Below, one piece after another: positions 1 through 42,758 of a DNA stretch of 42,758 nucleotides. The position numbers were made by a program, and so were the translations under genes. Numbering within the stretch: position 1 is the stretch's first letter; every line of letters begins with the position of its first letter. Origin of the DNA: an uncultured Cytophagaceae bacterium. GTDB lineage: Bacteria; Bacteroidota; Bacteroidia; Cytophagales; Spirosomataceae. The stretch covers positions 1 to 42,758 of the forward strand of contig CAIVPF010000065.1 in the NCBI GenBank assembly GCA_903907745.1. Direction: 5' to 3'. The notes under the pieces were generated by a model. The model saw nothing but the letters and a program-made list of their open reading frames with translations, was not told the DNA's origin and ran no database searches.

Positions 1-788
1 AAGGTTAATGAATCAATAGCCCCTCCAGTTGCAGGGCTACGAATGAAGGCTATATTTTTACCATCCGGAGACCAACGGGGACTAGAATCTTTCGAAAAGG
101 TCGGATCTAGCCATGCAATTTGATTAGAACCATAATTCATCCAGCCAACAAATGAATGATCCCCCCGATTCACCATAAATGCTATTTTCGAACCGTCTGG
201 AGACCAAATAAGCTGACTTACTTTTCCTCGAGTTTTTAAAACAGGTATTGGAATATCCAAAAAATCATCTTTCGCATTTGAATCTAATTTCGACACCCAA
301 GGCTGTCCATCTTTAATAAATATGACCACATCATTTATCGGCGATAAAGCTGGCGCATCCCCATCAGAGACGAAACGCAACGGTCCTCCTTGAAATGGAA
401 TTTGCCATACTTGAACCGCAGAAGGGTTCGTTTTGCCTAAAGGATTGACCGGCTTTTCCCCATCGAAATTTGACCCATGATCTCCACCTCTAGCAAACAC
501 AACCCACCTGCCATTATTGGTGATGGAAATAGAAGTGATTTCTTGGCCATCATCTTCTGTAAAATTAGTCAACTTCCTCGCTTTAAATTCCGGACCCTCT
601 GCCACATAAATATTTCTCAAACCCTTTTCATCCATGGCCCATGCTATCTTATCTCCTATGCGCGCACTGACCAATTCTGTTGGAAATGGAGCTGATTTGA
701 TAGATTCTAAGCTAAAATTCTGACTGTAGAGACAAATTGAAGAAAACAGAAAGGAAATGATTAGAGCAAAATGACGAAAAGAAACCAT
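1..788 (-). CDS. S9-family (DPP-IV/prolyl oligopeptidase-like) peptidase, partial N-terminal part
   Basis: Reading the minus strand from ATG at 788 gives 262 uninterrupted codons running off the left edge, so the 3' end is missing. The protein opens with a signal peptide (MVSFRHFALIISFLFSS, then ICLYSQ). It continues with beta-propeller repeats of the TolB/PD40 type: 'WSPDGSKIAF' and 'WSPDGKNIAF' are both visible, along with 'ISITNNGRWVVFARGG'. This layout is typical of secreted S9 peptidases of Bacteroidota, where an N-terminal propeller precedes an alpha/beta hydrolase domain. The catalytic domain lies outside the window, so peptidase activity is inferred from the propeller and could not be checked; a TolB-like propeller protein without a hydrolase domain is the alternative. 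The gene is divergent from the glycosyltransferase at 883 across a 94-bp AT-rich gap. Confidence 0.8.
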   Translation of the reverse strand, partial: MVSFRHFALIISFLFSSICLYSQNFSLESIKSAPFPTELVSARIGDKIAWAMDEKGLRNIYVAEGPEFKARKLTNFTEDDGQEITSISITNNGRWVVFARGGDHGSNFDGEKPVNPLGKTNPSAVQVWQIPFQGGPLRFVSDGDAPALSPINDVVIFIKDGQPWVSKLDSNAKDDFLDIPIPVLKTRGKVSQLIWSPDGSKIAFMVNRGDHSFVGWMNYGSNQIAWLDPTFSKDSSPRWSPDGKNIAFIRSPATGGAIDSLT

Positions 789-882
789 ACATTTTTTAGA
801 ATTATAGGAAATAAAAATTTAAACTAAATTTATTAAAAATTAGGGAATATTAAGTTTAAATTTAAATTCTAGTACATATTTA

Positions 883-1884
883 ATGGATTTAACAATCATT
901 TTTGTCAATTACAAGAGCGAAAACTACCTCTATAATTGTATTCAAAGCTTATATCGGCATTGCAAAGAGCGACCTTTTGAAATCATCGTTGTCGATAATT
1001 TCCATGTCCCAGGCGCAAATCAAGCCGTTTTAACTGAATTCCCAGAAACCCAATGGATAATTCAAGATACGAATTCCGGATTCTCCATCGCCAATAACCG
1101 AGGTCTCGCCGCTGCCAAAGGAAAATATGTACTTTTTTTAAATGCTGATACATTGGCCTTCGACTATTCCATCGAAAACGCGATAAACCATTTGGAACAA
1201 CAACCTGAAATAGCCGCCTTAGGCGCCTATCAATTACAAGAGGATTTGACCCGACATCCATTTTATTGGTCCCAAAATCAATTACGCAAAGACCTTTATA
1301 TTCTACCGAGCCAACCCGTTTTTCAAAAAATATTGTTTTCCCTTCTCCCCAATGAGCATTTCCAAAGCGCGGAAGAAACCAATAATTTGGTTGGGTTTTT
1401 CATGTTGATGAAAAAAGAAACCGCCTTGCGCGCCGGTGCCTGGGATGAAGATTTTTTTCTCTATGCGGAAGATGTGGAATTTTCGAACCGACTATCAAAA
1501 ATCGGAAAATTGTGTTATTTCGAGGATGTACAAATGATTCATCTCGTTGGCAATAATCCATTCCGTCGCACTAAAATCTCCTTTGTTAATCGATTTTCCG
1601 TGCAAATTCAAATTTCAAATTTACTCTGGATCCGAAAAAGTTATGGGGCTCTCGCCTATTTGATCATCCTATTGAACTATGCCATCGTCCTGCCGGGCTA
1701 CTGGATTTGGAAATTTATCAATAATTTATCCAAAGGCCAATCCCCGCTTTTTAATACTGAAAATCAAATTCTATTCTCACGTAAGCTTTTTGTACTTTTC
1801 TCATACATTCTCAAAATGCTGATTTTAAAGGATTTTTTATTTCAAATAAAACCTGAGGAAAATATCGATTTAAAGGAAAAATAA
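883..1884 (+). CDS. Family 2 glycosyltransferase (WbbL/rhamnosyltransferase-like)
   Basis: This 333-residue protein starts with the GT-A fold signature of family 2 glycosyltransferases: 'LTIIFVNYKSENYL' at the N-terminus, 'IIVVDNF' near residue 34, 'NSGFSIANNRGLAAAKGKYV' about residue 64 and the DXD-like 'NADT' near residue 86. 'LYAEDVEFSNRL' near residue 190 fits the acceptor-side ED motif of the WbbL-like subgroup. A hydrophobic stretch near residues 255-280 suggests membrane association. Such enzymes add sugars to lipid-linked O-antigen or exopolysaccharide intermediates on the cytoplasmic face; the actual sugar is unknown. ATG 883 is preceded by an AT-rich leader with a weak -7-like box (TAAGTTTA, 851-858). 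It lies directly upstream of the ebo cluster on the same strand, but a 75-bp gap with a hairpin separates them, so co-transcription is uncertain. Confidence 0.88.
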   Translation: MDLTIIFVNYKSENYLYNCIQSLYRHCKERPFEIIVVDNFHVPGANQAVLTEFPETQWIIQDTNSGFSIANNRGLAAAKGKYVLFLNADTLAFDYSIENAINHLEQQPEIAALGAYQLQEDLTRHPFYWSQNQLRKDLYILPSQPVFQKILFSLLPNEHFQSAEETNNLVGFFMLMKKETALRAGAWDEDFFLYAEDVEFSNRLSKIGKLCYFEDVQMIHLVGNNPFRRTKISFVNRFSVQIQISNLLWIRKSYGALAYLIILLNYAIVLPGYWIWKFINNLSKGQSPLFNTENQILFSRKLFVLFSYILKMLILKDFLFQIKPEENIDLKEK

Positions 1885-1891
1885 TGAGAAA

Positions 1892-1915
1892 AATCATGAT
1901 GGGACTCCCATGATT
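1892..1915 (+). terminator. Possible weak hairpin after the glycosyltransferase
   Basis: An inverted repeat with arms AATCATG and CATGATT (7 bp) surrounds a short GC-rich loop directly after the glycosyltransferase stop. It is preceded by an A run but followed by ATTTG rather than a T run. It may be a weak terminator or processing hairpin separating the glycosyltransferase from the ebo genes. Confidence 0.3.
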
Positions 1916-1959
1916 ATTTGCTAAATTCGATCGATTTTACGCCATAGAACCTATTTACC

Positions 1960-2790
1960 TTGCAAGCGAGCGAATTAATTTTTGAAGTAATGAAAGGCCA
2001 AGCTCAGGATTCTGAGCTTATTTGGACGGAACAAAAATCCTCCTTAGACCTAAAAGGCCTCTCCCTAGCCTTTGTCATGTGCCCTCGTTTTATCAGCAAA
2101 AAAATCGTTGCGCATGCATCGAGCGTTTTGCCCGGTTGGACTTTTCAAAATTGGACCTTAGATCGATTAGTTCGCGTCTTTTTTTTGTCTTTGATGGCCG
2201 AAAAATCAAGCGACGAACAGGCCTACACCCATCAAATGAATCTCTTATTTGATACCGCGGAAATGAATGAGGCGGTCGCATTGTATAGCGCTATGCCTGT
2301 TTTTAGCCATGGAGACAAATGGTTATTGAGGGCAACCGATGCCGTCCGCTCAAACATCGGCATTGTTTTTGATGCCATTGCCTTTGGAAATCCCTATCCT
2401 GCGACCTATTTTCCTGAATTAGCCTGGAATCAATTAGTTCTCAAATGCATATTTAATGATAAGCCCATACATCAGATTTTTGGATTAATGGAACGAAATA
2501 ATCCTTCCTTAGTCCAAACCCTATCTGATTTTGCACACGAGCGCTGGGCTGCTGGCCGACGTGTACCATCCCAAGTTTGGCGATTGTATTCGCCTTACCT
2601 AAATGAAAACTTAGTGCAGGATATCGACTATTTATTAAGTCACGAGGATCCCAATGACGTGTTAGCCGGGACCTTGGTCCTACAAGAATCGAATTTTTCA
2701 GGCGCAAAAGCCTTACAAGAAAAATATGGAATCCAAGCGAATAAAGACCTTTCGTGGGCAACGCTTGAAAACCCCGAACCCATTTATTAA
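1960..2790 (+). CDS. eboA: EboA family protein (first gene of ebo cluster)
   Basis: The 276-residue alpha-helical protein is identified as EboA mainly by position, directly upstream of eboB-F, and by the family-like segment 'LAFVMCPRFISKK' near residues 36-48. It has no signal peptide or clear transmembrane segment. EboA is a domain of unknown biochemistry required, with its partners, for ebo function. Start choice is uncertain: the frame opens at TTG 1960, while the first ATG is at 1990. The residues between them form a continuous predicted helix with what follows, so TTG was kept. A TACCTTGC sequence at 1956-1963 resembles a degraded -7 box and, if real, would favour ATG 1990. The stop is 12 bp before eboB. 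Confidence 0.8.
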   Translation: MQASELIFEVMKGQAQDSELIWTEQKSSLDLKGLSLAFVMCPRFISKKIVAHASSVLPGWTFQNWTLDRLVRVFFLSLMAEKSSDEQAYTHQMNLLFDTAEMNEAVALYSAMPVFSHGDKWLLRATDAVRSNIGIVFDAIAFGNPYPATYFPELAWNQLVLKCIFNDKPIHQIFGLMERNNPSLVQTLSDFAHERWAAGRRVPSQVWRLYSPYLNENLVQDIDYLLSHEDPNDVLAGTLVLQESNFSGAKALQEKYGIQANKDLSWATLENPEPIY

Positions 2791-2802
2791 GCCTAGGCAA
2801 TT

Positions 2803-3822
2803 ATGTGTACGAATCCACACCAACAAGATCTAAATCCTTCGCATTTCGAAGGTTCCGAAGAAGAAAAAATCACTGCCTCCGAGGTAGAACATGGTTTTCT
2901 TCCCCACATTCAGGGTATGAAATTTTTCGACCCGCACATGCACATGTCGTCCAGAACAACGGATGATTATCAAGCCTTAGCCGATGCAGGCGTGGTAGCC
3001 TTGATCGAGCCATCATTTTGGTTGGGCCAACCGAGAACGGGTCTCGCATCCTTTCAAGATTATTTCGCCAGTTTAGTCGGCTGGGAACGCTTTCGCAGTT
3101 CGCAGTTTGGCATCAAACATTATTGCACCATCGGACTGAATTCTCGGGAAGCCAATAACGAAGCTCTAGCCGAACAGGTGATGGAAATTTTACCATTATT
3201 CTTACAAAAAGAAGGCGTAGTCGGTGTAGGCGAGATCGGTTTCGACGATCAAACCGCTGCTGAAGAAAAATATTACCGGGCCCAATTAGAACTCGCCAAG
3301 GAAATGGGCTTGCCTGTTCAAGTTCACACGCCCCATCGAGATAAGAAAAAAGGAACCGAACGAAGCATGGCCATCGCTTTGGAACATGGCTTGGCGCCGA
3401 ACATGGTCATCATCGACCACAATAACGAAGAGACGTGTAAATCTGTCCTCGATCAAGGATTTTATGCCGCATTTACCATTTATCCATTTACCAAAATGGG
3501 AAATGAACGCATGGTCGAAATCGTCAAACAATACGGACCCACCCGAATCATGGTGAATTCCGCAGCGGATTGGGGAATTTCAGATCCTTTGGCATTACCT
3601 AAAACGGCTGCTTTAATGAAAATAAAAGGCATTGATGACGAAACAATCCGACAAGTTACCTACCAAAATGCCCTACATGCATTTGCACAAAGTGGTCAAA
3701 TTCAAGAAAGTGATTTTATTCATGGCTTAGAAATCGATCAATCCTTAAAATTCAATGGCAACACCGTTTTACGCGGTGGACAAGCGCCTCGTGTCAATAA
3801 AAACTCCTTGATCATCCGCTAA
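2803..3822 (+). CDS. eboB: EboB, TatD-like metal-dependent hydrolase
   Basis: The 339-residue protein is an amidohydrolase/TatD-like TIM barrel. Candidate metal ligands are the HxH pair in 'FDPHMHM' (H45, H47), Glu in 'GVGEIGFDD', His in 'VQVHTPHRD', 'IIDHNNEE' and Asp in 'NSAADWGISDP'. TatD-family enzymes are divalent-metal hydrolases, but EboB is a distinct subgroup whose substrate is unknown. No signal peptide is seen, so it is probably cytoplasmic. The first ~35 residues are polar and precede the barrel. It follows eboA by 12 bp and its TAA overlaps the ATG of eboC (TAATG), indicating translational coupling within the ebo cluster. Confidence 0.93.
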   Translation: MCTNPHQQDLNPSHFEGSEEEKITASEVEHGFLPHIQGMKFFDPHMHMSSRTTDDYQALADAGVVALIEPSFWLGQPRTGLASFQDYFASLVGWERFRSSQFGIKHYCTIGLNSREANNEALAEQVMEILPLFLQKEGVVGVGEIGFDDQTAAEEKYYRAQLELAKEMGLPVQVHTPHRDKKKGTERSMAIALEHGLAPNMVIIDHNNEETCKSVLDQGFYAAFTIYPFTKMGNERMVEIVKQYGPTRIMVNSAADWGISDPLALPKTAALMKIKGIDDETIRQVTYQNALHAFAQSGQIQESDFIHGLEIDQSLKFNGNTVLRGGQAPRVNKNSLIIR

Positions 3823-4706
3823 TGTCAAAAGTCCGGGCCTTTCTAGAATTAATGAGACCGGCTAATGTGGTCACTGCCTTCACCGATATTGCAGCAGGTA
3901 TGGCCATCGTAGGCTATGTATTTGGCAAAGAAATGAACCTACTCCTTCCATTAGCTACCCTTGGTTTTAGTTCGATGGCCTTGTACGCGGGTGGGGTAGT
4001 ATTTAATGATATTTTTGATCAGGAATTAGATGCCGTGGAGCGACCGGAACGAGCCCTTCCGAGTGGTCGAATTAAACGCCAAGAAGCTATTTTCGGAGGA
4101 ATTGCATTATTGGCTCTTGGGATTTTTCTTGCTTTTTGGCAAAGTCGATTGAGTGGGTATTTATCCATCTTGATTACAATTCTCGCCCTTTTTTACGATG
4201 CCAAAGGTAAGCATATGCGGATATTTGGGCCGATTAATATGGGATTATGTCGGGCGGTCAACCTAGGCTTGGGCATGAGCGTATATAATGTGGGTTTTTT
4301 AGAACACGGGGCCTTGATGTTAATTCCTCTGATTTACATCGCTGCCATCACGCTAGTTTCTCGTGGAGAGGTTCATGGAAGTCATGCGAATCCACTTTGG
4401 TTTGCGGCTATTTTGTATTTAATTGTTCATGCCTCACAGATCTGGGCAGCGAATTCGGCTGGGCATTTAGCCTTTGGATTGCCCTTTATCTTGGTTCATG
4501 CCTATTTGATTTTAAGTAAATTAGCGGTGGCCATACGGGATCCTAAGGGCCCAAACATAGGCAAATCCGTTAAAATGGGGGTTTTGACCTTGATTCTAAT
4601 GAACGCCACCTGGGTCAGTCTAAGTGGTCAATGGGAAATGGGAATCTTTATACTTTTTCTGCTTCCTATATCGATTCAATTAGGTAAAAAGTTTGCCGTT
4701 ACTTAA
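3822..4706 (+). CDS. eboC: EboC, UbiA-family membrane prenyltransferase
   Basis: The 294-residue protein is strongly hydrophobic, with about eight or nine membrane segments. It carries the UbiA prenyltransferase signature NDxxDxxxD (N62, D63, D66, D70 in 'NDIFDQELD') followed by 'RPERALPSGRI', plus the second conserved loop beginning 'YDAKGK'. UbiA enzymes use these Asp residues to bind Mg-diphosphate of a prenyl donor and transfer the prenyl chain to an aromatic or sugar acceptor in the membrane. In the ebo cluster the donor and acceptor are unknown; membrane anchoring of a metabolite is a reasonable inference. The start overlaps the eboB stop by one base, and the stop is 9 bp before eboD. 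Confidence 0.94.
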   Translation: MSKVRAFLELMRPANVVTAFTDIAAGMAIVGYVFGKEMNLLLPLATLGFSSMALYAGGVVFNDIFDQELDAVERPERALPSGRIKRQEAIFGGIALLALGIFLAFWQSRLSGYLSILITILALFYDAKGKHMRIFGPINMGLCRAVNLGLGMSVYNVGFLEHGALMLIPLIYIAAITLVSRGEVHGSHANPLWFAAILYLIVHASQIWAANSAGHLAFGLPFILVHAYLILSKLAVAIRDPKGPNIGKSVKMGVLTLILMNATWVSLSGQWEMGIFILFLLPISIQLGKKFAVT

Positions 4707-4715
4707 ATTTGACGC

Positions 4716-5861
4716 ATGCAATCGTTACAACAATCTTTCCAAGTACCTTTTAGGTACGAAGTCTTCTTCACCCAAAACCTATTTGAACCCAGTAATTCGA
4801 TGTTTGGGGACTTTATTCGGCATTTTGGGAATCCAGCATTTAGAAAAAGAATTTTATTTGTGATCGATAAAGGGGTTGCTGATGCACACCCTAGCCTGAC
4901 TAGCCACATCATCCAGTATTTCTCAGATGGGCAAATTGCAGATTTATCCCCAGAAATTTTAGTATTACCTGGTGGCGAAATTTGCAAAAATGATCCTAGA
5001 TTTTACGAAGAGGTCGTTCGGGCCATTGATGAGCATCGCATCGACCGCCATTCATTTGTGGCAGCCATCGGTGGCGGTGCATTTTTAGATATGTCGGGCT
5101 ATGCCGCCGCCATTTCTCACCGAGGAGTTAAATTCATCCGCATCCCTACCACCGTTTTATCTCAAAACGATTCAGGTGTCGGGGTCAAAAATGGCGTCAA
5201 TTACCTAGGTAAAAAGAATTTCTTAGGCACCTTCGCCCCTGCTGTGGCGGTTTTTAATGATATGCATTTCCTACGAACGCTTGGTGACCGGGATTGGCGA
5301 TCGGGTATTGCGGAAGCAATTAAGGTAGCTTTAATTAAAGATTTGGCGTTTTTTGAATGGCTAGAACAACATGCGGCTGATATGAACGCGCGCAACGAGC
5401 CGGTCATGATGGAACAAATTTACCGCTGTGCCGAATTACACATGCAACATATTTCCTCTGGGGATCCTTTTGAATTAGGTTCGGCTCGACCTTTGGATTT
5501 TGGGCATTGGGCCGCACATAAATTGGAATACCTAAGTAATTTCGAAATCCGCCACGGCGAGGCTGTGGCCATTGGAATCGCTTTAGATTGCGTTTATTCG
5601 CATTTAAAAGGGCAAATCTCCCATGAGGATTTAGATCGAATCATCCATTTAATTCGCACCTTAGGATTCGATTTATTCCATCCGGCTTTGGCAGAAAATG
5701 ATAAAATCAATTTACATAAAGGCCTTCAAGAATTTCAAGAACATTTAGGTGGTCATTTAACGATTACCTTATTAGTAGCTCTAGGTAAAGGCCAAGAAGT
5801 TCATGAAATGGATTTTGATATCATTAAAAAATCGGTGGATTATTTAGCCGAATTAAGTTAA
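4716..5861 (+). CDS. eboD: EboD, 3-dehydroquinate synthase-like sugar phosphate cyclase
   Basis: This 381-residue protein belongs to the dehydroquinate synthase fold (sugar phosphate cyclases). Visible are 'GGGAFLDMSGYAA' (NAD-binding loop, residues 119-131), 'RIPTTVLSQNDSGVGVKNG' (142-160), and the metal ligands E200 ('GIAEAIK'), H264 ('DFGHWAAHK') and H280 ('RHGEAVAIG'). Housekeeping AroB makes dehydroquinate; related cyclases such as 2-epi-5-epi-valiolone synthase use sedoheptulose 7-phosphate. The ebo context makes EboD the right call rather than AroB, and its exact product is unsettled. All metal ligands are present, so catalytic activity is expected. It starts 9 bp after eboC and ends 1 bp before eboE. 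Confidence 0.93.
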   Translation: MQSLQQSFQVPFRYEVFFTQNLFEPSNSMFGDFIRHFGNPAFRKRILFVIDKGVADAHPSLTSHIIQYFSDGQIADLSPEILVLPGGEICKNDPRFYEEVVRAIDEHRIDRHSFVAAIGGGAFLDMSGYAAAISHRGVKFIRIPTTVLSQNDSGVGVKNGVNYLGKKNFLGTFAPAVAVFNDMHFLRTLGDRDWRSGIAEAIKVALIKDLAFFEWLEQHAADMNARNEPVMMEQIYRCAELHMQHISSGDPFELGSARPLDFGHWAAHKLEYLSNFEIRHGEAVAIGIALDCVYSHLKGQISHEDLDRIIHLIRTLGFDLFHPALAENDKINLHKGLQEFQEHLGGHLTITLLVALGKGQEVHEMDFDIIKKSVDYLAELS

Positions 5862-5862
5862 T

Positions 5863-7056
5863 ATGAAAACAGACCAAGGCCATTTGAGCTATTGCAGCAA
5901 TATCCACCCGGGTGAAATCTGGGACCTACATTTTGCTGAATTACAAAAAAATGTCCCCCTAGTCAAAGCCCAAGTCGCCCCCAATCAAGCCATGGGATTA
6001 GGCCTGCGCATCGCGAATCAAGCCAGCATCGACTTACAGGATTCATCCGCCTTTGAGGCATTGAAATCCTGGTTAGGCAAAGAAAATCTATATGTATTCA
6101 CCTTAAATGGCTTTCCCTATGGTGGTTTTCATGATACCATCGTAAAAGATCAGGTGCATGCGCCCGATTGGACCACGCAGGAACGCTACGATTATACGCT
6201 TCGCTTAGCACATTTATTAGCCAAGCTAATGCCCGAAAACGAACATGAAGGTGGTATTTCAACCTCCCCCATTTCTTATAAATATTGGTGGAATAGCCCC
6301 GAAAAGCTACACGATGCGACGAAAAAAGGAACGTTGGCTCTTTTGGAACTCGTTGTCGCCCTAGCTGATTTAGAAAAATCCACCGGCAAATGGATTCATA
6401 TTGACATCGAACCCGAACCGGATGGGATTCTGGAAAATCACAGGGAATTCGTGGATTGGTATGAAAACGTGTATTTACCCATGGGCATCGAATTTTTAGG
6501 CAAAAAAGGGATGCCTGACTCGGATGATTTGTTGCGCCGACATGTCCAATTATGCTTCGATATTTGCCATTACGGCGTTAGTTTCGACAAACCCGCTACT
6601 TGCATCCAAGAATTAGTCGACAAGCATATACCCGTCGGGAAAATTCAAATCTCCTCCGCCCTCCGCGTGGATTTACGAGAAAATCCCCTAGCCCAAATCG
6701 AAACGCTTAAAAAATACCATGAACCCGTTTATTTGCATCAGGTAAAAGCTTTTGGCAAGGACGGGACATTTATTCAATACCGTGATTTAGATGAGGCCAT
6801 TGCCGATTTCAATCCGGATCGAGATGATGAATGGCGCGTACATTTTCATGTACCTTTGTTTTTGGAAAATTATGGGATTTTGGGATCGACCCAACAAGAA
6901 ATTCGGGAAACCATGGCCATCCAAAAATCAAATCCGTTTACCCGACATTTGGAAATCGAAACTTATACATGGGGAGTTTTACCGACCGAATTCCAGGTAC
7001 CCATGGACCAATCGATTAGTCGGGAAATCCAATACATTCAAGGTCTTTTAAAATAA
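5863..7056 (+). CDS. eboE: EboE, metabolite traffic protein (TIM-barrel)
   Basis: The 397-residue protein matches EboE: it opens 'HLSYCSNIHPGEIWD' and contains 'LNGFPYGGFH' (81-90), 'HEGGISTSPISYKYWW' (128-143), 'IHIDIEPEPDG' (178-188) and 'LCFDICHYGVS' (230-240). These acidic/His stretches at strand ends fit a xylose-isomerase-like TIM barrel with a metal site. The family is annotated as 'metabolite traffic protein EboE', and mutation work on cyanobacterial ebo genes ties the cluster to movement of scytonemin precursors to the periplasm. No signal peptide is visible, so it probably acts in the cytoplasm. It begins one base after the eboD stop and ends 5 bp before eboF. Confidence 0.93.
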   Translation: MKTDQGHLSYCSNIHPGEIWDLHFAELQKNVPLVKAQVAPNQAMGLGLRIANQASIDLQDSSAFEALKSWLGKENLYVFTLNGFPYGGFHDTIVKDQVHAPDWTTQERYDYTLRLAHLLAKLMPENEHEGGISTSPISYKYWWNSPEKLHDATKKGTLALLELVVALADLEKSTGKWIHIDIEPEPDGILENHREFVDWYENVYLPMGIEFLGKKGMPDSDDLLRRHVQLCFDICHYGVSFDKPATCIQELVDKHIPVGKIQISSALRVDLRENPLAQIETLKKYHEPVYLHQVKAFGKDGTFIQYRDLDEAIADFNPDRDDEWRVHFHVPLFLENYGILGSTQQEIRETMAIQKSNPFTRHLEIETYTWGVLPTEFQVPMDQSISREIQYIQGLLK

Positions 7057-7061
7057 TTGAG

Positions 7062-8423
7062 ATGCAAAAAACTGTTGTCATCGACATCGTTGGTCTTTCC
7101 GAAAGCATTATTTCGGATTATACCCCCTTTTTAAAATCCTACATCGCCAAAAACCACATCAGTAAAATAAAACCCGTGCTTCCTGCGGTAACCACCACTT
7201 CACAAAGCGTCTACGTCACCGGAAAATATCCGAAGGATCATGGTATTGTAGGGAATGGTTGGTACGATCACACGGATGCCGAGGTGAAATTTTGGAAGCA
7301 ATCCAATCATTTAGTTGGCGCCGAAAAAGTATGGGACGAAGCCAAAAAACGAAATCCCTCCTTTACCTGCGCGAAGATGTTTTGGTGGTATAACATGTAT
7401 TCGACGGCTGATTATTCAGTTACACCCCGACCGCAATACCACCAGGACGGTGTCAAAGCGCCCGATTGCTATTCCTATCCGGCCGAACTTCGCGATGAAT
7501 TACAAGCAAAATTGGGCACATTTCCCTTGTTTAGTTTTTGGGGACCGAACGCGAACATCAAATCCTCGAAATGGATCGCTGATGCTTCCATGCATGTGGA
7601 TGCGCTTTATGACCCGACCTTACAGCTGATTTACCTGCCTCATTTGGATTATTGTTTACAAAAATTCGGCGTAGACTTGCCCAAAATCAAAAAAGAATTA
7701 GGCGAAATCGATGCGCTGATTGAAGAATTAGTCACCTATTTTGAAGGCAAAGGCGCTGATATTATTTTACTATCTGAATACGGGATCAATAATGTGACAG
7801 AACCGATTCATGTGAACCGGGTATTGCGAAGGCATGGCTATTTATCCATCCGAGAGGAACAAGGACTCGAATTATTAGACGCAGGTGCTAGCGCAGCTTT
7901 TGCGGTTTCAGATCATCAGATTTCACATATATACGTAAAAAATAAGGCTCAAATTCCTGAAATCAAGGCGCTTTTATCCGCGATTCCGGGGGTAGCGAAG
8001 GTGCTAGATGCCAAGGAAAAAAAGGAAAATCATATCGATCATTCCAGGGCGGGCGATTTGATTTTGATTGCGGATACCGACAAATGGTTTACATATTATT
8101 ATTGGTTGGACGATGCGAAGGCCCCAGATTTTGCTCGTTGTGTCGAAATCTTCAAAAAACCAGGCTATGATCCCGTGGAAATGTTCATGGATCCGAGTAA
8201 TCCATTGATCAAATTAAAGGCCGGTTATAAGTTGGCCCGCAAACTCAGCGGTTTCCGCTATTTGATGAATGTGATACCTTTGGACGCAACATTAATTAAA
8301 GGTTCCCATGGAAGTCCGGATTGTGCCAAAGAATTTTATCCGGTTTTCATCTCAAAAAACAAGCAAGTGGACGAAATTGTGCCTACTGACGTGTACAATT
8401 TAATTTTAAATAGCATTTTCTAA
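7062..8423 (+). CDS. eboF: EboF, alkaline phosphatase/nucleotide pyrophosphatase-family protein
   Basis: The 453-residue protein belongs to the type I phosphodiesterase/nucleotide pyrophosphatase branch of the alkaline phosphatase superfamily. Visible are the N-terminal metal-binding Asp8 ('VVIDIVG'), the nucleophile region 'PAVTTTSQSVYVTGKYP' (41-57), 'DHGIVGNGWYDH' (59-70), 'YLPHLDYCLQKFG' around residue 190 and 'LSEYGINNV' around residue 240. No signal peptide is present. The usual DHG metal-ligand triplet of the superfamily reads E-Y-G here, so metal binding may be atypical. The substrate is unknown; removal of a phosphate or pyrophosphate from the ebo product is a plausible role. It is the last ebo gene; 39 bp of AT-rich sequence follow without a terminator hairpin. 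Confidence 0.92.
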   Translation: MQKTVVIDIVGLSESIISDYTPFLKSYIAKNHISKIKPVLPAVTTTSQSVYVTGKYPKDHGIVGNGWYDHTDAEVKFWKQSNHLVGAEKVWDEAKKRNPSFTCAKMFWWYNMYSTADYSVTPRPQYHQDGVKAPDCYSYPAELRDELQAKLGTFPLFSFWGPNANIKSSKWIADASMHVDALYDPTLQLIYLPHLDYCLQKFGVDLPKIKKELGEIDALIEELVTYFEGKGADIILLSEYGINNVTEPIHVNRVLRRHGYLSIREEQGLELLDAGASAAFAVSDHQISHIYVKNKAQIPEIKALLSAIPGVAKVLDAKEKKENHIDHSRAGDLILIADTDKWFTYYYWLDDAKAPDFARCVEIFKKPGYDPVEMFMDPSNPLIKLKAGYKLARKLSGFRYLMNVIPLDATLIKGSHGSPDCAKEFYPVFISKNKQVDEIVPTDVYNLILNSIF

Positions 8424-8462
8424 TGTTTTTTTAATAGATTTCGGACCTAAAAAAATAATAAC

Positions 8463-8825
8463 ATGAAAAAAATAATCGCAAGTTTGGCAGTAATGGTAGC
8501 ATTGCTAGGTTACTCAAATGAGGTTTCTGCACAGGACTTCAACCCACAAATGATGGTTCAACGTCAAATGGAACGTATGAGCACTGAACTAACATTAAGC
8601 AAGGACCAAGAGAAAAAAATGGAACCGCTTTTATTAGCTCGTATGGAAAAAATGATGGCATTCCGGGACGCAGGTATGGAGCGTGAGGCGATGCAGGCGG
8701 AGATGAAAAAGGTGAATGATGCCCAATTGGAGCAATTGAAAGCTATTTTAACGCCAGAGCAATTGGAAAAATACAAAACAATGCAAAGCCAAATGCGTCA
8801 AGGCGGCGGCGGTCCAAGAAACTAA
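8463..8825 (+). CDS. Exported Met-rich small protein, Spy/CpxP-like (LTxxQ)
   Basis: The 120-residue product has a clear signal peptide (MKKIIASLAVMVALLG, cleavage probably after 'EVSAQ'). The mature part is helical and charged, with two LTxxQ-like motifs, 'LTLSKDQ' and 'LTPEQLEKY', as in Spy/CpxP-type periplasmic chaperones and metal-stress proteins. Fifteen of 120 residues are Met, many in the mature helices, and the tail is Gly-rich (GGGGPRN). A periplasmic chaperone or metal-responsive role is inferred from these motifs. A 7/8 match to the -7 box (TAGATTTC, 8435-8442) lies upstream, so it may have its own promoter. The stop is 1 bp before the following isomerase gene, suggesting co-translation. 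Confidence 0.82.
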   Translation: MKKIIASLAVMVALLGYSNEVSAQDFNPQMMVQRQMERMSTELTLSKDQEKKMEPLLLARMEKMMAFRDAGMEREAMQAEMKKVNDAQLEQLKAILTPEQLEKYKTMQSQMRQGGGGPRN

Positions 8826-8826
8826 T

Positions 8827-9672
8827 ATGAACAAAACTACATTCCTCTTCATTTGCTTATTGGCAAATTCCCTTTTCGCTCAATCCATACCGAAAGTAAA
8901 CGGTGTTCCTTTGGGCATGGTATCTTATACATACCGATTTAGCCTTCAAAAAGATATGCCAAAAACCTTGGATTCACTGAAATCCTTGCAAATTTTGGAT
9001 ATGGAATTTTCGAGTTTATTCGGAAAAAAGGCCCAGGAAATTCGCCAATTATTAGATGAACGAGGAATGTATTGTTCTTCTTTAGGAGTTAGTTACCAAG
9101 AGGCATTGAACAAGCCTGAGGAAGTTGCGGCCAACGCTAAAACGCTCGGCGCGAAATTTGTTCGTGTCGCCTGGATTCCCCATGATAAACCGATGGACCT
9201 GGCACTAGCCGATAAAACCATCGCTGATTTTACGAAAATCGGCAAGGTATTTAAAGACCAATATGGACTTGAATTCTGCTACCACAACCATGGATTTGAG
9301 TTTACCCCCTATCAAGATGGGACCTATTTTGATTACATCGCTAAAAACACGGATCCCAATTATGTGAATTTCGAAATGGACATTTTGTGGACCTTTTTCC
9401 CAGGCATGGATCCAGCCAAAATTTTATTGCAATACCCGAAACGCTTTAAATTGATGCATGTCAAGGATTTAAGAAAAGGGATTGTTGGGAATTTCTCAGG
9501 ACAAACCTCCCCAGAAAACGATGTGGCTTTGGGCACGGGTCAATTAAACCTACCCGCGATCATCAAAGCGGCTAAAAAGGCGAAAATCCAACACTATTAC
9601 ATCGAGGATGAAAGTTCGAATCATGCGAATCAATTGCCTCAATCCATTCAATATTTGGAACAATTGCGTTAA
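8827..9672 (+). CDS. Exported sugar phosphate isomerase/epimerase-like TIM-barrel protein
   Basis: The 281-residue protein starts with a signal peptide (MNKTTFLFICLLANSLFAQ). It continues with a xylose-isomerase-like TIM barrel (AP endonuclease family 2): 'PLGMVSYTYRF' at the start, 'DMEFSSLFGK', 'FCYHNHGFEF' near residue 150, 'FEMDILWTF', 'KLMHVKDLRKG' and 'YYIEDES' near the end, which supply the Glu/Asp/His metal ligands. Secreted members of this family are frequent in Bacteroidota glycan loci, where they act on (keto-)sugars in the periplasm; the substrate cannot be read from sequence. It starts 1 bp after the Spy-like gene. Its TAA overlaps the ATG of a decayed sigma-factor gene (TAATG), so the original operon probably continued with a regulatory gene. 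Confidence 0.87.
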   Translation: MNKTTFLFICLLANSLFAQSIPKVNGVPLGMVSYTYRFSLQKDMPKTLDSLKSLQILDMEFSSLFGKKAQEIRQLLDERGMYCSSLGVSYQEALNKPEEVAANAKTLGAKFVRVAWIPHDKPMDLALADKTIADFTKIGKVFKDQYGLEFCYHNHGFEFTPYQDGTYFDYIAKNTDPNYVNFEMDILWTFFPGMDPAKILLQYPKRFKLMHVKDLRKGIVGNFSGQTSPENDVALGTGQLNLPAIIKAAKKAKIQHYYIEDESSNHANQLPQSIQYLEQLR

Positions 9673-9786
9673 TGCCACCTAGCCTACTATTAGATGAGCA
9701 GCTTTTCGCCGCCTTTAAAAAGGGCGATGGCGGTTGAAAAAATCTACTAAAGCTATTTTTCAGGCTTAGTATTGTATGGTTTTAAG
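9672..9786 (+). pseudogene. N-terminal remnant of an ECF sigma-70 factor (frameshift and nonsense)
   Basis: From ATG 9672 the frame reads MPPSLLLDEQLFAAFKKGDGG and stops at 9735-9737. Shifting by +1 at about 9730 continues it as 'AVEKIY', a TAA at 9748-9750 (probably from CAA), then 'SYFSGLVLYGFK'. Joined, this resembles the first helices of Bacteroidetes-type ECF sigma factors (D-x-x-L-hydrophobic...FKKGD...F-x-x-IY-x-x-Y). The rest of the protein is missing. A frameshift, a stop and a truncation within about 115 bp show the gene is dead. Such sigma factors usually sit with a FecR anti-sigma gene and SusC/SusD genes; none remain here. The assignment rests on motif resemblance over about 38 residues. 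Confidence 0.6.
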
Positions 9787-9802
9787 GATCGCTTTTGTTT
9801 AA

Positions 9803-10042
9803 AAATTGACGATCCAATTAGCCAATCAAAAGAAATTCATCATCCAAGCACCCCGCAATTCTCCTGAGAATGTGTACATTCAAGACCTGAAATGGAATGG
9901 GAAAACATGGAACAAAAATTACATCTTACACAAACAATTACAGGAAGGTGGTAGTTTTACCTTCACGATGTCAAATAAAGCAAATAAAACTCGGGGAATC
10001 GGGGTCGCAGCTGAACCTTTTTCAATGACTAAAGCTCAATAA
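9803..10042 (+). pseudogene. C-terminal remnant of a GH92 alpha-mannosidase
   Basis: An open stretch of 79 codons without a credible start (only TTG at 9806; in-frame TAA at 9800-9802) encodes the typical GH92 tail: 'NVYIQDLKWNGKTWNKNYI', then 'HKQLQEGGSFTFTMSNK'. In GH92 exo-mannosidases this region (…NxYIQxxxxNGxxxxxxYI.H..…GG.L.F.M…) ends the last beta-sandwich domain. The catalytic (alpha/alpha)6 barrel and everything else upstream is absent. The stop codon precedes the beta-helix gene by 3 bp, so the ancestral GH92 gene was probably in the same operon. Together with the sigma-factor remnant immediately upstream it marks a deletion scar. Confidence 0.75.
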
Positions 10043-10045
10043 ACA

Positions 10046-11245
10046 ATGAAAAAATCATTTTTACTTATTTTTCTAATCAGCTCTTTCGCGGCGTTTGCCC
10101 AAGCCGATTTTGAGAAAAAATTACAAACCAAATTGATTTTAGCCGAGGACGGAACTACCATCGAGATTGAAGCTGGCACCTTTTTCCTGACCAAAAGCCT
10201 CTCCTTAGAAGGTAAAAAAAACATCACCTTACGAGGCAAGGGCATCGATAAAACCGTATTAAGTTTTAAAAACCAAATACAGGGTGCGGAAGGGATTAAA
10301 ATTACCAATTGCGAAAACATCGTCCTCGAGGACATGACTACCCAAGATTCCAAAGGCGATTTAATCAAAACCATGCAAGTCAAAGGCATGACTTTTCGCC
10401 GCCTGAAAGCCGAATGGTCCGGCAAGCCCAAAGCCAGCAATGGCAGTTATGCCTTCTATCCCGTACTTTGCGAAAATGTGATGATTGATAGTTGCATCGC
10501 CATCGGCGCCTCAGACGCCGGTATTTATGTGGGTCAATCCAAGCATATTGTGGTGAAAAATTGTACCGCCTTTCAGAACGTGGCGGGTATTGAAATTGAA
10601 AATTCCTTGTTTGCTGAGGTATTCAATAACACGGCCATCGGAAATACAGGTGGGATTTTGGTATTTGATCTACCCGGTTTGATTCAAAAAAAAGGAGGCT
10701 ATGTGAAGGTCCATCACAATATCGTGAAGGAAAATAATTTATCAAATTTCGCACCCAAAGGTAATATCGTAGGCAACGTTCCCAAAGGTACCGGCATGAT
10801 GATCCTCGCAGCCAGCCATGTGGAAATCTATGAAAATCAGATATTGAATCATGCGACGATGGGAGTCGCCGTGATCAGTTATTACATGACGGGATTAAAA
10901 AATAAGGATAAGGAATATGATCCTTACCCGACCGACATTCAGATCCACAACAATACCTTCGAACGTAAAGCCGGTCGCGTACCGATGGAAGGGCGATTTG
11001 GCCAGATGTATCGAATTAAATTGAAATTCGGAACCCAAGTTCCCCATGTCATTTTTGATGGAATATTGGATGAAAAAAAAGTGGGCAAAGATGGGAAATA
11101 CCTGCCTGAATTTGCCATCTGCGTCCGTGAAAACAATGGACAAAGCAGTGCCATCATCGATGCCGAACATGATTTCAAAAACATTATTTCTGGACCAGAT
11201 GCACTGAATTGTAATCCCGAATCCATTAAATCGATCCAATTTTAA
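10046..11245 (+). CDS. Exported parallel beta-helix repeat protein (TIGR03805-like)
   Basis: The 399-residue protein has a signal peptide (MKKSFLLIFLISSFAAFAQ). It continues with right-handed beta-helix rungs of the type 'KNITLRGKGIDKTVLSF', 'ENIVLEDMTTQDSKGD', 'KHIVVKNCTAFQNVAGIEIE', 'SHVEIYENQI' and 'TDIQIHNNTF'. The overall form matches the 'parallel beta-helix repeat-containing protein' family that is regularly encoded next to an SO2930-type diheme cytochrome, which is exactly the next gene (stop and start overlap as TAATG). The function of this pair has not been established. Parallel beta-helices often act on polysaccharides, but no lyase or hydrolase catalytic motif could be identified here. 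It sits 3 bp after the GH92 remnant. Confidence 0.85.
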   Translation: MKKSFLLIFLISSFAAFAQADFEKKLQTKLILAEDGTTIEIEAGTFFLTKSLSLEGKKNITLRGKGIDKTVLSFKNQIQGAEGIKITNCENIVLEDMTTQDSKGDLIKTMQVKGMTFRRLKAEWSGKPKASNGSYAFYPVLCENVMIDSCIAIGASDAGIYVGQSKHIVVKNCTAFQNVAGIEIENSLFAEVFNNTAIGNTGGILVFDLPGLIQKKGGYVKVHHNIVKENNLSNFAPKGNIVGNVPKGTGMMILAASHVEIYENQILNHATMGVAVISYYMTGLKNKDKEYDPYPTDIQIHNNTFERKAGRVPMEGRFGQMYRIKLKFGTQVPHVIFDGILDEKKVGKDGKYLPEFAICVRENNGQSSAIIDAEHDFKNIISGPDALNCNPESIKSIQF

Positions 11246-12300
11246 TGAGACGGCTTCATGTTATTTTCTTGATTTGGTTGGCAGCAGGCATGTTAATGTC
11301 TATCACCGATTTTTCAACGAAAGAATTTAATTATCCAGAAAAATTATCTGAATACGGATTTTTTGAGGGCAACATGAAGGAACAAATCCCAGCCGCGGAC
11401 GTTGTTCCATATGCCCTAAATTCGCCTTTATTCTCTGATTATGCCTATAAATTACGTTTCCTGCGCATTCCAAAAGGTCAAAAAACCGCCTATAATCCAG
11501 ATTCTGTATTGCAATTCCCCGTGGGGACCGCCATCGTCAAAACCTTTTATTACAAAAACGACGAACGAAATGATAAAAAGGGACGCCAACTCATGGAGAC
11601 CCGCGTCCTTTTACATGAGGCTAAAGGCTGGGTAGCCCTTCCCTATATTTGGAATAAAGAACAAACAGAGGCTACGCTCGAAGTGGCGGGAGGAACCCAA
11701 TTAGTCGCCTGGCGCGATCAAGAAGGAAATAAAAAATCCATGGAATATTTTGTTCCGAATATGAACCAATGCAAAGGTTGCCACGAAAAATCTGGCAAAA
11801 TGACGCCGATTGGGCCTTCGGTACGCCAACTCAATGGTGATTTCGAATACCAGCACAACCTCAAAGAAAACCAATTAAGCCACTTGAAAAACCTAGGCCT
11901 GCTCGAAAATCTACCCGAGAAGAGCTCTGAAATTCCGAAAATTCCAGCCTTCAACGATCCCAATGCTTCTCTTGATCTACGAGCCCGAGGATATTTGGAT
12001 ATCAATTGTGCCCATTGTCATAACCCAGCCGGCCCTGCCAGATCATCCGGCTTGTTTTTATCCTGGGGAAATACGAATAAAAGCGCCTATGGATTTTTCA
12101 AAGCACCCATCGCCGCAGGTCGAGGTTCTGGAAATTTGGCCTATGACATTGTCCCAGGAAAATCCCACGAAAGCATTTTGGCCTACCGCATGAATTCCGC
12201 TGACCCAGGCATCATGATGCCTGAATTAGGCAGAAAACTGATTCACAAGGAAGGCGTCGCATTAATCAACGCATGGATTCAATCCATGGAAACCAAATAA
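11245..12300 (+). CDS. SO2930-family diheme c-type cytochrome
   Basis: The 351-residue protein has a hydrophobic N-terminal export segment (residues 4-20). It has two haem c attachment motifs: CKGCH at 176-180 and CAHCH at 255-259. 'MNQCKGCHEKSGKMTPIGPS' and 'GYLDINCAHCHNPAGPARSS' are characteristic of the TIGR03806/SO2930 family. 'MMPELGRKLIHKEG' near the C-terminus supplies a likely distal Met ligand. It should sit in the periplasm and carry electrons to or from a partner; the adjacent beta-helix protein is the conserved neighbour. The stop lies 2 bp before the sulfatase start, so this is one operon. Confidence 0.9.
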   Translation: MRRLHVIFLIWLAAGMLMSITDFSTKEFNYPEKLSEYGFFEGNMKEQIPAADVVPYALNSPLFSDYAYKLRFLRIPKGQKTAYNPDSVLQFPVGTAIVKTFYYKNDERNDKKGRQLMETRVLLHEAKGWVALPYIWNKEQTEATLEVAGGTQLVAWRDQEGNKKSMEYFVPNMNQCKGCHEKSGKMTPIGPSVRQLNGDFEYQHNLKENQLSHLKNLGLLENLPEKSSEIPKIPAFNDPNASLDLRARGYLDINCAHCHNPAGPARSSGLFLSWGNTNKSAYGFFKAPIAAGRGSGNLAYDIVPGKSHESILAYRMNSADPGIMMPELGRKLIHKEGVALINAWIQSMETK

Positions 12301-12302
12301 AC

Positions 12303-13784
12303 ATGAAAAATCTAGCTTGTATTTTATTGGTTTTATTGCTGGCCCAACACACTTTTGCGCAAAAAAATCGACCCAATATCGTCTATATTTTAGCCGACGA
12401 TTTAGGGTATGGAGACGTGTCAGCTTATAATCCAAAGGGCCAAATTAAAACCCCCAACATCGATCAAATCGCCAAACAAGGCATGCGATTTTTAGATGCC
12501 CATTCCGCATCAGGCGTTTGTACACCCACACGTTACGGAATTTTAACAGGCCGTTATCCATTTCGCAGCCAATTGCCCGTCGGTGTCTTGCGGGGATATT
12601 CGAAATCCTTGATTGCGAAAGACCAACAAACCGTCGCGAATCTTCTTGCCTCCATGGGCTATGAAACGGGGGTCGTAGGCAAATGGCATTTAGGCCTCGA
12701 CTGGACATTATTGCCCGGAAATGAAGGTGTACTCCAACAAACAGATATTAAGAATGAATTAGATCCTGCCATCATCGATTATAGCAAAAAAACAACCGCA
12801 GGACCGAACACTGTCGGCTTTGGCTATTCGTACATTTTGCCAGCTTCTTTGGATATGCCGCCCTATTTGTTTTTAGAAAACCATCAAGTAGAAGAATTAC
12901 CCACCGGATATACGAAAGGTAGCAAAGAAGACAAAGGCTATGCGGGGCCCTTTTGGCGTGAAGGAAAAATGGCTCCTAATTTTGATTTTCATGAGGTGTT
13001 ACCTCGATTCACGCAAAAAGCAGAAGCTTTTATCGGCAAACAAAGTAGCCAAAAACCCTTTTTCTTATATATTCCCCTCGCGGCACCACATACCCCGTGG
13101 ATGCCAAAACCGGAGTATAAGGCCAGTTCGGGTGCGGGTGAATATGGGGATTTTGTCCAACAAGTCGACGCATCCGTGGGTGCCATCCTGAAAAAATTAG
13201 ATCAAATGGGTTTCAGTAAAAATACCTTAGTCATTTTCACCAGTGACAATGGACCCTATTGGCGACAAGATTACATCGATCGCTTTCATCATCAATCCGC
13301 GGGTGAATTTAGAGGGATGAAAGGTGATGCATTCGAAGGAGGACATCGGATACCCTTTCTGGCACGTTGGCCTGGCACCATTCAAGCAGCCAGCCAAAGC
13401 TCCGCGACAATCAGTTTAACTAGCTTATTGGCCACCGTGGCGGATATCACCGGACAAAAATCAAAGGCCGAAGATAGTTACAGTATTTTGCCCGTTTTGC
13501 AAGGAAAGGTGAATCAAGTACCGGGCCAACCAGCCGTTATCGTCTCTTCCTCCGTTGGCTTTTTCACAATCCGAAAAGGGGATTGGAAATTGATCGAGGG
13601 CTTAGGTTCCGGAGGTTTTACCGAGCCCAAAGAAATCAAACCAAGTCAAGAAGGAGTAAATGGACAATTGTTTAATTTAGCGTTGGATCCGAAAGAAACC
13701 CAGGATGTATTCTCTACAAACCCGCAGAAAGTTGCCGAATTACGCGCTTTATTACAAGAAATTAAAAGCTATCCTAAAAAATAA
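12303..13784 (+). CDS. Exported arylsulfatase-type sulfatase (S1 family)
   Basis: The ATG at 12303 gives a 493-residue protein with a signal peptide (MKNLACILLVLLLAQHTFAQ), and was preferred over an upstream TTG that would place the signal peptide internally. The sulfatase S1 signature is complete: 'NIVYILADDLGYGD' (25-38, Asp metal ligands), CTPTRYGILTGRYPFRS with the formylglycine Cys at residue 73, 'GKWHLG', 'PHTPWMP' and 'FTSDNGP'. Cys-type sulfatases need a separate anaerobic (anSME) or FGE maturation enzyme, which is not in this window. It probably desulfates a glycan or aryl sulfate in the periplasm. It follows the diheme cytochrome by 2 bp. Its last 80 bp overlap, in another frame, the start region of the TonB-dependent receptor. 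Confidence 0.94.
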   Translation: MKNLACILLVLLLAQHTFAQKNRPNIVYILADDLGYGDVSAYNPKGQIKTPNIDQIAKQGMRFLDAHSASGVCTPTRYGILTGRYPFRSQLPVGVLRGYSKSLIAKDQQTVANLLASMGYETGVVGKWHLGLDWTLLPGNEGVLQQTDIKNELDPAIIDYSKKTTAGPNTVGFGYSYILPASLDMPPYLFLENHQVEELPTGYTKGSKEDKGYAGPFWREGKMAPNFDFHEVLPRFTQKAEAFIGKQSSQKPFFLYIPLAAPHTPWMPKPEYKASSGAGEYGDFVQQVDASVGAILKKLDQMGFSKNTLVIFTSDNGPYWRQDYIDRFHHQSAGEFRGMKGDAFEGGHRIPFLARWPGTIQAASQSSATISLTSLLATVADITGQKSKAEDSYSILPVLQGKVNQVPGQPAVIVSSSVGFFTIRKGDWKLIEGLGSGGFTEPKEIKPSQEGVNGQLFNLALDPKETQDVFSTNPQKVAELRALLQEIKSYPKK

Positions 13785-16089
13785 GGCCCTCGTGGGCGCT
13801 ATTTTGGGGTTTTTCATGGTACCGATGGCGGGCTGGGGACAGGCTTTACAACAAAGCATTCGAGGCCGCATCACGGATAAACAAACCCTTCAAGCACTTA
13901 GCGGTGTCAGCGTTCATTTAGAACCCGGAAACCGGGTGGTATTTACGGATTCAGTAGGCCGATTTAGTTTTCCTAAAACGACCATCGGGCGCTATAAAAT
14001 CCAATGTTCCCTGCTGGGTTATGCACCTTTTGATATTCCATTCATCGAATTAAATAGCGGCAAAGAACTCCTTTTGCCCATCGAAATGGAAGAAAAACCG
14101 AATTTTTTACAGGAAGTTCGGGTCATCTCCGAACGCCCGAAAGACCAAGCACGGAATGAATTGGCGCTCGTGAGTACGCGTCAATTTTCTTTGGCAGAGG
14201 CCAATCGATATGCCGGGGGCTTTCAAGATCCCGCCCGAATGTCCCTTAATTTCGCTGGGGTGACGAATGCTGGTTCAGACCAAAACAATGAAATCATCAT
14301 TCGGGGAAATTCACCCAAAGGCCTATTGTGGCGCATGGAAGGTATTGAAATTCCGAACCCGAACCATTTTGGAGATGGGCAAGGTTCGACCAGCGGGATT
14401 ATTTCCATGATTAATTCGACGAGTTTGGCAAACTCCGACTTCATGTCGGGCGCCTTCCCCGCTGAATATGGAAATGCGTCTTCGGGGGTTTTTGACCTAC
14501 GCTTTCGTCGGGGAAATAACGAAAAAAGAGAATGGATGGCCCAATTATCCGTGGTGGGCATCGATCTTGCCGTCGAAGGACCCTTGGGCAAACAGGGTGG
14601 TTCCTATCGAGGTGGGGCGCGTTATTCGACCCTGGAACTGCTTTTGAAATCTGGACTCATTAACATTAACTCCGGAAATTTCAAACCCGCCTACCGCGAT
14701 TTCAATTATACCCTCGACATCCCCCTCAAAAATGCGGGAACCTTGAGCCTTTGGGGATTGATGGGTGCGAATGATACCGAAGACGAAAAGGCCACGAGTC
14801 GGGATTATTCCAAAGGACTCATGGGCGCCTTTGGAATCAGCCATAAATTACCCATGAAAAAGGGGAATATCAGCACGAATGTGGCCTTCACCTTGGAATC
14901 CACGCAGATTAGTAAGGATGAAATCATTGCCACAGTTTGGAAAAGTACAAGGGATCAATCCTATCAATACCCAAATTGGCGATTGAATTCCACCTATTTG
15001 CATAAATTTTCGAGCAGTTTATCCGCGAAATTCGGGGTGGTGCTGAGTCGTTTGGGTTTTGATTTACGGGATAATCGTTGGGACGGCAAAAAACTCGTCA
15101 ATTACCTTCAAGAATCCGATGCTGCCTGGTATGCTCAAGCCTATATGCAAGTGATTAAGAAATGGACGCCTTCTTTTCAAACGACCTTGGGGGTTCATGC
15201 GTATCAATTTAGTTTAAATGAGGCAAAGGGCATGGAACCGCGTTTGGCACTATCCTATGAAAATGAACGAGGGGGGCGCTTTGGATTCGGGATGGGTTGG
15301 CATTCCCGACTCGAGCCTATTTCCACTTATTTGTATAAAAAATACATGGTGAATGGTTTTTTTGTTCAGCCAAACAAATCCATCCGCCCATCCCAAGCTT
15401 TGCATCAGGTGATTTCTTATGACCAGCGGATCGGTGAAAATACCCGTTTAAAAGTAGAGGCCTACTGGCAGAACATCCAACAAGTTCCCGTGGATTCCCT
15501 TAAAACGGGCCAATTTTCCATGCTAAATTATACATCCGGTATTCCCACGCAGGTCTTAGAAAATGCAGGCCAAGGGGTCAATCAAGGCATCGAATTGACC
15601 TTGGAACGTTTTTTTGCCGATAATTTTTATTATTTAGTGACCGCTTCGCTTTTTGATTCCAAATACCAAAACAAGGATTTGATATGGCGAAATACCCAAT
15701 TCAATAATATGTTTGCAGGCAATGTGCTTCTAGGAAAGGATTTTAAACTAAACAAACAAAAGTCACTTTCGCTGAATCTTCGTTACCTGATGCGAGGGGG
15801 CAATCGCTATACACCGATCAACCTATCCGAGTCCATCAAAAAGAATACGACCATCCTACAATCCGCACGGATCATGGAAGCGCAATACCCGAATTTTGAA
15901 CGGATTGATTTTTCGATCGCCTATCGGATTAATCGGGAAGGACATGCTTGGTCGATTCGCGCCGACTTTCAAAATATCTTGAATACAAATAACGTCATCG
16001 AAGAACGCTATGATTCCAACCTCAAAGGCTTCACCTATCGCTATGCGCTTCCGCTGATTCCGATTTTTAGTTCCCGACTGGATTTTTAA
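13705..16089 (+). CDS. TonB-dependent outer-membrane receptor with carboxypeptidase-regulatory-like domain
   Basis: Up to 794 residues. After a signal sequence (hydrophobic core 'LVGAILGFFMVPMAGWGQ') comes a CarboxypepD_reg-like beta-sandwich ('IRGRITDKQTLQALSGVSVH'), then a TonB plug ('NNEIIIRGNSPKGLLWRMEG', 'GISMINSTSLANSDFMSGAF', 'YGNASSGVFDL') and a long beta-barrel ending in the OMP-like 'SSRLDF' with terminal Phe. No SusD partner is adjacent, so it is a TonB receptor rather than a clear SusC. The start is ambiguous: ATG 13705 (80-bp overlap with the sulfatase), TTG 13732 or GTG 13792. The GTG form would lack the positively charged n-region (KKLKAILKNK) expected of a signal peptide, so an upstream start is favoured. 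It probably imports the product of the neighbouring sulfatase or another glycan or chelate. Confidence 0.9.
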   Translation: MYSLQTRRKLPNYALYYKKLKAILKNKALVGAILGFFMVPMAGWGQALQQSIRGRITDKQTLQALSGVSVHLEPGNRVVFTDSVGRFSFPKTTIGRYKIQCSLLGYAPFDIPFIELNSGKELLLPIEMEEKPNFLQEVRVISERPKDQARNELALVSTRQFSLAEANRYAGGFQDPARMSLNFAGVTNAGSDQNNEIIIRGNSPKGLLWRMEGIEIPNPNHFGDGQGSTSGIISMINSTSLANSDFMSGAFPAEYGNASSGVFDLRFRRGNNEKREWMAQLSVVGIDLAVEGPLGKQGGSYRGGARYSTLELLLKSGLININSGNFKPAYRDFNYTLDIPLKNAGTLSLWGLMGANDTEDEKATSRDYSKGLMGAFGISHKLPMKKGNISTNVAFTLESTQISKDEIIATVWKSTRDQSYQYPNWRLNSTYLHKFSSSLSAKFGVVLSRLGFDLRDNRWDGKKLVNYLQESDAAWYAQAYMQVIKKWTPSFQTTLGVHAYQFSLNEAKGMEPRLALSYENERGGRFGFGMGWHSRLEPISTYLYKKYMVNGFFVQPNKSIRPSQALHQVISYDQRIGENTRLKVEAYWQNIQQVPVDSLKTGQFSMLNYTSGIPTQVLENAGQGVNQGIELTLERFFADNFYYLVTASLFDSKYQNKDLIWRNTQFNNMFAGNVLLGKDFKLNKQKSLSLNLRYLMRGGNRYTPINLSESIKKNTTILQSARIMEAQYPNFERIDFSIAYRINREGHAWSIRADFQNILNTNNVIEERYDSNLKGFTYRYALPLIPIFSSRLDF

Positions 16090-16092
16090 TGG

Positions 16093-18909
16093 CTATTTGG
16101 CCAACACAATATTCACAATCCGTTTCGGTACCACAATCACCTTCGCCGGAGCGATTCCATCCAAGATTTTCTGAACCTGTGCATCCGCTAAAACACCTGC
16201 TTCAATTTCCGACGGAATGGCCGTACTCGAAAAAGATAGCGTCAAACGCACCTTCCCATTAAAGGAAATCGGATACTTAAATTCGTCCTCCACTAAGAGC
16301 GCCGGATTGAAAATCGGGAATGTCGCATAGGAAATCGTACCTGGCGCCTCACCCAAAGCCGTCCATAATTCTTCCGAAATATGTGGTGCATAAGGGGATA
16401 ATAAAATAAGCAATTCGCGGAGAATGGATTTTTTATGACATTTTAATTGGCCTAATTCATTCACGCAAATCATCAAGGTAGACACCACAGTATTAAAAGA
16501 GTAGCGGTCTAAATCATCTTGAACCTTGCGAATCGCCGTGTGCAAGACACGTAATTCATCCGCTGAAGCAGGCGCATCCACGAGGTGACATTTATGCGAA
16601 GTTTCATCGAAAAATAAACGCCAAACTTTCCGCAAGAAATTATGCGAACCCGAAATGGAGTTCGTATTCCATGGCTTAAATTGTTCCAAAGGCCCCAAAA
16701 ACATTTCATATACCCGTAAGGTATCCGCCCCATATTTGGCAATTAAATCATCCGGATTAACGACATTGAATTTAGATTTTGACATTTTCTCGACTGACCA
16801 ACCGCACACATATTTCCCCTGTTCCAACATAAATTCCGCATCCGCCGGCACATCTTTCCTTGAATTTTTAAAGGCTTGGATGTCCAACACATCATTTTCG
16901 ACAATATTCACGTCTACATGCAGCGCCACCACATCGTGTTGATTTTTCAAACCATGAGACACGAAGGTTACTTTTTCTGAATTTTTCAGACGATATACGA
17001 AATTCGATCGACCCTGAATCATCCCTTGATTGATCAGTTTCTTAGCGAATTCCTCCTCCTTCACATAGCCTAAATCCTTTAAGAATTTATTCCAAAAACG
17101 ACTATACAATAAATGGCCCGTCGCGTGCTCGGAACCACCAATGTATAAATCCACGGCTTGCCAATAGTCAATCGCCTCTTTGGAAGCAAATTCCGACTTA
17201 TTTTTTGCATCCATATAGCGATACCAGTACCAGGAAGACCCGGCCCAACCCGGCATTGTGGACCATTCATAATCATACAATCCTTGGTATTTCCAGTCCG
17301 CGCGCGCACGACCTAATGGCGGTTCACCCGTTTCCGTGGGTAAATAGGTATCGATCTTTGGAAGTTCCAAAGGCAATTCACTTTCTTGAATCAAATAGGG
17401 CAATAAATCCCCTTTGGCATTCGGTTTGAAATAAACGGGTACGGGTTCGCCCCAATAGCGTTGGCGAGAAAACACCGCATTGCGCATCCGGAATTGAATT
17501 TTTCCTTTGCCGATCCCTCGGTCTTCCAACCAATCGATCAGCGTCTGCGTCGCTTGTTTATAGCCCATTCCGTTAATAATCCCGGAATTGATGTATTTTC
17601 CTTCCTTGGTCGCATCAGCTTGTTTGTCCATGTCTTTTTGGGCATCCAAAATCGGGAGAATCGCTAAATCAAAATGCCTCGCAAAATTCCAATCGCGCTG
17701 GTCCCCCGAAGGTACTCCCATCACGGCGCCAGTTCCATAACCCGCCAGCACATAATCCGCCAAAAACAAAGGAACACGCTCCTGATTTACAGGATTTATG
17801 ATGTAGGTTCCTGTGAAAACACCTGAAACTTGTTTGACTTCCGACATGCGATCCAGCTCAGAGCGAGATTTCGCCCAAGTCACATAGGCCTCGACGGCGT
17901 CCTTTTGTTCGGGAGTCGTCAAGGAATCCACCCACTCATGTTCAGGCGCTAAAACCATAAAGGAAACGCCATAAATCGTATCCACACGGGTGGTGAATAC
18001 TTTTATTTTTTTATCCGAAACGCCTTCGATATCGAATTCCACTTCGGCACCGACCGACTTCCCGATCCAATTTCGTTGTTGTTCTTTCAAAGAATCCGAC
18101 CAATCCACTTCCTCCAAACCACGCAATAAACGATCTGCATAAGCGGTAATCCGCATGGACCATTGGCGCATTTTTTTCTGCTCGACCGGAAATCCTCCTC
18201 GCTCTGAAAGGCCATCCTTCACTTCATCATTCGCCAAAACCGTCCCCAACCCTGGGCACCAATTCACCACAGAATCATCTAGATAAGCCAAACGGAAATT
18301 CAATAAATAGGCATATTGTTCCTCTTCATGCATCGCATTCCAGCTCTCCGCTGAAATCCTTGAAAGCTCCTCATCACACACAGCCTTTAATCCGAATGAA
18401 CCCTTTTCAGCCAAAATCAACTTCAAACTTTCAATGGATTCTGCTTGATCACTTTCCTGGTTATACCAAGAATTAAACAATTGCATAAAAATCCATTGCG
18501 TCCAATGGTAATAGGAAGCATCCGAAGTACGCACTTCACGAGACCAGTCGAAGGAAAAACCCATGTTTTTCAATTGCTGGATATAGCGACTAATATTTTC
18601 TTCTGTCGTAATCGCTGGATGCTGACCCGTTTGAATCGCATATTGTTCCGCCGGCAAACCGAAGGAATCAAAACCCATCGGATGCAAGACCTCATGTCCT
18701 TGCAAGCGCTTATACCGCGCCATTATATCAGAGGCAATATAACCCAGCGGATGCCCTACATGCAATCCGGCTCCTGAAGGATAGGGAAACATGTCCAACA
18801 CATAATACTTTGGTTTACTCGGATTTACCTTTGCCTGAAAGGTCTGATGCTCCTCCCAAAAGGACTGCCATTGTTTTTCTATCTCGACAAACTGATACTC
18901 TGAACGCAT
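16093..18909 (-). CDS. leuS: Leucyl-tRNA synthetase
   Basis: The 938-residue class I aminoacyl-tRNA synthetase carries the HIGH variant HVGH (50-53, 'GLHVGHPLGY') and the KMSKS motif near residue 710 ('VEKMSKSKFNVVNPDD'). The editing-domain motif 'TTRVDTIYGVSF' and the Trp-rich 'PGWAGSSWYWYRYMD' before the catalytic zinc/leucine-specific region are typical of LeuRS. It is longer than the about 860 residues of E. coli LeuRS because of an acidic insertion near residues 150-205 and a longer segment just before KMSKS. It charges tRNA-Leu in the cytoplasm. Its stop is only 3 bp from the stop of the convergent TonB receptor. Upstream at 18938-18945 the minus strand has TAATTTGC, a near match to the -7 box. 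Confidence 0.98.
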   Translation of the reverse strand: MRSEYQFVEIEKQWQSFWEEHQTFQAKVNPSKPKYYVLDMFPYPSGAGLHVGHPLGYIASDIMARYKRLQGHEVLHPMGFDSFGLPAEQYAIQTGQHPAITTEENISRYIQQLKNMGFSFDWSREVRTSDASYYHWTQWIFMQLFNSWYNQESDQAESIESLKLILAEKGSFGLKAVCDEELSRISAESWNAMHEEEQYAYLLNFRLAYLDDSVVNWCPGLGTVLANDEVKDGLSERGGFPVEQKKMRQWSMRITAYADRLLRGLEEVDWSDSLKEQQRNWIGKSVGAEVEFDIEGVSDKKIKVFTTRVDTIYGVSFMVLAPEHEWVDSLTTPEQKDAVEAYVTWAKSRSELDRMSEVKQVSGVFTGTYIINPVNQERVPLFLADYVLAGYGTGAVMGVPSGDQRDWNFARHFDLAILPILDAQKDMDKQADATKEGKYINSGIINGMGYKQATQTLIDWLEDRGIGKGKIQFRMRNAVFSRQRYWGEPVPVYFKPNAKGDLLPYLIQESELPLELPKIDTYLPTETGEPPLGRARADWKYQGLYDYEWSTMPGWAGSSWYWYRYMDAKNKSEFASKEAIDYWQAVDLYIGGSEHATGHLLYSRFWNKFLKDLGYVKEEEFAKKLINQGMIQGRSNFVYRLKNSEKVTFVSHGLKNQHDVVALHVDVNIVENDVLDIQAFKNSRKDVPADAEFMLEQGKYVCGWSVEKMSKSKFNVVNPDDLIAKYGADTLRVYEMFLGPLEQFKPWNTNSISGSHNFLRKVWRLFFDETSHKCHLVDAPASADELRVLHTAIRKVQDDLDRYSFNTVVSTLMICVNELGQLKCHKKSILRELLILLSPYAPHISEELWTALGEAPGTISYATFPIFNPALLVEDEFKYPISFNGKVRLTLSFSSTAIPSEIEAGVLADAQVQKILDGIAPAKVIVVPKRIVNIVLAK

Positions 18910-18980
18910 ATTTTTTTATCTTTTTTCAAAAGGAGATGCAAATTAGGGCTTTTTTGCGAAAAAATATTTACTCTACTTTA

Positions 18981-19011
18981 TTGGTAGATTAAGGAAAGTC
19001 TATTAGTTTTG
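18981..19011 (+). promoter_or_regulatory. Bacteroidetes-type promoter of the TauE/SafE gene
   Basis: A -33-like TTG (18981-18983) is followed after 20 bp by TAGTTTTG (19004-19011), a perfect match to the Bacteroidetes -7 consensus TAnnTTTG. Transcription would start about 19018, leaving a leader of about 13 bases before ATG 19031. Confidence 0.65.
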
Positions 19012-19030
19012 TGGGGAATTGTAATACCCT

Positions 19031-19984
19031 ATGTCCACGAATACGAATTTTTCTGAAAGTAAAAGTAAATTTCCAAGTCTATCGAAGGCCGTTCAAATCA
19101 TTTGGAAACGGGATCGAAGTATCACGGAGGTGATTATTCACATTAGCAATGCGTTGGCTTTAATGATTGTGGGGCATTTGTTGTTCAGTTATTTGACGGC
19201 CGAAAATGTGATTGCGGTATTTAACTCGGTTAATTCAGAAATTTTATATTATATCTTGGGTGGATTCATTGCACAGATGATCGATGGGGCACTCGGAATG
19301 GCCTATGGCGTGACGGCTACCACCTTTTTATTGTCCGTGGGAATTACGCCTGCTGCGGCATCGGCTTCTGTGCACGCCTCGGAGGTATTTACCTCGGGGG
19401 TTTCGGGCTATATGCACTTGAAATTTGGGAATGTAAATTCCAAATTATTTAAAACCTTGGTCATCCCAGGGGTCATCGGAGCGATTTTAGGCGCCTATTT
19501 ATTATCAAATTTAGAGCAATACGCAGGTTATATCAAACCGATCGTTTCCCTCTACACCTTGTTTTTAGGGGTGATTATCATCCGCAAGGCCATGCGCAAG
19601 CGACAAGAAAAGAAGCCTTTGAAACGCGTGGGTTGGTTGGCTTTATTTGGTGGTTATTTAGATTCCATTGGCGGGGGCGGCTGGGGTCCCATCGTTTCCT
19701 CGACGCTCATTGCTTCAGGCCGACATCCCAAATACACCATCGGCAGCGTGAACCTCACCGAATTTTTCGTTTCCCTCGCTTCTTCAATCACCTTTTTTAT
19801 GGTGATCGGCTTAGGCTATTGGCAAGTCATTGCGGGTTTAATTTTAGGCGGTGTCGTAGCGGCGCCTATCGCCGCAAAATTAGCGAATAAACTCCCCGTA
19901 AAAGCCATGATGATTTTAGTAGGTATTGTGATTATCATTGTCAGCCTTCGACAAATCGTATTGGGCGCCCCCAAATTCTTCTAA
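19031..19984 (+). CDS. TauE/SafE-family sulfite/organosulfonate exporter-like membrane protein
   Basis: The 317-residue membrane protein has about eight hydrophobic segments and the TauE/SafE family pattern. Two related halves each carry a G/D motif: 'GGFIAQMIDGALGMAYGV' near residues 77-94 and 'FGGYLDSIGGGGWGPIVSST' near residues 206-225. Family members export sulfite, sulfoacetate or related small anions; the substrate here is unknown. An additional N-terminal charged stretch and hydrophobic segment ('ALALMIVGHLLFSYL') precedes the core. It is transcribed divergently from leuS from its own promoter. Its TAA overlaps by a few bases the stop codon of the convergent FG-GAP gene. Confidence 0.88.
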   Translation: MSTNTNFSESKSKFPSLSKAVQIIWKRDRSITEVIIHISNALALMIVGHLLFSYLTAENVIAVFNSVNSEILYYILGGFIAQMIDGALGMAYGVTATTFLLSVGITPAAASASVHASEVFTSGVSGYMHLKFGNVNSKLFKTLVIPGVIGAILGAYLLSNLEQYAGYIKPIVSLYTLFLGVIIIRKAMRKRQEKKPLKRVGWLALFGGYLDSIGGGGWGPIVSSTLIASGRHPKYTIGSVNLTEFFVSLASSITFFMVIGLGYWQVIAGLILGGVVAAPIAAKLANKLPVKAMMILVGIVIIIVSLRQIVLGAPKFF

Positions 19985-22110
19985 TCCACGACCCATTTAA
20001 CCTGGCTTTTTTTTCCAGAAAGACTTTGGAAATCAATGAAATAAATGCCTTTAGGGAAACGGGCAATCTGAATTTTGTTTACCTCAGCGCGTAGCATTGA
20101 ACCTGTCAACAGGGCTTGACCCAACATATTTCGAATTGTAAAGGCTCCGGCTTCATTCGCGAGGAAACAGACTTCTTGTTGGGCCGGATTCGGAAAAACT
20201 TGAAGGACCTGAGATTCCAAGTGTTGGATCGTCAAAGACATCGTCCGATTTTCATACATGTGCACACCGCCTGTAGCCAAACCCAAGATCAAATCGGGTC
20301 GACCATCCATATTGAAATCAGCTAAATTCAGCTGAGCCTTCCATCCTACCCGATGGATTGAATTGCCCAGGCTTTCATCCCAAGTAATTTTCTGTGCTTT
20401 GGCATCCAATAGACCAACATGCACGAATCCTTCCCGATCCAGAGCCACTGCATCCCATTGCCCATCCGCGTTTAAATCTCCAAAGGAAATAGATTGAATG
20501 TTCCAAGAGGTCAAGGCCGACAAACTCGCCCAATCCGAACTTTGTAGAGTCCAATCACCATAACGATAGGCGCGCACCTTTCCTGTTTTATCGAGGACCA
20601 ACATATCCAAATTTCCATCTTGATCCCAATCCATCACAAAAGGCCTTTCTCCGGAAGTTAAAACCGGGATGTCTATTTTTGAAAAACTAGCTGCGGAACT
20701 CTCCAAGGACCACAATCCAGGCCCAACAAAGGTCTGAAAATTCACCAATAAAGAGGCTTTCATTTTTCCTGGCAGCGTAGCCACCTGCAATTGTACTTGG
20801 GTGGCTTGAACCTGACTAGAAAATTGATTAAAATCCGCCGTACGAAACAAAAGGCTCGGATTGGAAGCCGAACCCACATTTTCATAGTAATAAATGCTGG
20901 CCCGCACTCCTTGATTTCCCCGAACACCTTGATTGCCCACCAATAAATCAAGATCCCCATCCCCATCTGCATCCCACCAAAGCGGTGAAGCGCCCTCGCC
21001 CACGTCGATCATGCCGGATTGCAAAAAGGCATTGGATTTACGAAGCCATGTCCCATTTTGATTTTGAAATAAGGCGACCGATTTTTGAAAATCCTGCAAA
21101 TAGCCCCCATTATCATAGGTATTGGTGCTTACAATAATTTCCACGTTGCCATCGCCATCTACGTCGATCGGATAAGCCGCCGCAAAAGCAGCGACGTTCA
21201 CTGGATCTTTGGTCGGAAAATCATAATTGGCCAGCCCAAATTTCGCTTTGGCTAGGCTTCCTACATTCGGCAAAAAAACGAGATTCGAACAGCTGATATG
21301 ACCAAATAACATATCCGAAATTCCATCTTGGTCAGCATCCAATAAAGCCAAACTATTCCCCACATGCATCGTTTGGGAGGCGGCATCCACTGCATTCAAG
21401 GCTAATCCCGGTGAGCTAGCTTGCGTGAAAAGTATGTCCCGACAGTCATTATGCAAGATTCCTCCCCAGTTTTCCTCGGCTTTTTTGAAAACCAAACCCA
21501 AGGCCTTCCCATTTTCCTTGGACATATTTTTATGCCATTCGATGTAATGTCCACCCGGTTCAAAAGCCAAAATATCCACGTCACCATCGCCATCGACATC
21601 GCCGATCGCCGGAATATCCGACGAGGCTACATATAAATTAATTTTTCCGGAAAATCCTTCACTAAACAAGGGATTCGCCACCTCAGAAAAAGCTAAGACG
21701 CCCCCTTTGCTCGTATTTTTAAAAACCTTAATCCCCGCAGGCGCTGAAGTGAATAAATCCTTCAGCCCATCCCCATCATAATCACAAAATAGGGCCCAAT
21801 TTTCGAGGATCGGAAAATTTTTAATGTATTCGGGAGCATAGACATAGGACCGCGCACCTGAACTATTCGTTTTTTGAAGAAATACCGATAGGATCTGATT
21901 GGTCCGATCAAAGGTAAAGAGGTCGTCTCGGCCATCGCCGTTTACATCGACGGTCGAAAATTGCGCAGAATTGAATCCTCCAGCCCATGGATTTGCCATT
22001 TCGCCAGTTGAATCCTTGACGGGAAGGCTAGCATTCCAAGTGAATTGAATGCGCTGCGCCAAAATATTGGAGCTAAAAAAGCACATTAAAAGGAATAATA
22101 AATTTTTCAT
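19981..22110 (-). CDS. Secreted FG-GAP/VCBS repeat protein with T9SS type A sorting domain
   Basis: Starting at ATG 22110 the protein is 709 residues and begins with a signal peptide (MKNLLFLLMCFFSSNILAQ). An upstream in-frame extension to 22407 overlaps murF and is rejected. At least nine calcium-binding-like DxDxDG-type motifs are spread along it, for example DVNGDGRDD, DYDGDGLKD, DVDGDGDVD, DADGDGDLD, DWDQDGNLD and DFNMDGRPD. They define a beta-propeller of FG-GAP/VCBS repeats. The last ~75 residues ('VFPNPAQQEVCF' to 'GIYFIDFQSLSGKKSQVKW') form a type IX secretion Por-type sorting domain, so it is exported across the outer membrane and probably surface-anchored. The role is likely adhesion or ligand binding; no enzymatic motif is seen. 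It is divergent from murF and convergent with the TauE gene. Confidence 0.92.
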   Translation of the reverse strand: MKNLLFLLMCFFSSNILAQRIQFTWNASLPVKDSTGEMANPWAGGFNSAQFSTVDVNGDGRDDLFTFDRTNQILSVFLQKTNSSGARSYVYAPEYIKNFPILENWALFCDYDGDGLKDLFTSAPAGIKVFKNTSKGGVLAFSEVANPLFSEGFSGKINLYVASSDIPAIGDVDGDGDVDILAFEPGGHYIEWHKNMSKENGKALGLVFKKAEENWGGILHNDCRDILFTQASSPGLALNAVDAASQTMHVGNSLALLDADQDGISDMLFGHISCSNLVFLPNVGSLAKAKFGLANYDFPTKDPVNVAAFAAAYPIDVDGDGNVEIIVSTNTYDNGGYLQDFQKSVALFQNQNGTWLRKSNAFLQSGMIDVGEGASPLWWDADGDGDLDLLVGNQGVRGNQGVRASIYYYENVGSASNPSLLFRTADFNQFSSQVQATQVQLQVATLPGKMKASLLVNFQTFVGPGLWSLESSAASFSKIDIPVLTSGERPFVMDWDQDGNLDMLVLDKTGKVRAYRYGDWTLQSSDWASLSALTSWNIQSISFGDLNADGQWDAVALDREGFVHVGLLDAKAQKITWDESLGNSIHRVGWKAQLNLADFNMDGRPDLILGLATGGVHMYENRTMSLTIQHLESQVLQVFPNPAQQEVCFLANEAGAFTIRNMLGQALLTGSMLRAEVNKIQIARFPKGIYFIDFQSLSGKKSQVKWVVD

Positions 22111-22156
22111 TCGATATTTGTGGACGCAATATGCACATAGGCTTATTAAAATTAAA

Positions 22157-23449
22157 ATGAAGGTGACTAATTCTGTGCTTTTAGAGAAATTTTTAGCTTC
22201 GAAGGGCGTCTCCACAGATACCCGAAAAATCAGCCCTGGGGTCATTTTTTTCGCCCTCAAAGGTCCAAATTTTAATGCGAACGCCTTAGCCCAGCAGGCC
22301 ATTGAACAGGGTGCCTCCCTGGCGGTCATCGATGATCCCGCCTTTGCAATCGAGGGAAAAACGTTTCTAGTCCCCGATTGTCTCCAAGCCTTACAAGATT
22401 TAGCCACGGACTATCGGAAAACTTTGCGTATCCCGGTTATTGGTTTAACAGGCTCGAATGGCAAGACGACGACCAAGGAATTGATTTTTTCGGTCTTATC
22501 CCAACAATTCCATTGCTTCGCCACCAGCGGTAATTTAAATAACCACATCGGCGTTCCGCTTTCTATTTTAGCCATTCAAGCTAGCCATGAAATCGCGGTG
22601 ATCGAAATGGGGGCAAATAAACAAGGGGATATCCGCGAATTGGTGAACATAGCCCAACCGAGCCATGGGTTAATAACCAATATCGGCAAAGCGCATTTAG
22701 AAGGATTTGGAGGCATCGAAGGGGTTATCAAAGGAAAAGGCGAATTATTTGACTACATGAAAGCCGCTGAAGGGATTATTTTCCTACCGAAGGACACAAA
22801 TATCGTCCACGAAATGGCGTCGACACGAGAAATAAGCAAATGCATCGTGGCGAATGAAGCTTTTCCGACCGAATTAATCGAAGCAAAACCCATCATTTCA
22901 TTTCGCAGCTTGAATGGGACCATCGTAGAATCACATTTACCCGGTATTTATAATTTTGAAAATATTCAAATGGCTTTGGCCATAGGGAAGTATTTTGGCC
23001 TTAGCGATGAAAAATGCATGGAAGGAATTCGCTCTTATGTGCCGAATAATCATCGTTCTCAATTCATTAAAATAGGATCTAACCAAGTTTTGATGGATGC
23101 TTATAACGCAAATCCATCCTCCATGTCGGCAGCCATTTCGCATTTTGCGGAAACTGAAAACCAACCCAAAATCCTCGTTTTAGGCGACATGTTTGAATTA
23201 GGGGACGCCTCTGCGGAAGAACATGCGGCGATTGGTCAATTAATTGCCTCCTACCGCTTTGAAAAGGTATTGTTAGTCGGGCAACACATGCAGCATGCCC
23301 TCGTTCACCTACCCAATGCCTTATTTTTCCCTGATAAATTTGGCCTACATACTTGGTTGCAAGATCATCCCATTCAGGATAGTTTCCTATTGATCAAAGG
23401 TTCCCGCGGGATCCAATTAGAAAGCGTATTGCCTTTTCTGAAACATTAG
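22157..23449 (+). CDS. murF: UDP-N-acetylmuramoyl-tripeptide--D-alanyl-D-alanine ligase
   Basis: ATG 22157 gives 430 residues beginning 'MKVTNSVLLEKFLASKGVST', with 'DTRKISPGVIFFALKG' as in the Mur ligase N-terminal UDP-binding domain. The ATP-binding P-loop is GSNGKTTTKE (99-108); 'FATSGNLNNHIGVPLS', 'EMGANKQGDI' and 'ITNIGKAHLEGFG' are classic MurF motifs, and the C-terminal domain contains 'VLMDAYNANPSSM' and 'VLGDMFELG'. MurF adds D-Ala-D-Ala to the UDP-MurNAc-tripeptide in the cytoplasm, the last soluble step of peptidoglycan precursor synthesis. The earlier ORF start at 22049 overlaps the divergent FG-GAP signal peptide and is rejected. It stands alone rather than in a dcw cluster. Confidence 0.97.
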   Translation: MKVTNSVLLEKFLASKGVSTDTRKISPGVIFFALKGPNFNANALAQQAIEQGASLAVIDDPAFAIEGKTFLVPDCLQALQDLATDYRKTLRIPVIGLTGSNGKTTTKELIFSVLSQQFHCFATSGNLNNHIGVPLSILAIQASHEIAVIEMGANKQGDIRELVNIAQPSHGLITNIGKAHLEGFGGIEGVIKGKGELFDYMKAAEGIIFLPKDTNIVHEMASTREISKCIVANEAFPTELIEAKPIISFRSLNGTIVESHLPGIYNFENIQMALAIGKYFGLSDEKCMEGIRSYVPNNHRSQFIKIGSNQVLMDAYNANPSSMSAAISHFAETENQPKILVLGDMFELGDASAEEHAAIGQLIASYRFEKVLLVGQHMQHALVHLPNALFFPDKFGLHTWLQDHPIQDSFLLIKGSRGIQLESVLPFLKH

Positions 23450-23498
23450 GCATTCTAGCTGGTTAATTACCCGAAATCGACCTCAAAATAATCAAATT

Positions 23499-23528
23499 TT
23501 GCACGTCTAAATTATTTGATTATTTTTG
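23499..23528 (+). promoter_or_regulatory. Bacteroidetes-type promoter of ahcY
   Basis: TTG at 23499-23501 (in TTTTG) and a perfect -7 box TATTTTTG at 23521-23528 are separated by 19 bp. The predicted start of transcription is near 23535, giving a leader of about 30 bases. That is too short to hold an SAH riboswitch. Confidence 0.7.
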
Positions 23529-23564
23529 TACTTTATAAAGAAAATCAATTTAAAAAAATACACA

Positions 23565-24881
23565 ATGGCATCACAAACCGGTACCTATGTACCATTTAAA
23601 GTTAAAGATATTGCATTGGCCGATTGGGGTCGTAAAGAAATTCAATTAGCTGAAGCGGAAATGCCCGGTTTGATGGCCTTACGTGCTGAATTTGGGGCAG
23701 CCCAACCTTTAAAAGGTGCGCGCATCGCAGGTTGTCTTCACATGACAATCCAAACAGCCGTTTTAATCGAAACATTGACAGCCTTAGGCGCGGACGTTAC
23801 TTGGTCTTCTTGTAACATTTTCTCTACCCAAGATCACGCAGCGGCGGCGATCGCTGCGGCAGGAATTCCTGTATATGCTTGGAAGGGCATGAACGAAGAA
23901 GAGTTTAATTGGTGCATCGAGCAAACCTTGTTTTTCGGCGAAGAAAAACATCCATTAAACATGATTTTGGATGATGGCGGGGATTTGACGAACATGGTTT
24001 TCGATGAATACCCAGAATTAATCGCTGGGATCAAAGGTTTATCGGAAGAGACAACCACCGGTGTTCACCGTCTATATGAGCGCATGAAAAATGGTACATT
24101 ATTCTTGCCTGCGATTAACGTGAATGATTCTGTAACCAAGTCAAAATTTGATAATAAATACGGCTGTAAAGAATCCTTAGTAGATGCGATTCGTCGGGCT
24201 ACGGATTTAATGTTAGCTGGAAAGGTAGCCGTTGTGGCTGGATATGGCGATGTAGGAAAAGGAAGTGCGGAGTCTTTACGTGGTGCTGGTTGCCGCGTGT
24301 TAGTCACTGAAATCGACCCGATCTGTGCACTTCAAGCAGCGATGGACGGATTCGAAGTAGTTCCGATGGATGAAGCTGCCCCTCGCGCGAACATCTTCGT
24401 AACCGCGACTGGTAACGTGAAGATCATTCGTGATCGCCATTTCAAAGCGATGAAGGACAAGGCGATTGTTTGTAACATTGGTCACTTTGATAATGAGATT
24501 GATATGGAATGGTTGAACTCGAATTACGGGAAAACCAAAGACCAAATCAAACCACAGGTGGACATGTACACCATCGACGGCAAAAACGTGATCGTGTTGG
24601 CAGAAGGTCGTTTAGTGAATTTGGGTTGCGCGATGGGTCATCCATCATTTGTGATGTCGAATTCATTCTGTAATCAAACCTTGGCACAGTTAGAACTTTG
24701 GGCTAATTCAGCGAATTACGAGAACAAGGTGTACATTCTTCCAAAGCATTTGGACGAGAAGGTAGCTTTCTTGCATTTAGCGCATATCGGGGCGAAATTA
24801 GAGACCTTAGAGAAAGAACAAGCGGAATACATCGGGGTTCCACAAAATGGACCATTCAAGCCGGAGCATTACCGTTACTAG
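23565..24881 (+). CDS. ahcY: Adenosylhomocysteinase (S-adenosylhomocysteine hydrolase)
   Basis: ATG 23565 gives 438 residues. Family hallmarks are '[16 protein letters not shown]', '[20 protein letters not shown]', '[11 protein letters not shown]', 'GVHRLYERM', '[17 protein letters not shown]' and the NAD-binding '[20 protein letters not shown]'. The C-terminus '[11 protein letters not shown]' with the conserved K and Y that reach the neighbouring subunit is intact. The enzyme splits SAH into adenosine and homocysteine in the cytoplasm and so relieves product inhibition of SAM-dependent methyltransferases. The frame opens upstream at TTG 23526, but this lies within the -7 promoter box, so ATG 23565 is the start. 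A clear hairpin terminator follows at 24901-24933; it is a single-gene transcript. Confidence 0.98.
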
Positions 24882-24900
24882 GATATAATTGATCTATTCC

Positions 24901-24933
24901 AAAAGCTGCATTCTCGGATGCAGCTTTTTTTTT
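24901..24933 (+). terminator. Rho-independent terminator of ahcY
   Basis: The arms AAAGCTGCAT and ATGCAGCTTT form a 10-bp stem with a 6-base loop (TCTCGG), followed by a run of nine T in total. It sits 20 bp after the ahcY stop. Confidence 0.9.
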
Positions 24934-24984
24934 CACTGGGGAAGGAAAAGCGTTTTGAAGCCAAGAAAATTTAATAAAAAGCCG

Positions 24985-24992
24985 TATTTTTG
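24985..24992 (+). promoter_or_regulatory. -7 promoter box of purQ
   Basis: TATTTTTG is a perfect match to TAnnTTTG. The nearest upstream TTG (24955-24957) is 27 bp away, longer than usual, so the -33 element is uncertain. Transcription from here would start near 24999, which rules out the GTG at 24992 as the purQ start and supports ATG 25016. Confidence 0.55.
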
Positions 24993-25015
24993 TGGCAACA
25001 TTTGAACGAACACAT

Positions 25016-25711
25016 ATGAAATTTGGGGTTGTAGTATTTCCAGGATCCAATTGCGACGATGATACCGTAGGCGTCATCCAAAGTTTAGGCCATGAGGCCG
25101 TGAAATTGTGGCATAAAGATACCGATTTGCAAAATTGCGAATTCATTATCATCCCAGGCGGCTTCTCCTATGGTGATTATTTACGCAGTGGTGCCATTGC
25201 GCGCTTCTCTCCTATCATGGATCATGTGATTGAACATGCTAAAAATGGCGGATATTTGATGGGGATTTGTAATGGTTTTCAAGTGTTGGTCGAAGCGCAT
25301 TTATTGCCCGGTGTTTTATTGCGCAACAATACCCAGAAATTTATTTCCAAAAATATCTATTTAAAAACAGCGACGAATAATTCATTGCTGACCCATTCCT
25401 TAGATAATCAAAAAGCCTATAAAATTCCTATCGCGCATGCGGAAGGTCGTTATTTTACGGATGAAAAGACACTAGCAGACTTGAAGGCGAATGACCAGAT
25501 TTTATTCTATTATTGCGACGCAAACGGCGACATAACCGAAGCATCAAATCCCAATGGAAGCTTGTTAAACATTGCGGGGATATGCAACGAAGGCAGAAAT
25601 GTATTTGGATTAATGCCACACCCAGAGCGGGCGGCAGATCCGGATTTGGCGAATACAGATGGATTGGAGATTTTACGCCAATTGATCGAAAGCCCAAATT
25701 TGGTTTCCTAA
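25016..25711 (+). CDS. purQ: Phosphoribosylformylglycinamidine synthase subunit PurQ (glutaminase)
   Basis: The 231-residue class I glutamine amidotransferase begins 'MKFGVVVFPGSNCDDD' as PurQ does. The catalytic Cys lies in 'MGICNGFQVLVEA' (near residue 85) and the His/Glu pair in 'GLMPHPERAAD' near residue 200. 'GGFSYGDYLRSGAIARFSP' is the PurQ-specific loop. It supplies ammonia from glutamine to PurL for formation of FGAM in purine synthesis. The small separate PurQ implies a small-type PurL and PurS elsewhere on the chromosome; neither is adjacent. A bidirectional terminator follows at 25731-25760. Confidence 0.97.
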   Translation: MKFGVVVFPGSNCDDDTVGVIQSLGHEAVKLWHKDTDLQNCEFIIIPGGFSYGDYLRSGAIARFSPIMDHVIEHAKNGGYLMGICNGFQVLVEAHLLPGVLLRNNTQKFISKNIYLKTATNNSLLTHSLDNQKAYKIPIAHAEGRYFTDEKTLADLKANDQILFYYCDANGDITEASNPNGSLLNIAGICNEGRNVFGLMPHPERAADPDLANTDGLEILRQLIESPNLVS

Positions 25712-25730
25712 ATTCGAACCTAGTAGACAT

Positions 25731-25760
25731 AAAAAACCCAAGCCGAGGCTTGGTTTTTTT
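25731..25760. terminator. Bidirectional hairpin terminator between purQ and lolA-like gene
   Basis: The arms CCAAGCC and GGCTTGG flank a 2-base centre (GA), with A6 on the left and T7 on the right. This lets it terminate both purQ (plus) and the convergent lolA-like gene (minus). Confidence 0.88.
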
Positions 25761-25792
25761 CGTTCAATTTGTAAGGATTTGCTTCGAGGAAC

Positions 25793-26404
25793 CTACCGTA
25801 AATCATTCACTTCCACACCCGGGAATTGCTTCTTATCAAAGGTGAAATATTTATCATCTAATCCGGCTTTTGGAATAAGCTGGGTGACCTTGAAATTTTG
25901 CTTTTTACCAGCCTTATTAACGATTGTCCAATCTTTAATGGAGAAATCCTTTGAGCCTATTTTAAGACTAATTTTTTGAATCTGAGCGGTTTTCCCAAGC
26001 GGAACCATTTCCACCGTAGAAACGCCCCCTGCCTCAGAAAGCACACTGGTTTTATACGCTTTTTTGTCGAATGAATAGATTTTAGCTGGATTTAAATCTC
26101 CTTCGGTCGGATCAAAAGCCGCTAGATTCACCTCATTGATTTCTTTGATATAAGTCGCCACTTCCTTACCATTATTGAAAATCTCTTGGCCGGCAGTCTT
26201 TAAACGAAACTTCGTTCCTCGCACGGTAATGGAACCTGTCATGGTAGCACTTCCGTCGGTTTGATAAGAAAAATTGGCTGAAAATGCGCCCATGTTTTTG
26301 TATTTCTTTTGCATGCCATCAATGAGCGATAAGGCTTTATTGGCTTGCGAAAAACTGATATGAACACCCAGCACACATAAAATAAGTAAACTAATCTTTT
26401 TCAT
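25793..26404 (-). CDS. LolA-like outer membrane lipoprotein carrier protein
   Basis: The 203-residue protein has a signal peptide (MKKISLLILCVLGVHISFSQ). It is followed by the LolA-type pattern: 'LIDGMQKKYKNMGAFSANFS' (helix and first strand), 'GSITVRGTKFRLKTAGQEIF' and 'NNGKEVATYIKEINEVNLAA'. LolA-fold proteins carry lipoproteins from the inner to the outer membrane through the periplasm. Bacteroidota members are divergent and are often annotated 'outer membrane lipoprotein carrier protein LolA'. It lies 6 bp downstream of ftsK on the same strand, a pairing often seen in this phylum, so it is probably co-transcribed with ftsK. Confidence 0.9.
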   Translation of the reverse strand: MKKISLLILCVLGVHISFSQANKALSLIDGMQKKYKNMGAFSANFSYQTDGSATMTGSITVRGTKFRLKTAGQEIFNNGKEVATYIKEINEVNLAAFDPTEGDLNPAKIYSFDKKAYKTSVLSEAGGVSTVEMVPLGKTAQIQKISLKIGSKDFSIKDWTIVNKAGKKQNFKVTQLIPKAGLDDKYFTFDKKQFPGVEVNDLR

Positions 26405-26410
26405 AAAGGC

Positions 26411-28861
26411 TTATAGATTTTTTAAAATTTCTTCTAATTCTGTTTCTGATTTGACCAAAACCTCCCGGGCTTTCGAACCACCAAAAGAACCCACGATGCC
26501 AACGGATTCCAATTGATCGATCAATCGACCCGCTCGATTATACCCTAATTTTAATTTTCGCTGGATTAAAGATGTACTTCCCTGCTGATGCATCACCACC
26601 AAACGTGCCGCCTCATCAAAATACGAATCCCGGCTGCTCGCATCAAAATCCCCTCGTTCCTGTCCACCCATTTCTTCTGATTCAGCTTCTGGCAATAAAT
26701 AAGCAGAGGCGTAACCTTGTTGGTTCCCTATAAACTCACATATCTCTTCCACCTCCGGCGTATCCACAAACGCACATTGCAACCGAATCACCTCGGATCC
26801 CATGGATAATAACATGTCACCCATACCGACCAATTGGTCCGCCCCACCCGCATCCAAAATCGTCCGAGAATCAATTTTCGACATCACCTTAAAGGATAAT
26901 CGTGCCGGAAAATTCGCCTTAATCGTACCCGTAATCACATTCACAGATGGCCGCTGGGTCGCCACCACTAAGTGAATTCCAATCGCACGGGCTAATTGTG
27001 CCAAACGCGCAATGGGGTGCTCCACTTCCTTACCCGCCGTCAACATCAAATCCGCCAATTCATCAATCACCAAAACGATATAGGGCATAAAATCATGATC
27101 ATTCGGATTTAATCGGCGATTAATGAACTTCTGATTATATTCTTTAATGTTCCGGCATCCGGCATCCTTCAACTTATCATAGCGCAAATCCATTTCCTTA
27201 CACAAGGAATTCAAAGTAGCCACCACTTTCTTCGTATCCGTAATAATCGCCTCCGCAGAATCCGGTAAACAAGCTAAGAAATGGCGCTCTAATTTATTGA
27301 AAAGCGACAATTCCACCTTTTTGGGATCTACCAAAACAAATTTCAAGGTCGCGGGATGTTTCTTATAAATCAAAGAAGTCAATAACATATTCAAGCCCAC
27401 CGATTTTCCTTGACCCGTCGCACCCGCCATTAATAAATGGGGCATTTTCGCTAAATCCGCTACAAAGATTTCATTGGAAATGGTTTTCCCTAGGGTTATC
27501 GGTAAATCGTAGGTCGACTTCTGGAACTTTTCAGAACCTATCACCGCACGTACCGGCACCATTTCTCGATTCTTATTCGCCACCTCGATTCCGATGGTTC
27601 CTTTTCCGGGCATTTGGCCTATAATCCGAACACCCATGGCCGCCAAAGAAAGCGATAAATCATCCTCCAAAGATGTAATTTTACTAACACGAACTCCTGC
27701 TTTGGGTACTATTTCGTATAGCGTTACCGTGGGTCCAATCGTCGCTTCAATCTTCTGAATCCCAATGCCATAGTTCAATAATGTTTCGACAATTTTTTCT
27801 TTGTTTTCTTTCAACTCATCCATCGTCACCTGAGTCGTCTGATTTTTTTGATCATATTCCTTAAGTAAATCGATGGTTGGGTATTGATATTTCGGCAATT
27901 CTGCCGTCGGATCATACAATCCAAACTGCTTAACTAAATCATTCGCCTTAATTTCCTGACCCGCCAGGCTCGAATCGTCTGCCTCCTCCGGAACATCTGC
28001 ATCTTCCGCCACCTTGAAGGTGAAATCTAAATCCTCTAATTCAGGTAATTCTTCAGCACTTTTCTCAGGCTCCTCCTTGGTAGGTGCTTCGTTGATCCCT
28101 TCATCCTCCATTTTCAAAGGAGGGACAATCGGCCTAAATACCTCCAAATCCTCATTATCCTCATGGATAACTGGCCCCTCATCCATAAATCCATCCTCCT
28201 CCAATTCAGACAAACCCGCTGTCCCCTCCAAGTCTTTCATTGGTGCCACAGCTTTGGCTACCTTCGGATTTAACTGATAAAACAGGACTAGGAAAACAAA
28301 TCCGACAAATACGATTAAAAAGATAGACAGGTAACCTATCAATTGGTTCAATTTCTCATTCACAAAAAAGCCTACGCCTCCGCCCAAAGAATGTGGCAGA
28401 TCCATTTGATACACCAAAAAACCCGACACCAAACTGCCCCAAATCAAGAAAAATAATACCTGCCAAGACAAGCGATCCAAGGGATAAATTTCCCGCTTAA
28501 AGCCTAATTGAAGCGCCGACAAATAAAATAAAGGAACCAGCAAAATGGAAGACCATCCAAAGGTCCGAAACAAGAAAAAATGCGCAACCTTCGCGCCCAA
28601 CAAACCCGCTAAGTTCTTAACGGGAATATCTGAACCCTGAATCACATCCAAGGCACTTTGCTCCACCTCGCTTTGATCCGCCACACCCATGAAAAAATTA
28701 GACAGAAACGCGACCAATAAAAGCGTACCCACTCCAAACAAAAATGCCGACGCAATGATTCGGAAGCGATAAGGAAGCGCTCCCTTCGCTCTGGCCTTTT
28801 TCTCCCCTCGATCAAAATTAATTTGAAGTGTGTTAGATGTATTAACAATCTTTTTAGCCAT
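26411..28861 (-). CDS. ftsK: DNA translocase FtsK/SpoIIIE
   Basis: The 816-residue protein has an N-terminal domain with about four transmembrane segments (residues 30-200). An acidic linker of about 110 residues follows (around 205-320), then the FtsK alpha/beta motor: 'MAGATGQGKSVGLNMLLTSL' with the Walker A motif, 'YIVLVIDELADLM' with Walker B, and 'VVATQRPSVNVITGTIKANF'. The C-terminal gamma winged-helix is visible as 'SLIQRKLKLGYNRAGRLIDQ'. FtsK pumps DNA at the division septum and activates XerCD recombination at dif; xerD is also in this window, at 36270-37178. It is 6 bp upstream of the lolA-like gene. Confidence 0.97.
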   Translation of the reverse strand: MAKKIVNTSNTLQINFDRGEKKARAKGALPYRFRIIASAFLFGVGTLLLVAFLSNFFMGVADQSEVEQSALDVIQGSDIPVKNLAGLLGAKVAHFFLFRTFGWSSILLVPLFYLSALQLGFKREIYPLDRLSWQVLFFLIWGSLVSGFLVYQMDLPHSLGGGVGFFVNEKLNQLIGYLSIFLIVFVGFVFLVLFYQLNPKVAKAVAPMKDLEGTAGLSELEEDGFMDEGPVIHEDNEDLEVFRPIVPPLKMEDEGINEAPTKEEPEKSAEELPELEDLDFTFKVAEDADVPEEADDSSLAGQEIKANDLVKQFGLYDPTAELPKYQYPTIDLLKEYDQKNQTTQVTMDELKENKEKIVETLLNYGIGIQKIEATIGPTVTLYEIVPKAGVRVSKITSLEDDLSLSLAAMGVRIIGQMPGKGTIGIEVANKNREMVPVRAVIGSEKFQKSTYDLPITLGKTISNEIFVADLAKMPHLLMAGATGQGKSVGLNMLLTSLIYKKHPATLKFVLVDPKKVELSLFNKLERHFLACLPDSAEAIITDTKKVVATLNSLCKEMDLRYDKLKDAGCRNIKEYNQKFINRRLNPNDHDFMPYIVLVIDELADLMLTAGKEVEHPIARLAQLARAIGIHLVVATQRPSVNVITGTIKANFPARLSFKVMSKIDSRTILDAGGADQLVGMGDMLLSMGSEVIRLQCAFVDTPEVEEICEFIGNQQGYASAYLLPEAESEEMGGQERGDFDASSRDSYFDEAARLVVMHQQGSTSLIQRKLKLGYNRAGRLIDQLESVGIVGSFGGSKAREVLVKSETELEEILKNL

Positions 28862-28923
28862 GGATTCTGCGTGTTTTTACAACATATAAATTTCGACTTT
28901 TTGATCCGATTTACAAAATGATT

Positions 28924-29958
28924 TTATAATCCATTTTTAACGATCGCACGGTTAATCTCCTGAATCAAACCCGGCCCCTCATAAATAAAGCCCGTATAAA
29001 TCTGGATCAAACTCGCACCCGCCTTTAATTTCTCCAGCGCATCCTCCGCCGAATGAATCCCACCTACCCCAACAATCGGAAATTTTCCACCCGATTTTTG
29101 ATGCAAATACCGAATCACCTCCGTCGATCTAGCCGTCAAGGGCCGCCCACTCAAGCCGCCCGCCTCCGCACACAAGCCATCCGCTGACTTTAAACCTTCC
29201 CGCGATAAGGTGGTATTTGTCGCAATGACACCGGCTAACGAAGTTTCCAAGACAATCTCGATCACATCGTCCAATTGTTCATTCGTTAAATCTGGCGCTA
29301 TTTTCAATAAAATGGGCTTAGGCTCCGGCTTCGTTCCATTCAAAGCCTGAAGACGAACTAATAATTTTTTCAAAGGCTCCTTTTCCTGCAAAGCCCGTAA
29401 ATTAGGCGTATTCGGCGAACTCACATTCACCACAAAATAATCCACCACCTCATATAAGGCCTCAAAGCCCAAGCAATAATCCTCCTCCGCTTGCTCGTTC
29501 GGAGTGACTTTATTTTTACCCAAATTACCGCCCACGATAACCTTGGAGCGGCGGGCCAACAAACGCATTTTCATCGCCTCCAATCCCTCATTATTAAATC
29601 CCATCCGATTAATTAAAGCCTCATCCTCCGGCAAACGAAATAATCGTGGTGTAGGATTACCCTCCTGCCCCTTAGGGGTCACCGTACCTACCTCAATAAA
29701 TCCAAAACCAAGAGCCGCAAATTCATCGATCAATTTGGCATTCTTATCAAAACCCGCTGCCAAACCCACCGGATTAGGAAAATGTATCCCAAAAACCGTT
29801 CGGGCCAATCGGGGATTTGAATAGCCATAAATCCCAGAAATCAAGGCCGATAAACCCGGAATTTTCATCAAAAACCTTAAACCCGAAGCCACCACATCAT
29901 GTGCTTGTTCAGGTGCAATTAAAAACAATAAGGGCTTGACTAATAAGCGATAAAACAT
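28924..29958 (-). CDS. pyrD: Quinone-dependent dihydroorotate dehydrogenase (class 2)
   Basis: The 344-residue flavoprotein shows the class 2 DHODH pattern. An N-terminal hydrophobic membrane-association segment ('[20 protein letters not shown]') is followed by '[13 protein letters not shown]' and '[18 protein letters not shown]' (FMN site). '[10 protein letters not shown]' and '[12 protein letters not shown]' (catalytic Ser) come next, then 'LLKIAPDLT', '[11 protein letters not shown]', 'GGLSGRPLT' and '[13 protein letters not shown]'. It oxidises dihydroorotate to orotate in pyrimidine synthesis and passes electrons to the quinone pool at the inner membrane. It is divergent from the Anbu operon. 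It starts 63 bp upstream of ftsK on the same strand. Confidence 0.97.
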
Positions 29959-29992
29959 ATGAAAATGAATTGGCAGTAAAGCCGTAAAAATA

Positions 29993-30025
29993 CAAAAATT
30001 AAGGAGAATTATGGGAATAAATCAA
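29993..30025 (-). promoter_or_regulatory. Candidate promoter of pyrD
   Basis: On the minus strand a TTG (30025-30023) is followed after 21 bp by TAATTTTTG (30001-29993), one base longer than TAnnTTTG. It lies 34 bp upstream of the pyrD ATG. The imperfect box makes this a moderate call. Confidence 0.35.
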
Positions 30026-30074
30026 GGATAAAATGCAGATTTTTCAGAGGCTACTGAATTTATCTTGATGAACC

Positions 30075-30103
30075 TTTGTCGTCTAAAAAAATCGAGTAAT
30101 TTT
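30075..30103 (+). promoter_or_regulatory. Candidate promoter of the Anbu operon
   Basis: TTTG (30075-30078), a 17-bp spacer and TAATTTTA (30096-30103), a 7/8 match to TAnnTTTG, lie 42 bp upstream of ATG 30146. The position supports choosing ATG 30146 over the upstream in-frame ATG at 30065. Confidence 0.4.
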
Positions 30104-30145
30104 AGACATCCTTCGGATAATCAAGCATTTAAAATTTTAAAGCCT

Positions 30146-31108
30146 ATGTTAAGTCGTGTCGCCAATTCCATCTATTGGATGAATCGCTACATCGAGCGAG
30201 CAGATAATTATGCCCGCTTCATCTCGGTAAATTTCAATTTAGCCCTTGACCTTCCTCCGAATGTCCCGGAACAATGGGAACCCCTGATCGTAGCCACGGC
30301 CGACCATTATAATTTCTTCGAGCATTATCCGGTAGCCAATCGGGAAAATGTGCTTCATTACATGACCTTTGATGTAAACAATCCCAATTCCATTTTATCT
30401 TGTTTATATAGCGCCCGTGAAAATGCGCGGACGATACGGGAAAGTATTTCGAAGGAAATGTGGGAATATGTCAACCAAATTTATTGGAAAGTCAAAGACC
30501 GCGTCGAAGGAAGTAAACAATGGGAAATTTCCCGCTACCAAGGTTTTTTGGAGGAGATTAAATCCGGGAGCCAATTGTTCTACGGCATCGTCGATTCCAC
30601 CATCACCCGTAGCGAAGGCTGGCATTTTGGCCAATTGGGAAAATTACTCGAGCGCGCCGACAAAACCACTCGCTTCCTAGACGTCAAATATTTCACGCTA
30701 TTACCCGATATCGATGCGATCGGCTCGCCCTTGGATCTTTTGCTTTGGTCAGCCGTTTTAAAATCCGTTTCGGCTTATAATATGTTCCGCCAACAATACA
30801 AAGTCATCAACCCAACCCATATCGTCGAATTCCTCATTCTGGACAAAAGCTTTCCACGATCCGTCGTTCATTGTTTGCAAGAAGCTGAAATATCACTTTA
30901 CGCAATTTCAGGTACTTCCTTTGACCATGGCTATTCAAATTTGGCCGAAAAGAAATTATCCAAACTACTTTCTGAGGTCCAATTCACCGAAATCGACGAT
31001 ATTTTATTAACCGGTTTACATCAGTTTTTAGATCATTTCCAAACGAGCAATAATGAAATCGGCAAAACTATTTTTAACACCTATTTTGACCTGAAGCCTG
31101 TCTCATAA
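30146..31108 (+). CDS. Alpha-E domain-containing protein (Anbu-operon partner)
   Basis: ATG 30146 gives 320 residues, the normal family length, beginning 'MLSRVANSIYWMNRYIERAD' as alpha-E (DUF403) proteins do. Further family-like parts are 'ARENARTIRESISKEMWEYV' and 'WHFGQLGKLLERADKTTRFL'. It is a cytoplasmic, all-helical protein of unknown biochemistry. It is typically encoded with a circularly permuted ATP-grasp enzyme, a transglutaminase-like protein and often the Anbu peptidase, and is thought to take part in peptide or amide modification. Here the Anbu and transglutaminase genes follow, but no ATP-grasp gene is adjacent. The frame extends upstream to 30065, but that segment is atypical and lies over the probable promoter. 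Confidence 0.92.
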   Translation: MLSRVANSIYWMNRYIERADNYARFISVNFNLALDLPPNVPEQWEPLIVATADHYNFFEHYPVANRENVLHYMTFDVNNPNSILSCLYSARENARTIRESISKEMWEYVNQIYWKVKDRVEGSKQWEISRYQGFLEEIKSGSQLFYGIVDSTITRSEGWHFGQLGKLLERADKTTRFLDVKYFTLLPDIDAIGSPLDLLLWSAVLKSVSAYNMFRQQYKVINPTHIVEFLILDKSFPRSVVHCLQEAEISLYAISGTSFDHGYSNLAEKKLSKLLSEVQFTEIDDILLTGLHQFLDHFQTSNNEIGKTIFNTYFDLKPVS

Positions 31109-31161
31109 ACCTCGCTTCTCAAGAATTAATTGTAATATTGCGCACATTTTTTTATCACATT

Positions 31162-31899
31162 ATGACTTTTTGCTTAGGCATCACCGTTAAAGAAGGACTT
31201 ATTGCCATCGCAGATACTCGAATTACAGCGGGAAATGAGATGTATTCCAATAAAAAAATCTCCATCCACGAAATCAATAAGCATAGTTTATTCATCATGA
31301 CGGCCGGACTACGTTCCGTGCGCGATAAAGCCGTGACCTATTTTAACCAAGCGGTCATCGATGAAGAAGAATCCTATGATTACATGTTTCAAGCGGCGAC
31401 GGCCTTTGGTCAAATGCTCAAAAAAGTAGCTGCCGAAGACCGTGAAACTTTAGAAAAAGAAGGGTATCAATTTAACCTACATGCCATCGTCGGTGGCCAA
31501 ATGCCCAAAGACCCCGAACATAAATTGTTTTTAATTTTCCCTGAAGGCAATTGGATTGAAATCAATGATGGCCTAAAATATCAAATCATTGGTAATTCGA
31601 ATTATGGAAAACCACTGTTGAACCGTAATCTGAGCCACGAAACATCCCTGAAAGATGCCCTGAAAATGGGATTTTTGTCCTTTGACGCGACCCAAGTCAG
31701 CACAAACGATGTAGATTATCCCATCGATGTGGTTGTCTACGAAAAAGGAAGCTTTAAGGCCAAAGAAATTCGGCTTTACAAAGAAGACATGCAAACGATT
31801 TCAGATGAATGGAACATCGCTTTGCGTAAATCCCTCGCAAGCATCGACGAAGATTGGATGAAAAGTTTACTTACCTTTCCGAGCAAAACAAACGCATGA
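31162..31899 (+). CDS. Anbu-type proteasome-like peptidase (Ntn hydrolase)
   Basis: ATG 31162 gives 245 residues beginning M-T-F-C. Removal of Met would expose Thr2 as an N-terminal nucleophile, as in Anbu, the 'ancestral beta subunit' of proteasome-like peptidases. 'GLIAIADTRITAG' provides the conserved Asp18 and 'YSNKKISI' the catalytic Lys region. 'FIMTAGLRSVRDKAV' matches the family. The upstream TTG at 31138 would hide the nucleophile and is rejected. Anbu forms open lock-washer assemblies, and its natural substrate is unknown. Its gene lies between alpha-E and transglutaminase genes, the classic association. The TGA overlaps the next ATG (ATGA), showing translational coupling. Confidence 0.92.
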   Translation: MTFCLGITVKEGLIAIADTRITAGNEMYSNKKISIHEINKHSLFIMTAGLRSVRDKAVTYFNQAVIDEEESYDYMFQAATAFGQMLKKVAAEDRETLEKEGYQFNLHAIVGGQMPKDPEHKLFLIFPEGNWIEINDGLKYQIIGNSNYGKPLLNRNLSHETSLKDALKMGFLSFDATQVSTNDVDYPIDVVVYEKGSFKAKEIRLYKEDMQTISDEWNIALRKSLASIDEDWMKSLLTFPSKTNA

Positions 31900-32750
31900 T
31901 CGCGAAAATCAAACACAATTTAACGTACCAATATAGCGAACCGGTGTATTTGGAACCGCATGTCTTGTATGTGCATCCAAGAAAAAGCTCCTTATTAACC
32001 ATCAGCGAATTTTCACTCAGCATACATCCCGAGCCCGTCCAAATATCGAAAAACCTGGATCCCGAAGGCAATATCCAAAACATCCTGTTCTTTAAAGAGC
32101 CGACCGATCATTTGAATATTCAAGTCCATGCGCTCGTCGAAACTACCGAATTTAACCCCTTCGATTTTGTCTACTTTCCCTTTGAGAGCAAAACATTACC
32201 GATGGCCTATTTGAATTCCTACCAAAAAACCTTAAGTCCCTATTTGGGTTTGGATGGGGTAAGCCCTACGGTAGAGCAGGTAGCCCGACAAATCGCCTCC
32301 CAAGTCAAATGGAGTACTTCCCAGTTTTTAAGTGCCTTAAATGAATTTATTTTTGAGAATTTCGCCTACGAAATCCGAGAGGAAGGAGCTCCAAATTCAC
32401 CTGAGTTTACCCTGACAAGTCGGAAAGGCACTTGCCGAGATTATGCGGTCTTATTTTCAGCGATGTGTCGGGCTATGGGGCTCGCCACACGATTTGTAAG
32501 TGGCTATTACACTGGCGTCGCGCCGGTGGATGTTCCGAATCAGACCCATCATTTGCATGCGTGGGTGGAAGTATATTTACCAGGGGGTGGTTGGCGTGGC
32601 TATGATCCCACCCAGCACGAAGTGGTGTCAGGCAATCACATTCCATTAGCCGCATCCTGCCTCCCTGAGGAAATAACGCCCGTCTATGGCACGTACCGAG
32701 GTAGTGCGACGTCCAATCTATTTACAGAAGTTCGTATTGATCGTTTGTAG
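31896..32750 (+). CDS. Transglutaminase-like cysteine peptidase family protein
   Basis: ATG 31896 overlaps the Anbu stop codon and gives 284 residues. The N-terminal half is the beta-rich 'bacterial transglutaminase-like N-terminal' region ('KIKHNLTYQYSEPVYLEPHV'). The catalytic triad follows: Cys in 'SRKGTCRDYAVLFSAMCRAM', His in 'HHLHAWVEVYLPG', and Asp in 'WRGYDPTQHE'. The fold is cytoplasmic, as no signal peptide is present. Such proteins hydrolyse or form amide/isopeptide bonds and accompany alpha-E, ATP-grasp and Anbu genes. The stop lies 2 bp from the stop of the convergent mlaE-like gene. Confidence 0.92.
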   Translation: MIAKIKHNLTYQYSEPVYLEPHVLYVHPRKSSLLTISEFSLSIHPEPVQISKNLDPEGNIQNILFFKEPTDHLNIQVHALVETTEFNPFDFVYFPFESKTLPMAYLNSYQKTLSPYLGLDGVSPTVEQVARQIASQVKWSTSQFLSALNEFIFENFAYEIREEGAPNSPEFTLTSRKGTCRDYAVLFSAMCRAMGLATRFVSGYYTGVAPVDVPNQTHHLHAWVEVYLPGGGWRGYDPTQHEVVSGNHIPLAASCLPEEITPVYGTYRGSATSNLFTEVRIDRL

Positions 32751-32752
32751 GG

Positions 32753-33484
32753 TTAGCCTACGAGTAATTGGGCTAATAAATAATCAGCCACTAAAATCGC
32801 GATGCAGGAATTTGTCACCGCAGCTGTACTTGATTTCCCCACTTCATACGCTCCCCCACTCGTATAAAAACCTTGAAAGGAAGAAATGGTCACCACGATA
32901 AAGGCGAAAACCACAGATTTAATTAAGGCAAAAAACATGTAATTGCCTTTGAAATTAAATTGCAAGCCGTGAATGTATTCGTTTGGTGAAATCGCACCGG
33001 TTAACCAACCCGCCAAATAACCTCCATATATCGCTAAAAAACAAGCCAGTGTCACTAACATCGGAAAGGTAATGATGGCAGCCACGATTTTAGGAAGTAC
33101 TAAATAGGAACGAGAATTAATCCCCATGACTTCCAGGGCATCGATTTGTTCGGTGATGCGCATGGTGCCTAATTGACTCGCAATGTTGGAACCAATTTTC
33201 CCGGCTAACACGACACAGGTAATCGTAGGCCCCATCTCCAAAATCGTCGAATCCCGAACAATTAAACTTATGATGTATTGTGGAACGAAGGGATTGTCCA
33301 TGTTGGCAGCCGTTTGCACACAAGTTACCGCACCCAAAAAGGTACTGACAATCGCCACGATGAGGACTGAATTAATCCCAATGTCCACACATTCCTGCAT
33401 AATTAAAGCCAGGTAAACCCGAAATTTCTCCGGATTTGTAAAAAGCTTTCCCAGGAAGATTAAATATTTACCTAATATTGACAT
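32753..33484 (-). CDS. MlaE-family ABC transporter permease (lipid transport)
   Basis: ATG 33484 gives 243 residues with five or six membrane segments and the MlaE/YrbE pattern: 'ALIMQECVDIGINSVLIVAI', 'QYIISLIVRDSTILEMGPTI', 'VLAGKIGSNIASQLGTMRIT' and 'EQIDALEVMGINSRSYLVLP'. MlaE permeases move phospholipids between the membranes with an MlaF ATPase and an MlaD MCE protein. In this window no mlaF or mlaD follows it; the next gene on this strand side is convergent. The partners must be elsewhere or it works with a distant ATPase. On the minus strand, TATCTTTG at 33522-33515 is a perfect -7 box 31 bp upstream of the start, supporting ATG 33484 over 33517. Confidence 0.93.
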   Translation of the reverse strand: MSILGKYLIFLGKLFTNPEKFRVYLALIMQECVDIGINSVLIVAIVSTFLGAVTCVQTAANMDNPFVPQYIISLIVRDSTILEMGPTITCVVLAGKIGSNIASQLGTMRITEQIDALEVMGINSRSYLVLPKIVAAIITFPMLVTLACFLAIYGGYLAGWLTGAISPNEYIHGLQFNFKGNYMFFALIKSVVFAFIVVTISSFQGFYTSGGAYEVGKSSTAAVTNSCIAILVADYLLAQLLVG

Positions 33485-33514
33485 TTGGATTGTAAATTTA
33501 CACCCTATAAGCAT

Positions 33515-33522
33515 CAAAGATA
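33515..33522 (-). promoter_or_regulatory. -7 promoter box of the mlaE-like gene
   Basis: On the minus strand the sequence TATCTTTG is a perfect match to TAnnTTTG. No convincing -33 TTG was found 17-23 bp upstream, so only the -7 element is claimed. It touches the start of the divergent SDR gene at 33523. Confidence 0.45.
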
Positions 33523-34224
33523 ATGAACAAATCGGTCATAATTAGTGGGGGAAGCCAAGGAATTGGTAAAGCACTCGTGAAAAAATTCCTTAAAGAGGGA
33601 TTCAACGTATATACATGTGGTAGAGACGCAAATAAATTATCAGGGCTAGAGAAAGAATTTTCGAATCCTGGCTTGAAAACATTTGTTGCGGATCTAAGTC
33701 AAAAAAATCAAGTACTTGATTTTGCCAATTGGATCCTAGCCCAGGAAAAGTCAATTGATGTCCTGATCAACAATGCCGGATTTTTCATGCCCGGGCAAAT
33801 TCAAAATGAAGAAGATGGCGTTTTAGAAGCACAAATCCAGGCAAACTTATACAGCGCCTATCACTTAACCAAAGCCCTACTCCCTACTTTTCAAGCCAAA
33901 AAATCGGGTCATATTTTTAGCATTTGCTCCACGGCTTCCATTACTGCTTATACGGCGGGTGGTTCTTATTGCATTAGTAAATTCGCACTGTTGGGTTTCA
34001 CGAAAGTATTGCGCGAGGAGCTTAAAACACAAGGCATCAAAGTCACCGCAGTGCTGCCCGGGGCCACCTTAACTCCTGCTTGGGATGGGGTGAATTTACC
34101 GGAAAGTCGGTTTATCCCGGCGGATGACGTGGCCGAAACGATTTTTTCAGCCTATCAAATGAGCCCTTCCACCGTATTGGAAGAAATCCTCATCCGTCCA
34201 CAATTAGGTGATATTGAATTATGA
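33523..34224 (+). CDS. Short-chain dehydrogenase/reductase (SDR)
   Basis: The 233-residue classical SDR has the cofactor motif 'ISGGSQGIGKALVKKF' (TGxxxGIG type), 'VLINNAGFF' (NNAG), the catalytic Ser in 'FSICSTASI' and the YxxxK motif in 'GSYCISKFAL'. 'VLPGATLTPAW' is the substrate-side loop. It should oxidise or reduce a carbonyl/hydroxyl group with NAD(P)H in the cytoplasm; the substrate is unknown. Its stop overlaps the tsaE start as ATGA, so it heads a tight operon SDR-tsaE-ald-hypothetical. Confidence 0.93.
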   Translation: MNKSVIISGGSQGIGKALVKKFLKEGFNVYTCGRDANKLSGLEKEFSNPGLKTFVADLSQKNQVLDFANWILAQEKSIDVLINNAGFFMPGQIQNEEDGVLEAQIQANLYSAYHLTKALLPTFQAKKSGHIFSICSTASITAYTAGGSYCISKFALLGFTKVLREELKTQGIKVTAVLPGATLTPAWDGVNLPESRFIPADDVAETIFSAYQMSPSTVLEEILIRPQLGDIEL

Positions 34225-34649
34225 TATTGGAAAAAACCTATGGCCTTTTGGAAATCCCTGCCTTGGCGGGGGAATTGTTGGAGAAGCTTCAAAACGCGCC
34301 AAACATCTGGTTATTTAGGGGGGAAATGGGTGCCGGAAAAACGAGTTTAATCAAAGAATTAGGCAAACAAATGGGCATCCAGCATGCTGTCCAAAGTCCA
34401 ACTTTTTCATTAGTTAATTCCTATGAGACCGGGGAGGGAAAACCGGTCTACCATTTTGATTTATATCGATTGGAAAATACGGCAGAGGCCCTGGACATCG
34501 GCATCGAAGAATACCTCGATTCCGGAAATCTTTGTTTGATCGAGTGGCCCGAACAGGCCGAAGAGCTTTGGAATATTCCACATGTTTGCTTCCAAATGGC
34601 GCATGTGAACGAAAATACGCGTAAATTAACCTGCGACAGGCCCTTATGA
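34221..34649 (+). CDS. tsaE: tRNA threonylcarbamoyladenosine biosynthesis ATPase TsaE
   Basis: The 142-residue protein has the Walker A 'FRGEMGAGKTSLIKELGKQM' (near residues 34-53), 'VQSPTFSLVNSYE' (the TsaE-specific threonine loop), 'PVYHFDLYRLENTAE' and 'GNLCLIEWPEQAEE' (Walker B side). TsaE powers t6A37 formation on ANN-decoding tRNAs with TsaB and TsaD. It overlaps the SDR stop by 4 bp at the start and the ald start by 4 bp at its end (ATGA). TcdA, which converts t6A to cyclic t6A, is also in the window (41636-42430). Confidence 0.96.
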   Translation: MILEKTYGLLEIPALAGELLEKLQNAPNIWLFRGEMGAGKTSLIKELGKQMGIQHAVQSPTFSLVNSYETGEGKPVYHFDLYRLENTAEALDIGIEEYLDSGNLCLIEWPEQAEELWNIPHVCFQMAHVNENTRKLTCDRPL

Positions 34650-35863
34650 ACGAATCTACTCATTTTCAAGAACTATTAGCCCAGCAAGGCATCCTACCCA
34701 TGGAGGCCATGACATGGACGAAGAAAAATGCCAAAAGTATTCACCTTGGGATTCCGAAAGAAGCCGATGCCGATGAAAATCGGATTGCCTTAAGTCCACA
34801 GGCGGTCCAATTATTGGTGGCCAATGGCCATGAAATACGCATCGAAAAATCGGCCGGAGAACGCGCTGGATTTTCGGATTCCGACTATTTATTAGCCGGA
34901 GGCCAAGTGACTGAGGATGTGCAATCCATCTGGAAAAGCGACTTGATCATTAAGATTCAAGCGCCCCATGCCGAAGAAATCAGCCAAATGAAAACGGGAA
35001 AGGCGATCATTTCTTGCGCCTCGCATCAGCATGTAAACGGGGCAATTTTAGATCTGCTAAATGAAAAGAAAATCTTGGCTCTTGGGCTAGAATATGCGGA
35101 GGACAATGGCGGTGGATTCCCATTCGTGAAGATCATGGCGGAAATTGCGGGTCAATTAATCCTGCCGATTGCCAGTGAATTGTTGCGTAAAAAAGCCCAA
35201 CCAGGCATTTTATTGGGAAATGTGACCGGAGTTCCCCCTTGCCATATCGTCTTATTAGGTTCTGGCGAGATCGTGGAGCAAATCGCCCGAAGCGCCTGGC
35301 ATGCGGGGATTCAGATGCAGGTTTTTGATAAGGACATTTATAAACTCCAAAGGCTTAAACAGAGTCTTGGATTCCCCCTGGTCACCCAAGTGATCGATTC
35401 CGAAAACCTACCCAAAGCCTTGCAAGATGCACGTGTGATTGTGGGCGCTCTTCGCTCGGAATCAGGCATTACGCCTTGCGTGGTGACGGAAGAAATGGTG
35501 AGTACATTAAAAGCAGGCACGCTGATTATGGATGTGTGCATCGACCAAGGCGGCTGTTTTGAAACGTCTGAATTAACGACATTGTCGAGGCCAACCTTTG
35601 AAAAATACGGAGTAAGTCATTATTGCGTCCCCAATATACCTTCCTTAGTTTCTCATACGGCGAGTTTAGCGATGAGTAATTTGATAACTTCCTTCTTGTT
35701 GAAAGCGGGAAAAACAGGGGGCGTGGAAGAAATGCTTTGGCAAGGAAAATCCTTTATGAAAGGTGTTTATTGTTTCAAAGGCCATGTGACCCACCCATTG
35801 GTCGGGAAATTAAACCAAAAGCCCGTGAAGGATATCCAATTATTATTACTGAGCAAAAGTTAA
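34646..35863 (+). CDS. ald: Alanine dehydrogenase
   Basis: The 405-residue protein matches the Bacteroidota form of alanine dehydrogenase: 'GIPKEADADENRIALSPQAV' near residues 34-53, 'SCASHQHVNGAIL' (substrate-site His), 'YAEDNGGGFPFVKIMAEIAG', 'LLGNVTGVPPCHIVLLGSGE', 'DVCIDQGGCFETSE' and 'YCVPNIPSLVSHTAS'. It interconverts L-alanine and pyruvate with NAD and ammonia. The NAD-binding turn reads GSGEIV rather than the usual GxGxxG, with Val in place of the third Gly. An extra ~30-residue N-terminal stretch precedes the catalytic core, as in the Bacteroidota subgroup. It overlaps tsaE by 4 bp and ends 1 bp before the next gene. Confidence 0.92.
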   Translation: MNESTHFQELLAQQGILPMEAMTWTKKNAKSIHLGIPKEADADENRIALSPQAVQLLVANGHEIRIEKSAGERAGFSDSDYLLAGGQVTEDVQSIWKSDLIIKIQAPHAEEISQMKTGKAIISCASHQHVNGAILDLLNEKKILALGLEYAEDNGGGFPFVKIMAEIAGQLILPIASELLRKKAQPGILLGNVTGVPPCHIVLLGSGEIVEQIARSAWHAGIQMQVFDKDIYKLQRLKQSLGFPLVTQVIDSENLPKALQDARVIVGALRSESGITPCVVTEEMVSTLKAGTLIMDVCIDQGGCFETSELTTLSRPTFEKYGVSHYCVPNIPSLVSHTASLAMSNLITSFLLKAGKTGGVEEMLWQGKSFMKGVYCFKGHVTHPLVGKLNQKPVKDIQLLLLSKS

Positions 35864-35864
35864 C

Positions 35865-36275
35865 ATGATCGAAGATTATACCGCCTTATCGAATGCCCCG
35901 AATTCTCCGGAATTGAATGGAAAATATTTGGGATTAATTTCCAGTGATTTCATCAAAGTGTTTGAATCCTTGAAGGAAACCGCCTATCAAATCAAAAAGC
36001 GTGGATTTTCTGATTTCCCGATATTTGTTAGTTCACAACGTACGATCGATATCGGTCAAAAATTAATTGGGGTCAACGAATTGAATGAAAACAAATGGAA
36101 TTACCATGCCTCGTTATTAGAAGAATTTCTTCAACGAAATTTAATCGCCGAAGAGAACAAGGAATTGTTTATTCAAAACTATAAGGACATCGAGGAATTT
36201 GCTTGTTTATTCGTCGTAGATGGACAGTTTACGAATTTCGTGTTTATTCCTTATCCAGAGGAATCGGCCTTATAA
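35865..36275 (+). CDS. Conserved hypothetical protein, last gene of the tsaE-ald operon
   Basis: The 136-residue protein has no signal peptide or membrane segment and looks like a compact alpha/beta cytoplasmic protein. Visible parts are 'LGLISSDFIKVFESLKETAY' (helical), 'FSDFPIFVSSQRTIDIGQKL' and 'YKDIEEFACLFVVDGQFTNF' (strands), ending in acidic residues. No recognisable domain or catalytic motif was found. It starts 1 bp after ald, so it is translated with it. The reading frame, coding bias and continuous length support a real gene. Its last 6 bases overlap the 3' end of convergent xerD. Confidence 0.75.
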   Translation: MIEDYTALSNAPNSPELNGKYLGLISSDFIKVFESLKETAYQIKKRGFSDFPIFVSSQRTIDIGQKLIGVNELNENKWNYHASLLEEFLQRNLIAEENKELFIQNYKDIEEFACLFVVDGQFTNFVFIPYPEESAL

Positions 36276-37178
36276 ATCGGCTTTCCGGCCACTCATGGGA
36301 TGAAAATCACGGACCATTTGGCTCAAAAATGCCCGATCCACATGGGTGTAAATCTCCGTGGTAAGAATCGATTCATGTCCCAACATCTCCTGCACCGCAC
36401 GTAAATCCGCACCCCCTTCGATGAGGTGGGTGGCAAAGGAATGTCGGAAGGTATGCGGACTAATTGTTTTCTTGATTCCCGCTTTTGCGGCCAAATCCTT
36501 GCAGATTAAAAATACCATCACCCGACTGAGCGCGCCTCCCCGACGGTTTAAAAAAACCACATTTGTTGCCGCTTTTTTCACCGGAATTTGCGGTCTTATA
36601 TGCTCCAAATAGACCTTTAAATAGTGAAATGCATCTCGTCCGGCGGGCACCAATCGTTCCTTATCTCCCTTCCCGACCACCTTGATAAAAGCACTTTCTT
36701 CATAGACATCGGTTAATTTCAAGTTGACCAATTCCGACACGCGAAGTCCTGCCCCATATAAAAACTCGAGCATGGCCCTATTTCGCAAACCTTCGTTGCT
36801 ACCCAAATCAGCCGCTTCTAAAATAGAGCTTATTTCATCGAAAGACAGGGTATCGGGCAATTTGCGACCTTTTTGAGGGCTCTTGATATGTACCGTAGGA
36901 TCCGCAGATATCCGCTCTTCAAACATCAAAAACTGAAAAAAACTACGAATACCTGATAAGCACCTCGCCTGGGTACTTGCCTCCACGCCTAACCCATGCA
37001 AGTCCTTTAAAAAATCAAGAAGATGATTTTCTTTGATATCTTCTACCGCTAGATGGAGAGGTGTTAAATAGTTGGCTAATTTACTGATATCGCGCAAATA
37101 GGCCTCATGAGAGTGTCCCGAAAGTCCACGTTCGATGCGTAAATAATGTCCAAAAGATTGGATTTCTTTTTCCCACAT
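36270..37178 (-). CDS. xerD: Tyrosine recombinase XerD
   Basis: The 302-residue protein has the N-terminal SAM-like core-binding domain ('FGHYLRIERGLSGHSHEAYL'). The tyrosine-recombinase catalytic set is present: Arg in 'YGAGLRVSELVNL', Lys in 'VVGKGDKERLVP', HxxR in 'SPHTFRHSFATHL', His in 'MLGHESILTTEIYTHV' and the nucleophile Tyr in that segment. The length and spacing fit XerD, which resolves chromosome dimers at dif together with XerC and FtsK; ftsK is at 26411-28861. No transposon or integron feature surrounds it, so a housekeeping role is most likely. It is divergent from aroQ and convergent with the hypothetical gene at 35865. Confidence 0.94.
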   Translation of the reverse strand: MWEKEIQSFGHYLRIERGLSGHSHEAYLRDISKLANYLTPLHLAVEDIKENHLLDFLKDLHGLGVEASTQARCLSGIRSFFQFLMFEERISADPTVHIKSPQKGRKLPDTLSFDEISSILEAADLGSNEGLRNRAMLEFLYGAGLRVSELVNLKLTDVYEESAFIKVVGKGDKERLVPAGRDAFHYLKVYLEHIRPQIPVKKAATNVVFLNRRGGALSRVMVFLICKDLAAKAGIKKTISPHTFRHSFATHLIEGGADLRAVQEMLGHESILTTEIYTHVDRAFLSQMVRDFHPMSGRKADL

Positions 37179-37255
37179 GGGCTTTTTGTTGGATCTATCT
37201 TATAAATTTAGGGGAATTACGTATTTTTACGCAGCGCAATCCAAAATTCTTTCCC

Positions 37256-37681
37256 ATGGGACGACAAAAAATTCTTATCATGAATGGCCCGAACTTAAAT
37301 TTGTTGGGCACTCGTGAACCCGAAATTTACGGGCATGAAACCTTTGAAGAATATTTCAATGGCCTAAAAGGAAAATTTGATCAAGAATTAGATTTATATT
37401 ATTTCCAATCGAACCATGAGGGGGCGATGATCGATAAATTGCACGAAGTTGGTTTTTCCTACGATGGTATTTTATTAAACGCTGGAGCCTATACGCATAC
37501 GTCGATTGGATTGGCGGACGCCATTTCCTCGATTAAAACTCCAGTTCTTGAAATTCATATTTCAAATGTACATGCCCGGGAATCCTTTCGTTCCCATAGC
37601 TATTTAAGTCCAAAATGCAAGGGTTGCATCGTAGGTTTCGGATTAAAAGGCTACGAATTAGGCTTATTATCTTTCCTTTAA
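37256..37681 (+). CDS. aroQ: Type II 3-dehydroquinate dehydratase
   Basis: The 141-residue protein starts 'MGRQKILIMNGPNLNLLGTR' as type II DHQases do. The catalytic Tyr is in 'EPEIYGHETF', 'FQSNHEGAMID' and 'LNAGAYTHTSIGLADAI' follow, and 'EIHISNVHARESFRSHSYLS' carries the catalytic His. It converts 3-dehydroquinate to 3-dehydroshikimate in the shikimate pathway as a dodecamer in the cytoplasm. It is divergent from xerD. A -7-like TATTTTTA (37222-37229, 7/8) lies upstream. The next gene starts 4 bp after its stop. Confidence 0.96.
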   Translation: MGRQKILIMNGPNLNLLGTREPEIYGHETFEEYFNGLKGKFDQELDLYYFQSNHEGAMIDKLHEVGFSYDGILLNAGAYTHTSIGLADAISSIKTPVLEIHISNVHARESFRSHSYLSPKCKGCIVGFGLKGYELGLLSFL

Positions 37682-37685
37682 AAAC

Positions 37686-38747
37686 ATGCTATCCTTTTAT
37701 CCAGGTCCTTCCAAGGTTTACCCTGAAGTCCTCGGATTTATCCAAGAGGCCTTTGATGAGGGAATGGTGAGCATCAATCATCGCAGTCCGCGCTTTGAAA
37801 AATTACTCAAAGCGACGCTGGATAGCCTCCATGAACAATGGAATATCCCAACGGATTATACGATTTACTTTATTTCCTCGGCGACAGAAGCTTGGGAAAT
37901 CGTGAGTCAATCATTAGTTGAAAAAAAATCCATGCACCTCTATAACGGGGCATTTGGTAAAAAATGGGCCCATTATGCCCGTCAAATTCATCCTGAATCG
38001 ATTTCGCATGAATTTGATTTGCAAGCAAGCTTACATGACATTTCCACAGGCTTGGATCTTTCAGATACAGATACGCTTTGCTTAGTTCAAAGTGAGACAT
38101 CGAACGGCAGTGGCCAACAAATTAAACGCAGCGATTACGCCATTGACCCTTCCTGTCTGATCGCTGTGGATGCCACTTCTTCGATGGGCGGAATTCTATT
38201 GCCTTGGTTAGAAGCGGATGTCTGGTTAGCCTCCGTTCAGAAATGCATGGGCATTCCAGCTGGCTTAGGCCTATTGATTTGTTCACCGAAGGCCCTTGCC
38301 CGCGCAGAAAAATTGCAAAAACGCGCCCATTACAATGACATTTTGCTCATGGAGGAAAATCGAAAACTGTTTCAAACCCATTATACACCCAATGTGTTAA
38401 GCATTTTTGTGTTACACAAATTGACTCAGTTTTTACCAAATTTGACCCAAATCCATGCACAAACCCTGGAAAAAGCAAAGATGTTAGAAGATTTTTGGAT
38501 AAGCCAAACAGGCTTCGAATTGAAATTTTTAATAGATAATCCGGCACTTCGCTTACCAACCGTCTTAGCGCTGCAAGGAAATCCTGCGGATATTCAAAGA
38601 ATCAAAAGCAAATGCTTCATTAGTCAGATCGAATTAGGTAACGGATATGGGACTTGGAAAGAAAATACGGTCCGAATTGCCAATTTCCCTAGTCACACAC
38701 CGGCCGACTTAGAACAACTATTTAACTCACTGAGCCATGGACTTTAA
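37686..38747 (+). CDS. Class V PLP-dependent aminotransferase (alanine-glyoxylate/phosphoserine aminotransferase-like)
   Basis: The 353-residue fold type I PLP enzyme opens 'MLSFYPGPSKVYPEVLGFIQ', as alanine-glyoxylate and phosphoserine aminotransferases do. It has 'NHRSPRFEKL', 'YFISSATEAWEIVSQSL' (phosphate-binding region), 'LVQSETSNGS', 'AVDATSSMGGI' (the Asp that pairs with the PLP nitrogen) and the Schiff-base Lys in 'LASVQKCMGIPAGLGLL'. The exact amino donor is unclear; a SerC-like role in serine biosynthesis and an alanine-glyoxylate role are both possible. It starts 4 bp after aroQ, and its end overlaps the MarC start by 11 bp. Confidence 0.87.
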   Translation: MLSFYPGPSKVYPEVLGFIQEAFDEGMVSINHRSPRFEKLLKATLDSLHEQWNIPTDYTIYFISSATEAWEIVSQSLVEKKSMHLYNGAFGKKWAHYARQIHPESISHEFDLQASLHDISTGLDLSDTDTLCLVQSETSNGSGQQIKRSDYAIDPSCLIAVDATSSMGGILLPWLEADVWLASVQKCMGIPAGLGLLICSPKALARAEKLQKRAHYNDILLMEENRKLFQTHYTPNVLSIFVLHKLTQFLPNLTQIHAQTLEKAKMLEDFWISQTGFELKFLIDNPALRLPTVLALQGNPADIQRIKSKCFISQIELGNGYGTWKENTVRIANFPSHTPADLEQLFNSLSHGL

Positions 38748-39306
38748 TTTTAAGGAGATTTTATCCTCTTCGCTTATTTTGTTTTCAGTGATTGATATTT
38801 TAGGGGCCATCCCCATTATCATCGACCTACGTAAAAAAAACGGGGATATTCATGCGGGCCAGGCCACACTCGTTTCGGGTCTTATCATGGTTGGCTTTTT
38901 CTTTGCCGGGAAACTCATCTTACAATTCTTAGGGGTGGACACCAATTCCTTCGCGGTGGCTGGGGCATTAATTTTGTTCTTAATCGGTTTAGAAATGACC
39001 TTAGGTCGTAATATTTTCAAAAACGAAGAAGTCACCACCGGATCACATTCCATCGTTCCCCTGGCCTTTCCGATAATCGCTGGTGCGGGAACGATGACGA
39101 CACTGATTTCTTTAAAATCCCAATTTGAAGATATTAACATCATCATTAGTATTTTCATCAATCTGATTTTCATTTATATCGTCTTGAAATCCAGTGTGTG
39201 GATCGAACGAAAATTAGGGAATGCCGGTACCCAAATTTTACGAAAAGTATTTGGAGTCATTCTGATCGCCATCGCCATCAAAATATTCAAAACCCGCCTC
39301 ATGTAA
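38737..39306 (+). CDS. MarC-family integral membrane protein
   Basis: The 189-residue protein has about six transmembrane segments. MarC/YchE features include 'FSVIDILGAIPIIIDLRKK' at the first segment, 'VAGALILFLIGLEMTLG' and 'VPLAFPIIAGAGTMTTLISL'. The family was once tied to multiple antibiotic resistance in E. coli, but that link was withdrawn and the function is unknown. The start overlaps the end of the aminotransferase gene by 11 bp, and its stop is 1 bp before the viroplasmin-RNase H gene. Confidence 0.93.
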   Translation: MDFNFKEILSSSLILFSVIDILGAIPIIIDLRKKNGDIHAGQATLVSGLIMVGFFFAGKLILQFLGVDTNSFAVAGALILFLIGLEMTLGRNIFKNEEVTTGSHSIVPLAFPIIAGAGTMTTLISLKSQFEDINIIISIFINLIFIYIVLKSSVWIERKLGNAGTQILRKVFGVILIAIAIKIFKTRLM

Positions 39307-39307
39307 C

Positions 39308-39931
39308 ATGGCAAAAAAACAAAAATACTATGTGATTTGGGCAGGCCATCAAACAGGCATTTTTGATTCCTGGGAGGAAACCGAAAAAAACATCAAAGGC
39401 TTTCCGCAAGCGCAATTCAAATCCTTTGATAGCAAAGAAGCGGCCTATCATGCCTCAAAAAAGAATTATTGGGCCAGCGTAACGCCTAAAAAAACACCCA
39501 GCGGTCATAAAAAATCGGGTCAAGAATTCATCGTCCCTTCCCTATCCGTCGACGCCGCTTGCGCCGGAAATCCAGGAATTCTCGAATACCAAGGCGTTAA
39601 CACAGCGACCAAAGAAGTGCTTTTCGCGCGCGGCCCCTTTCCCGTGGGAACCGTAAATCTAGGCGAGTTTTTGGCGATTGTCCACGGATTAGCCTTTTTG
39701 AAAAAAAACAATTCCCCCCTTCCGCTCTATTCAGATTCCAGAACTGCCATTGCCTGGGTGCGAAAAAAGGCCATTAAAACCAATCTGGAACGAAGTGCCC
39801 AAACCGAAATCCTCTTTGAATTAGTGGATAAAGCCATCGAATGGCTCAAAAACAATACATACACGACCCAAATTTTAAAGTGGGAAACCGAAGATTGGGG
39901 TGAAAATCCTGCCGATTATGGCCGCAAGTAG
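39308..39931 (+). CDS. rnhA: Viroplasmin-domain ribonuclease H1
   Basis: The 207-residue protein has an N-terminal caulimovirus viroplasmin/hybrid-binding domain ('KYYVIWAGHQTGIFDSWEET', residues 6-25). An RNase H domain follows. The catalytic acids are Asp in 'SVDAACAGNPG', Glu in 'NLGEFLAIVHG', Asp in 'LYSDSRTAIAWV' and the final Asp in 'NPADYGRK', so the active site is complete. It degrades RNA in RNA-DNA hybrids. This viroplasmin-RNase H form is common in Bacteroidota. The gene overlaps the following methyltransferase start by 14 bp. Confidence 0.95.
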   Translation: MAKKQKYYVIWAGHQTGIFDSWEETEKNIKGFPQAQFKSFDSKEAAYHASKKNYWASVTPKKTPSGHKKSGQEFIVPSLSVDAACAGNPGILEYQGVNTATKEVLFARGPFPVGTVNLGEFLAIVHGLAFLKKNNSPLPLYSDSRTAIAWVRKKAIKTNLERSAQTEILFELVDKAIEWLKNNTYTTQILKWETEDWGENPADYGRK

Positions 39932-40634
39932 ATCTATTTTTCGATTCAAAAAATTTCAGATTGCCCATGGGAAGCCCGGCCTAAAAATTAGTACGGAAGC
40001 CTGTTTATTTGGTGCATGGGCTTCGATATGGGCAAAAGGACGCATGTTGGACATCGGGACCGGATCAGGCGTACTCGCTTGTATGCTGGCGCAAAAACAT
40101 CCTGAGAGCTCCATCGATGCCATCGAAATACGCCAAGATGTAGCCGAACTCGCTGCCGAAAATGTACAAGCTAGCCCCTTTCATACCCAAATTTCGGTAC
40201 AGGACTCCGACTTGCAAAGCTTTTCCCCCAACCATTCCTACGATTTCATCATCTGTAATCCACCCTTTTTTCATCAGCATTTGGCGGCGGGCCAACAAGA
40301 TTTACAAGTCGCCATTCATGATGATTTATTACATGTACAGGATCTAACAGAAGGCATCCATCGACTTTTAAACCATACAGGTGAATTTGCCGTTTTATAT
40401 CCCCCACATGGCATGGAAAAATTCGAAAATTGCTGTGAAACCATGGGGCTATTTTTAAACCACAAAGCCTATATTTTTCATGATGAGGGCTCCCCGAATT
40501 TACGCATCATGGCCATCGGAAGTCGGGAAAATAAATCCAAGACACAAGAAAATATACGCATCAAGCATGCAGATGGTTCTTATACAGAGACCTTTGAAAA
40601 ACTTTTATCCGATTACTATTTACTCTTTTCCTAA
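39918..40634 (+). CDS. tRNA1(Val) (adenine(37)-N6)-methyltransferase-like SAM methyltransferase
   Basis: ATG 39918 gives 238 residues; an in-frame ATG at 39900 would overlap the previous gene further. 'FRFKKFQIAHGKPGLKISTE' resembles the TrmN6/YfiC N-terminus, 'MLDIGTGSGVLACMLAQKHP' is SAM motif I, and 'FIICNPPFF' is the NPP[FY] motif of adenine-N6 and exocyclic amine methyltransferases. TrmN6 methylates A37 of tRNA1(Val). The length and motif order match the family, but a related RNA adenine methyltransferase cannot be ruled out. The gene ends the aroQ-to-methyltransferase co-directional chain. Confidence 0.88.
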   Translation: MAASRSIFRFKKFQIAHGKPGLKISTEACLFGAWASIWAKGRMLDIGTGSGVLACMLAQKHPESSIDAIEIRQDVAELAAENVQASPFHTQISVQDSDLQSFSPNHSYDFIICNPPFFHQHLAAGQQDLQVAIHDDLLHVQDLTEGIHRLLNHTGEFAVLYPPHGMEKFENCCETMGLFLNHKAYIFHDEGSPNLRIMAIGSRENKSKTQENIRIKHADGSYTETFEKLLSDYYLLFS

Positions 40635-40653
40635 ACATTCATCAATGTTTTTG

Positions 40654-40661
40654 TATTTTTG
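40654..40661 (+). promoter_or_regulatory. -7 promoter box of the GtrB-like glycosyltransferase
   Basis: TATTTTTG is a perfect match to TAnnTTTG, 18 bp before ATG 40680. No TTG lies at the expected -33 distance. Confidence 0.45.
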
Positions 40662-40679
40662 CCTGATTGACGCATTTTT

Positions 40680-41633
40680 ATGACTCAAATTTCCATCATC
40701 ATACCACTTTTCAACGAGGCCGAGTCGCTTCCCGAGCTTTGCGCTTGGATCGACCAAGTCATGCAAAAAAATGCATTTTCCTATGAAATGATTTTCGTGA
40801 ACGATGGAAGTAATGATGATTCTTGGCAAGTCTTAGAGCGCCTTGGCAAAAAATACCCGAGTTTACAAGGCATCAGTTTTGCTCGAAACTATGGCAAATC
40901 AGCCGCCCTTCATGAAGGTTTTTCCAAAGCCACAGGCGATGTTATCATTACCATGGACGCGGATTTACAGGATTCGCCCGACGAAATTCCTGAATTATAC
41001 CGCATGATTACAGAGGATAATTTTGATTTGGTATCTGGTTGGAAACAAAAACGTTTTGACCCATTGTCGAAAACAATCCCGACCAAATTATACAATGCCG
41101 CCACCCGAAAACTGTCCGGCGTCTATTTGCATGATTTTAATTGTGGCTTAAAGGCCTATAAAAAAGAGGTCATTAAAACCTTGCGCCTCTATGGCGAAAT
41201 GCATCGCTATATTCCAGTCCAAGCGAAATGGAATGGCTTCACCAAAATAGGAGAAAAAGTGGTCCAACATCAATCCCGTAAATACGGCGTAACCAAATTC
41301 GGTCTAGAGCGTTTCCTCTATGGATTCCTCGATTTACTATCTATCTCTTTTGTGCAAGCCTTTGGAAAACGGCCCATGCATTTATTTGGTAGCCTAGGGA
41401 TTTTATCCTTTTTCTCGGGTTCATTGATCACCTGTTGGCTCATCGCTTATAAATTATATCAAATAGCCAACAACCTGAAATACCGAAATGTGACAGACAA
41501 TCCCTTGTTTTATCTTGCCCTCGTGGCGATTATATTAGGGGTTCAACTCTTTTTGGCAGGTTTCATCGGCGAATTAATAGTAACTAATTCGGATAAAACG
41601 ACCGATTATAAAATCAAGGATACGATTGACTAA
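40680..41633 (+). CDS. Family 2 glycosyltransferase, GtrB/DPM1-like polyprenyl-phosphate type
   Basis: The 317-residue protein has an N-terminal GT-A domain with 'ISIIIPLFNEAESLPELCAW', 'VNDGSNDDSW' and the catalytic 'MDADLQDSPDEIPEL'. 'HDFNCGLKAYKKEVI' and 'GEMHRYIPVQAKWNGF' are typical of the DPM1/GtrB group that glycosylates undecaprenyl phosphate. Two C-terminal membrane helices follow (about residues 235-260 and 275-300), ending in a short charged tail. It would load a sugar onto a lipid carrier on the inner face of the inner membrane, for later transfer in the periplasm. It starts from its own promoter box and is 2 bp upstream of tcdA. Confidence 0.92.
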   Translation: MTQISIIIPLFNEAESLPELCAWIDQVMQKNAFSYEMIFVNDGSNDDSWQVLERLGKKYPSLQGISFARNYGKSAALHEGFSKATGDVIITMDADLQDSPDEIPELYRMITEDNFDLVSGWKQKRFDPLSKTIPTKLYNAATRKLSGVYLHDFNCGLKAYKKEVIKTLRLYGEMHRYIPVQAKWNGFTKIGEKVVQHQSRKYGVTKFGLERFLYGFLDLLSISFVQAFGKRPMHLFGSLGILSFFSGSLITCWLIAYKLYQIANNLKYRNVTDNPLFYLALVAIILGVQLFLAGFIGELIVTNSDKTTDYKIKDTID

Positions 41634-41635
41634 AG

Positions 41636-42430
41636 ATGGGTACAAAAGATGTTAGTTGGCTCAGTCGCTCCGAACTCCTCATTGGCCCTCAAGGCATCCA
41701 AGCCCTTCAAGCGGCCCATGTCCTGATCGTTGGCCTCGGCGGCGTTGGTTCCTTTGCGGCTGAATTCATTGCCCGGGTGGGTATCGGTACCATGACCATT
41801 GTGGATGGAGATGTGGTGGATCCGAGCAATCGAAATCGTCAATTACCCGCCTTAGCCACCAACCATGGCGTAGCGAAAGTGAAAATTATGGCGGAACGTT
41901 TATTGGCCATAAACCCAGAATTAGTCCTACACACCCACGAATCTTTTTTAAGTCCTGAGGCCGCTAAGGCCATATTGGAAGAAACAAAATTCGATTATGT
42001 CATGGATTGCATCGATTCGGTGACGCCTAAATTGACCTTATTAAAAACAGCCTATGACCTAAAACTCCGCATTGTGAGTTCAATGGGTGCCGGTGGGAAA
42101 TTAGACCCGACGCAGATTCGAACGGCAGAATTATTTGATACACGGGAATGTTATTTGGCGGCTTTGGTAAGAAAAAGAATTCGCAAAATGGGCGTCGGCA
42201 AAGGCATCAAAGCCGTATTTTCCATGGAAAAAGTGCGTGATGAATCACTCATTTTAACCGATGGATCGAATTTCAAAAAATCCGCCTATGGCACCATTTC
42301 CTATTTACCGGCGACATTTGGAAGTGCCTGTGCGTCAGTGGTCATACGGGATTTATTGGATGAGCCCATTCCCATGGAAAAAAAGCCTAAATCCATCCTG
42401 CGGGCGGAACGAAAACAAACGAAAAAATGA
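41636..42430 (+). CDS. tcdA: tRNA threonylcarbamoyladenosine dehydratase TcdA
   Basis: The 264-residue E1-like (ThiF/HesA/MoeB superfamily) protein has the ATP-binding 'HVLIVGLGGVGSFAAEFIAR' (Gly-rich), 'VDGDVVDPSNRNRQ' and the adenylation Arg. The TcdA-specific 'SSMGAGGKLDPTQIRTAELF' and 'VRKRIRKMGVGKGIKAVFSM' separate it from MoeB and ThiF. TcdA dehydrates t6A37 in tRNA to cyclic ct6A using ATP. No rhodanese domain or MoaD-binding tail is present. It overlaps the start of mogA by 4 bp (ATGA). Confidence 0.94.
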   Translation: MGTKDVSWLSRSELLIGPQGIQALQAAHVLIVGLGGVGSFAAEFIARVGIGTMTIVDGDVVDPSNRNRQLPALATNHGVAKVKIMAERLLAINPELVLHTHESFLSPEAAKAILEETKFDYVMDCIDSVTPKLTLLKTAYDLKLRIVSSMGAGGKLDPTQIRTAELFDTRECYLAALVRKRIRKMGVGKGIKAVFSMEKVRDESLILTDGSNFKKSAYGTISYLPATFGSACASVVIRDLLDEPIPMEKKPKSILRAERKQTKK

Positions 42431-42758
42431 TCAAAATCGGCGTTATCAATGTATCAGACCGCGCAAGCCAAGGAATCTATGAAGATATCCCGGGCAAGGC
42501 AGTGGTGGATTTGTTGCACGAATATTTAATCAGCGAATTCGACGTAGTGTATCGGGTGATTCCAGATGAAGAGGATCAATTGGCCCAAGCCATGATGCAA
42601 ATGGCAGATGCTGACGGGGTTTGTTTAATTATCACAACCGGCGGAACAGGACCTGCCTTGCGAGATGTGACACCAGAAGCGACAGAAGCTATATGCCAAA
42701 AAATGTTACCTGGATTTGGGGAATTAATGCGGCAAGTAAGTTTGCAATATGTGCCCAC
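42427..42758 (+). CDS. mogA: Molybdopterin adenylyltransferase MogA (partial)
   Basis: The gene starts at ATG 42427, overlapping the tcdA TGA, and runs off the right edge after 110 codons. The first residues 'MIKIGVINVSDRASQGIYED' and the motif 'LIITTGGTGPALRDVTPEA' with 'MLPGFGELMRQ' are diagnostic for MogA/MoaB. MogA adenylates molybdopterin to prepare it for molybdate insertion. The remaining ~60 to 70 residues lie outside the window. Its linkage to tcdA is probably incidental. Confidence 0.93.
   Translation, partial: MIKIGVINVSDRASQGIYEDIPGKAVVDLLHEYLISEFDVVYRVIPDEEDQLAQAMMQMADADGVCLIITTGGTGPALRDVTPEATEAICQKMLPGFGELMRQVSLQYVP

Follow-up and report, generated by a model that had tools for sequence, protein, structure and literature searches.

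The ebo operon was named in 2016 and is carried by plastids, cyanobacteria, Pseudomonas and many Bacteroidota. Representatives of the ABCDEF-type operon occur in Bacteroidetes, Cyanobacteria, Leptospira and eustigmatophyte plastids, and the genes have been read as a pathway to an isoprenoid-linked cyclitol (PMC5133447). Passages of the same 2016 paper propose that the cyclase EboD acts on sedoheptulose 7-phosphate (PMC5133447). A lipid-carrier reading has also been put forward, and passages of that report describe ebo mutants of Nostoc punctiforme in which the scytonemin monomer stays in the cytoplasm (PMC6282210). Finally, UbiA-297 is described, in passages devoted to this enzyme, as the EboC of ebo clusters and as a farnesyltransferase in vitro, which farnesylated six of 14 acceptors, all tested acceptors being aromatic (PMC9235831).

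The window, by which we mean the whole stretch of 42,758 nucleotides that was analysed, comes from a Cytophagaceae-type draft genome that is a distant relative of Aquirufa. It contains six plus-strand open reading frames at 1960-8423, listed here with their two non-core neighbours.

883..1884, plus strand: family-2 glycosyltransferase (PF00535), 75 bp upstream of the operon; non-core
1960..2790, plus strand: eboA, TTG start; all-helical protein
2803..3822, plus strand: eboB, TatD/amidohydrolase-like metal enzyme with HxH at 45/47
3822..4706, plus strand: eboC, UbiA-superfamily intramembrane prenyltransferase with NDxxDxxxD
4716..5861, plus strand: eboD, sugar phosphate cyclase that differs from its relative dehydroquinate synthase
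5863..7056, plus strand: eboE, TIM barrel of the ketose-3-epimerase/xylose-isomerase fold
7062..8423, plus strand: eboF, alkaline-phosphatase-superfamily (NPP-like) protein with an altered metal site
8463..8825, plus strand: small protein with a signal-like N-terminus, 39 bp downstream of the operon; frequent neighbour, non-core

The six families are contiguous, in A-F order and on one strand, as in the ABCDEF-type operon, and the gaps from eboA to eboF are 12, -1, 9, 1 and 5 bp. The sequence-only reading of this DNA had reported all six genes in order, and the reading frames and family matches confirm this; its spacings were identical when recomputed, and the motifs that it quoted (NDIFDQELD in EboC, H45/H47 in EboB, E200/H264/H280 in EboD) are exactly as stated. 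It had suggested looking for a conserved gene order in relatives, and the complete ABCDEF order is present in 28 of 36 related loci, with eboE in two frames in one of the 28. The other eight comprise seven loci cut by contig ends and one, in a cyanobacterium, with eboD inverted upstream. Judged from the order kept in these loci, the six-gene arrangement is not due to chance. The family matches of the ten window proteins scanned also agree with the earlier statement that no scytonemin genes adjoin the cluster. Of the related loci, 29 extend beyond eboA, and a glycosyltransferase precedes eboA in 16 of these; the upstream glycosyltransferase was therefore rejected as a part of the pathway core.

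EboA has a domain match of 162 bits among the NCBIfam profiles (cut-off 50) and falls below the cut-off of the full-length EboA_family profile (188 vs. 320 bits). Its structure model is alpha-solenoid-like and all-helical, and EboA may on this basis be a helical scaffold. EboB matches PF01026 with 67 bits, and its residues H45, H47, E144, H175, H178, D205 and H206 are kept in 43 of 43 aligned sequences; its closest solved chain is 3guw, and no match to it was found among phage records. EboC scores 350 bits against NF035940 (cut-off 250) and contains the NDxxDxxxD motif, which identifies it as an EboC, and its closest solved chain is the archaeal DGGGP synthase 6m31. EboE scores 475 bits against its NCBIfam profile (cut-off 250) and has no match up to E 1 among the sequences of solved structures, and its structure model has the fold of a xylose-isomerase-like TIM barrel.

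EboF matches PF01663 with 201 bits (cut-off 23), which places it in the Type I phosphodiesterase/NPP family. We take D312, H316, D359, H360 and H475 to be the two-metal site of NPP2, with H475 placed by motif. In an alignment to NPP2 that is low-scoring around the metal sites, D359 is replaced by Glu in 43 of 44 EboFs, H360 by Tyr in 44 of 44 and H316 by Gln in 42 of 44, while D312 and H475 are kept. The two-metal site of the family is thus not intact, two to three of its ligands being replaced in nearly all EboFs compared. This weakens the earlier description of EboF as a phosphatase-like protein, and the altered site suggests binding or an unusual chemistry.

EboD matches PRK06203 with 558 bits (cut-off 333), and also PF01761/PF24621. 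The metal ligands E200, H264 and H280 are invariant in 74 non-redundant EboDs (117 matches, reduced to 82 distinct strings and then to 74 by removal of truncated or near-identical copies), and so is the catalytic Asp/Lys/Asn core, as expected for the sugar phosphate cyclase superfamily. We take Lys250, Arg264, Asn268 and Lys356, in Aspergillus numbering, to be the corresponding positions in AroB. The window EboD has His, Ala, Asp and Gln at these sites and thus differs from AroB at all four; the first three are changed in 74 of 74 EboDs and K356 in 73 of 74. In all 74, K250 is His and R264 is Ala or Ser, whereas both residues are kept in 32 of 33 AroB-type sequences, a set whose size was unchanged by the removal of copies. 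The second match to the dehydroquinate synthase (DHQS) family in the genome of the window is a separate AroB (G000:C7:8594). With this AroB and the four changed sites, we rejected EboD as the housekeeping DHQS, and both findings make it unlikely that EboD is a dehydroquinate synthase. In Salipiger, a single fusion of a VTT/DedA domain to EboD was seen, which hints at a link to lipid movement.

The distribution of EboD was examined in 21 genomes from one genus of the same phylum as the window, two of which are less than 90% complete (G600, 88%; G601, 55%). EboE is present in 11 of them. EboD is over the cut-off in one, G598, which is the sole ebo-positive genome that has neither inositol-3-phosphate synthase (MIPS) nor a TIM-barrel partner protein. 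MIPS was identified in 10 of the 21 genomes, all ebo-positive, and in none of the 10 ebo-negative genomes of the genus, and the partner is present in the same 10 genomes as MIPS and in none of the remaining 11. The operon order is A-B-C-E-F in the ten MIPS genomes, as compared to A-B-C-D-E-F in G598. MIPS is not located near ebo, being on another contig in nine genomes and about 650 kb away in G592, and linkage therefore does not explain the co-occurrence. It lies directly with the partner in five genomes (G178, G592, G593, G596, G603), and in six of the ten (G567, G589, G594, G596, G597, G602) it lies beside a methyltransferase, a Gfo/Idh oxidoreductase and a YcaO protein, families that were assigned by profiles on L213 and by similarity to L213 in the other five. 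The partner is inside this YcaO cluster in four of the six genomes and was not found in the L180 and L212 stretches. It has a weak match of 28 bits to the inosose dehydratase IolE, and epimerase/isomerase families match it better. The ebo MIPS retains the lysines for which 3qvw and 3qvx have alanine.

Some observations count against a swap of cyclases in this genus. Five of the ten genomes with the swap have no MIPS other than that of the YcaO cluster, which may therefore serve that pathway there; G596 has the YcaO cluster additionally. In G567, MIPS and the partner are on separate contigs. Furthermore, about two gains explain the pattern on an AroB tree of 20 genus genomes and three outgroups, from which G599, with no DHQS-family match, is absent. 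We keep the swap because MIPS and the partner are common to the ten genomes and no MIPS is found in the ten ebo-negative ones.

A similar exchange is seen in other lineages. Among 48 plasmid records with EboE, EboD is nearby in 15, MIPS in 29, both in none and neither in four; many of the Streptomyces plasmid rows are near-duplicates, so that the 29 do not represent 29 independent events. The four records with neither cyclase are three from Streptomyces, of which the one inspected has a lone EboE, and one with a match at the record end. On a tree of the shared proteins, whose set includes G249 without B and C, the cyclase switches four times (three to five times in single-gene trees). The UbiA gene of Gemmatirosa groups with those of Streptomyces, which counts against a swap of the cyclase only, since more than the cyclase moved there. 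G203 also counts against the swap: it has EboD together with a MIPS of another kind, which matches the swapped type at 43%, and the partner was not found in the 12 kb examined. In a family search of 298 genomes, 18 were ebo-positive, with EboD over the cut-off in 15, in two pieces in G339 and in none of the other two; in a phylum sample, EboD is beside EboE in 23 of 24. Three haloarchaeal clusters contain MIPS together with UbiA, TatD and NPP proteins and two TIM barrels. Their UbiA has EboC as its best NCBIfam match, at 178 bits and below the cut-off of 250, their TatD protein matches EboB at 43%, and their NPP protein matches EboF at 32% and the Streptomyces EboF at 40%. Of the four MIPS loci looked at in haloarchaea, one lacks ebo-like genes, which counts against the reading given below.

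As judged from the sequences, EboD and MIPS with its partner probably supply equivalent cyclitols. Our best reading, to which we give a probability of roughly 0.58, is that ebo links a prenyl chain to a cyclitol derived from a sugar, yielding a small membrane-associated lipid or carrier. The families, the gene order, the cyclase swap and the residue changes are visible in the sequences, and we infer the substrates, the order of the steps, the prenyl-cyclitol bond and the carrier role. EboD would cyclise a sugar phosphate to a ketocyclitol with loss of the phosphate, in an NAD- and metal-dependent reaction as in its superfamily, and in other lineages MIPS and the ketose-epimerase-like TIM barrel would do the equivalent job from glucose 6-phosphate. 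The ring would then be adjusted by EboE, with its epimerase/isomerase fold, and the TatD-like EboB, and the prenyl chain attached by EboC, which is closest to archaeal DGGGP synthase; EboA would be a possible helical scaffold, and EboF would contribute an NPP fold with an altered metal site. By analogy with Nostoc, the product probably assists the passage of a partner small molecule across the inner membrane. A difference in the phosphate counts against equivalent cyclitols: it stays on the product of MIPS and should be lost from that of EboD, so the products may differ. We suggest tentatively, as a possibility rather than an expectation, that ebo is one form of a pathway widespread in Bacteria and haloarchaea that leads to an undescribed prenyl-cyclitol membrane lipid, its ring being made from glucose 6-phosphate on either route, by EboD or by inositol synthase and an epimerase-like enzyme. 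The lipid would then act in small-molecule export, as a carrier or as a head group that can be flipped.

It is rather unlikely, in our view, that EboD instead makes a C7 cyclitol from sedoheptulose 7-phosphate and that the later enzymes accept rings of either kind, C7 or inositol-type C6, the MIPS-type clusters making a related but different product. This would fit the placement of EboD near sedoheptulose 7-phosphate cyclases in the 2016 tree, according to passages of that paper (PMC5133447). EboD also shares with ValA an Asp at the N268 position, but the H275 position is Pro in ValA and His in 74 of 74 EboDs, in a comparison covering few of the 14 ValA fingerprint sites. MIPS makes a C6 inositol phosphate, and the same five other Ebo families accompany either cyclase within one genus; this inositol link weakens the published substrate proposal. 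We consider it improbable that dehydration turns the cyclitol into a polyhydroxylated aromatic ring, which EboC would prenylate to give a prenyl (hydro)quinone that acts as a redox cofactor and not as a transport carrier. The farnesylation of quinoline acids by EboC homologues, described in passages on these enzymes (PMC9235831), and the IolE match of the MIPS partner would be consistent with such a product, but the partner fits other families better, no sign of aromatisation was seen and the scytonemin phenotype concerns localisation (PMC6282210). That EboD serves aromatic metabolism as a spare 3-dehydroquinate synthase, as its database name and PRK06203 match might imply, is very hard to believe given the genome's own AroB, the K250 and R264 replacements and a substitute, MIPS, that cannot supply dehydroquinate.

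The sequence-only reading, an ebo cluster of unknown product that might make a lipid or carrier of the prenylated cyclitol type, repeats hypotheses already in print (PMC5133447, PMC6282210), and its cyclitol half now gains independent support from the exchange of EboD and MIPS. New here is the natural swap between EboD and MIPS with its partner. No report of it was found in the openly accessible papers searched, which covered MIPS with UbiA, SCO3242/SCO3243, prenylated cyclitols, and EboA/EboE with inositol-3-phosphate synthase, and the word "inositol" is absent from the main texts of PMC5133447, PMC9235831 and PMC6282210. The repeated exchange points to a sugar-derived ring as a building block, and thus to the kind of molecule to seek.

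Compared with the described systems, the window locus is an ordinary copy of the ABCDEF-type ebo operon (PMC5133447), with the same six families in the same order, no difference found and the neighbours of its close relatives. The Nostoc punctiforme cluster (PMC6282210) has homologous genes but differs in that eboD is nearby and inverted and not inside the operon; no scytonemin genes were seen in the window. The window EboC corresponds to UbiA-297, which is likewise an EboC of ebo clusters and was assayed on aromatic acceptors (PMC9235831). The haloarchaeal clusters (L079, L080, L083) have homologues of EboB, EboC and EboF and an EboE-like TIM barrel, but their cyclase is MIPS and their two TIM barrels are short, and neither EboA nor EboD is annotated in the stretches seen. 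In the SCO3242-type actinobacterial clusters of Streptomyces (L072, L073), a single operon holds homologues of UbiA, EboA, EboB, EboE and EboF, but inositol-3-phosphate synthase and a TIM-barrel partner replace EboD.

The sequence-only reading had described a complete six-gene ebo cluster and suggested that its product might be a prenylated cyclitol-type lipid or carrier. The genes, their order and their spacings were confirmed, as were the motifs, residue for residue:

1960-8423, + strand: eboA-eboF, contiguous, with intergenic gaps of 12, -1, 9, 1 and 5 bases

In a profile search of the window proteins, curated models directly named EboC (a UbiA prenyltransferase) and EboE (a TIM barrel), the EboA domain scored above its cut-off, and EboB (TatD-like), EboD (a sugar phosphate cyclase related to AroB) and EboF (NPP-like) were placed in the expected superfamilies. 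The gene order is conserved in relatives, being complete in 28 of 36 related loci; another seven are truncated where their contigs stop, and a single cyanobacterial locus has eboD inverted upstream. The draft assembly of the window genome spans 2.79 Mb over 165 contigs, with a completeness of 93%, and EboE was present in 24 of 296 sampled genomes of its phylum, which its relatives indicate to be Bacteroidota. The closest EboE matches are metagenome-assembled genomes labelled Cytophagaceae (up to 85%) or Spirosoma fluviale (up to 72%), with named Aquirufa isolates at 65-67%. Positions 8827-12300 of the window encode a signal-peptide-like sugar-isomerase-type TIM barrel, a beta-helix protein (TIGR03805) and one more protein, and parts of this block come after ebo in many Aquirufa-type loci. 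In two genomes (loci L035 and L063/L064), eboE is in two frames, perhaps through assembly errors.

Earlier publications propose an isoprenoid-cyclitol compound as the ebo product and sedoheptulose 7-phosphate as the likely EboD substrate (2016; PMC5133447). In the Nostoc ebo mutants studied in 2018, the scytonemin monomer stays in the cytoplasm, and a glycolipid-like carrier was proposed from an analysis that did not cover eboD (PMC6282210); the same paper cites Burlinson et al. for a nematode-edible phenotype of Pseudomonas insertions in eboA, eboD or eboE homologues. EboC homologues have farnesyltransferase activity on quinoline acids (2022; PMC9235831), and an ebo operon is also reported in a Rickettsiaceae endosymbiont of the ebo-carrying eustigmatophyte algae (PMC6092422). 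The sequence-only interpretation is a restatement of these published readings.

Two Streptomyces plasmid loci lack EboD and have the order MIPS (inositol-3-phosphate synthase), UbiA, TIM barrel, EboA, EboB, EboE, EboF. Among 48 EboE-bearing plasmid records, in which many Streptomyces rows are near-duplicates, MIPS lies within 5.2 kb in 29, EboD within 2.5 kb in 15, neither in four and both in none. The TIM-barrel partner occurs in 33 records, including all 29 with MIPS. A Gloeothece plasmid encodes EboD (NC_014533 702294-703427) on a record for which no match to EboE is listed, and Streptomyces sp. NBC_01244 has a solitary EboE gene within a type II polyketide cluster (L076 8995-10173), with no other ebo genes annotated within about 9 kb.

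Only one of the 24 ebo genomes in the phylum sample, G178, lacks EboD, and since it contains MIPS, its family and genus were searched. EboE was present in 18 of 298 family genomes; the two without EboD were the two with MIPS, while the remaining 16 contained EboD and no MIPS. In the genus, EboE was identified in 11 of 21 genomes and MIPS in ten of those 11; an EboD search, run as a test, gave a score above the cut-off in just one genome, the remaining ebo carrier G598. The partner occurs in these ten genomes and is absent from the 11 others, and the ten ebo-negative genomes had neither MIPS nor EboD over the cut-off. The operon order is A-B-C-E-F in the ten, where MIPS sits elsewhere in the genome, and A-B-C-D-E-F in G598. 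The association between MIPS and ebo gave 3.4e-5 in Fisher's test across the 21 genomes, which are related; in the AroB tree, all of the ten except G589, which is separate, fall into a single clade. The exchange was not found in the open-access literature searched, and the word "inositol" is absent from the main text of PMC5133447, PMC9235831 and PMC6282210.

A joint tree of EboB, EboC and EboF (44 tips) requires four changes between the EboD and MIPS types, and single-gene trees three to five. It pairs Gemmatirosa (MIPS) with Deinococcus (EboD) and G589 (MIPS) with G182 (EboD), and places the remaining nine MIPS genomes together with Aureibacter and G598 (EboD). The single-gene trees agree on G589 but conflict on Gemmatirosa. 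Its UbiA gene clusters with those of Streptomyces, and a larger module than the cyclase alone may therefore have moved there.

Four haloarchaeal MIPS loci were inspected, including one of two Halomarina matches. Three plasmid loci combine MIPS with an NPP protein, a TatD hydrolase, a UbiA protein and two TIM barrels; in Halomarina, MIPS lies among glycosyltransferases without these genes. In Halocatena, the TatD protein shares 43% identity with EboB, and the NPP protein 40% with EboF of Streptomyces. EboC is the best NCBIfam model for the UbiA protein (178 bits, below the cut-off of 250), and no EboA is annotated at this locus.

The ebo-associated MIPS is probably active, because the Streptomyces protein, aligned to the Archaeoglobus enzyme, still has the lysines where chains 3qvw and 3qvx carry alanine. 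The partner is similar to ketose epimerases and hydroxypyruvate isomerases. Five of the ten swapped genomes have their sole MIPS in a different, YcaO-type cluster, and these MIPS may thus serve that pathway; G596 has both settings. This cluster (L180, L212, L213, L215, L216, L219) contains MIPS, an unknown protein, a methyltransferase, a Gfo/Idh/MocA oxidoreductase, another unknown protein and a YcaO protein, often also a sugar-isomerase-like TIM barrel, and looks like an undescribed cyclitol pathway. A similar cluster is found on a Hymenobacter plasmid (L081).

We propose, with a probability of about 0.58, that ebo encodes a prenylated, sugar-derived cyclitol lipid pathway. The ring would be supplied by EboD or by MIPS and its partner, modified by EboE and EboB and prenylated by EboC, giving a membrane lipid that would help a partner metabolite across the membrane. 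The cyclitol supply is the best-supported statement; we infer the bond between prenyl chain and cyclitol as well as the role as a carrier. As MIPS converts glucose 6-phosphate to inositol phosphate, the swap speaks for a C6 ring rather than the C7 ring proposed in 2016, unless later enzymes accept both. Several points argue against the reading. MIPS keeps the phosphate that EboD is expected to release, and additional steps would have to follow for the two to yield identical products. In G203, EboD and MIPS occur together, but this MIPS shares 43% identity with the swapped type, and no partner was present in the 12 kb fetched. MIPS also occurs in the YcaO setting, a count that became firmer on rechecking and slightly lowers our confidence. 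Finally, EboC activity has so far been shown on aromatic acceptors only (PMC9235831).

A VTT (DedA-type) membrane domain is fused to the EboD N-terminus on a plasmid of Salipiger sp. CCB-MM3 (L069 8079-9980); a different plasmid of this strain carries a second ebo set (L075). DedA proteins move lipids, and the fusion would be consistent with a lipid carrier. The ebo genes of Aureibacter, Mycetohabitans and G166 (L066 3052-6112, L070 4063-7081, L098) adjoin a pair that consists of an unknown protein, about 590 to 630 residues long, and a ferritin-like protein, which is PF12902 in L066.

A role of EboD as the housekeeping dehydroquinate synthase is rejected because of another gene of this family in the window genome and of altered sites (Aspergillus numbering). 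All 74 aligned non-redundant EboDs have the same metal ligands and catalytic core. At the positions of Lys250, Arg264 and Asn268, every one of the 74 has His, Ala/Ser and Asp, respectively. Lys356 corresponds to Arg or Gln in 73, although the adjacent column, which is Glu in 73, could be the Lys356 position instead. Of 33 AroB-type sequences, 32 retain the residue at each of these sites. Lys250 and Arg264 bind the substrate in dehydroquinate synthase, and a substrate other than DAHP is thus expected from the EboD alignment. At the His275 site, EboD is also unlike the valiolone synthase ValA. The window locus as a whole is an ordinary example of the ABCDEF-type ebo operon, known since 2016 (PMC5133447).
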